Positions 1-40,129 of a stretch of DNA of 40,129 bases are shown in pieces (position 1 is the first letter of the stretch; each line of letters opens with the position of its first letter). The stretch lies in assembly GCA_014360465.1 (NCBI GenBank), contig JACIXQ010000015.1:1-40129 (forward strand), written 5' to 3'. The notes beneath the pieces were generated by a model. That model did not search any database. It was not told the DNA's origin and saw only the letters and a list, made by a program, of their open reading frames with translations. Position numbers and translations under genes: made by a program. The stretch comes from a bacterium (lineage in GTDB: Bacteria; Armatimonadota; JACIXR01).

Positions 1-8
1 AAGGCGAA

Positions 9-596
9 TTATATGTTCCAGGAGCGATTGGTAAGCCAGATTTTCCAGAAAGGAATTCCCGTATAGAGCGCTCCGGCAAGCGATTCGCTTAAGTTATCAA
101 CAAGCACATAGGTCAAACCCACGAGGAATAGGGCGATGGGATGGCGATAGCATTCGTAAGGGGGAGAGAAACCACTGGCATAAACCCAGACCAACCCCGC
201 CAAGCCAGCCGAATATGTGAACCACCCCATATTCATAAGCAGTATGAGGATGTAATTAATGGATTTCTTCAAGTCTCCGCTTAAAACATCCCTTCTTTTC
301 TTCGGATGAAGGAAAACAGAAAAAAAGAAGGCAAAAGAATGGAGCCAGGCGCCGGCGGTGGGTCCATAGAGAATTATTGAAGCTGTGACGAGGGGGAAAA
401 CCGGTATTTCCTCTATTTCACCCATTGGAAGGGGAACGCTGTAGCGGAAGAAGATAAAAGCAGTAATAAAAAGGATAATAAATGGTAATTCAAAGAGAGA
501 GAAGGGGAAATAGTGAGAAAGAAGTAATAGGAAAATAAGGGAGCTTCCTCCCAGGCTTAAAGCATATATCTTCAATTTTAATGGCATTCGCTCCAT
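9..596 (-). CDS. Multi-pass membrane protein, unknown function
   Basis: A 195-residue, very hydrophobic protein with about five membrane segments (roughly residues 7-30, 32-50, 66-96, 112-138 and 150-176). No catalytic domain is present. A run of polar residues (GEIEEIP, near 60) and a basic loop (KKRR near 100) lie between segments. The architecture resembles the N-terminal membrane sensor halves of bacterial signalling proteins such as HD-GYP or GGDEF enzymes. The stop codon sits at the window edge, so the gene could be the front part of a longer, interrupted protein. The start is supported by an AAAGGAGA ribosome site just upstream. It lies 26 nt after a micropeptide gene on the same strand. 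The family is not recognised; the sensor comparison is an inference. Confidence 0.55.
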   Translation of the reverse strand: MERMPLKLKIYALSLGGSSLIFLLLLSHYFPFSLFELPFIILFITAFIFFRYSVPLPMGEIEEIPVFPLVTASIILYGPTAGAWLHSFAFFFSVFLHPKKRRDVLSGDLKKSINYILILLMNMGWFTYSAGLAGLVWVYASGFSPPYECYRHPIALFLVGLTYVLVDNLSESLAGALYTGIPFWKIWLTNRSWNI

Positions 597-622
597 TTCT
601 CTCCTTTCCCCCTACCTTCCCG

Positions 623-706
623 CTACTTGGGCCAAAAAATGCCAGATGCCCCGCCGAGCAGGAGAAAACCCAGGGCGGCGGCGATGATTCTATACAACCT
701 CGCCAT
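623..706 (-). CDS. 27-residue single-span micropeptide
   Basis: A short open frame encodes M-A-R-L-Y-R-I-I followed by a hydrophobic, Ala/Leu/Gly-rich stretch, and ends W-P-K. It has the form of a one-segment membrane peptide with a basic N-terminus. A very good ribosome site (AGGAGGTG) stands 7 nt before the ATG. The gene sits between the pheT-linked unknown gene and the membrane protein, on the same strand, so co-transcription is likely. Function is unknown. Because of its length the coding call rests on the ribosome site and the hydrophobic pattern only. Confidence 0.4.
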   Translation of the reverse strand: MARLYRIIAAALGFLLLGGASGIFWPK

Positions 707-731
707 TACTTTTCACCTCCTGGTCTGGTCT

Positions 732-757
732 TCACCCCTTTTCCGCTATTGGGGTGA
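732..757. other. Short intergenic stem-loop
   Basis: TCACCCC and GGGGTGA form a 7-bp stem with a 12-nt loop between the conserved unknown gene and the micropeptide. No U-run follows on either strand, so it is not a standard terminator. The DNA beside it (760-820) has a purine/pyrimidine texture like the dispersed repeats elsewhere in the window. It may be mRNA processing structure or repeat debris. Confidence 0.3.
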
Positions 758-829
758 GGATTCTTCGCTCCCGCTCAGCTTGAACCTCCACTTCGCTCCG
801 CTTCGCTGGGAAGATAGGGGGACTTTTTC

Positions 830-1507
830 CTACTCCTTTCTTGGCGACTCGGGGCTACCATTAGCCAGGTAAAGGCCGAGACGCCTATTAATCGCATTCA
901 ATGTAGCAAGAACCGTTGCCTTGCCGATATCCTGTTTCACAAGGGCAGCGCCGGCGAGGGGCTCCTCTCCGCTCGTGGAAAGAAGGTCAACGAGGACAAC
1001 AACCGTCTCCCTCCCCTTGGAATCGGTTATCATCAAATCATCAAGGGAAAAGGAGACCTCCTCAGGAAGGCATTTCTCCACCGCCTTCAGGGTGGCTTGG
1101 GAGAAGAGATAGGGGATGTTGCGAGTGCTGGCTGGTCCAACCGCTTCTCCTTCCAATATCTCCTCTCCTTTTTTCAACCTTACGACAGCCCTCGCCCTAA
1201 TTGAGGATATGGTCAAGGAAGTATCCAACAACCTGAGGCGGGTCTGTGCTACACGGGGCTCCTCACCTATCTGGGCAACGCTTATTTTCCTATGGTCAAC
1301 GCTTAGACCGAGCTTAGCAAGAAGAACCGATTCAATATCACGAACAACTTGCTTAGGAGAACGACTTCCATCAATAACGATGTGGATTTCCTCTATCTTT
1401 CCCTCCTCATCAGCGATAACCTTTGCGCCATTTACACCACGCACTCCAGCGAGAACCTCCTCAATAGCCTTTGGAGAGATATTCTTGAGGTTCTCTTCGC
1501 CGTTCAT
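830..1507 (-). CDS. Conserved unknown protein translationally coupled to pheT
   Basis: A 225-residue soluble protein without a signal peptide. The N-terminal part (residues 10-75) has an alternating alpha/beta pattern with IEEIHIVIDG, RSPKQVVRDIES and VDHRKISVAQ. A second alpha/beta region (about 95-210) contains LDTSLTISSIRARAVVRL and ends KATVLATLNAINRRLGLYL. The two halves look like small sensory or nucleic-acid-binding folds, but no catalytic motif is visible. The ATG overlaps the pheT stop by 4 nt (ATGA), so the two are co-translated. Similar unannotated proteins exist in other bacterial phyla as far as I recall. No function can be assigned; coupling to a tRNA synthetase subunit is the only hint. 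Confidence 0.75.
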   Translation of the reverse strand: MNGEENLKNISPKAIEEVLAGVRGVNGAKVIADEEGKIEEIHIVIDGSRSPKQVVRDIESVLLAKLGLSVDHRKISVAQIGEEPRVAQTRLRLLDTSLTISSIRARAVVRLKKGEEILEGEAVGPASTRNIPYLFSQATLKAVEKCLPEEVSFSLDDLMITDSKGRETVVVLVDLLSTSGEEPLAGAALVKQDIGKATVLATLNAINRRLGLYLANGSPESPRKE

Positions 1508-3525
1508 TCTCTTATCTTCGCCTCCAGTTCCTCTTTCAAAACCTCCTTTATTTTTTTCATCAATAAATCGATTTCTTCGGAAGATAATGTCCTGTCCTGC
1601 GCCCGGAAAGTGAGGGAAAAAGCGAGACTCCGTTCCCCCTCGGGCACCGGCTTTCCTTCATAAACATCAAAGAGAAAAATATCCTCCAGCCATTCACCTG
1701 CAGTCTGCCTGATTTTATCCATTATAGTTTTCGCTGTCAACGATTTTTTCACAATCATAGATATATCCCTTTGCACAGCGGGATATCTTGGTAGGGGAAC
1801 GAACATCCTTTCCCTCTTACCCCTTTCCCTCAGTTTATCAACGCTGAGCTCGCAAATATAAAGCGGTCTCTCTATCTCATAGAAACTGGCGAGTTCCTCA
1901 CCTATCGCCCCAATAAATCCTATTACCTCGCCCTCCACGCTGACCTTGGCAGTGCAGAGAGGATTTAGAAGGTGATGCTGGGCAGGCTCAAATTCGCCCT
2001 CCAAACCAAGAGCTTCAAGGACGCCCTCAACTATTCCTTTAAGATAAAAGAAATCGTTCTCAATTCCTTCCTTCCCCAATCGCCAGCTTCTTTCCCTCCT
2101 ACCCGCTACTGCTATTCCCAAAACCTTCTCCTCTCCTTCCTTCCTGTATATCTTACCCAATTCAAATATCACCATATCCTCAACGCCACGGGAGAAGTTA
2201 TGAGCGGCAACCTTTGCAAGGGAGATGAGGATGGAAGGACGAAGGAATGAGAATTCCTCGCTCAAAGCATTGCGAACACCAACCACTTCCAAATCGGAAA
2301 AGAACTTCTCTCTCTCATTCTTGCCTATCAGACTATGGGAGGTAATCTCCCAAAGCCCCATCCTAAGGAGAATTTCCCGCAAATTATCATCAAAAGAGAC
2401 GCCTTCCGCTCTTTGACCCAGGCTCGTCCTTGCGAGGGGAAGGGTAGTAGGGATTTTTTCGTAGCCATATAGGCGTGCTATCTCCTCCACGAGGTCGGCT
2501 GGCTCCTTCAAATCGGGACGGTAAGTTGGGCAAACGACGACGAGCGTCTCACCTTCATCACGAACATCAAGATGAAGATTTCGCAGATAATAAATGATTT
2601 GCTCCTTCGTTAGGTTTGTTCCCAGCAATTGATTGGTCAATCTATAGGGGAAATTGATTATCTTGGGGAATGTCTTTTGGGGATAGACATCTATTATGCC
2701 CCTCGCTACTTCGCCTCCCGCCAGCGTTTTAATGAGTGAAGCACAATAGGTGGCAGCGAGAGGTGGCAGATAGGGGTCAACAAATCTTTCAAATCTATAG
2801 GAAGCATCGGTTGACATACCAAGTTGGCGTGCCGTCTTCCTTATTGACCCGGCATTGAAATGGGCTGCTTCTATGAGCACATTTTCCGTTCCCAGCGTTA
2901 CCTCGGTGTTCTGACCACCCATTACGCCTGCCAGGGCTATCGCCCTTTGGGCATCGGCGATTACAAGCATATCGGAGGAAAGCACCCTTTCAACCCCGTC
3001 AATGGTGACCAGGCGTTCGCCTTCCTCAGCTCGGCGAACGATTATCTTCCGTCCCCTGATAAGGTCGTAGTCAAAGGCGTGAATTGGCTGACCTGTGAAA
3101 AGCATCGTGTAGTTGGTGGCGTCAACCACATTGTTGATAGCCCTTAGTCCTGCCCTCGTCAATCTCTCCTGAAGCCACTGAGGACTTTCCCTCACCTGGA
3201 CGCCAAGGACGATGCGGGCACAGTAGCGAGGGCATAGCTCGGGGTCCCAGATTTCAACCTCCGCGAGCTCCTCCGCCTTTTTCTCCCCTTCTTCAACGGT
3301 GAAAATTGGGAGGTTAAGGGGAAGGGCGAGCTTAGCGGAAAGCTCCCTCGCTATGCCGATGATTGAGAGGCAATCGCCACGGTTCGATGTGACCTTTACA
3401 TTCAGGATGTCACCATCCTGAATATCCTCTACCTCAAGCCCGAGCATTGTTAAAATATCGGCGATTTGCCTCGGTGAAAGGTCAATATGGAGGATTTCCT
3501 TCAACCAATCAAGTGGGACTAGCAT
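1504..3525 (-). CDS. pheT: Phenylalanyl-tRNA synthetase beta subunit lacking the B2 tRNA-binding domain
   Basis: The beta chain of the cytosolic (alpha-beta)2 enzyme that charges tRNA-Phe; this chain carries editing and tRNA contacts. The protein starts MLVPLDWLKEIL (B1), then runs straight into DILNVKVTSNRGDCL and the B3/B4 editing region (GQPIHAFDYD, DASYRFERFVDP). It continues through B5 and the catalytic-like core (DLVEEIARLYGYEKIP) to a complete C-terminal anticodon-binding FDX-ACB domain (RYPAVQRDISMIVK). The EMAPII-like OB domain (B2, about 110 residues) normally inserted near residue 40 is absent. That explains 673 residues instead of about 800. A consensus promoter overlaps the upstream in-frame ATG at 3564, which rules that start out and makes this mRNA nearly leaderless. 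pheS is not adjacent. Confidence 0.93.
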   Translation of the reverse strand: MLVPLDWLKEILHIDLSPRQIADILTMLGLEVEDIQDGDILNVKVTSNRGDCLSIIGIARELSAKLALPLNLPIFTVEEGEKKAEELAEVEIWDPELCPRYCARIVLGVQVRESPQWLQERLTRAGLRAINNVVDATNYTMLFTGQPIHAFDYDLIRGRKIIVRRAEEGERLVTIDGVERVLSSDMLVIADAQRAIALAGVMGGQNTEVTLGTENVLIEAAHFNAGSIRKTARQLGMSTDASYRFERFVDPYLPPLAATYCASLIKTLAGGEVARGIIDVYPQKTFPKIINFPYRLTNQLLGTNLTKEQIIYYLRNLHLDVRDEGETLVVVCPTYRPDLKEPADLVEEIARLYGYEKIPTTLPLARTSLGQRAEGVSFDDNLREILLRMGLWEITSHSLIGKNEREKFFSDLEVVGVRNALSEEFSFLRPSILISLAKVAAHNFSRGVEDMVIFELGKIYRKEGEEKVLGIAVAGRRERSWRLGKEGIENDFFYLKGIVEGVLEALGLEGEFEPAQHHLLNPLCTAKVSVEGEVIGFIGAIGEELASFYEIERPLYICELSVDKLRERGKRERMFVPLPRYPAVQRDISMIVKKSLTAKTIMDKIRQTAGEWLEDIFLFDVYEGKPVPEGERSLAFSLTFRAQDRTLSSEEIDLLMKKIKEVLKEELEAKIRE

Positions 3526-3535
3526 ATTAAAAAAG

Positions 3536-3564
3536 ATTATAGAATCTTGCTTCAAAACATTCAA
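3536..3564 (-). promoter_or_regulatory. Sigma-70-type promoter of pheT, leaderless
   Basis: On the minus strand TTGAAT (3559-3564), a 17-nt spacer and a perfect TATAAT (3536-3541) form a near-consensus promoter. The expected start of transcription is near 3529, only about 4 nt before the ATG at 3525. No Shine-Dalgarno sequence precedes that ATG, so a leaderless transcript is inferred. Confidence 0.75.
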
Positions 3565-3604
3565 GAGAAAATTGAGTTTTTTCTTACATTCGCTCCCCTC
3601 TTAC

Positions 3605-3715
3605 AAAGACGAGATTGCCACGCCCTCCTATCGGGGGGCTCGCAATGACGAAAGGGGACTTCCCTTCTTCTACCCGTCATTCCGAGGGGTTCTCGCAAGA
3701 GAACCCCGAGGAATC
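3605..3715. repeat. 111-bp palindromic dispersed repeat, copy 1
   Basis: This unit matches 4872-4982 at 109 of 111 positions. It holds two hairpins. The first pairs ATTGC/GCAAT outside CCCTCC/GGRGGG. The second pairs GGGGTTCTC/GAGAACCCC around a GCAA tetraloop, with tandem GA/GA mismatches and ATTCC/GGAAT outside. One difference between copies (A to G in the first stem) still allows pairing as G-U. Such structured intergenic repeats are dispersed in many bacterial genomes. Open frames read across it are not genes. Confidence 0.85.
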
Positions 3716-3745
3716 CCCCCTTTTCCCCTCTTCTCATCGAGAGGC

Positions 3746-3783
3746 GGGATTGCCACGCCCTCCTCTGGGAGAGCTCGCAATTA
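3746..3783. repeat. Partial extra copy of the first repeat hairpin
   Basis: GGGATTGCCACGCCCTCC, a short loop, and GGGAGAGCTCGCAATTA repeat the first hairpin of the neighbouring 111-bp unit with several differences. The tandem half-copy implies local amplification or insertion of the same element. Confidence 0.65.
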
Positions 3784-3809
3784 CAAGAACCAGCTTACTA
3801 TCCGAAATC

Positions 3810-4778
3810 CTATCTATATGGCGAATTGACTATATACACCCACCAGTTAGCCAGCTTCCCATCGGGAGCCTTTCCCTCGTTATGGGGCAGATGCTTCAAC
3901 CACCACTTATGATGTAGTCTTATATCCCCATTGCCCCATTCTCTACAATTAACCAACCTCCTCTTGCCCGTCATCCTCGGATATGTCAACCAATCATCGC
4001 AATTACTCCAGACCTCCCTTTTATTGCCCCAATCGTAATCCTTCTCGCTATTTGGAGCATAATGGACATTTCCACATCCCGCCTTGCCTGGTGCCACCTT
4101 ATCGTAAAGGGTGAACCTGTTCCAAGCGTGCGTCTCCTTCGGCTCCCAACTCCCATAGATATGGGTCATTATTGATTCAACCCTATGACCGAAATCCTCC
4201 AACATCTCCCCAACCCCCCTCTCATAATTAAACCCCATAATGATGAACGGCTTCTTGCAAGCGATATCATTTAGCGGTGGGGAATTGCACCAATATGCTC
4301 CTTCTCCAACCATCAGGCTTTCCCAGTAACCCATATATGGTGCTCCCCACAGCCATACCTCGTCTATCTCTCCTTTCTCTACCTTCTCAACTATCTTGAA
4401 CTTCTCGATTATGTATTTATAATCCACTCCATCTGGCTGATGCCATTCCCCTTTCCCCGATAGACAATGGAGGTACTCTTCCTCCGTATACCTATAACCA
4501 TCAACTTTTGGAGGAAACTCATCTACATCAACCCATTGAACGACTTTATATCGGAGGTAACCCCAGCTACATTCCTCAAGGTCCTTTATGTATTCTCTTG
4601 TCAATTTGCGAGGGTCATTCCAATGGCAAATTCTGTGAAGTCTCTCGTTTCCCCTGCTTTTAATAATTGGGTCAAAGTTGATGACAAGGACCTTTTTGAT
4701 TACCTGTTTATCAGCAGGAAATAGCAGAATGGTATATGATAAAAGGAAAGGCAAAAGAAATTTCGCCCAATTTAACAT
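3810..4778 (-). CDS. Secreted protein of unknown family, Trp- and Cys-rich
   Basis: A 322-residue protein with a classic signal peptide (LNWAKFLLPFLLSYTILLFPA, residues 2-22), hence exported. The mature part is unusually rich in Trp, Tyr, His and Cys. Notable motifs are RICHWNDPRKL, EVWLWGAPYMGYWES, KAGCGNVHYAPNSEKDYDWG and LHHKWWLKHLPH. I do not recognise the family; histidines and an Asn-rich loop could bind metal or sugar. A good AGGAGG lies 6 nt before the second of two adjacent ATGs, which is the start used here. The gene has its own promoter and is bracketed by two nearly identical 111-bp repeats, so it may have moved as a unit. Function unknown. Confidence 0.7.
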   Translation of the reverse strand: MLNWAKFLLPFLLSYTILLFPADKQVIKKVLVINFDPIIKSRGNERLHRICHWNDPRKLTREYIKDLEECSWGYLRYKVVQWVDVDEFPPKVDGYRYTEEEYLHCLSGKGEWHQPDGVDYKYIIEKFKIVEKVEKGEIDEVWLWGAPYMGYWESLMVGEGAYWCNSPPLNDIACKKPFIIMGFNYERGVGEMLEDFGHRVESIMTHIYGSWEPKETHAWNRFTLYDKVAPGKAGCGNVHYAPNSEKDYDWGNKREVWSNCDDWLTYPRMTGKRRLVNCREWGNGDIRLHHKWWLKHLPHNEGKAPDGKLANWWVYIVNSPYR

Positions 4779-4807
4779 CATATTCCTCCTGTCAATCGGT
4801 TATCATT

Positions 4808-4836
4808 ATTTTAAATTCTTCCCAATTTAAATGCAA
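4808..4836 (-). promoter_or_regulatory. Promoter of the secreted unknown protein
   Basis: Minus-strand TTGCAT (4831-4836), a 17-nt spacer and TAAAAT (4808-4813). Transcription would start near 4801, leaving a leader of about 23 nt that contains AGGAGG. This is a leadered promoter, unlike that of pheT. Confidence 0.65.
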
Positions 4837-4871
4837 TTCCCCAGAATTTTTAATTGCTTTTTAGGACTTTA

Positions 4872-4982
4872 AAAGACGAGATTGCCACGCCCTCCTATCG
4901 GAGGGCTCGCAATGACGAAAGGGGACTTCCCTTCTTCTACCCGTCATTCCAAGGGGTTCTCGCAAGAGAACCCCGAGGAATC
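4872..4982. repeat. 111-bp palindromic dispersed repeat, copy 2
   Basis: Direct copy of 3605-3715 (two mismatches), 1267 bp away and in the same orientation. Together the copies bracket the secreted-protein gene. It has the same two-hairpin structure, with the GCAA-capped stem intact. Its low divergence suggests recent duplication or gene conversion. Confidence 0.85.
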
Positions 4983-5040
4983 TTATCCCCTTCGGAGACG
5001 CCCCACAATGACGAACACACCGAACCCTCGTCCTTCAATC

Positions 5041-6123
5041 CTACAAATTTATCGGATACTTACCGAATTCGTGGATTGCCTGGTAGAATGTGAGCACATT
5101 CTCCAAAGGTGTTGAGGGCACTATCTCTGAAGAAGACCCTATGAAGAATCCGCCTCCTGGTCCTGCTACCTTCAACGCCCACTTCACCTTCTCCCTTATC
5201 TCCTCAGGCGTTCCAAGGGGTAATAGCTGGCTACAATCTATCCCACCAACAAGTATCAGCTTATCTCCCCACTTTTTCTTCAAGAGTTCCAAATCCATAC
5301 CTGCCAGCTGCTCAAGTGGATTCAAGCCATCAACGCCCGCCGAGATGAGGTCATCAACGATCTCCAAAAGGTTTCCATCAGAATGGAAAATCACCTTTAT
5401 CCCCGCCTCTTTCAGTGGCTCAACTATGTATTTAAGGCGTGGAACCCAGTTCTCCCTCAGCCAACGGGGAGAATACATCGTCCCTCCCTTGTAAGCTATG
5501 TCATCCCAGATGAAAGCGAGTGGGCAGAGTCTGCTCTCCGCCATCGCTTCTGCATATCTCCTCCCTATCTCCATATGGTCGTTGAGAATCCTGTTTATCT
5601 CATCGGGCGCATCGTAAATTGCATAGGTAAATAGCTCAAATCCAATGCTGTGCCTTGCCGCATCCAATCCAACACCACAGCCCGGCACATACATCACCCT
5701 TGGCGCGAAAGCCTCCACCCACCTCTTCATCTCCGGCACCCAGTTATCCATTATCTCTTCCTTTGAGGGAATGTAGGGGCGATAATTTGCTATATCCTTT
5801 ATCGTTTTGAACGGTCTTTCCTTGAGCCAAACCGTCTGCCCTTCAACCGCATATGCAAACTCTCCCGCTTCCGATGTTCTCCCTTCTTCTTCCTGGCTGG
5901 GAGGATAAGCGATACCCCGGCAAAGGTCTATTCCCAACCCCTGATATACCTTGACAGAAGCCTTAAGGATATCCTTTTCGCCGGGAGCGAAGTACTCGTA
6001 AACCGCCCGATTATCTATTAAATCCCAAATAGGTACCCTGTCCCCTTCCTGATGATTTGCCGATTTAATAATCCGTTCATAGACATCTCCATCCAGTATT
6101 TTTTGAGCATAAAATTCCGCCAT
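5041..6123 (-). CDS. UroD-superfamily protein (corrinoid/methyltransferase-like)
   Basis: A 360-residue TIM-barrel protein of the uroporphyrinogen decarboxylase/MtaA/CmuA superfamily. It has GDRVPIWDLI near the N-terminus, VPGCGVGLDAAR near 147, FIWDDIAYKGG near 204 and FHSDGN at 246-251, followed by LVGGID near 291. True methylcobamide:CoM methyltransferases carry H-x-C for zinc at the HSDGN position. Here the Cys is Asp249, so zinc-thiol chemistry is doubtful. It does not look like heme-pathway UroD, since the substrate-binding N-terminal motif is missing. It follows the CsoR/CstR-type gene by 15 nt with a strong GGGAGGT ribosome site, at the end of the tmk operon. Substrate unknown. Confidence 0.8.
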   Translation of the reverse strand: MAEFYAQKILDGDVYERIIKSANHQEGDRVPIWDLIDNRAVYEYFAPGEKDILKASVKVYQGLGIDLCRGIAYPPSQEEEGRTSEAGEFAYAVEGQTVWLKERPFKTIKDIANYRPYIPSKEEIMDNWVPEMKRWVEAFAPRVMYVPGCGVGLDAARHSIGFELFTYAIYDAPDEINRILNDHMEIGRRYAEAMAESRLCPLAFIWDDIAYKGGTMYSPRWLRENWVPRLKYIVEPLKEAGIKVIFHSDGNLLEIVDDLISAGVDGLNPLEQLAGMDLELLKKKWGDKLILVGGIDCSQLLPLGTPEEIREKVKWALKVAGPGGGFFIGSSSEIVPSTPLENVLTFYQAIHEFGKYPINL

Positions 6124-6138
6124 AAGTCTACCTCCCTT

Positions 6139-6381
6139 TCAGAAGTATAGTTGCTGCAACAGATTTGCTAACTCCATAATCTTTTCCTTATCCTCTTCGT
6201 TGTTCGTGCACTGGCAGAGGGCTTCCGTGAGGATAGCCAATCCAACGCTATTTATCGCAGACTTAACCGCCGATAACTGTGTTATTATCTCGGCACAATC
6301 CCTACCCTCTTTTATCATTTTCTGTATACCTCTTATCTGCCCTTCTATAATCCTAAGCGATGATAGTATTTTCTTCTCCAT
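6139..6381 (-). CDS. CsoR/FrmR-family (DUF156) regulator, CstR-like cysteine pair
   Basis: A small all-helical repressor of the DUF156 family (LRIIEGQIRGIQKMI, DCAEIITQLSAVKSAI). In copper sensors the ligands are Cys, His and Cys. Here the first and last are Cys29 and Cys58, the His position is Ala54, and an extra Cys56 follows. The 29-residue Cys-Cys spacing without His matches the persulfide sensor CstR, so sulfur-species or thiol sensing is more likely than copper. That is an inference. The ATG at 6381 is preferred over a GTG at 6387 because AGGAGG lies 9 nt before it. The GTG would place the ribosome site too close. The gene is packed directly after holB. Its DNA target is not visible. 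Confidence 0.85.
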   Translation of the reverse strand: MEKKILSSLRIIEGQIRGIQKMIKEGRDCAEIITQLSAVKSAINSVGLAILTEALCQCTNNEEDKEKIMELANLLQQLYF

Positions 6382-6383
6382 TT

Positions 6384-7409
6384 TCACCTTCCTCCTAAGA
6401 TATCCATAAACATAACTTCCAGGGCCAGCCGATGATTGACATTTGAACCCGGCTGAAGTAACCTGTAAGTCCTTTGTAATGCGTTTAAAGCCGCATTGAG
6501 AAAATCAAGGCTATACTTATTAACAACTTCTTTAAGTTTATTCCTTTTATCATAATTTATCAACAAAGACTCATCTCCCGAGAGGCGAAGAAGAAGCAAA
6601 TCGCGGAAGAACGAGGAGGAGAAAAGGAGACATTGCTGGATTTTGTCCCTTTCTTCCCCTTCGCGTAGCTGATTTGCTATCTTTACGAACTCCTGCCCAG
6701 CTCTCAAGCTGTAATCCATATCAATCTCCAATTCTAAAAGGAAAGAGAAAATTTCCTCGCGGACCGTTCTCATTTTCTCATCACTCGCAAGAGTGATGGC
6801 GAAACCTGGACGCCCCTCGGCAAGGGAAGCGAAGGTGAAAGCCAATTCTCTGTCAATATGGTGTCTTTTTTCCAAAAAAGAGGCTATTTCCTCCTTCTTC
6901 GCGGGTAGGAAATTAATTATATGGCAACGGGAGGCTATCGTTGGGGAGACATCGGCGATATTGGGAGCAAGGAGTATGAAAAGACACCTTTCCGGTGGTT
7001 CCTCAAGTATCTTGAGTAGAGCATCGCTCGCCTCGCGGGTCAGCACCTCCGCCTTCTCCACGATATAAACCTTCCAGCTTCCCCAAGCGGCTGAGGTATA
7101 AGCAGACTGACGCACTTGCCTTATCTCCTCTATCCCCAGTTCCCTTTTCTCGTTAGGCAATGTAACAAGCTGTACATCGGGATGGTATCCACCATCTATC
7201 GCCTCGCAAGAGCGACAAGTATCGCAGGGTTCTGCATCTGGTAGGGGATTTTCGCAATTCAATAATTTGGCAAAATTGAGGGCGCAGGTCGTCTTCCCTA
7301 CTCCCCTCGGTCCTAAAAAGAGATAGGAATGATGCGGTCTTTTTTCCCTATAATACGATTTGATGAGCTCTATCGCCCTGCTCTGCCCGATTATCTCCCT
7401 AAAAGCCAT
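6384..7409 (-). CDS. holB: DNA polymerase III delta' subunit (clamp-loader AAA+)
   Basis: An AAA+ clamp-loader subunit that helps load the sliding clamp during replication. It shows FREIIGQSRAIELIKS, Walker A GPRGVGKTT (residues 33-41), a zinc module with Cys52, 62, 65 and 68, and ILEEPPE. Sensor 1 is followed by SPTIASRCHIINF (SRC motif). Length (341 residues) fits delta'; gamma/tau would be longer. The ATG at 7409 is chosen over an upstream TTG because GGAGG precedes it. The gene order tmk, darA, holB matches Firmicutes and supports holB over dnaX. Confidence 0.9.
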   Translation of the reverse strand: MAFREIIGQSRAIELIKSYYREKRPHHSYLFLGPRGVGKTTCALNFAKLLNCENPLPDAEPCDTCRSCEAIDGGYHPDVQLVTLPNEKRELGIEEIRQVRQSAYTSAAWGSWKVYIVEKAEVLTREASDALLKILEEPPERCLFILLAPNIADVSPTIASRCHIINFLPAKKEEIASFLEKRHHIDRELAFTFASLAEGRPGFAITLASDEKMRTVREEIFSFLLELEIDMDYSLRAGQEFVKIANQLREGEERDKIQQCLLFSSSFFRDLLLLRLSGDESLLINYDKRNKLKEVVNKYSLDFLNAALNALQRTYRLLQPGSNVNHRLALEVMFMDILGGR

Positions 7410-7439
7410 AAAAAGGTTATCCTCCAAAGTTCATAATCC

Positions 7440-7772
7440 TTAGTACCTGTAGAACTGAGCGACTTCCACGACGAAGACTATCGCTCCTCCCACTCTCACT
7501 TTCAGAGGGGTGGGAAAAGGAAATGGTCCCGCCTCACTGAGGGGCAGGGGACGGGGATTGATGAACTGCTCCCTGCTCTTGCAATTCTTCTCTATTATTG
7601 AGAGAACGGATGACAACTCCTCATCCTCTACTCCTATGAGGAGGGTCGTGTTTCCCTCCCGTAAAAGACCTCCTGTTGAGGCAACCTCCGTGAAGCGATA
7701 GCCCGAAGCGAGAAGTTCCTGCGTTAACCGTGCCTTATCCCTGCTATGAACAACCGTTATTAGAAGCTTCAT
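7440..7772 (-). CDS. darA: Cyclic-di-AMP receptor, DarA/PstA family (DUF970)
   Basis: A 110-residue PII-like trimeric protein that binds cyclic di-AMP in Firmicutes. Family features are the N-terminal strand KLLITVVHSRD, TEVASTGGLLREGNTTLLIGV (residues 28-48), the helix EELSSVLSIIEKNCKSRE, and a final strand GGAIVFVVEV. It begins inside the end of tmk (29-nt overlap) with AAGGAGG 7 nt before its ATG. Presence of this receptor suggests the cell makes cyclic di-AMP; no cyclase is in the window. The gene position between tmk and holB equals that of yaaQ in Bacillus. Confidence 0.9.
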   Translation of the reverse strand: MKLLITVVHSRDKARLTQELLASGYRFTEVASTGGLLREGNTTLLIGVEDEELSSVLSIIEKNCKSREQFINPRPLPLSEAGPFPFPTPLKVRVGGAIVFVVEVAQFYRY

Positions 7773-8406
7773 CGCTCCACCTCCTTATTAGCTCTTCCAC
7801 TGCTTCCTTAACCCTCGCCCAGACCTCCTCAATGCTTCCTCTTCCATCAAGCACCTTCACCCTCTCTGGATGCATTTTTGCATAATGCAGATAACCTTCC
7901 CTGACCTTCCTGTGGAAGTCAAGCGATTCCTCATCAAAGGGAGTGGCGGTGGATAGTCGCTCCCTTCCCTCCTCGGGAGGAACATCTATGTAGATGGTCA
8001 GGTCGGGACTGATTCCCTGACGGGCAAACTCGTCCATCATCTCGAGGAGATTTATATCCAATCCCCTTCCGAAACCCTGATATGCATAGGAGGAAAGGGA
8101 GAAACGGTCGGAGATGACTATCATTCCCTTCTCAAGAGCGGGTTTTATCACCTCGTCTATGTGCTGTGCACGAGCAGCGAGGAAAAGGAAGAGCTCCGCC
8201 CTTGGGTTGAGGGGACGAAGCCCAGGGTCAAGAAGCAAATCTCTTATCCTCTCGCCAAGAGGGGTGCCCCCTGGCTCTCGTGTGAGGATTGTAGGAAAGC
8301 GAGGGGCAAGGAATTCACGGAGAAGCTGGGCTTGAGTGGTCTTGCCAGCTCCTTCTCCGCCTTCAATGGTTATAAAAAGACCTTTTGGAGAAATCTCTTC
8401 CTTCAT
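7744..8406 (-). CDS. tmk: Thymidylate kinase
   Basis: Phosphorylates dTMP to dTDP for DNA synthesis. FITIEGGEGAGKTTQ gives the P-loop (residues 16-23). TREPGGTPLGE, the DR-box ISDRFSLSSYAYQG (Asp100-Arg101) and a LID-like region follow. The 220-residue length is normal. An in-frame ATG 14 codons upstream (8448) lies before the promoter's -35 box. The ATG at 8406 sits 10 nt after TAAAAT and is therefore the start. It is the first gene of an operon with darA, holB, the DUF156 regulator and a UroD-family gene. Confidence 0.93.
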   Translation of the reverse strand: MKEEISPKGLFITIEGGEGAGKTTQAQLLREFLAPRFPTILTREPGGTPLGERIRDLLLDPGLRPLNPRAELFLFLAARAQHIDEVIKPALEKGMIVISDRFSLSSYAYQGFGRGLDINLLEMMDEFARQGISPDLTIYIDVPPEEGRERLSTATPFDEESLDFHRKVREGYLHYAKMHPERVKVLDGRGSIEEVWARVKEAVEELIRRWSDEASNNGCS

Positions 8407-8416
8407 CTTTAAAATT

Positions 8417-8444
8417 ATTTTACCAGATTTAGGGTAAAGTTCAA
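8417..8444 (-). promoter_or_regulatory. Promoter of the tmk operon, leaderless
   Basis: Minus-strand TTGAAC (8439-8444), a 16-nt spacer and TAAAAT (8417-8422), then exactly 10 nt to the ATG. This is the same distance as at pheT and dinG. No ribosome site is present. It is divergent from the promoter of the gene at 8539. Confidence 0.7.
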
Positions 8445-8479
8445 ACATTTTATTACTTTCTTTAAACGGATGAAAACGC

Positions 8480-8508
8480 TTGCTTTATCTTACATTTAGA
8501 CTTATTAT
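8480..8508 (+). promoter_or_regulatory. Promoter of the second UroD-family gene
   Basis: TTGCTT (8480-8485), a 17-nt spacer and TATTAT (8503-8508). The expected start near 8515 leaves a leader of about 24 nt with an AAGGAGGG ribosome site before the ATG at 8539. Confidence 0.6.
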
Positions 8509-8538
8509 CCAATAAAATTAAAAAGGAGGGTTTACCTT

Positions 8539-9603
8539 ATGACAGGCAGAGAAAGAGTCAAACTTGCCCTTGAACACAAAGAGCCCGACAGGGTCCCAAT
8601 ACACGATAGTCCCTGGGCAGCTACCATTGAGAGATGGAAGAGGGAAGGAATGCCCGCCGATGCCAATCCTCATGATTATTTCGGCTACGAAATAGCAGGT
8701 TTTGGTGCCGATACTTCCCCTCGTTTCCCTGTAGAAATACTGAAGGAAACAGATGAATACATCATCGCCAGGGATTCCTTCGGTGGCGTTAGGAAAAACT
8801 GGCGGGATTATACATCAACTCCCGAGATAATAGACTGGCCAGTGAAGACAAAGGAGGATTGGCTGAGGATAAAGGAAAGGCTCACCCCATCAGAGGACAG
8901 AGTCAACTGGGAATGGCTGGAGCAAGCTTACAAGTATCATAAGGAAAAAGGGAGATTTATCACCTATGATGCCGCTGTTGGCTACGATAAACTTCAATCA
9001 TACATATTTACTCCCCATCTTCTGATGCTGATAATAGACGACCCAGAATGGGTGATTGATATGTATGAGACCGATGCCAAGCTGGCGATGGATATGTGCG
9101 ATATTATGATGAAGAAGGGCTATCAATTTGATGGCGCCTTCCTATACTGCGACCTCGGCTATCGCAATGGTCCGCTATTCTCCCCTCGCCATTTCAAGGA
9201 GCAACTTCATCCAGTCTTCAAAACCCTCTGCGATTTCTTCCATAAAAGGGGTATGTTCGTTCTCCTCCATTCTTGCGGGAATGTAGCTCCCTTGATAGAT
9301 TTCTTCATTGAGGAAGGGATAGATTGTCTTCAACCTTTGGAGGTTAAAGCGGGAATGGATTTGATAGAGTTGAAGAAAAAATATGGGGATAGGATAGCTT
9401 TTATGGGAGGGATAGATGTGAGGGCTATGGCAGCGGAGGACCCCAGGATTATTGAGGATGAGATAAAGAGGAAATTTGAGGTAGCGATGGTAGGTGGAGG
9501 CTATATTTACCATTCCGACCACTCTGTGCCCAACAATGTCTCATTTGAGCAATACAAACGGGTTATGGAGCTGGTCCACAAATACGGAACATATAGGAAG
9601 TAA
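8539..9603 (+). CDS. UroD-superfamily methyltransferase-like protein (HxC type)
   Basis: A 354-residue protein of the uroporphyrinogen decarboxylase/MtaA superfamily. It begins TGRERVKLALEHKEPDRVPI, the usual start of MtaA/CmuA-like members. LHSCGN (residues 243-248) supplies His244 and Cys246, the typical zinc ligands of methylcobamide methyltransferases. GGID (290-293) and GGGYIYHSDHSVP near the end are also seen. Zinc-dependent methyl transfer from a corrinoid is plausible but unproven; many such homologues occur in thermophilic and Armatimonadota-type genomes. It is a single-gene unit with its own promoter and a strong terminator. It differs from the paralogue at 5041, which has Asp in place of this Cys. 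Confidence 0.85.
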   Translation: MTGRERVKLALEHKEPDRVPIHDSPWAATIERWKREGMPADANPHDYFGYEIAGFGADTSPRFPVEILKETDEYIIARDSFGGVRKNWRDYTSTPEIIDWPVKTKEDWLRIKERLTPSEDRVNWEWLEQAYKYHKEKGRFITYDAAVGYDKLQSYIFTPHLLMLIIDDPEWVIDMYETDAKLAMDMCDIMMKKGYQFDGAFLYCDLGYRNGPLFSPRHFKEQLHPVFKTLCDFFHKRGMFVLLHSCGNVAPLIDFFIEEGIDCLQPLEVKAGMDLIELKKKYGDRIAFMGGIDVRAMAAEDPRIIEDEIKRKFEVAMVGGGYIYHSDHSVPNNVSFEQYKRVMELVHKYGTYRK

Positions 9604-9628
9604 AAAGATTTTCATCAAAATTTTTTGG

Positions 9629-9658
9629 GGGCGACCCCAAGGGGTCGCCCTTTTTTTT
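9629..9658 (+). terminator. Rho-independent terminator
   Basis: GGGCGACCCC and GGGGTCGCCC form a perfect 10-bp stem with an AA loop, followed by eight T. It ends the UroD-family transcription unit about 26 nt after the stop codon. Confidence 0.95.
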
Positions 9659-9710
9659 CATTTCCAATTAAATCTCTCAATGGGAAATCATCAGGATGAC
9701 AAAATTTTGC

Positions 9711-9716
9711 TATAAT
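9711..9716 (+). promoter_or_regulatory. -10 box of the dinG-like gene, leaderless
   Basis: A perfect TATAAT lies 10 nt before the ATG at 9727, so transcription would start about 4 nt before the start codon. The -35 region (TCATCA at 17 nt) is weak. No ribosome site is present. Confidence 0.6.
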
Positions 9717-9726
9717 TAAAATTGAA

Positions 9727-12700
9727 ATGGATGAAGAATTTCTTCCCACTCTTTTCCACTTTCCCTCCTTTGAAAGGTTCATCATCTTCGACCTTGAGAC
9801 CACGGGTTTGGATGAAGAAGCCCAGCCTTTCCAATTCGCTGCCCTGAAAGTGGAAAACTGGAAAATCACGGCTTCTTTCAACCGATATGTCTTCGCGCCC
9901 ATTGAGAAAGTTCCCTACAGCCTATCCCTCAAGCTCCACCTTCAAGATAAAAAGGAGCTTATAAATTCAGCCCCACCTATTGAGGAAGTAATCAAGGAAT
10001 TTTTCAATTTCATCTCCGATTTTCCCCTCGTCGCACACAATGTTAGATTTGATAGGAAGTTCCTCCTCAAACACAAACCCGATTTAAATAACCCCTTCCT
10101 TGATAGCATAGAACTCTTCTTCCTCGCCTTCCCTCTTGAAACCTCCTATTCCCTTGAAGAGATTATAAACTCCCACCAACTAAAGAAAGAAATCTCAGAA
10201 ACACTTGGGGAACTTGGCTTCAACCAGCTTCATACCCACGACGCCCTCTACGATTGCGTCGCCCTCTTTTGCCTTCTTAAAGAAGCTGTTGAGAAATTGA
10301 GAAAAACCGCCTCCGCTTCCCTCCTACATTTCCCTTCCCCTACTCTCTCCCAATCTCTTGGAATTCCACCCCAAGACCTCAAATCCATTGTCTCCTCCCT
10401 GCTTCCCCCACCTGTGAGCTTGCAGGAGGAGGAAATCCCCTCTTCCCATCCGGAATTCAGCCAACAAGAAGTGCTCAATTTCTACGATGATTGGATTGAA
10501 CGAGCTGGAAGGGAAAAAAGACCATCCCAAAGGATGATGGTGGAGAAGATAGCCGAACTGTTAGATAAGGGGGAGAATGGAATGATTGAGGCGCCAACTG
10601 GCACTGGCAAGACGCTCGCCTACCTCATACCCTCTGCTTTCGCCGCTCGCCGGGGCAAGGGTAAAGTCATCGTCGCCACATACACCAAGCACTTGCAGAA
10701 CCAGGCGCTCTCTGACCTTGAGAACCATCTGATGGGTTATCTTCAATTCGATCCACCTTTGAAATATATCCTCCTGAAAGGACGAGGTAATTACCTCTGT
10801 CTGCGTGCTCTCTTCAACAGGATGGAGGATGCCTTTTCAATCTTTCCAAAGGAAACGGGCGATGACGAGAAATTCCTCCTAATTTATCTCTCCCGCCTCA
10901 TTGAGGAGACGAAGGACAAGATAGAGGATTTGGACGCCATTCCCTATCTCGTCAGCAAAAAATTCCCCTTCCTTTCCAGCCTAAAGGAAAATATCAAATC
11001 GGACTGGGACACCTGCCAGGGGAAATATTGCGAGCATTACGAAAGATGCTTTTTCTGGAAGGCAAGAAAGTTAGCAGATGATGCGGATATCATCATCACT
11101 AATCACTGGAGACTCCTTTTAGCCAAATGGGGTGAGCCCCAGAATTGCAATATAATCATAGACGAGGCGCATAATCTTGAGGATGCCGCAAGCGATGCGT
11201 TTGGTAAGGGGGTGAACAAAGAGGACCTAACTACCATCATCTCGCTCCTATTGACCAGCGATGGGACACGAGGGCTTCTTCCAAAAATCAACGCTTTTCT
11301 CGGAATAGTAGCTGAAAGGGATAAAATACCGGAGCTGATAAATCTACCCGATTTGAGGCAGACATTTGCCATCATCAGGCATCTTTACACCCTCATAGAT
11401 GAGTTTGGGAAATCTCTCCAAATTTATCTTTCAGCTGAAAGAATACCCCTTCATCCCCTTTACGGCGCCTCCCTCTGGCTTAAAGTCCAGCCCAGAGGGA
11501 AAAAGGCAAGAGCCTGGCGTGGCGTTCTTTCAAAATTCAAGAAATTGAACGAAGAGTGGGCAAATCTTAAAAAACTTCTGCTCGCAATTAAGAGCCTCCT
11601 CAACGAGCTGGGCTCCACAAGATATGCCGATGAGTTACAGCTGGTAGTCAATCAGCTTGGGGAAAAGATGGGGAATTTGTACGAAATGCTCAGCTTTGAG
11701 TATGAACAAGAGAAGATTGCACGGTGGATAGAAATCAGCCTTGACAGGGTCAGGATGGAGGAAGGGGGAATTGACCTGAACAACCTTCCCGAAGGATTTC
11801 TTGAAAACCCGCCCTCTGAATTCCTCCACTGGCAGGTTAGGGAAGCTCCCATCAGGATTGATTCCATTTTGCAGGAGAAGATATATCAGCAATTTCGCTC
11901 CGTCGTATTAACCTCTGCCACATTGAGGATTGCGGGAAAAGGCTTCGGCTTCTTCCTTGATAGACTGGGACTGGATAATTATGTTGCTGAGGACAACCTC
12001 CTCTCCCTCCCCAATGTCTTCAATTATGGGGAAAATGTCCTATTAGCCCTGATAAACTATTTACCCAACGATGCCTCATATAAGCAGATAGAGAGATTCA
12101 AGCAGGATGTCCTTGAGGAGTTGGCAAGCTTCATCCCATTCGTTGAGGGACGCACCCTCGTGCTCTTCTCGGCAAGGGATAGGTTGGAATGGATAGGCGA
12201 GAAATTAGAGCCGATACTTGGCGAGCGGATGCTTCCACTTCTCTGGCAGAGATTCGGACATTCAAAGAGTCACATGCTGAGGGAATTCAGGGAGATAGAA
12301 GAGGCAACCCTTATGGGCTTGCGTTCCTTCTGGGAAGGAGTGGATGTGCCGGGCACATCCCTCTGCTACCTCATCCTTGAAAAGCTCCCCTTTCCTCATC
12401 CCGACCCACTAACCCAAGCACGAAGGGAGGATATAAGGAAAAGGGGAGGAGACGAATTCTACGATTACATCCTTCCCCTCACGCTCATTCTTTTCAAGCA
12501 GGGTTTCGGACGCCTCATAAGGTCTCATCGGGACAGGGGAGTTGTCCTATTCCTTGACAGACGTCTTCGCAACGACATCGCAACACGGGAAATCGTCCTC
12601 GGTTCGCTCCCTGGCTTCAAAAGATTCAAGGAGATTGAAAGCGATAGAAAAAGCCTCTATAAGGCTATATGCGAACATATGCAGGAGCTGTTCCCCAATT

Positions 12701-14097
12701 TCCCCTGGGATGATAAGCTCTCCCAGATAGAGGAGATTCCCTCCCAAATTATGACTACAGAGGAAAAAAGCGAAGAGTCCGCTCCGCCGAAAGAGGGAAC
12801 CTTCATCGTTAGAGCTTGGGACTATTCCTCTTTTCTCCAAAATCTACCCGCTGATTTCAAGCTCGCAATCATCTCTCCGGCTGACCCCTCCTTCTCCTTA
12901 TCTGCCCAAAAGAGGGACATCGTCTATCTCCCCGCCCAACCCATATTCAACATCCAGAAGCTATTTGAGGAATGGAAGGAAGGCTCCTTCAATATCCTCG
13001 CTTTACACCCCCACTGGTTGGATGATGCGGAAATAAGAAATCAACTCAGGTCAGCAGATGCAGTGTTGTATCATAATGCCCTCGCCTTCAATTATGCCAG
13101 CACATTCTTCAGCCCGATAATCGCCGAGAGAATTCCCGATATTAAAAGAAAGTTCCTTATAATCCCGCCTCTTGAGGAGGCGATGGAGGGCTTGCCAGCG
13201 GGAGAAATTCTGAACTTTGATGACGAGGAAATGCCAGCGGTGGATATCGGGAGGATTGACGATGTTATGTCGTTTCTTTTTAAGGCGAGGGAGAATGGAG
13301 AGGGCGTCATCATTTACACTCCAACTGACGGGAGGAACCTTGAGGAAAAGCTAAAAAACGAGGGCTTTCTCGCTCGCTGGGGCGAGGAATTCATCCAGCT
13401 TTCCCAGAAGGACCTTTTAAATGTGCTCATCCTTCCTCCCGGGCAGGTAGTAGGCAGGATGGGAGTGAAATTCGTCATCCACAATCCTCCAGTTGGCGAT
13501 AAGCCATCTTATCTCGTTGAAGCCTGCCAAGCGGGATTGGACAGTGAGAAAGGGTTTGCCCTCTTCCGCCTTGATGAGAAGGTCAATAGAGAAGAAATCG
13601 CCCTTTCTATGTTCCCTTCCGAGAAGGATGTTGAGAAATTTGAAGCTCTTGTGAGGGAAAAAGGAGAAGGATTGCTGGACTTAAGGAAAATCACTCCCAA
13701 ACTATGGCGGATTCTCCATCTACTATCCTCAGCGGGAAGGATGGAATGGAGGCTAATAGACAAGGAAATGATGCTGATTCTCCTGAAGGAACTGGAGGAT
13801 AAAGAGTTGGAGGAAATTCTCCGCCGGGTGGGTATAAGCGAGAAACTGATGCGTCCCCTTGACCTATCCCGCTTAGCGGAAGAGACAGGGTTCCCTCTTG
13901 AGGAACTGCATATGCGCCTTCGCAGAAGCCTCTATAGCGGCGAGCTCTTCTATGCGGTCAAGCAGAGGGCTATCCTAATAAGGGCAAAGCCAGCTGGGAA
14001 AGAACCAATTCGTCCGCCTCTCAAGAGGGAAGAAATCCTCCAAAAATGGCAAACGCTTTGGAATTGGCTTTCCAGTATTCCAAAGATGGAGCCTTGA
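9727..14097 (+). CDS. dinG: Exonuclease-DinG helicase with C-terminal degenerate RecQ-like module
   Basis: A 1456-residue fusion. Residues 17-180 are a DnaQ-like DEDDh 3'-5' exonuclease: Asp22, Glu24, Asp109 (AHNVRFD), His171 and Asp176 (HDALYDC). Residues 260-960 are an XPD/DinG superfamily 2 helicase. Walker A is APTGTGKT (Lys295), and an Fe-S cluster is formed by Cys358, 430, 435 and 441. DEAH is at 479-482, and motif VI QGFGRLIRS at 925-933. Ordinary exonuclease-DinG proteins end near 930-1000. After a linker (about 1000-1025) a further 430 residues resemble a worn RecQ: VIIYTPTDGRNLEEKL (1194-1209), VIHNPP (1250-1255) and EACQAGLDS, where RecQ has GRAGRDG. A winged-helix-like tail follows. 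The extra module lacks an arginine finger and Walker A, so it is probably structural. DNA repair or R-loop removal is likely. Confidence 0.88.
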   Translation: MDEEFLPTLFHFPSFERFIIFDLETTGLDEEAQPFQFAALKVENWKITASFNRYVFAPIEKVPYSLSLKLHLQDKKELINSAPPIEEVIKEFFNFISDFPLVAHNVRFDRKFLLKHKPDLNNPFLDSIELFFLAFPLETSYSLEEIINSHQLKKEISETLGELGFNQLHTHDALYDCVALFCLLKEAVEKLRKTASASLLHFPSPTLSQSLGIPPQDLKSIVSSLLPPPVSLQEEEIPSSHPEFSQQEVLNFYDDWIERAGREKRPSQRMMVEKIAELLDKGENGMIEAPTGTGKTLAYLIPSAFAARRGKGKVIVATYTKHLQNQALSDLENHLMGYLQFDPPLKYILLKGRGNYLCLRALFNRMEDAFSIFPKETGDDEKFLLIYLSRLIEETKDKIEDLDAIPYLVSKKFPFLSSLKENIKSDWDTCQGKYCEHYERCFFWKARKLADDADIIITNHWRLLLAKWGEPQNCNIIIDEAHNLEDAASDAFGKGVNKEDLTTIISLLLTSDGTRGLLPKINAFLGIVAERDKIPELINLPDLRQTFAIIRHLYTLIDEFGKSLQIYLSAERIPLHPLYGASLWLKVQPRGKKARAWRGVLSKFKKLNEEWANLKKLLLAIKSLLNELGSTRYADELQLVVNQLGEKMGNLYEMLSFEYEQEKIARWIEISLDRVRMEEGGIDLNNLPEGFLENPPSEFLHWQVREAPIRIDSILQEKIYQQFRSVVLTSATLRIAGKGFGFFLDRLGLDNYVAEDNLLSLPNVFNYGENVLLALINYLPNDASYKQIERFKQDVLEELASFIPFVEGRTLVLFSARDRLEWIGEKLEPILGERMLPLLWQRFGHSKSHMLREFREIEEATLMGLRSFWEGVDVPGTSLCYLILEKLPFPHPDPLTQARREDIRKRGGDEFYDYILPLTLILFKQGFGRLIRSHRDRGVVLFLDRRLRNDIATREIVLGSLPGFKRFKEIESDRKSLYKAICEHMQELFPNFPWDDKLSQIEEIPSQIMTTEEKSEESAPPKEGTFIVRAWDYSSFLQNLPADFKLAIISPADPSFSLSAQKRDIVYLPAQPIFNIQKLFEEWKEGSFNILALHPHWLDDAEIRNQLRSADAVLYHNALAFNYASTFFSPIIAERIPDIKRKFLIIPPLEEAMEGLPAGEILNFDDEEMPAVDIGRIDDVMSFLFKARENGEGVIIYTPTDGRNLEEKLKNEGFLARWGEEFIQLSQKDLLNVLILPPGQVVGRMGVKFVIHNPPVGDKPSYLVEACQAGLDSEKGFALFRLDEKVNREEIALSMFPSEKDVEKFEALVREKGEGLLDLRKITPKLWRILHLLSSAGRMEWRLIDKEMMLILLKELEDKELEEILRRVGISEKLMRPLDLSRLAEETGFPLEELHMRLRRSLYSGELFYAVKQRAILIRAKPAGKEPIRPPLKREEILQKWQTLWNWLSSIPKMEP

Positions 14098-14123
14098 AGT
14101 GAGAACCAATCCTCACTTCTTTT
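14096..14123 (+). terminator. Probable terminator after dinG
   Basis: GAAGTGAG and CTCACTTC pair over an 8-nt loop, followed by four T. The stem begins within the dinG stop codon. The short U-run makes it a moderate terminator. Confidence 0.6.
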
Positions 14124-14210
14124 CCCATTAAAAACCAGTGTATCAAAAGTTGGCTTTTCCACTTTGTTTGCTTATAAATTTCTATCTTTTATAATTTTTA
14201 TGATGAGAAA

Positions 14211-14514
14211 ATGAGGGATAACAGTGCTCTTGAGAAGTTTCAAGATTTATTGAGAGAAATCTTCCAATTCTCCGCCTCTGACCTTGATTTCGGCATCTAT
14301 CGCATCCTCAACTACAAACGCCAGCAGATAGAGGATTTCATCAATATTAAATTAAGGAAAAAGTGAAATGCTTCATTTTATCCATCACTGAATATGAGGA
14401 TTTGGTAAGGGGCGAGGTGGAGAGGAAGGAGAAGGAGGTCTATGAGGAGAAATAACATCCTCTTTCTGAATGATGAAGATTGGGTGGATAAATTCTTCAG
14501 GAAGTTAGGAAATT
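14211..14514 (+). pseudogene. Remnant of a site-specific DNA methyltransferase gene
   Basis: From ATG 14211 a 51-residue frame reads RDNSALEKFQDLLREIFQF, then SASDLDFGIYRILNYKRQQI, and stops at 14366. The FQF-x4-DLDFGIYRILNYKR block is the N-terminal signature of a class of large adenine-specific methyltransferases of restriction-modification systems. The rest is gone. Later pieces in other frames (YEDLVRGEVERKEKEVYEEK near 14390-14450; LFLNDEDWVDKFF near 14460-14500) may be further scraps. A promoter-like TTGCTT, 16 nt, TATAAT (14168-14195) stands upstream. The 508 bp between dinG and the kinase gene hold only this remnant and a repeat. Confidence 0.55.
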
Positions 14515-14525
14515 AAAGAAACCTT

Positions 14526-14596
14526 TTCTTCTACCCGTCATTCCGTCCACTATCCGTCATTCAGAGACTTCCCATTAGGGAAGCCGAAGAATCTCG
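14526..14596. repeat. Diverged copy of the dispersed palindromic repeat
   Basis: TTCTTCTACCCGTCATTCC is identical to the middle of the 111-bp units at 3605 and 4872. It is followed by a related hairpin, CTTCCC/GGGAAG, and GAAGAATC, where the others have GAGGAATC. The second hairpin has a different stem sequence but the same framework. Confidence 0.6.
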
Positions 14597-14605
14597 TATT
14601 TTTAT

Positions 14606-16237
14606 TCACGCCTCTTCTTTAATCGGTAAAGTAAAGAAGAAAGTCGTGCCTTTTCCGAGCTCGCTCTCCACCCTGATCTTTCCACCCTGCAGTTCCACCA
14701 AGCTTTTCACTATTGCTAATCCCAATCCCATTCCACTACCTCTCACCCTCGCCTTATCCGCCTTGTAAAATCTCTCAAATATGTAGGGCAAATCCTCAGG
14801 AGGAATCCCTTCCCCTTGGTCCCTCACGCTTATTTCAACTTCTCCATCCTTTAGCCTATATTCAACCGTCACCAACCCACCCTCACGGTTGAACTTTATC
14901 GCATTTTCAATAAGATTGAGAAGTATTCTCTCCGTCATCTCTTCATCCCCCAAAACCTTGGGAAATCCCCTCGCTATCCTTATCTTCACATTCTTCTGCT
15001 CCGCCATAAGGCTTAGCCTTTCCCTAATTCGCCTCGCTACCGCTTCAATATCTACCTCCTCCCCCTTAGGCTTCAATTTTCCCGCTTCCGCCCTCGTCAA
15101 GTGGAGGAGGTTATCAACAAGATTGGAAAGATAAACAGCCTCCTCAAGAATCCGCATAAGATACTTCCTCTCCTCCTTTTCATTCACCACCCCTTCTATT
15201 ATCGCCTCTATGTATCCCCTTATGGCGCTCAAAGGCGTTCTCAACTCGTGGGATATATCCGTGAGGAAATCCCTTCTCACCCTTTCCAGGTGCCTTATCT
15301 CCGTGATATCCTCTATTAGTCCAACCGCTCCTTTGCCTCCTAATAAGGGAGCAGATATCACAAGCACTATTTTTTCCCCAATATTGAGCTCCTTCCTAAC
15401 CTCTTCCTGCTTTCCCTTCTCAATCAGTGAGAGCACCTCCTCGGGAATCCCACTGGGGAACAGCTCCATCGCCCTTGGGTTAACAAACGGTTCTTTCCCA
15501 GCCTCAAGTGCGATAACTCCCTCGGGCAAGACGGAGAAAAGGGTTGATAGCTTATCCCTTTCTTCCCTCACTTCCCTTATGCTTTCCTCCAACTTATCTG
15601 CAAGCATATTGAATGATACCCTTAAGCTCTCTATTTCGCCTCCGCTTTTCTTCTCCGCCCTTGCGGAAAGGTCCCCTTCCCTCCATCTCTGAACAACTCT
15701 CTCCAGTTCGCCCAAAGGGGCGGATATACTATGAGAGAGGAAAAGGGCAAGGATGAAAGAGAGTAGCAGGGCGACAATTGCGGAAGCGATAACGATGTTC
15801 TGAAGATATCTTGTGAGGTCCTTCACCTCCGCAACGGAGGAATGAAGGGCAAGGGTACCAAGAGTTTTTCCCCCTGCTGATTTCACCTCCGTGGCGACGG
15901 AAATAGCCATGTAAGGAGGCATACATATCTCTCCCCAGCGAATATGTCCCGCTTCTATCTCGGCGCTTATAGGTGTGGGGGAAGAAGGGGTGAAGCAAAT
16001 GTGATAACCGGTGGATTGGCTCATCTGCTCCAGGAATTTAAGCGCCTCTCCTTCGCCTTCCTTCTGCCTTATAATGGAGTAGCGGAGGGCGATTGCCTTT
16101 ACAAGGTCCTTAAGCTGTTCCTCTTTATGTTTCTTGTAATAGTCGCTGAGGTAATAAGTTGTTGCTATGGCAATTGTGAGGGTAGCGAAGAGAACAACAA
16201 GGAAATAGGAGAGAAGTAGGCGGGCAAATATCCGCAT
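14606..16237 (-). CDS. Membrane sensor histidine kinase (HAMP-PAS-HisKA-HATPase)
   Basis: A 543-residue PhoR/VicK-like kinase. Transmembrane segments lie at about 6-28 and 147-168, bracketing an extracytoplasmic sensor of about 115 residues. A HAMP domain (168-222) and a PAS-like domain (225-315) follow. The dimerisation domain has phospho-acceptor His330 in SHELRTPLSAIRGY, and the ATP-binding domain has Asn445 (NLIENAIKFN), DQGEGIP and GMGLGLAIV. Its ATG immediately follows the stop codon of the response regulator gene (TAGATG), so the pair is co-translated. The signal is unknown; PhoR-like architecture suggests phosphate or envelope sensing, but only by analogy. Confidence 0.93.
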   Translation of the reverse strand: MRIFARLLLSYFLVVLFATLTIAIATTYYLSDYYKKHKEEQLKDLVKAIALRYSIIRQKEGEGEALKFLEQMSQSTGYHICFTPSSPTPISAEIEAGHIRWGEICMPPYMAISVATEVKSAGGKTLGTLALHSSVAEVKDLTRYLQNIVIASAIVALLLSFILALFLSHSISAPLGELERVVQRWREGDLSARAEKKSGGEIESLRVSFNMLADKLEESIREVREERDKLSTLFSVLPEGVIALEAGKEPFVNPRAMELFPSGIPEEVLSLIEKGKQEEVRKELNIGEKIVLVISAPLLGGKGAVGLIEDITEIRHLERVRRDFLTDISHELRTPLSAIRGYIEAIIEGVVNEKEERKYLMRILEEAVYLSNLVDNLLHLTRAEAGKLKPKGEEVDIEAVARRIRERLSLMAEQKNVKIRIARGFPKVLGDEEMTERILLNLIENAIKFNREGGLVTVEYRLKDGEVEISVRDQGEGIPPEDLPYIFERFYKADKARVRGSGMGLGLAIVKSLVELQGGKIRVESELGKGTTFFFTLPIKEEA

Positions 16238-16909
16238 CTACAGCTCTTCTAACTTATAGCCTACCCCCCTTACGGTGGTCAACTTTATCCCTGCCTCCTC
16301 AAAATCTATCAGGTCTCTTATCCTCTTTATATGCTGGTCAACTGCTCTCACATCGGGAAGGAAAGGTTCATCCGCCCAGACCTTGTTTAATATCTCCTCT
16401 CTCCGGACAACCCTCCCCTGATTTTCAGCCAAGAGATAAAGAAGCTCAAGCTGTTTATAAGTGAGGGGAATCTTTCGTTCACCTAACCTAGCCTCATAGG
16501 CACTCTTGTCAAGGGTTAGCTTTCCTATGTTAAGAACCTGTGCCGGCTTTTCTCTTCTCCTCAATATCGCCTTCACCCTGGCAACGACCTCCCTTGGGCT
16601 AAATGGCTTAACAACATAATCATCCGCACCAAGCTCCAAGCCAAGCACTCTATCTGCTTCTTCCGTTCTGGCAGTGAGCATAAGTATGGGAATATCAGAA
16701 TGCTCCCTGAGGAATTTGCAAACCTCCCAACCATCCATCTTGGGAAGCATAATGTCAAGGATAACTATCTCGGGCTTCTCACTACGGAAGAGACGGAGCG
16801 CCTCTACCCCATCATAGGCGGGTATCGGTTGAAAACCTTCCCTTTCAAGATAAAGGGAAAGAATCTCTACAATATCCTTATCGTCATCCACAACCAAAAC
16901 TTTTCTCAT
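16238..16909 (-). CDS. OmpR/PhoB-family response regulator
   Basis: A 223-residue regulator. The receiver domain (1-118) has the acidic pair Asp8-Asp9, phospho-acceptor Asp52 (ILDIMLPKMDG), Thr79 and Lys101 (VVKPFSPRE). The C-terminal winged helix (125-223) ends TTVRGVGYKLEEL, the OmpR/PhoB wing signature. It is the first gene of the two-gene operon with the kinase and is read from a leaderless promoter. Targets are not visible. Confidence 0.94.
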   Translation of the reverse strand: MRKVLVVDDDKDIVEILSLYLEREGFQPIPAYDGVEALRLFRSEKPEIVILDIMLPKMDGWEVCKFLREHSDIPILMLTARTEEADRVLGLELGADDYVVKPFSPREVVARVKAILRRREKPAQVLNIGKLTLDKSAYEARLGERKIPLTYKQLELLYLLAENQGRVVRREEILNKVWADEPFLPDVRAVDQHIKRIRDLIDFEEAGIKLTTVRGVGYKLEEL

Positions 16910-16918
16910 ATTTTTATA

Positions 16919-16946
16919 ATTTTAACAATTTTTCAGAAAATGTAAA
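16919..16946 (-). promoter_or_regulatory. Promoter of the two-component operon, leaderless
   Basis: Minus-strand TTTACA (16941-16946), a 16-nt spacer and TAAAAT (16919-16924), then 9 nt to the ATG at 16909. No ribosome site is present. A second TATAAA lies 3 nt before the ATG and is too close to serve. Confidence 0.6.
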
Positions 16947-16974
16947 AAACGAAGGCTTTTTTTGTCCTTGAAAA

Positions 16975-18258
16975 TCACCTCTCTCGCAACTCTTCCCTGT
17001 TCTTCCAAATCTTCAGTATTGCCTCCGCTATCTTCTCCATATCGGAGGAAGGTCCGAGGAAAAGATAATGTGGCAGGGCGCAGGCTTCTTCCTTCGCCAC
17101 CCTTTCAATAACGGGAAGGTAGAGCTTCGTGTAGTCCATCTCCTTCCCATAAAGGGGACATTTCAAAGGGCATCCCGTCCTGCCGAAACTCGCCTCAGTG
17201 AAGAGGGGCATTCTATATAGCGGTTCAATATGTCCTGTCCAACAGGGAATCCCTTCTGCCGATAAAGCTTCAAGGAATTTATCTCTGCTCACCCCATCCC
17301 AGCGGTCTGCGATAAATTTGAAGTGCCAGTAATAAAAACACCAACGTGTCACCCTTAGGTCGCGGTATATCGGTTCCACTCCTTCTATATCCTTTAGGAG
17401 CTCTATAAGGTAATTAGAGTTTCTCTCCCTTATCTGGATTTGTTCTGGAAATCTTTTCAGTTGTGCGAGACCTATCGCTGCCTGCCATTCCGTCATTCGC
17501 AGGTTAGTTCCGGGAAGATAATGTTCATAGAATCCCCTACCGGGCAAACGCCCGATATGATGATAGGCGAAAGCCTTCTCATAAAGCTCGTCATCGTTCG
17601 TCAAAATCATTCCACCCTCTCCACAGGTGAGCGTTTTTCCCATCTGAAAGCTGAATGTCCCCATATGAGACACGGCTCCCGTCCCTTTGCCCTTCCATTG
17701 GGAACCATGGGAGTGGGCACAATCAGAGACGATATAGATGCCGTGCTTCTCGGCAATCTCGTTTAGGGCGTCCATATCACAAGGCATTCCACCCACATCA
17801 ACTGGTAAAACAGCCCTCGTCCTCGGCGTAATAGCGGCTTCAACCGCCTTGGGGTCTATTGTGTAATTTCTTGGGTCTATATCAACAAAGATAGGTATAG
17901 CGTTGACCTGCAAAATTGCCGTGGCGGAAGCGATAAAGGTAGCTGCGGGGAGGATAACCTCGTCACCCGCCTCTACGCCCACAGCCTTGAGAGCTGCCTC
18001 AATCGCCACAGTGCCATTGCAGACAGCCACGCCGTATTTCGCACCCTGAAAATCGGCGAAAGCCCTCTCAAACTGCCCCACCTTGGATTGCCAGTAGCTC
18101 TCATGAGTATAATCCCAACCCCAGCCACCAAACCACCATTTCCCACTGTCCAGAACCTCAAGTAGGGCTTGCCTTTCTTCTTCTCCATAAATCGGCCAGG
18201 AAACACCAAGGGGTTCCTTTACAAGTGGCTCCCCTCCGCAAATCGCTAACTTCGCCAT
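16975..18258 (-). CDS. DegT/DnrJ/EryC1 (ArnB)-type PLP aminotransferase
   Basis: A 427-residue fold-type I PLP enzyme of the family that aminates nucleotide-linked keto-sugars. CNGTVAIEAALKAVGVEAGDEVILP, SDCAHSHG (Asp179) and SFQMGKTLTCGEGG are present, with Lys208 as the Schiff-base lysine. The usual VHLYG strand is VDVGGMPCDM here, so His is replaced by Asp. That points to an unusual substrate. A Trp-rich insertion (KWWFGGWGWDY, 40-50) near the active-site entrance is also atypical. The gene overlaps the deacetylase-like gene by 13 nt and ends the operon. Role in amino-sugar or secondary metabolite synthesis is an inference. Confidence 0.88.
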   Translation of the reverse strand: MAKLAICGGEPLVKEPLGVSWPIYGEEERQALLEVLDSGKWWFGGWGWDYTHESYWQSKVGQFERAFADFQGAKYGVAVCNGTVAIEAALKAVGVEAGDEVILPAATFIASATAILQVNAIPIFVDIDPRNYTIDPKAVEAAITPRTRAVLPVDVGGMPCDMDALNEIAEKHGIYIVSDCAHSHGSQWKGKGTGAVSHMGTFSFQMGKTLTCGEGGMILTNDDELYEKAFAYHHIGRLPGRGFYEHYLPGTNLRMTEWQAAIGLAQLKRFPEQIQIRERNSNYLIELLKDIEGVEPIYRDLRVTRWCFYYWHFKFIADRWDGVSRDKFLEALSAEGIPCWTGHIEPLYRMPLFTEASFGRTGCPLKCPLYGKEMDYTKLYLPVIERVAKEEACALPHYLFLGPSSDMEKIAEAILKIWKNREELRER

Positions 18259-19046
18259 ACACTTCTCATCTCCTCGTAGAAGTCTTTGTAAGTTTGTATC
18301 TTGATGCCTATATCCTGGGCATATTTTATTAAAAACTCTATCTGCGATAAATTCTTATCCTTTATCGCAGTATGGTCATGGGCTCCGTAGCCCCAGACCC
18401 AATTCCTTTCCCTCACAAGGTCAGCACATTCTCTAAGGTAAGCCTTGTATCCTTCCATATCCTCTCCATAAATCCAATACCAATAGATATCCTGATAACC
18501 CTGGCAGGGGCACTCAAGGATATCGGGAAAGCCCGAATGCTCATACCAGAAAGGCTGAACCTCAAAGGGAGTCGGTTGATAATCCTTCTCGTTTCTTGCC
18601 CATGTTCGGGTGAACCTTATACCGATTTTATGAAGAATTTCCAAAATATCCGCTCTATCGCAAAGCCCCCTATAATATCCCCAAGGACCAGTAAGACCGA
18701 TACAGTCTATGCCCAGCATATCCTTGAGAAGCCTGGATGCCTTACTTACATCTCTTTCTATTTCTTCAAGTGTTCCGCCCCTTACAAGCTGAATTTTTTC
18801 CCCATCGTCAATGTAGACAGTCTTAAGAAGAAGATGGGAATAGGTATGCTGTTGTAAGTCAAATAATGGATTATTGACGAAGGGCTTGAATGCCTCAGCG
18901 CCCACTATCTCCAGAGTTCTACCCACAAGGAAGAATGAACAAGGAGCAAGGTAACGGTTGTGAAGCTCCCAGGCAAGTTCAAGAAAACGCCTCGTAACAT
19001 CGGGCTCACCTGATTCAACATCATAACCGATTAGTAAAGTTGCCAT
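18246..19046 (-). CDS. Polysaccharide deacetylase-like (NodB-type) protein
   Basis: A 266-residue cytoplasmic carbohydrate esterase 4-like protein. ATLLIGYDVESG gives Asp9; LFDLQQHTYSH provides His67 and His71, the metal-binding pair. GLTGPWGYYRGLCDR stands where the family has its Arg-bearing motif, and the fold ends with GYGAHDHT. No signal peptide is present, so the substrate is probably intracellular, for example an activated sugar. It starts 16 nt after the tandem MBL gene with AAGGAGAGG, and overlaps the aminotransferase gene. The three likely act on one compound. Confidence 0.8.
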   Translation of the reverse strand: MATLLIGYDVESGEPDVTRRFLELAWELHNRYLAPCSFFLVGRTLEIVGAEAFKPFVNNPLFDLQQHTYSHLLLKTVYIDDGEKIQLVRGGTLEEIERDVSKASRLLKDMLGIDCIGLTGPWGYYRGLCDRADILEILHKIGIRFTRTWARNEKDYQPTPFEVQPFWYEHSGFPDILECPCQGYQDIYWYWIYGEDMEGYKAYLRECADLVRERNWVWGYGAHDHTAIKDKNLSQIEFLIKYAQDIGIKIQTYKDFYEEMRSVWRS

Positions 19047-19062
19047 TTTTATCCTCTCCTTT

Positions 19063-20886
19063 TCACTCCGAAATAATCAGTACAAATTCGGCGGGGGAAG
19101 GAATCGGGTTACCGTCCAAATCCCCCTCCAAATGGATTATATGTCTTCCCGGTGGGATGTCAAAAGGCAAAGGCATAGAGAAGGGCAAATGCCTCTCCTC
19201 ACCAGGTTGGAGCTCACACCTCAACTGGAGAAAACCTCTTCCCATACCCCAGCAGGGAGGTAAAATCGCCCTTATCCTGAAACTGGCAGGACGATTTAGA
19301 TGATTTATCACTATGACCTTCCCTTCTGCTTTTTGCCCTCTCTTAATTTCCTGCTCATATGGCATAAAGAAGAACCAGTAGGGGTCAATACCGTAGTTGG
19401 GGTCCTCCCAAGGGAAGAGTTCCTTGAAAATTTGTCTTCTTCTCTCCAATTCTTTTCGTAGTAGTTGAAGCTGGACTCTATCAAATCTGAAAGGCTTATC
19501 TATGTGGCAATTGAATATCAAATCGGGCTCCAATTTTTCAAGAAGTTGGAGACAAAAGTCATAGCCCCTATTCTCGGCAAGGAAGTTCCTATTGAATGCG
19601 CAGTAATCGTCAAGACCGGTAGGGGTTAGGGAATCTCCAGCAAAGAACAGCTTCAGCCCTTCACCCTCAACGAGGAGTCCGCTATGATACAGGCACTGAC
19701 CAGGAAAATGGTAGGCGGTGAGGTCGAATTCCCGCCAGCTCCATCTTGTTCCGCTTTGGATGACTCTGTCAATGGGAGCAGGATTGGGAGAGAGACAGGG
19801 CAATTTCCAAGCTGAAGGATTGGCAACCACTTGGGCAACCGATTCTTCTGCTATGACCTCGCAGGCGAAGCGCTGGCGGAATTTAGCCACCGCATCCGTG
19901 TGGTCATCGTGTGTATGGGTCAACCAAAGCCCATCCACACCCCTTATTTCTCCTTGCAAAACCAATTCCTGTAGCTGATTGATTACATCCTCGCTTCCGC
20001 AATCCATAACGAAAGCTCTCCTATCTTCGCTAAGGATTATCCAGCTCGTCCCGATATGGAGGAGGTAGGTAGGAATAGGTAAGAGCTGAGCAGAGATGAT
20101 GGGTTTTTGGGAAGTCTGCTGGGATAGAAGCTGAGGGAAATAGTACCAAAGCGCAGAGGTTGAAAGGTAGCTCTCGTAACATTGCCTCAACCTATCTTCA
20201 AGGAGCCTTACCGCTTCTTCAGGTTCAAATATGATGTTTCCCTTAGAAGGGATGAGGATGTGCGGTTCAAAGGAGAGAAGCTTCTTCAAGCTCTCAATAA
20301 CCTCTCGCCAAGCGAACATAAATCCATGATAATCGGTCAACCCGCCAAAGCCTTTCTGAAGGCTGTAAATCTCGGAAACCTTTCCTTTATCGTAAAGCAA
20401 ATCTCCACAGAAAGCGAAGCGCTTCCCATCCACCTCAACAAGATAGCTCATACTACCCTCGGTATGTCCAGGAGTGCTAATAACGGTTATCAGGGCAGGT
20501 CCCCAGCAGAATTGTTCTCCATCCTTGAATAGCCTATGAACGGGAAGAGGTTCGGGAAGGACATAATTTGAGCGGAAATCATAAAGATGCCAACGGTTTT
20601 GAGGATTTCGCCAGAATGCATGGACATCCTCAAAGAGGGCTCGCTCCGCTTCAGGAACACCTAACCAGACACCTTGTCTGAGAACCCTATAAGCTCCCCT
20701 TGCGATATCTCTATGGTGATGAGTGAAAAGAAGCCCTTCAATTCCCTTGATGCCATAATATTTCAATCTATCAAGCACTCCAGCATCGCCTAAGTCAATG
20801 GCAAGAGCTTGCCCAGTATGGCAAATCAGACCAGTATTTGCTCTCCCTTTAAAGAGTAGCAGATGTTCGCTCAACTGTGTCAACAT
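19063..20886 (-). CDS. Tandem metallo-beta-lactamase-fold protein
   Basis: A 607-residue protein with two MBL-fold units and a C-terminal beta-sandwich-like domain (about 500-607). Unit 1 (1-235) has THHHRDI (His56, His58, Asp60) but Ile where the last His of HxHxDH belongs; TPGHTEGS (His141) and CGDLL (Asp162) remain, and the final His is lost. Unit 2 (265-465) has the complete THTHDDH (324-329), FAGDSL (Asp418) and FNCH (His461), but GQCLYHSG replaces GHT. So unit 2 may be active and unit 1 partly degenerate. It is the first gene of an operon with a deacetylase-like and an aminotransferase gene. Hydrolysis of a lactone, thioester or phosphodiester bond is possible; the substrate is unknown. 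Confidence 0.82.
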   Translation of the reverse strand: MLTQLSEHLLLFKGRANTGLICHTGQALAIDLGDAGVLDRLKYYGIKGIEGLLFTHHHRDIARGAYRVLRQGVWLGVPEAERALFEDVHAFWRNPQNRWHLYDFRSNYVLPEPLPVHRLFKDGEQFCWGPALITVISTPGHTEGSMSYLVEVDGKRFAFCGDLLYDKGKVSEIYSLQKGFGGLTDYHGFMFAWREVIESLKKLLSFEPHILIPSKGNIIFEPEEAVRLLEDRLRQCYESYLSTSALWYYFPQLLSQQTSQKPIISAQLLPIPTYLLHIGTSWIILSEDRRAFVMDCGSEDVINQLQELVLQGEIRGVDGLWLTHTHDDHTDAVAKFRQRFACEVIAEESVAQVVANPSAWKLPCLSPNPAPIDRVIQSGTRWSWREFDLTAYHFPGQCLYHSGLLVEGEGLKLFFAGDSLTPTGLDDYCAFNRNFLAENRGYDFCLQLLEKLEPDLIFNCHIDKPFRFDRVQLQLLRKELERRRQIFKELFPWEDPNYGIDPYWFFFMPYEQEIKRGQKAEGKVIVINHLNRPASFRIRAILPPCWGMGRGFLQLRCELQPGEERHLPFSMPLPFDIPPGRHIIHLEGDLDGNPIPSPAEFVLIISE

Positions 20887-20897
20887 TTGCTAAAAAG

Positions 20898-20924
20898 ATT
20901 AAATCGGAATTTAAAACTGGTCAA
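20898..20924 (-). promoter_or_regulatory. Probable promoter of the MBL operon
   Basis: Minus-strand TTGACC (20919-20924) and TTTAAT (20898-20903) with a short 15-nt spacer. TAATCT at 17 nt is an alternative -10. Either leaves 9-11 nt to the ATG and no ribosome site, again leaderless. It is divergent from the amidase promoter. Confidence 0.45.
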
Positions 20925-20941
20925 TACGATTTCTCCTCTAC

Positions 20942-20971
20942 TTGCCCAAAGGCATCTTTTTGGGGTAAAAT
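20942..20971 (+). promoter_or_regulatory. Promoter of the amidase-chaperonin operon, leaderless
   Basis: TTGCCC (20942-20947), an 18-nt spacer and TAAAAT (20966-20971), then 8 nt to the ATG at 20980. The predicted transcript start is about 2 nt before the ATG. This excludes the longer in-frame start at 20863. Confidence 0.6.
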
Positions 20972-20979
20972 CAAAATAT

Positions 20980-22476
20980 ATGAACAGGCTCTTGCTTCTT
21001 CCCTTCCTGTTTCTCTTACCTTCTATTCTTTACCCAATAGAGGAGGGAAAATGCCAGCTATTCCTCCTTGGGAAGCAATATGAAGCCGTCAATTATATCA
21101 TTGAAGACGGAAAAGTCTTCCTCGCTTTCGATATATCCCCTCTAACTCCCTTGTTGAAGGAAATCAAGCTGAAGATTTTAAAAAAGAATAACGAGATATT
21201 TTATTCCCTCTCCCAGCTGGGAGAATTCAAAGCGTTATCTTGTAAGTGGGATAAAGAGAACAAACAAGCAATCATAGCGGTCAGGCTTACCAAAGAAAAT
21301 ATTACTTGGGAAAGAACCCCTTCATCCTTGGTCTTCCAGATTACCTCACCGCTTCCCCTTTCCTTTGAGACGGGCATATTATCTTCTCCAGAACGTGCTT
21401 TCATTGACATAATGGGTGCCCATCTTTATCCCGCAAAAATTGAGGAAGAGATTGGAGATAATCTCAAAATGAGGGTAGCTCAGCATTCCGTCGCTCCTGA
21501 TGTTGTGAGGTTCATCCTTGACCTTCCTTCTTCTCCCCCTAAAGTAGAATTCTCCCCTTCTCCCGCAAATGTGATGAAGATATCGCTGACATCGCCTTTG
21601 AAAGGCAGAGGTAGCGGATTGGAAAACATAGATTTACAGAAGATAGATGGTGGTGCCATCGCTTCCCTAAAGCTGACACAGATAAGCGAGTATAAAACCC
21701 TTCTACTTAAAAATCCTCCTCGCCTTGCTATTGATATCTCTCCCGCCTATCTCACTCCTGCCCTCACAGCTCCCCAAGCGATATCTCCTATTTCACAGGT
21801 CCGCTGGTCCCAATTCTCCTACGACCCTCCTACCGTTCGTGTTGTTTTTGATTTGGAAAAGGAAACGAGGGTAGATATAAAAAGTGAGCCCGCCCTGATT
21901 AAGGTAAGATTTGGTGCCCCACTTGAAACTGATTTTGATAACCTCTTAAATCTGAAAATTGTCATTGACCCGGGACATGGTGGGACGGAGCCTGGTGCGA
22001 TAAGTAGTAATGGTTGGAAGGAAAAGGACATCAACCTTGATATCGCGAAAAGGGTCAAAAAGCTTCTACCTTCCGTAATATTGACGAGGGAAGATGATAT
22101 CAATGTTTCCCTACAGGATAGGGTTGCCTTTGCTTATCAGGTCAATGCGGACATCTTCATAAGCATCCACAACAATTCTATGCCCCAAGGAAAGGTAGGC
22201 TCCGGCACAGAAACATACTATTACAGGGAAGATAGCTTGTTGCTCGCTCAATGCATACACGAGGCGCTCATATCCAAACTTGGGCTTCCCGATGGTGGGG
22301 TCAGAAGACGTGGTTTCTATGTAATAAAAAACTCCCCCTGCCCTTCCGTTCTCGTGGAAGGAGCATATCTCTCCAATCCGAATGAAGAAGCCCTCCTCAC
22401 GAAGGAGGATTTCCGTGAGAAGATTGCCGAGGCAATCGTAGAAGGCTTGAAGAAGTATTGTGGAGGTAAAAGATGA
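20980..22476 (+). CDS. amiC: N-acetylmuramoyl-L-alanine amidase (Amidase_3) with AMIN-like region
   Basis: A 498-residue exported murein hydrolase that cleaves the bond between MurNAc and L-Ala. It has a signal peptide (NRLLLLPFLFLLPSILYP), a copper-amine-oxidase-like or AMIN-like beta-rich region (about 20-310) that would target it to septal wall, and a C-terminal Amidase_3 domain (325-495). Zinc ligands are His333 (IDPGHGG), Glu348 and His397 (SIHNN); catalytic Glu460 lies in VLVEGAYLSN. SIHNN instead of the common SIHAN is a small deviation. The start is set by the promoter 8 nt upstream and by the signal peptide. It heads an operon with gerM, murI and rph. The symbol is approximate: it denotes the class, not orthology. 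Confidence 0.87.
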   Translation: MNRLLLLPFLFLLPSILYPIEEGKCQLFLLGKQYEAVNYIIEDGKVFLAFDISPLTPLLKEIKLKILKKNNEIFYSLSQLGEFKALSCKWDKENKQAIIAVRLTKENITWERTPSSLVFQITSPLPLSFETGILSSPERAFIDIMGAHLYPAKIEEEIGDNLKMRVAQHSVAPDVVRFILDLPSSPPKVEFSPSPANVMKISLTSPLKGRGSGLENIDLQKIDGGAIASLKLTQISEYKTLLLKNPPRLAIDISPAYLTPALTAPQAISPISQVRWSQFSYDPPTVRVVFDLEKETRVDIKSEPALIKVRFGAPLETDFDNLLNLKIVIDPGHGGTEPGAISSNGWKEKDINLDIAKRVKKLLPSVILTREDDINVSLQDRVAFAYQVNADIFISIHNNSMPQGKVGSGTETYYYREDSLLLAQCIHEALISKLGLPDGGVRRRGFYVIKNSPCPSVLVEGAYLSNPNEEALLTKEDFREKIAEAIVEGLKKYCGGKR

Positions 22477-22991
22477 AAAGCAAAGGATTTTTGATTGGCT
22501 TAATTCTCATAGTTGTTCTTCTTAGCTTTATACTTTTTATCCGCGTCCATCGCAAGGCTAAAGAAGAGAAAATCTGGGAAGAAGTGGAGCTTTACCTTGC
22601 CGATTTCAACTCTCCTGGTGGACCATTCCTCGTGCCGGTAAAGGTGAAAATAGAAAAGGACAATGTGCTTGCCTCTGCAATGGACCTCCTTACTTCTCCA
22701 CCACTCCAGTTAAAGGGTGTGACTTCTCCCCTACCCCCTGGTACGAAATGCCTTTCTGCCGAAATACAAGGAGACACCGCCTACATCAATTTTTCCAAAG
22801 AGCTGAAAGACAACTTCAGCGGTGGTTCAACAAACGAGATGTTAGTGGTGTATTCAATCGTTAATACAGCCTGTTCCATCAAAGGGATAAAAAAAGCTCA
22901 AATATTGATAGACGGGAAGGGAACCGACAGTCTGGGTGGTCATATAGATATATCATCCCCGCTGGAGCCGGATAGAGAATTGGTCAAATGA
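22473..22991 (+). CDS. gerM: GerMN-domain membrane-anchored protein
   Basis: A 172-residue protein with an N-terminal membrane anchor (residues 5-24) and a GerMN domain: DLLTSPP, LPPGTKCLSAEIQGDTAYINFSKEL, and STNEMLVVYSIVNTA, followed by IKKAQILIDGKGTDSLGGHID. In Bacillus GerM acts in sporulation and germination, but the domain also occurs in non-spore-formers together with amidases. It overlaps the amidase gene by 4 nt (ATGA) and the murI gene by 4 nt. A cell-wall role outside the membrane is likely. No sporulation gene is in the window. Confidence 0.85.
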   Translation: MKSKGFLIGLILIVVLLSFILFIRVHRKAKEEKIWEEVELYLADFNSPGGPFLVPVKVKIEKDNVLASAMDLLTSPPLQLKGVTSPLPPGTKCLSAEIQGDTAYINFSKELKDNFSGGSTNEMLVVYSIVNTACSIKGIKKAQILIDGKGTDSLGGHIDISSPLEPDRELVK

Positions 22992-23772
22992 ACGGGAAAA
23001 TCGGCATCTTCGACTCGGGCGTGGGCGGATTGACAGTTGCCCGTGCCATCCTCAATCTCCTGCCAAACGAATCACTCCTCTATTTCGCTGATACCAAACA
23101 TATTCCCTACGGCGAGCATTCCCCAAGAGAGGTAGAAAGTTTCGCAATGAGGATAACTTCTTTCTTAGTTCAAATGGGAGTAAAGCTTCTCGCTATAGCT
23201 TGTAATTATTCCTCCGCCCTTATTTATGAAAAAGCGAAAGAATTGTACCCTGATATCCCCATAGTTGGCGTCCTTCAGGAAGGAGCAAAGCTCTCGGCTC
23301 ATTCTCCCTATAGGAAATTGGGCATACTTGCAACAAAAGGAACTGTGAGAACTCGGATTTATCCAAAGGAAGTCAAGAAGATAAACCCCCTAAAGGAGGT
23401 CGTCCAGGCGAGCTGCCCACCGCTTGTCTCCTTGATTGAAAGCTTGGCACCAGAGGAGAGTATCCGTCCCGTGTTGAAAAACTGTCTGAAAAGGCTAAAA
23501 TCAAAATTGAGGCACTCGTTCTCGGCTGCACTCATTACCCCTTGGTAAGGGCTCTCGTTGAGGAAGAGCTTGGAGAGAATATCGTGGTTTTAGACCCAGC
23601 AGAGGAGACAGCAAGGACTGTGAAAAAGATTCTAAAGGAGAGAAATCTTCTCTCCAATTCTCCGCCCAACCATAAGTTCTTTGCCTCGGGAAGCACCACC
23701 TCCTTGCGTACGCTGGTGCCTATGCTTATAGGAGGTGATATAATTGATATTGAACACATTGAATTCTGGTGA
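22988..23772 (+). CDS. murI: Glutamate racemase, interrupted by a one-base frameshift
   Basis: Makes D-glutamate for peptidoglycan. The first part has IGIFDSGVGGLTV (Asp9, Ser10), YFADTKHIPYGEHS and IACNYSSA (Cys72). The second has LVLGCTHYPL (second catalytic Cys) and VVLDPAEETARTVKKIL. They lie in different frames. Frame 1 runs to a stop at 23548, while the real C-terminus continues in another frame from about 23475. Adding one base near CCCGTGTTGAAA (as CCCGTGGTTGAAA) gives RPVVEKLSEKAK and a single 261-residue protein, the normal length. The Tyr in ACNYSSA (usually Thr) is unusual. As the gene is normally essential, an assembly error or a very recent mutation is likely. Confidence 0.85.
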
Positions 23773-23785
23773 TTGGAGGTAATTG

Positions 23786-24529
23786 ATGCTCAGAATAGAT
23801 GGTAGGACAAACGACCAACTGCGCCCCATCCTTTTCAAGCGTGGCGTCGTGAAATATGCAGAAGGTTCCTGCTATGTGGAGCAGGGCGATACGAGATTAA
23901 TATGCACAGCAACGGTTGAGGATGACAAGGTTCCTCCCTTCCTTAAGGGTACAGGAAGCGGTTGGATAACGGCAGAATACGGTATGCTACCTCGCTCTAC
24001 AAGGACGCGCATCCCAAGAGAAAGCTCCAAGAACTTCCCCATTGGTAGGGTGATGGAGATAAGGAGGATGATAGGGAGAAGTCTGAGGGCAGCCTTTGAC
24101 CTCCAGAAATTGGGAGAAAGAACCATCACCGTTGACTGTGATGTCATCACCGCGGATGGAGGCACCAGATGCGCCGCCATCAATGGGGGTTTCATTGCCG
24201 TTGTTGAAGCCCTTCACTATCTGAAAAATGTTGGGATCCTAAAAAACCTCCCCATACTTGATTTTATCGGCTCGGTGAGCGGCGGAATAGTGATGGGCAG
24301 GGAAATGATAGACCTTTGCTTTGAGGAAGATTCAACAGCCTCCGTTGATATGAATTTGGTTATGACGGAGAAAGGGAAAATAGTGGAGATCCAAGCGACC
24401 GCTGAAGGAGCGCCCTTCAGCAAGGAACAATTTGACCACCTAATAGAAATGGCTAAACCGGCTATTCTTCATATCATCTCCCTGCAAAAGGAAGTTCTGA
24501 AGGATATTTTGGAAAAATCAGGAGGTTGA
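23786..24529 (+). CDS. rph: Ribonuclease PH
   Basis: A 247-residue phosphorolytic 3'-5' exoribonuclease that trims tRNA 3' ends. Family hallmarks are RIDGRTNDQLRPI, GSCYVEQGDTRLICTATVE, GWITAEYGMLPRSTRTR with the Arg-rich phosphate-binding loop, EIRRMIGRSLRAA, ITVDCDVITADGGTRCAAINGG and EIQATAEGAPF. The ATG at 23786 is chosen over an adjacent TTG because GGAGGT lies 5 nt upstream. It follows murI by 13 nt. The order gerM, murI, rph recalls racE-gerM-rph in Bacillus. Confidence 0.95.
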   Translation: MLRIDGRTNDQLRPILFKRGVVKYAEGSCYVEQGDTRLICTATVEDDKVPPFLKGTGSGWITAEYGMLPRSTRTRIPRESSKNFPIGRVMEIRRMIGRSLRAAFDLQKLGERTITVDCDVITADGGTRCAAINGGFIAVVEALHYLKNVGILKNLPILDFIGSVSGGIVMGREMIDLCFEEDSTASVDMNLVMTEKGKIVEIQATAEGAPFSKEQFDHLIEMAKPAILHIISLQKEVLKDILEKSGG

Positions 24530-24533
24530 AGAT

Positions 24534-25037
24534 ATGGGCAATTTCTTCCAAAATTTGCAACCCTACATCCAATACATCGTTATCTTTGATACCTTCCTTG
24601 TCCTAATTCTCCTAATACTCTTGTTCTCTCTTTCCTCCAAGGTGAAAGAGACGAATCGTCTCCTGCGCTGGCTCTCGGAAGGAGAGAGGCTTCAAGATGT
24701 CAAGCTCCTACTACTCCGCCAGCAGACATTTATGCAAGAGGTAGATGAAAACTTCGCTTCCCTTAAAAGGGATCTGAAAGAGCTACTGGAGAAGCACAAG
24801 GAAACAATTCAGAAAGTTGGCTTCATCCGTTTTGACGCCTTCAAAGATACCGGTGGTGAATTGAGTTTCTCCCTTGCCCTTCTCAATGGAAAAAACGAAG
24901 GCGTGGTAATAAGCAGTTTGCACGGAAGGGAGGGCTCAAGAGTTTATGGCAAAACAATCAAGAATGGTTCCTCCCTCTTCCCCCTTTCCGATGAGGAGAA
25001 GGAAGCGATAAGAAGAGCTTTGAGCGGAGGTGAATGA
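24534..25037 (+). CDS. DUF4446 membrane-anchored protein
   Basis: A 167-residue protein with one membrane segment (about 16-36), a coiled-coil-like helix (VKETNRLLRWLSEGERLQDVK onward to about residue 95) and a small C-terminal domain. The motif VGFIRFDAFKDTGGELSFSLALLNGKNEGVVISSLHGREGSRVYGK is the DUF4446 signature, given here as a paraphrase of separated parts: VGFIRFDAF, GGELSFSLALL, VVISSLHGRE. It begins 4 nt after rph and overlaps the chaperonin ribosome site. Function is unknown; in Firmicutes it is often found near cell-division or chromosome-partition genes. Confidence 0.85.
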   Translation: MGNFFQNLQPYIQYIVIFDTFLVLILLILLFSLSSKVKETNRLLRWLSEGERLQDVKLLLLRQQTFMQEVDENFASLKRDLKELLEKHKETIQKVGFIRFDAFKDTGGELSFSLALLNGKNEGVVISSLHGREGSRVYGKTIKNGSSLFPLSDEEKEAIRRALSGGE

Positions 25038-25041
25038 TGAA

Positions 25042-26622
25042 ATGGCAGGAGAGGTGAAGAATGTATCAAAGTCCGAAGTTGACGAGAGGTTATCAGCCCT
25101 CTTGAACAACGCATCAGCTATCAGGGCTGTTGCTTCCGCCGTTGAGGGAACTATAGGTCCAAAAGGACTGAATTGTATGCTCGTTGATAGGTTCGGCGAT
25201 GTCGTCATAACTAACGACGGCGCTACCATTCTGAGCAAGATAGAAGTTAACCATCCCGCTGGGAAGATGTTGATAAATGCGGCTAAGGCACAGGATGAGG
25301 AAGTTGGGGACGGAACGACCACCGTCACGCTACTCGCCTCAACCATCATTACCGAGGGAGTGAATCAGGTCCTCAGGGGAGTTCCTATAGCGAAAGTAAT
25401 TGAAGGGATAAGAGTGGGGATAAAGAAGGCTATAGAGGTTATGAAGAAGCATAGCCGACCGATTGAAGACTTCTCCTCTCCCCTTCTCTATCGTGCCGCC
25501 TATGTTGCGGGGCGCGAAAACGAGGATATAGCGAGGATAACAGTGGATGCGGGCAGGATTATGGGAAAAGAAAAACTTCTTGACCCCTCGTTTAAGTTGA
25601 AGGATATGGTCGTGGCAAAGGAAGGAGCAAATAACGAGGTTTTCCTCGGCTTAATAATAGAAAAGGAGAGGATGAACCGCCAGATGCCACGCAAAGTGGA
25701 GAAAACACCTGTCTTGGTTGTTGATGATGCCCTTGAGCCGGAGGAGATTGAAGATGATGCCCTTGCCACAGAAAGCGGGTTCAGGGAATACCAGAGGCTA
25801 CGACAGGAATTCAAGCAAGGGATAGAGAGGATAATTTCCCTTGGAGTGAAGTTCGTGGCAGTCTCCAAGGGAGTTGATAGATTAGCAGAGGAGATGCTGA
25901 CCGATGCCGGCGTTATGGTTCTCAGACGACTTTCAAACAAGGATATAAACAAAATCTCCGAACATACAGGAGCAAAACCGATAAAAAGGACCTCGCTCTC
26001 AAAGTCAAAAGAGGAGTTGCAATCGTTCCTGGGCTATGCTGAGATGGTGGTCCACGATGAGAAACTTGAACATACCCGCATTATGGGAGGCAAGGGCAAA
26101 CCAATGGCGACGATACTCGTTGGCGCATCTACCGAGGAGGTCAAAGAGGAAAGAGAGAGAATAGCAAAGGATTCAGCCGCAGCAGTCCAAGCGGCGATAA
26201 AAGAAGGTGTCCTCCCAGGTGGTGGGGCAATAGAGCTCTATGCGATAAAGGAGGTCCAGAAAGCAAGGGACGAGGTGAAGGGAATGGCTGTCTACGGGAT
26301 AGATTGTGTGATAGAAGCCCTCAAGAAACCCCTTACCCAGATAGTCCTTAATGCGGGCTTCAATCCCCTTGAGAAAATAGGCGATGTGCTTGCTCAACAA
26401 GCCCAGACCGATAACGACGCCCTCGCCATAGACTGTGATACTGGCGAGGTGGTAGATATGATGGAGATGGGGATAGTTGACCCCACCTTGGTCAAAATAT
26501 TCGCCCTCAAAACCGCAGGTGAGCTCGCTGAGGCAATTCTTCGCATAAATATGATTATCAAGAAAAAGGAGGAACCACCCACAGAGGAGAAGGAAAAATC
26601 AGCTCCAAAAGAGGAATTCTAA
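25042..26622 (+). CDS. Group II-type (thermosome-like, bacterial 'group III') chaperonin
   Basis: A 526-residue ATP-dependent folding chamber subunit of the archaeal/eukaryotic thermosome type, not GroEL. It has the group II signatures TNDGATIL (57-64), VGDGTTTVTLLA (88-99, Asp90), GGGAIE (393-398) and IVDPTLVK. An apical helical protrusion acts as a built-in lid (region LEPEEIEDDALATE onward), and there is no GroES site. The C-terminus is charged (KKKEEPPTEEKE) without a GGM tail. The start at ATG 25042 is preferred over the GTG at 25030, because the GGAGGT site overlaps the GTG and stands 10 nt before the ATG. It is in an operon with cell-wall and RNase PH genes rather than with dnaK or groES. 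Confidence 0.92.
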   Translation: MAGEVKNVSKSEVDERLSALLNNASAIRAVASAVEGTIGPKGLNCMLVDRFGDVVITNDGATILSKIEVNHPAGKMLINAAKAQDEEVGDGTTTVTLLASTIITEGVNQVLRGVPIAKVIEGIRVGIKKAIEVMKKHSRPIEDFSSPLLYRAAYVAGRENEDIARITVDAGRIMGKEKLLDPSFKLKDMVVAKEGANNEVFLGLIIEKERMNRQMPRKVEKTPVLVVDDALEPEEIEDDALATESGFREYQRLRQEFKQGIERIISLGVKFVAVSKGVDRLAEEMLTDAGVMVLRRLSNKDINKISEHTGAKPIKRTSLSKSKEELQSFLGYAEMVVHDEKLEHTRIMGGKGKPMATILVGASTEEVKEERERIAKDSAAAVQAAIKEGVLPGGGAIELYAIKEVQKARDEVKGMAVYGIDCVIEALKKPLTQIVLNAGFNPLEKIGDVLAQQAQTDNDALAIDCDTGEVVDMMEMGIVDPTLVKIFALKTAGELAEAILRINMIIKKKEEPPTEEKEKSAPKEEF

Positions 26623-26666
26623 GTTTCTTGAAAAAGCGCTGGGCACCTCTTCTCAAAGGTGAATCG

Positions 26667-26701
26667 TTTTGAAAGCTCTTTTTGTTTGTTCGCTTTCAAA
26701 A
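26667..26701. other. Stem-loop after the chaperonin gene
   Basis: TTTTGAAAGC and GCTTTCAAAA pair perfectly (10 bp) over a 15-nt loop that is T-rich. It lies 44 nt after the chaperonin stop. The T-run is in the loop, so it is not a textbook terminator; it may act as a 3' mRNA end structure. Confidence 0.4.
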
Positions 26702-26704
26702 TCT

Positions 26705-26849
26705 CAATCCATAAGGGAACATTTTTCTTGAGATATGGACGAGAACGCCTAAGCTCTATTTCCTTTGGTGCTTCTCTCTACCAGCTGGCATTCACTTTTA
26801 TTATTGCTTGTCAGCTTTCAGGTGGAGTATGCTTCTTCCGGAATTGAGG
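26705..26849 (-). pseudogene. Second, highly decayed transposase N-terminus
   Basis: The minus strand here reads QAIIKVNASW and then, after a stop, REAPKEIE, matching RAIIKANASRYKQATKKEK of the neighbouring copy. The DNA of 26779-26849 is about 80 percent identical to 27009-27077. Stops and frame changes interrupt it. Confidence 0.5.
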
Positions 26850-27084
26850 AAAAGCGGCTATCCCATTCCCCTAAAAATCTTACCCCTTTGAAGTATACCA
26901 CTTTACCGCATCCCCTCAAGAGCCGTGCGATATAAGAGCGTGTCCAGTATAGAATTGTACATAACTCATTAAGTAAAAGCGTCTTCTCTTTCTTTGTTGC
27001 TTGTTTGTACCTGCTGGCATTCGCCTTTATTATTGCACGTTTGCCCTCAAGGGAGTATACTTCTTTCGGAATAGAGGCAATCAT
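26818..27084 (-). pseudogene. Truncated insertion-sequence transposase (N-terminal fragment)
   Basis: An 88-residue frame reads KRAIIKANASRYKQATKKEK and LLLNELCTILYWTRSYIARLLRG. This is the N-terminal helix-turn-helix of integrase-type transposases, whose usual form is A-S-K-K-E-K...LDEF-TGYHRKYAIRLL. The DDE catalytic part is missing. The end of the frame (SSIPEEAYS) runs into the second copy of the same start (SIPKEVYS). AGGAGGTG precedes its ATG. It sits just before the B12 riboswitch and is a dead relic. Confidence 0.5.
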
Positions 27085-27212
27085 CTTCTTACACCTCCTT
27101 TTAGAAGGTTTGTTATAGGAATAAATTGTAGGGGATGATTGCCTCTTGTCATCATTATTATTGAGGAAACTACCCCTTTTCGAGTAAATTATTTTTGAGG
27201 AAGAGCGCGAAG

Positions 27213-27241
27213 TTGACCTATTTTAAATTTACCTTTAAAAT
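27213..27241 (+). promoter_or_regulatory. Promoter of the B12-controlled operon
   Basis: TTGACC (27213-27218), a 17-nt spacer and TAAAAT (27236-27241). Transcription should begin near 27248, about 20 nt before the riboswitch closing stem. Confidence 0.7.
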
Positions 27242-27267
27242 TGATTAGGACAATTGAATACTGGCAC

Positions 27268-27417
27268 GGGAATGGATGCCGGGAAGTGCGGTGAAAATCC
27301 GCCGCTGCCCCGCAGCCGTGACCGGAACGAAACCTGCATTATGCCACTGGGGTTATATACCCTGGGAAGGCGCAGGGAGTAGGAATTTGCCGGAAGCCGG
27401 AAGACCGATCCATTCCC
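27268..27417 (+). promoter_or_regulatory. Cobalamin (B12) riboswitch aptamer
   Basis: A perfect 10-bp closing stem pairs GGGAATGGAT (27268-27277) with ATCCATTCCC (27408-27417). Inside are the conserved cobalamin-aptamer blocks: GGGAAGTGCGGTGAAAATCC, GCCGCTGCCCCGCAGCCGTGA, and the B12-box-like AAGCCGGAAGACCGATCC (27394-27411). The leader binds adenosyl- or methylcobalamin; family members normally turn expression off when B12 is abundant. It lies upstream of prepilin-like, btuF-like and btuD-like genes. Confidence 0.93.
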
Positions 27418-27420
27418 TTT

Positions 27421-27463
27421 AGCCTCACTCCGCATCGCGGGCGTGCGGAAGGGCTTTTTTATT
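27421..27463 (+). terminator. Riboswitch-associated intrinsic terminator
   Basis: TCCGCA (27429-27434) pairs with TGCGGA (27444-27449), with AGCC/GGCT outside, followed by six T (27455-27460). It begins 3 nt after the aptamer. It fits premature termination when B12 is bound. Confidence 0.75.
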
Positions 27464-27466
27464 CAT

Positions 27467-27504
27467 AAGCCCATCGTGCGCCCATTGCTGGTCACGATGG
27501 GCTT
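27467..27504 (+). other. Strong hairpin between riboswitch terminator and first start codon
   Basis: AAGCCCATCGTG pairs perfectly with CACGATGGGCTT (12 bp, 14-nt loop). AAGGAGGTGA starts 12 nt later and the ATG follows at 27531. No U-run follows, so it is not a terminator. It may stabilise read-through mRNA or insulate the ribosome site. Confidence 0.6.
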
Positions 27505-27530
27505 AATTGTTGCTTAAAGGAGGTGATTAA

Positions 27531-28241
27531 ATGAGAAAGAAGGGTTTTACCTTGATAGAATTGCTGGTAGTGATAGCGATAATCGCTATCCTATCTGCAA
27601 TTCTCTTCCCCGTCTTCTCCCGGGCAAGGGAGATGGCAAGAAAAGCGTCCTGTCAGAGCAACCTGAAGCAGATAATCACAGCGACGCTGATGTATGTGCA
27701 GGATTGGGATGGGAAATTCCCTCCCTTCTGGGCAGGAAGCGATGCCGAGGGTTCCTATTACTGGTATGGCTACAGGAAAAATGATGGCTCGGTCGACTTT
27801 ACCCGTGGACTGATATATCCCTACCTCAAGAACAAGGAAATAAGGGTTTGCCCGAGCTGGACCGCCACATCTCCCAATCCAGCTACAGGAGGCTGGGGCT
27901 ACGGCTACAACTGGTTCTATATCGGAGGAAGACCTGACCCTAACCTCTGGTGGGTTCCTGACCCAGCTTCGGATGCCGAACTAACCCATCCCTCGGAGAC
28001 GATTTGTTTTGCCGACTCAGCGGTCAAGAATTGGATGACTGGCTCGGGATTGATGGAGAGCGTCTCCATAACGCCACCAAGCCAGACTTGGGGCTGGTAC
28101 GATATGCATTTCCGCCACAACGACACGGCAAACGCCGCCTTCTGCGATGGTCACATAAAACCCCTTAAGCCAATCCTCAGAGATTCCCAATATCCCGAAC
28201 TGGGTGAACCCTCCCAGGACGATTATATGTTCTCAAGATGA
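27531..28241 (+). CDS. Type IV prepilin-like H-X9-DG protein under B12 control
   Basis: A 236-residue protein with a class III prepilin signal: KKG then [20 protein letters not shown], with cleavage expected before Phe and the hydrophobic helix at residues 5-27. The C-terminal part has the H-X9-DG motif ([14 protein letters not shown]), as in the large pilin-like families of Planctomycetes and Armatimonadota. A globular Trp-, Tyr- and Gly-rich domain lies between (residues 50-200), with Cys at about 42, 107, 164 and 205. It is the first gene after the cobalamin riboswitch and ends 44 nt before the btuF-like start. The sequence predicts a surface-displayed or pilus-incorporated protein; a role in B12 capture is inferred from context only. 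Confidence 0.9.
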
Positions 28242-28285
28242 GCCCAAAACCGCACGCCCGCGAGGAGCTCAAGGAGGAACGAAAT

Positions 28286-29176
28286 ATGAGAAAATCATTT
28301 TCTTCACATATTCTTCTCTTTCTTCTACTTCTATTATCTTCCTTGGCATTTCCCTATCTCAAAGCCAGAGACGATAGGGGGAAAATAGTGATATTAAAAA
28401 ATCCTCCCCAAAGAATTGTCTCCCTTGCTCCCGCAACCACGGAAATGCTTTTTGCAATCGGCGTAGGTAAAAGGGTCGTAGGCGTAACCTCTTATTGCGA
28501 TTACCCGCCAGCAGCTAAAAAATTGCCTAAAGTTGGGGGATTTGTCAATCCAAGCCTGGAAAACATAATCAGCTTGAAACCCGACCTTGTGGTGGCAATG
28601 AGGGGAAACCCACTGAACCTTCTAAAAAGATTAGAAGAGCTTGGCTATCCAGTCTTCGCATTAAACCCAGGTAAAATCGCCGATGTCCTGAACGATATGG
28701 AGAGATTGGGTAAGATTACGGGAAGCAAGGAGGCGGATAAAGTAGTTAAAAGCTTGAAAGAAAGGTTGGAGAGAATGAGGAATATCGTGGCAAAAATTCC
28801 CTATAATAAACGACCAACCGTGATGATAGAACTATGGGATAATCCTCTTATAGTCTTTGGTAAGAATAGCATCGGGGGTGAAGTTATAGAACTTGCCGGG
28901 GGAAGAAACATAATTGAGGAAAATAGAACGCCTTATCCCAAGATCAGCCTTGAAGTCCTGCTCAAGAGACAGCCCGATGTCATCATTCTGGCGCATATGA
29001 CGAAGGTCAAAAAACCACTTGAGGAGGTCAAGGGAAGGGAAAACTGGGACAAGCTGAAGGCAGTAAATGAAGGTAGAGTTTACTCCATAGATGCGGATAT
29101 AATAGACCGCCCAGGACCGCGCCTTGTTCAGGCGGTTGAAATTCTCCATCGTTTGCTTTATCCTTCTAAAAGATGA
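28286..29176 (+). CDS. btuF: BtuF-like periplasmic binding protein for cobalamin
   Basis: A 296-residue class III (helical backbone) ABC substrate-binding protein. The signal peptide is RKSFSSHILLFLLLLLSSLA. Motifs are PPQRIVSLAPATTEMLFAIGVG, VVGVTSYCDYPPAAKKLPKVGGF, and NIISLKPDLVVA, followed by NWDKLKAVNEGRVYSID near the end. Such proteins carry B12 or ferric siderophores; the riboswitch favours B12. ATG 28286 is preferred because AAGGAGG lies 8 nt upstream; an earlier ATG at 28238 lacks one and would bury the signal. The gene overlaps the ATPase gene by 4 nt. The usual permease gene btuC between them is absent. Confidence 0.9.
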   Translation: MRKSFSSHILLFLLLLLSSLAFPYLKARDDRGKIVILKNPPQRIVSLAPATTEMLFAIGVGKRVVGVTSYCDYPPAAKKLPKVGGFVNPSLENIISLKPDLVVAMRGNPLNLLKRLEELGYPVFALNPGKIADVLNDMERLGKITGSKEADKVVKSLKERLERMRNIVAKIPYNKRPTVMIELWDNPLIVFGKNSIGGEVIELAGGRNIIEENRTPYPKISLEVLLKRQPDVIILAHMTKVKKPLEEVKGRENWDKLKAVNEGRVYSIDADIIDRPGPRLVQAVEILHRLLYPSKR

Positions 29177-30426
29177 TAGCGATAAAGACGATTTTGGAGG
29201 TAAAAGATGTCTCCTTCTCCTACAACGAGAAGGAGATATTGAAGGACATCACCTTTGATTTAAAAGAAGGGGAGATGCTGGGGGTCCTTGGACCGAATGG
29301 AGCAGGCAAGACGACCCTTCTCCGTATCATCTCGGGCGCCTTGCATCCTTCAAAAGGAACGGTTCTCGTTGATGGAAAAGAACTTCATCACATCCCCCCA
29401 AAAGAAAGGGCAAAGAAGATGGCTATTCTCCCCCAAAACGAGCCTCTTGTTGACTATTTAACCGTCCGGGAGATGGTTATGCTGGGAAGAATTCCCTATT
29501 TCTCCCTTCTTTTCGGACCGAAAAAGAAAGACGAGGAAGCAGTTGATAGGGCGCTGGAGATGGTCGGGATGAAGGGATTCGCCAACAGGAAGATGGGTCA
29601 ATTGAGCGGTGGAGAAAGGCAGAAGGTTCTCATAGCCCGTGCACTCGCCCAGGAACCAAGCCTCCTTATGCTTGATGAACCAATAGTCCACCTCGACCTA
29701 TCCCATCAACTGGAAATCCTATTTCTATTAAAAGAGCTGAAAGAGAAGAAAAAGCTATCCATCGTCTGTGTCCTTCACGATGTCAATCTTGCTTCATGTT
29801 TCTCCGATAAACTGCTTCTATTGAGGGATGGGCGAATCCAAGCATACGGCGAACCCCAAGAGGTTATAACCCCGGATAATTTGAAAAAGGTCTTCAATAT
29901 TCAAGCGATTATCAGGAGCAATCCCCTAAGCGCTCGTCCATACATAAGCATCATCCACCGAAAGGAATCAAGAGGTCCAAAAGTACATTTGATTGCAGGG
30001 GGAGGTAGCGGAAGGGAGATTATGGAGAGGCTTGTTAGCGAAGGATATTCCATAAGCTTGGGGGTAGTGAATGTCGGAGATAGCGATTACGAGACAGCTG
30101 AGTCGCTGGAGATACAATGTGCAGAAGAAGCCCCATTCGCGCCTATCTCCGATGAAGCGTTTAACAGGGCACTTGAATTGCTCAGGGAAACTAATGTTGT
30201 CATAATAGCGCCCATTCCATTCGGCTGGGGAAATCTCAGGAACCTGGAACTTGCTCGACTCGCTCAGCGGGAAGGCAAAGTTGTGCTGATAGCGGGCAAC
30301 GATTTGGAGGAAAGGGATTTCACAAATGGGAAGGCTAAAAAGATTATTGAAGAGCTGATGCAAAACGGGGCGAGGCTATTTCATTCAATTGATGAACTTC
30401 TGAAAATTCTAAGAGAACTGGTATGA
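29173..30426 (+). CDS. btuD: BtuD-like ABC ATPase fused to a C-terminal domain
   Basis: A 417-residue protein. Residues 1-255 are an ABC ATPase of the B12/siderophore class: Walker A GPNGAGKTT (about 40-48), Q-loop LPQNEP, signature LSGGERQKV, Walker B LLMLDEP and the switch His in VLHDVN. Residues 270-417 form a second alpha/beta domain (KVHLIAGGGSGREIMERLV, LGVVNVGDSDYETA, IAPIPFGWGNLRNLELA, ERDFTNGKAKKI). This domain is also seen attached to such ATPases in Firmicutes and archaea. It may bind a nucleotide or corrinoid ligand; function unknown. It starts inside the btuF stop and overlaps the DUF167 gene by 4 nt. No permease gene is adjacent. Confidence 0.9.
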   Translation: MIAIKTILEVKDVSFSYNEKEILKDITFDLKEGEMLGVLGPNGAGKTTLLRIISGALHPSKGTVLVDGKELHHIPPKERAKKMAILPQNEPLVDYLTVREMVMLGRIPYFSLLFGPKKKDEEAVDRALEMVGMKGFANRKMGQLSGGERQKVLIARALAQEPSLLMLDEPIVHLDLSHQLEILFLLKELKEKKKLSIVCVLHDVNLASCFSDKLLLLRDGRIQAYGEPQEVITPDNLKKVFNIQAIIRSNPLSARPYISIIHRKESRGPKVHLIAGGGSGREIMERLVSEGYSISLGVVNVGDSDYETAESLEIQCAEEAPFAPISDEAFNRALELLRETNVVIIAPIPFGWGNLRNLELARLAQREGKVVLIAGNDLEERDFTNGKAKKIIEELMQNGARLFHSIDELLKILRELV

Positions 30427-30635
30427 AAAAAGTCCTGGAAATAAAAGTTATACCTGGAGCGAAAACGGAAGAAGTTATAGAGGGAGACCCCTTGGTTGTA
30501 AAGGTTAAGGAAAAGGCTGAAAAAGGAAAAGCGAACGAAGCTGTGATAAAACTCCTCTCCCGCTACTTCAAAGCGAAGGTACGGATAATCCGGGGCGAGA
30601 AAAGCAGACACAAGCTCGTTGAAATAGATGAGTAA
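30423..30635 (+). CDS. DUF167 (YggU-type) small protein
   Basis: A 70-residue protein of the DUF167 family. LEIKVIPGAKTEEVIEG, PLVVKVKEKAEKGKANEAVIKLL and VRIIRGEKSRHKLVEI are the hallmarks. Family members are small alpha/beta proteins of unknown role. It overlaps the ATPase gene by 4 nt and ends the operon. Confidence 0.92.
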   Translation: MKKVLEIKVIPGAKTEEVIEGDPLVVKVKEKAEKGKANEAVIKLLSRYFKAKVRIIRGEKSRHKLVEIDE

Positions 30636-30736
30636 GCAGATTTGCTTTACCAATATTTCCTATAAACATTGATGAATTCAACAAGCCCCTGATGTCATTT
30701 TCCTAAAGTTCAATACATTATGGGATTATACAAAAA

Positions 30737-30764
30737 TTGACCATCTGTCAGAATTGTAGATAAT
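30737..30764 (+). promoter_or_regulatory. Promoter of the membrane/propeller-like gene
   Basis: TTGACC (30737-30742), a 16-nt spacer and GATAAT (30759-30764). The leader would hold AAAAAGGAAG before the ATG at 30788. An in-frame-looking ATG at 30763 lies inside the -10 box and cannot be used. Confidence 0.55.
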
Positions 30765-30787
30765 GGAATTAAAAAGGAAGTCTCCCT

Positions 30788-32794
30788 ATGAAAAGGAACT
30801 GGATGGCAACGGTGTGGTTATTGTTGGGCTTCTTCTTGCTTATTTATGGAAATCCCACTATGTTTTTATCTCAGGCGGGACCGATTATTGTACCCCACTA
30901 TCCTCCTTCTTCCTTTTTATTCTCAATCTTTTCAATCTTCAAAGGGATTTTCCTCTCGGCTATTCTCGCCGGTTACCTCGCCAATAGGAAGATTCAAAGG
31001 AGAATCTCGCTAAATAGCCTCTTTCTCTTCCTCTTATTAATTTATGCCGTTATTCGCAACATCCAAACCTTGCATATTATGAGGGATATTTCGCGCTATT
31101 CTGGTTTTTCTCCTCACGGCTTCACCTGGTTTAATCAGGTAATCCTCTGGCTCGTTGTCCTCTTGGGAATCCTCCTTGGCGGTTATCTTTCCTACAAATT
31201 TGAAAACACCTTTTTAGGTAATAGCCTTTTCGCTTTCACCATTGTTTTGCTTCTTTTCAAATCCGTGCGATTTCTATCTACAGCTTTATTTTCCCTTTTT
31301 AAAGCTTCATCCCCTCAGGAAATTTTCCTCGTTACCTCCCTAACTAACCTTCTTGATAAATTGCTCATCTATATTGAATATATCATCATTGGCGTGGTAG
31401 CTATATTCATTCCTCCAGGCTATGTTTCTATGGTCTTTCTCGCTAGCCTCGCCTACTCTTTGGGATTTTTTGGTTTTCCATCCTTTTTTACCAGCAATAT
31501 TTCCCTTAATGCCCTTCATTGTCTGGAGGTATGTCTGGGAACAACTATACCCACCTTACTTACATTGTGGGTGAAAAGCTATCTTGAAAGAAAGGGCAAA
31601 TCAGAAAGAACACTCCAGTTTACCCTCATCCCCTTTTTATTAATCGCTTTCATCCTTTCCCACATTCTTTTAGCAATCACCTCCCACCCAGCTCGATCTC
31701 GCGTTGCAAAATTTCCCCTCTCTAACTATGACCCTCTTTCCCAGGCACAGCTACACTGGGGAGCCATCTTCCTTGATGGAAAGGGCTTAGCAATAGCTTA
31801 CAGTCAAAGGGATTTCATAGAAGCAACAGATGTTCCTCAAGCCGAACGGATAAAAGACCATATTCGCATATTCGCCCGTGTGGGCGAGACGGGCGATTTG
31901 CCACTGGAGGGAATAGATATATCGGAGCAAAGTAGTTTTTCCTCCCCTGATGGGCGCTGGTTGCTTCTTTATGGAATACCCCTCGCCAAAAAAACGGCGG
32001 TAAAAAGCCCCCGCAACCTCTATCTTATGGATTTAGAAAACGGAACGATTCGCCTGATAGATAATAACCCCTGCCAGGATATTTATATTTATTCTCCTTG
32101 GAATAGCGAATCAAGCCAATTTCTCTATGCGGGCTATTCCAAAGAGACTGGACATCCCGCTCTATTTCTCTGCGATTTGAAAGGGGAGAAGAAGAAGTTG
32201 TTTGAATACTCGCCCATTGAAAGAGATTACTTCTTTGAAACTTCCTCTGCAGGAGGAATGTGGGATGAGAAAGGGAGAGATATCTATATCTGGGAAGAAG
32301 GAAAAGGGGTTTTCCGGGCAAGATGCCACGAGTTGCGAATAGAGAAACTATATGATTCCCCTCATATTAAAGAGAAGCGCAACTTCTCGGTTCTGTTGAA
32401 CCCTTCGGCAGGTATATTGCTATTTGGGAAAGGAGATGAATCACCGAATGTTCCCAGAAGCGACTATCTCGCTCTATTTGATTTGACCAAAGGAAAGTTC
32501 CTCTACAAAAAGCGATTCATACATCCACCAGTCGTCATTCTGCCCCAAAATGTGAAAGTTGCCCCGAGCGGGAAAGGGGCTATTCTCCTGCCCGAAACTA
32601 CCCTCCCCGAACTTAATGTTCTTTATCGGGGTTCTAATGGAAAGGTAATGTCTTTCTCCTTAAAGACTCTCGCTACATTGATAGATGCAATCTGGGGTAA
32701 GGACGATGCAATTTATATCGCTGTTCTAAGTTGGCAATCTACTTTAACCCCGAAGGATATTATAGAGATCTACAGGGTAAGAATCGTCCATTGA
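30788..32794 (+). CDS. Polytopic membrane protein with large extracytoplasmic domain
   Basis: A 668-residue protein. The first 300 residues hold about nine membrane segments (7-28, 35-60, 75-90, 108-132, 143-165, 190-212, 215-235, 245-262 and 272-296). The remaining 360 residues are soluble and beta-rich. Blocks such as SSPDGRWLLLYGIPL, YLMDLENGTIRLID and ALFLCDLKGEKKKLFEY, with SAGGMWDEKGRDIYIW, look like blades of a TolB/WD40-type propeller. No catalytic motif is seen. It is a single gene with its own promoter and AAGGAAG ribosome site. I do not recognise the family; a receptor or surface anchor is possible. Confidence 0.7.
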   Translation: MKRNWMATVWLLLGFFLLIYGNPTMFLSQAGPIIVPHYPPSSFLFSIFSIFKGIFLSAILAGYLANRKIQRRISLNSLFLFLLLIYAVIRNIQTLHIMRDISRYSGFSPHGFTWFNQVILWLVVLLGILLGGYLSYKFENTFLGNSLFAFTIVLLLFKSVRFLSTALFSLFKASSPQEIFLVTSLTNLLDKLLIYIEYIIIGVVAIFIPPGYVSMVFLASLAYSLGFFGFPSFFTSNISLNALHCLEVCLGTTIPTLLTLWVKSYLERKGKSERTLQFTLIPFLLIAFILSHILLAITSHPARSRVAKFPLSNYDPLSQAQLHWGAIFLDGKGLAIAYSQRDFIEATDVPQAERIKDHIRIFARVGETGDLPLEGIDISEQSSFSSPDGRWLLLYGIPLAKKTAVKSPRNLYLMDLENGTIRLIDNNPCQDIYIYSPWNSESSQFLYAGYSKETGHPALFLCDLKGEKKKLFEYSPIERDYFFETSSAGGMWDEKGRDIYIWEEGKGVFRARCHELRIEKLYDSPHIKEKRNFSVLLNPSAGILLFGKGDESPNVPRSDYLALFDLTKGKFLYKKRFIHPPVVILPQNVKVAPSGKGAILLPETTLPELNVLYRGSNGKVMSFSLKTLATLIDAIWGKDDAIYIAVLSWQSTLTPKDIIEIYRVRIVH

Positions 32795-32917
32795 TACGAA
32801 GTTTATTTCCTCGTATAAACGATACCTAAGATGTGCGTTATGGACATTCCCGTGCCCATGATGTTTTTTATCATTTGCTCCTGCCTGAACGGGAAGTATG
32901 TATCAGAATATTTCAAG

Positions 32918-35343
32918 TCACATCGGAGGCGTCGTCGTCAATCTTCCATCATCTGTGATATAGAGGTCGTTTCCTTGCTCGTCCTCCAACCTGAAAAATA
33001 ACCCCCAATCGCCGCCTCCATTTGCAACCGCTACGAGGAGTATATTATCTCCCGCCTGGAATTCTATGTCGCCGGAATATTGGTCCCTTTTTGCTCCCTG
33101 CATCGCAACAACCTGCATACATAATTTTCCATTCAATCTGAGGGAGAAAGAATCATCACTTCCGATATAGACCCTCGCCTTCATCGGCTTATCACAATGA
33201 ATCTTCCTCACTACATAGCCAACTATATCGGTTGTCCTACCAAGGCTCTTATAGAACTTGACGAAGTCAACAAACGCATCACCCTCGGTGATATCTGTCA
33301 GCGGTTGAGAAAGAGCCGAGGAAACTATCTTATCCATCTCCTCGTCGCTTAAATGGGGAAGGACGCTCTTATTTTCCCAGGGCGTCGTTATCTTAGAGAA
33401 GTGCCATTTTCTTACCCAAGGACCGAGAATAATCGCCAGAAGCCTTTTATCCTGCGAATCATCCCAAACTTTGAGATAACCGTCATCAGTCAGAATGAGC
33501 CTCTTCCCATCCTCATCCTCTAATCTCAGCAGAAGTCCCCAACCGCCTTCCCAATTGTCAACCTCCACAAGAAGGCGATTCTCGCCCGTTAGGAGCTCAA
33601 CCTCAGTTGTATCCTCATCGGGGTGCGCTCCACGCAGAGCAAGCACTTCCTTCACCAATTTCCCATTGAGCCAAATCCTAAGAGAATCATCGCTTCCCGT
33701 CAATATCTTTATCCTCCTTGCTCCTTCGCTCTTTATTATTCTGAAAGCATAGCCAGCGATGTGTTCATTCTCCCCTTTAAAAACGCGGGTGAAATCTATG
33801 AAGGATGTCTTAAAACGAGTCAAGGGAGCGGAACGGGCCGAATTCTCTATCTCTTTCAGCTTCTCAAGGGAGATTTGAGGGAAAGAGTTATAATCCTGCC
33901 ATTTAACCGTTATGCGAGAGAACTGCCAGCTCTGGATGAATGGACCCCTCAATAGCTCTTCCAATCCGCTGTGAAAAACGTTCCCCTCTCCATCGACAAC
34001 CCGTATCGTCACATCCTTTTCCGAACCGATTTTCCTGCCGAGCTCTCGCAATGGCACGCTCACTTCCTTGAGACTTTTGCCGAATAGAGGAAGATAGAAA
34101 TTTGATTCCCCTTTATAATCAAATCCCACGAAGCCAAGCCCATTAGGGGATTGCACGATGAGTTTCATATCAGACCTCTCTATGTAGATATCGGTCAGAT
34201 TCTCATCTGAGAATCTCATCCTATCCAGGGCTAACCATCTATTTGCGAGCATTGCCTCGGCATTAATCGGAGCCCAGTAAGCCTCCTCGTTTTCCTTGAA
34301 TTCGTAGCTTTGAGGACGCCTTGCGTGAGGAGGCTCTACAAGAGTGAAGACCCTGGTGAAGTAATCAAAACCTCGGGACATTATGTCGTATGGGTCGGTG
34401 CTATGGGGAAGGTCGAAGGTATGACCGAGCTCGTGAAGGGCTGCTCCAATAGTAGTTGAAGCACAACCCCAGACAGTATCCCTCCAGACAGAATCGCTGA
34501 ATACTTTCTCCGTGTTCACAATTGTATCATCCATAAAGTAGCGCTGGACATCCTGCAGGCTATTCGGCCAGGCAAAGAGGTTTACCCCTCCCATAAGCGC
34601 CTGGTTGCCACCCCCTAAAGCAGCGTGAGCATAGAGTTTCTTTGCCTCTGGGTCATAATAGGTAAAGGCAGGTATGACGAGATTCTTTGCATAGGGGTCG
34701 GGCATCTTTCTCGCTATCTCATCGTATATTTCATCGTAGAGCTGACCACCATCCAGTTTCCAGTATTCCTCCTTGCTTTTATCTCCTTTGAGAATATGGA
34801 CCTTTACATCGCCATTCTCGTCAAGTTCGAGATTGAAGGTGCGTCTTGGATAGCCTAAATCGTGGAACTTCTCCGCCGTGAAGGTCTGAAGAAGCTTGGC
34901 AAGCGTGTCAAGTTTGCCGCGATAATCCTGAGGGTCATCAGGGAAAGGTGTCTGATAGCGAGTATCGCCAGATTTGTCAGTAAAATATATTATCCTGACA
35001 TAATAGGGATTGGTTTGTGGCTTATATCGGAGATTGAAGCTCGTCTCAATTGAGCCCGCTCGTAGGATGAGGTAATTCTCTCCCGGAACGAGCTCGCAAA
35101 GAACCTTGAAGCGTCCATTATGAACAACCCCTTTCATAACCCTCGTCCTTTTTGTTGAGGACTTATTGATGACGAAGATAGTATCGGCGTCAATGTCGGA
35201 TAGGGTCCCTTTAAGCAGGACGACTGGATAGCGGACGACCTCACCCGGCTGATAATTGGATATGTTAATCATCGGCTGGGAGAAAATCACCGCCCAAAGC
35301 GAAATCAGTATGAGGAAAAGCCCGACCTTTATAAAGCAATCAC
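32918..35343 (-). CDS. Secreted metzincin-type metalloprotease with duplicated C-terminal domains (frameshift at signal peptide)
   Basis: An about 808-residue exported zinc protease. HELGHTFDLPH (286-296, counted from a GTG at 35290) is the metzincin HExxHxxxxxH motif with Glu287 as catalyst. DPYDIMSRGFDYFTRVFT follows and recalls the YIL108W-like family (Pfam Metallopep, PF12044), mainly eukaryotic. The C-terminus has two repeats of about 190 residues, each with WHFS/WQFS, GYxxR(I/K)I, GSDDSxxxxLNGK and GWGLLLRLEDE / DWGLFFRLEDE. The start is disturbed. The frame opens at GTG 35290, but a clear signal peptide (FIKVGLFLILISLWAVIFSQ) lies upstream. One added base in the T-run near 35333 would start it at GTG 35343, overlapping the GH78 stop. 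Confidence 0.78.
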
Positions 35344-38192
35344 CGTTCTATCTTTGTCTCTCTTTTCTCTAATGCCTCACCATTCAAAACGAATTTTTTG
35401 AACTTCGCAGGAAAGATTATTTCGGCGGAACATCCTTCGGGGATATATATATCAGCAAGGAATGTATCATCCTTAATCCTGTAGCTCACTTCTATATTTC
35501 CTTTGGGTGTGGGAATAGTTCCCCTTGCCCAGCTTAGGTCGCAGAGATTGGGCTCAATTATGATTTTCTTATAGCCGGGCTCAAGGGGACGCACGCCGAG
35601 GATGTAACTGGGTAGGAAGAAGGCTGGAGCAGCGGACCAAGCGTGGCAGTGGCTGCGGGTCAACTTCTGCCCAAGCCATTCAAATGCGCCGGGAAATGTC
35701 TCCCAACAGGTCGTTGCATCATAGTCAAGCATAACTCCCCAATTCTTCCTTATGTTATCAAGTATTTCCTCAATTCTTCGCATCCGTGCCAGTGCCTCAA
35801 AGTAGAAGAAGGACATAAACGGACTCCCTATCTTAACGAAATCTTCTGGGGGATTGAGAAGGTAGCCCTCTATTATTCGCTTCCTTTCCTCATTGGCAGT
35901 GTCGGTTAGATAAACGATGACATTCGTCTGAAGGCTTATAACCTTTGAGCGTGTGCCATCGCTGTGAATGCAATCTATATAAGCCTTCCTCTCCTCGTCC
36001 CAGAGATGCTCGTTTATCGCCCTTTGTAAATCATCCGCGAAGCTAAGTAGAAATTCCTCGTCCTCGCTCTTCCCAAACATACGAGCTATCTCCGCGGTTT
36101 CCCTCAACGCTTTGACGAGCAAGGCGTTTTGATGTGTTACTACCCCGCTTGAAGGGGTATCCATCGGCGCCCAATCCAACATATTCCAAGCATAGATGTC
36201 AAGCAAACCGTCCTCATTTATGAACTTCTTGAAATTCCGGGCTGTCTGAATCAGGGATGGATAGATTTCCTCAAGGAAATCCAGTTCTCCCGTGTAGAGA
36301 TAGTATTCCTTACAAGCAAGCATCCAGAAAATCGTCCAGGCTGTGAGTATGTTCTGCCAACCACTTGGAACCTGGGATTCGGGAATTGGTGAACGATAGA
36401 GGGATTTGGGAACGAGCTTCAGACATCTTTTGGAAAGAGGATAGGCGGCAAAAGTAGTATAGTTTATCAGAGCCTCGTTGCGGGAATCGCCAACCCAGAA
36501 AGTCTGTTCATAGGCGGGACAATCTACATATGTGTCCTCAGAACAAAGCCTCTCGGTGTGCTTGGATATTTCCCAAATGCGATTCAGCTTGTAATCAGAA
36601 CTATGGAACCTGCCTATCTCAACAACTGGATAGGTAGCGAGATAGGTTTTGAGGGAATATATTCTCACCGGTGCGGTGAGATTCCTTATGGTAAGCATAA
36701 CATAACGGAAACCCCGTCTTATGAATGAGCGGTAAGTCTGCCGTCCCTCACGGGCTATGTATCTGAGAGTGTTATGGAGCCCATGGGTATGCTCTATAAA
36801 ACCATCGTGCATGCTCTCAAAAGCATAGAAGTCAAATATCACACCCGCAGGCGATTCTATATCAAATTCAATGAATCCACTAAGCTCCATTCCGAAATCT
36901 ATTATCAGTTCAATATCCCCTCCAGAGGGCTCTATCTCGGTGAAGGAATCGTTCGCGAGGACGAGGTTATGATGCTCGGGAAGGACATCCCTTTCTTTAA
37001 GAACCCTTTTCTCGGTGGAAAGGATAAAGACGACATCCTTGCAGGTATGCTCTGGGATGACGGGCTTGAACCAGTCTTTGAATTTGAGAAGTGAGTCTAA
37101 GTCGTCCGTCTCCCAAACCTTTTGGTAGTCAGGATGAGGATTAAGGCTCTCATCCATCGGCACACCTATCTGGAGTATTGTCTTCTGGTCAAAGGGTCCA
37201 ACTGTTACGAACTCCCCATCACCCAAAGGTGACTTGAAGGAAACCTCTCTGGGAAAATCAAAGGCAAGGTTTATGAACGGGTCATGGAATGTTCCACTAA
37301 CATCCATAAGGAGGAGATTATCTCCCTTCTTCAATTCCACCTCAACCCAATTTGCGCTACTAAATTGGTAAGATTTACCGTTCAGCTTGAAGCGGGAAAC
37401 ACCACCAAGGGGAGCTATCAATCTACCCTTCATATCAGCAGGGGATTGGATCAGCGTGGCGATGTAGCCGATATGCTTCTTCATATTGGCGTCGTATTCT
37501 CCAGGATAGAAGTTGGGACGCAGGTCTATAGCTATGTGACCTTTGACGGGCTCTACCTCTTTAAGAGATACAACCCGCTTGGGATAGATTGGCTCATTCG
37601 TGAGGAAGGGAATATCCCGCGGAATGAGGGATGTCCAAGGTGGGGTGCCAACAGGACCTATTTCAATGGCATTCTCCCAATCGGAGTCATCCATTTCAAT
37701 TTCGGTCCAGCGATTGTCGAATTTGTTGGCGTCGTAAATTTCCGCCCAGGCTTGCTGACAGCTTATCCTTATAGATGCCCTGTTGAATCCCCTGTGCTCT
37801 TTGGCTTTCCAGGATTTATCGGTGATTATGCTTTCCACTACCTTGCCATCCTTCTGAAAATCCAGCTGTGCTATCATCCCACCCCTTCCTTCAATATACT
37901 GGAATGTGCTAATCCCATAATGAGTTACGAGGACAGCGATGATGTTCTCCCCCGGTTTCAATAGGTGCTTTATTGAATAGGTATCGTAGGATTGCTCAAA
38001 AGGCCAGGAGCGAACCGGTCCCCAGCCCACGAAATGCCCATTTACATAAAGGAAATAACGGGAATCGGCAGTGATATGAAGCAAGGCTTCATCGTAAACC
38101 TGAGGAGCAATAAATTTCTTCCTGAAGGAGAGCCAGTAATTGCGAGGATGCTCTCCGCTATTATCCCAAATCCATTGGGCTTTCCAATGCAT
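35340..38192 (-). CDS. GH78-family alpha-L-rhamnosidase
   Basis: A 950-residue glycoside hydrolase that releases L-rhamnose from polysaccharide or glycoside. An N-terminal beta-sandwich (WKAQWIWDNSGEHPRNYWLSFRK, YFLYVNGHFVGWGPVRS) is followed by a jelly-roll region. The (alpha/alpha)6 catalytic domain carries DCPAYEQTFWVGDSRNE (Glu562 as probable general acid), then WAPMDTPSSG, and WETFPGAFEW with Glu in the second catalytic position. A C-terminal beta-sandwich ends it. The first six residues MIM are shortened here: AGGAGG is 8 nt before ATG 38192 and only 2 nt before the ATG at 38198. No signal peptide is evident, so the enzyme may be cytoplasmic. It lies between a GH5-like and a protease gene. 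Confidence 0.88.
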   Translation of the reverse strand: MHWKAQWIWDNSGEHPRNYWLSFRKKFIAPQVYDEALLHITADSRYFLYVNGHFVGWGPVRSWPFEQSYDTYSIKHLLKPGENIIAVLVTHYGISTFQYIEGRGGMIAQLDFQKDGKVVESIITDKSWKAKEHRGFNRASIRISCQQAWAEIYDANKFDNRWTEIEMDDSDWENAIEIGPVGTPPWTSLIPRDIPFLTNEPIYPKRVVSLKEVEPVKGHIAIDLRPNFYPGEYDANMKKHIGYIATLIQSPADMKGRLIAPLGGVSRFKLNGKSYQFSSANWVEVELKKGDNLLLMDVSGTFHDPFINLAFDFPREVSFKSPLGDGEFVTVGPFDQKTILQIGVPMDESLNPHPDYQKVWETDDLDSLLKFKDWFKPVIPEHTCKDVVFILSTEKRVLKERDVLPEHHNLVLANDSFTEIEPSGGDIELIIDFGMELSGFIEFDIESPAGVIFDFYAFESMHDGFIEHTHGLHNTLRYIAREGRQTYRSFIRRGFRYVMLTIRNLTAPVRIYSLKTYLATYPVVEIGRFHSSDYKLNRIWEISKHTERLCSEDTYVDCPAYEQTFWVGDSRNEALINYTTFAAYPLSKRCLKLVPKSLYRSPIPESQVPSGWQNILTAWTIFWMLACKEYYLYTGELDFLEEIYPSLIQTARNFKKFINEDGLLDIYAWNMLDWAPMDTPSSGVVTHQNALLVKALRETAEIARMFGKSEDEEFLLSFADDLQRAINEHLWDEERKAYIDCIHSDGTRSKVISLQTNVIVYLTDTANEERKRIIEGYLLNPPEDFVKIGSPFMSFFYFEALARMRRIEEILDNIRKNWGVMLDYDATTCWETFPGAFEWLGQKLTRSHCHAWSAAPAFFLPSYILGVRPLEPGYKKIIIEPNLCDLSWARGTIPTPKGNIEVSYRIKDDTFLADIYIPEGCSAEIIFPAKFKKFVLNGEALEKRETKIER

Positions 38193-38205
38193 AATCATAA
38201 CCTCC

Positions 38206-39345
38206 TTAGTTTGTTTTTAATATTTTAATGATTTTGCGAAAAGATTCTAACCATTTTTGGGCAATATAGGTTGACATATTTTTCTGCCGGGCTTCGCCTT
38301 CCTCACTTATATACATTTCTTTACCCCAATAGAAACTTAACCATCCTTCCACCCTTTCCTTGTTGTTTAAAATAAAATGCTCTAATTCAGGAATTGTGCA
38401 ATAAATGGGGAAAATTTCTGCCACAACCAAAGGTTTACCTATGCAAAAACCTTTAATAATTTCGTTGTAATTTTCCGCCTTTGATGTTTCTGGGTAAATG
38501 TGAACGCTTAAAAAGTCTATATAATCAACAATATACTCAGGGACAAAACCGGAGGTTATACCGGGACGATCGAGGCTCCAAGATGTAAGCCCAATAGTAA
38601 TTAAATGGCGGCGATCATATTTTCTAATTGCACAAGTCAAATGGTCTATCCATTTTTTCGCTACCAAGGGTCGCGGCCGGTCACCGGCGTCTAAAGTAAT
38701 AAATTGGACGAAATACCTATCCCCAAAAGGGGTTGCTAGCCAATCCGTTTGGGGTGCACCCGGAACGACGGGTTCATTCATAAGATCATAACAGAAGATA
38801 GCCGGACTTTTGGCACATATTGAAGCAATAATTTCCCAAAATTTAGCTTGGGCGTCCCAGCGTTCTTTTTCATTGAGGTTATTATACCAGGATGGTATAT
38901 CTTCTTTTTTATAACACCCAAGTCCGGTCAAGTATATATAAAGATTCAACTCTTCAGCGAGATTTATCAATCTTTTCAGCTGGTTGATAGAGTCCACTCT
39001 AAATTTTGTAGGAGATTCCATAAATTTACCGAACTGTAAATGTATTCTAACAACATTTGCTCCAAGCTTTTTCATCTCTCTAAAATCTTCTACTACTTTG
39101 TTCCATTCGGTTATCCAATAATCTTCTAATAAGCGCCCCCTTTCGTCATGGTCATAATTGAAACCAAGCGGAATAAACCGTTTACCTGAAGGATACATAA
39201 TGAAAGTTTTCTTATTACTTGATAACATAATCCATTCCATAGACGAAGAAGATATATTTGCGAACACAAACGAAACAGAAGAAGCAAAAAATATCATCAC
39301 TATTTTAACCAAAAATACCAAAACTTGAAAATGTAAATGATACAT
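38206..39345 (-). CDS. Secreted GH5-like glycoside hydrolase
   Basis: A 379-residue TIM-barrel hydrolase of clan GH-A. The signal peptide (FLVKIVMIFFASSVSFVFA) lies at residues 12-29. LGANVVRIHLQFG forms the third strand, FCYDLMNEP carries the acid/base Glu191, and VHIYPE and PLVVAEIFP hold the probable nucleophile Glu310. This resembles the beta-mannanase/cellulase side of family 5. The gene looks visibly AT-richer than its neighbours, which may indicate transfer. GGGAGAGG precedes the ATG, and a palindrome lies just upstream. It is the first gene of an operon with GH78 (13-nt gap) and the metzincin. Substrate uncertain. Confidence 0.82.
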   Translation of the reverse strand: MYHLHFQVLVFLVKIVMIFFASSVSFVFANISSSSMEWIMLSSNKKTFIMYPSGKRFIPLGFNYDHDERGRLLEDYWITEWNKVVEDFREMKKLGANVVRIHLQFGKFMESPTKFRVDSINQLKRLINLAEELNLYIYLTGLGCYKKEDIPSWYNNLNEKERWDAQAKFWEIIASICAKSPAIFCYDLMNEPVVPGAPQTDWLATPFGDRYFVQFITLDAGDRPRPLVAKKWIDHLTCAIRKYDRRHLITIGLTSWSLDRPGITSGFVPEYIVDYIDFLSVHIYPETSKAENYNEIIKGFCIGKPLVVAEIFPIYCTIPELEHFILNNKERVEGWLSFYWGKEMYISEEGEARQKNMSTYIAQKWLESFRKIIKILKTN

Positions 39346-39377
39346 TGATGACCTCTCCCTTTAGAGGTTATAGCTTC

Positions 39378-39404
39378 TTTTTAGGGGGTATGCCCCCCTA
39401 AAAA
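39378..39404. promoter_or_regulatory. Perfect 11-bp inverted repeat upstream of the GH5-like gene
   Basis: TTTTTAGGGGG and CCCCCTAAAAA are exact complements with a 5-nt gap. On the minus strand a -10-like TATAAC (39367-39372) lies 5 nt downstream, and the -35 position falls inside the palindrome (GGGCAT, a poor match). This is the geometry of a repressor or activator operator. Neither strand has a U-run after the stem, so a terminator is unlikely. Confidence 0.5.
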
Positions 39405-39435
39405 AGTCATATGGTACAATAATATCTATCTTAAC

Positions 39436-40101
39436 TCATAAGTCTATAGGACAAAATCTAAGTTGTCCGCCAAACCTTCGTGTTTTTATTTGGTCACCCC
39501 TATACCATTTGGCGTGCCCATCAGCAAAAACCAGGTTCGCACCTAAGCTGTGCCTGGCATAGGTTTCCAAGGCGAGAGAGAGGTCGGTTGTATTCGCGGG
39601 ACAACCACATTGGAATCCTGCGCCTTGCCAGCCCGGGCCAGGCAAATCGGGAATATTTGCAAAGGCTACTCGTGTTTCAATACCGTTTTGGTCTATCGCC
39701 CAGGGCGCGAGAAAAGACACCCAACTATCAGCAATAACCACAGTTTCAGCTGGTGCTGTCATTTTAGCAATTTTTGCCGCGCCAACAGCACATCGGAACC
39801 AAACATCTCCGTTGTCCAAAAAAAGTTGGTTATATCCATAATCACATCTTACATTGTTTTGAGGTCTTCCTGCAATTCCTGGGTAACAACTTGCATTCCA
39901 ACCCCAACCATTTCCAGCGCTCGGGCATTGGTAGACGTTCCAATTTTTAACATAGGGGTGAAGCTGCTCTGTCCACATTAATGCGCCAACCGGTCCACCA
40001 CGACAGGGATAATTCCATATAGGAAGGGTTTCATCCCAATCCTGTTGGTATGGTAAAGGTAAGGGAAAATTGATAAAATGGGAGGAGCAATGACTTTCAT
40101 T
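39436..40101 (-). pseudogene. H-X9-DG prepilin-like gene without its pilin N-terminus
   Basis: From 40101 the frame reads toward QDWDETLPIWNYPCRGGP (near 40000-40050) and ALMWTEQLHPYVKNWNVYQCPS, the middle of a prepilin-like H-X9-DG protein, and ends with RHSLGANLVFADGHAKW (His, nine residues, Asp-Gly). The first in-frame ATG (39978) lies inside the conserved region, so a 180-residue product would be truncated. Upstream, a stop at 40102-40104 interrupts the frame, and no prepilin signal ([16 protein letters not shown]) appears before the window edge. It is either a broken gene or a frameshifted one. It resembles the B12-controlled protein at 27531 in overall plan. Confidence 0.65.
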
Positions 40102-40129
40102 TTAAAAGATAGGCGCCACTTTTCCCTTG

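Follow-up and report, generated by a model that had tools for sequence, protein, structure and literature searches.

A DnaQ-DinG-RecQ fusion protein with a conserved, RecQ-derived candidate pseudohelicase in a genus of Armatimonadota

Introduction

Among described proteins, the closest relatives of the one reported here are of two kinds. The first is ExoDinG, represented by the DinG proteins of Staphylococcus aureus and Bacillus subtilis. Crosslink repair requires the S. aureus enzyme, which degrades DNA in the 3'-5' direction and unwinds it 5'-3' (PMC12345164), and B. subtilis ExoDinG has been characterized for 3'-5' DNA degradation, R-loop removal and RecA binding (PMC12525004). The second is a three-domain DnaQ-DinG-RecQ protein, which was reported in 2005 on the megaplasmid of Thermus thermophilus HB27 (PMC1274311). 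A 2025 review of DinG-like proteins distinguishes ten subgroups, with no RecQ-bearing one in its main text (PMC11981726).

Here, we describe a fusion gene in the window, a stretch of 40,129 nucleotides from a bacterium of the phylum Armatimonadota. The gene lies at 9727..14097 on the + strand and encodes 1456 aa from its ATG start to its stop, comprising a DnaQ-type exonuclease, a DinG helicase and a putative RecQ-derived pseudohelicase. With ExoDinG it shares the N-terminal DEDD exonuclease and the XPD-like helicase, but ExoDinG stops after the helicase, whereas this protein continues into a long tail. That tail is, by profile comparison, homologous to bacterial RecQ, yet it is without any of the RecQ catalytic motifs or the zinc domain. 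The Thermus-type fusions are built from these three modules too, arranged in an identical order, and homology is detectable through both RecQ lobes; however, Walker A, DEAH, GRAGRDG and the zinc domain are all present in their RecQ and lost from that of this genus, whose protein is some 200 residues shorter.

Results

Full-length orthologues of the fusion occur in two other species of the genus (G001 and G002), with lengths of 1441 and 1460 aa and identities of 52 and 54%, and the genes flanking these copies have no order in common with the window. An assembly artefact, a concern attached to the initial annotation, is therefore ruled out, because the same full-length fusion is present in three genomes and its neighbourhoods in the two further species are unrelated. 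Each of the three genomes encodes a single DinG, which is this fusion protein. Across 291 genomes of the phylum, the fusion is confined to this genus, and the proteins that match ExoDinG best outside it are free-standing and about 900-1000 aa long. Relatives of the tail were found neither in viral contigs nor, except for the G001 copy, among the genome contigs searched.

The first 985 residues comprise a DEDDh 3'-5' exonuclease domain (residues 1-200; 9727..10326, + strand) and a DinG helicase core (residues 263-985; 10513..12681, + strand), the latter delimited by Pfam, by the NCBIfam DinG models and by alignment. Pfam matches, all above the gathering score, were obtained for RNase_T (residues 19-180; 7e-11), DEAD (272-334), DEAD_2 (433-499) and Helicase_C_2 (802-954; E 9e-32). 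The full-length ExoDinG models of NCBIfam were matched below their cut-offs (337 vs 547.7 bits for TIGR01407; 423 vs 789 bits for PRK08074), and by these models the exonuclease-DinG part is a divergent ExoDinG member. Its closest PDB relative is an exonuclease-bearing DinG (8zef; 1.2e-36).

Conservation was read from an alignment of eight sequences, three from the genus and five from Thermus/Deinococcus relatives. The exonuclease residues D22, E24, H104-N105, D109, H171 and D176 are invariant. Walker A (GTGKT, 292-296), DEAH (479-482), all four Fe-S cysteines (C358/C430/C435/C441) and the central part of QGFGRLIR (925-932) are conserved throughout this set, as are helicase motifs V and VI of the DinG core; further core motifs are present as SAT (730-732) and EGVDVPG (870-876). 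The description of this part in the initial annotation, as a DnaQ-DinG fusion with intact exonuclease, Walker A, Fe-S cysteines and DEAH, thus holds, and the ExoDinG part is probably enzymatically active.

The last 465 residues had no match in Pfam or NCBIfam, and comparisons of the tail, and of an alignment of the three tails, with Pfam, NCBIfam and PDB sequences returned nothing; no HMM search found RecQ. Profile-profile comparison with hhalign, which set the three tails against nine RecQs (five from Deinococcota fusions and four free RecQs of the phylum), aligned tail residues 5-465 with RecQ residues 11-524, spanning both lobes, with a probability of 93.7, a P of 1.9e-7 and a score of 64.8. 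Chance controls scored at most 24.6 for 100 column-shuffled tails and 13.7 for the reversed alignment, and non-RecQ comparisons gave 32-36 for ExoDinG, 18-22 for an MrfA-type set (a 753 aa protein of the genome and its relatives) and 15-24 for ten other ORFs from helicase-like loci. A second DinG copy was rejected as the source of the tail, its profile scores being lower than those of RecQ. With single RecQ sequences, the scores of the tail scattered between 29 and 54, and the RecQ evidence therefore depends on the pooled RecQ profile. As judged by this profile, the tail is homologous to RecQ, in agreement with the degenerate RecQ-like third module that the initial annotation had proposed.

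By segment, pseudo-RecQ lobe 2 (residues 1176-1300; 13252..13626, + strand), which is also delimited by alignments, is significant alone, with an hhalign probability of 84 and an E of 7e-6. Lobe 1 (residues 1031-1175; 12817..13251, + strand) is covered by the whole-module comparison and is not significant alone, nor are the C-terminal 155 residues, and both would be assigned to RecQ through collinearity. The C-terminal helical part (residues 1301-1456; 13627..14094, + strand) can be aligned in part to the segment that follows lobe 2 in the Deinococcota fusions. Between the DinG core and lobe 1 lies a weakly conserved linker (residues 986-1030; 12682..12816, + strand) with 27-29% identity within the genus; the corresponding stretch of the Thermus fusions is longer and contains the RecQ motif 0 region.

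AlphaFold2 models of the tail were built from genus sequences alone (only two sequences, with no RecQ in the alignments), and their pLDDT was 42 for the tail and 57 for a trimmed core, with values of 74-86 in much of lobe 1. Searched with these low-confidence models, Foldseek placed RecQ cores first (4tmu, E 9.7e-8; BLM, E 3.7e-6), at TM-scores of about 0.2-0.3. VIA-align gave Z-scores of about 9-10.5 for RecQ, with other SF2 helicases scoring equally well. We conclude, with moderate confidence, that the tail would adopt an SF2-like fold and is RecQ-like by sequence; the comparison with RecQ that the initial annotation had called for thus favors RecQ ancestry, through the profile and through models that are low in confidence and rank RecQ first.

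The mixture of SF2 helicases among the best VIA-align matches would also suit a tail derived independently, as an SF2-like or other module (e.g., another DinG core or a helicase of some other kind) whose likeness to the Thermus fusions is convergent, and the same could be said of a RecQ homology that lies mainly in lobe 2 and was found by no HMM search. We nevertheless regard such an origin as unlikely, given the RecQ profile score of 64.8 against 15-36 for ExoDinG, the MrfA set and other helicases, the RecQ cores at the top of the Foldseek ranking, and an order and position of modules that match those of the Deinococcota fusions, to whose DinG part that of the genus is sister.

Fusions of DnaQ, DinG and an intact RecQ were found in Thermus, Meiothermus, Allomeiothermus and Deinococcus, including T. 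brockianus and Deinococcus actinosclerus, in a survey that outside the phylum of the window covered a plasmid collection; the HB27 fusion is WP_011174436, on pTT27. The claim of a new architecture made in the initial annotation consequently has to be withdrawn, since the arrangement was on record from T. thermophilus HB27 in 2005 (PMC1274311) and has intact-RecQ versions in several Deinococcota. In exonuclease-DinG trees of limited sampling, the genus and the Deinococcota fusions formed one clade, with support of 98/94 and 98/98, and a topology uniting the genus with ExoDinGs from its phylum was rejected (p-AU 0.016). The two branches united in this clade are long and thermophile-biased in composition. 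The clade was not recovered in one tree that included a Streptomyces ORF, whose branch exceeded 4 changes per column; this row is probably the wrong ORF and was left out of the 98/98 tree. A common origin of the genus fusion with those of the Deinococcota is supported by the tree. The simplest history would be one fusion event, with RecQ catalysis lost afterwards in the genus, and transfer of the fusion between thermophiles is possible.

Within the genus, identity is 37-51% in the tail vs 49-73% in the DinG part. Among tail codons, third positions differ most, with a dN of 0.4-0.7 and a saturated dS, and the reading frame stays open over >400 codons of the tail in three species, in which the blocks LHPxWL, YxSTFFxP, LILPPG, WGE and VIHxPPxGDKxSYLxE are invariant. 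The faster evolution of the tail could be taken as a sign of a decaying remnant, in which RecQ function has been lost and functionless drift is tolerated as ExoDinG still works, and some Thermus strains (SG0.5JP17-16 and HB8) have themselves lost the fusion or carry a broken one. Decay of this kind is quite improbable, however, for a frame that has stayed open at saturated synonymous divergence, with dN well below dS and with the invariant blocks retained. Judged by its codons, the RecQ-derived module is under purifying selection, as a constrained pseudohelicase rather than a fresh pseudogene.

The catalytic positions of RecQ have been replaced throughout the tail. In lobe 1, WDYSSF stands at Walker A (PTGFGKS), IISPAD at ISPLVAL and FLIIPP at FTATLT, and LYHNALAFNYASTFFSP stands where RecQ has FDEAHCLxEWGxDFRP; the DEAH position itself reads LYHNALAF, and the aromatic-rich loop, YxSTFFxP, is aromatic but unlike that of RecQ. 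In lobe 2, VIIYTPTDG corresponds to motif IV and VLILPPGQ...GVKFVIHNPP to the motif V region, and at motif VI YLVEACQAGLDS replaces YxQQAGRAGRDG, with both Arg lost. The strings from which the initial annotation had recognized RecQ (VIIYTPT, VIHNPP and EACQAGLDS) are present within residues 1194-1273. Across the three species, the Walker A position reads WDYSSF, TTNLSP and TTDLSL, with no GxGKS/T, and motif VI (QxGRAGRDG in RecQ) reads EACQAGLDS, ESSQAQWGG and EASQAGGED. In 3/3 species, the residues standing at Walker A, DEAH, motif III and motif VI are unable to serve the motif, and the reported lack of a Walker A and an arginine finger extends to all three. Further, a search of the three genomes at E 1 gave no match to the RecQ zinc-binding domain (RecQ_Zn_bind, PF16124), which is absent from the tail. 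That the tail instead binds nucleotide or acts as a motor through unconventional residues, making the protein a double helicase, is very improbable: the two-lobe scaffold is apparently kept and the genus has an invariant PPxGDK that does not resemble RecQ, but substitutions, which differ among the three species, have removed the Walker A Lys, the DEAH Asp/Glu and both Arg of motif VI.

No RecQ above the TIGR00614 cut-off was found in the three genomes of the genus. The best match to a RecQ model in the genome, the 753 aa protein, has an MZB domain and belongs to the MrfA/Hrq1-type helicases rather than to RecQ. RecJ is present in the genome. RecQ exceeded the cut-off in three of five other members of the phylum and not in the remaining two; the missing free RecQ is therefore not peculiar to the genus.

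Discussion

The reading that we favor, and consider fairly probable, is that of an ancestral DnaQ-DinG-RecQ fusion whose RecQ motor is now a pseudohelicase, which would probably serve an active exonuclease-helicase as an arm for binding DNA or partners. First, the ExoDinG portion, a 3'-5' exonuclease joined to a 5'-3' Fe-S helicase with its motifs intact, would do ExoDinG-type work. Second, the C-terminal third would be a RecQ without ATP binding or hydrolysis that has kept its two-lobe scaffold. Third, neither a RecQ motor nor a RecQ zinc domain remains in the genus, and a separate RecQ gene appears to be missing as well. Finally, the module that remains would, by analogy, most likely be a passive arm that holds on to DNA or to a partner protein and either positions the exonuclease-DinG machine or regulates it. 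Binding of DNA or of partners by the dead RecQ module is thus a plausible function.

Inactive helicase domains are also carried by RecC and AddB. In a more specific form of the favored reading, which we put forward tentatively, the pseudo-RecQ may have been kept as a dedicated recognition or regulatory module on an active exonuclease-helicase, replacing free RecQ, in an arrangement like that of RecC/AddB or Brr2 with its origin inside the RecQ/DinG lineage. Brr2 has an active and an enzymatically dead SF2 helicase cassette in one chain, with the inactive one C-terminal (PMC8220420), and is comparable by analogy only. It is a Ski2-like spliceosomal RNA helicase of an unrelated lineage, and its dead cassette, unlike the tail described here, retains a nucleotide pocket.

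What is new here is that RecQ catalysis has been lost and that the dead RecQ is conserved in a genus that yielded no other RecQ. Current family models (Pfam and NCBIfam) miss the pseudohelicase entirely, and profile-profile comparison alone detected RecQ by sequence. The genus is a lineage in which the only recognizable RecQ-family relic, beside an MrfA/Hrq1-type helicase, would be a pseudohelicase. More broadly, one fusion is found in two states, with the RecQ module intact in Thermus/Deinococcus but apparently dead in the genus, which would make the scaffold and motor roles of the module separable experimentally.

Searches of the whole genomes of three members of the genus, from the window's own species and two others (G000, G001 and G002), recovered RecJ and a 753-aa helicase of the MrfA/Hrq1 type (L053), and no canonical RecQ was found in them.

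In Thermus, the DnaQ-DinG-RecQ fusion is broken into pieces on plasmid NC_017273.1 of T. thermophilus SG0.5JP17-16; on the HB8 plasmid NC_006462.1, only its exonuclease is left, as in three more records. Judged from these gene structures, the fusion is dispensable in strains with a split or reduced copy.

Elsewhere in the window, two large ORFs of 668 aa (30788-32794, + strand) and 790 aa (32918-35290, - strand) had no NCBIfam match at 1e-10. The gene at 25030-26622 (+ strand) encodes a thermosome/CCT-like chaperonin (Cpn60_TCP1, 6.7e-109), for which the top NCBIfam models are archaeal thermosomes, with scores below cut-off, and a separate GroEL-like gene is also present. Three further sampled phylum members yielded only weak, GroEL-like matches to this chaperonin, and its counterparts in the genus's two other species are ~90% identical. 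It may represent a group III-type bacterial chaperonin.
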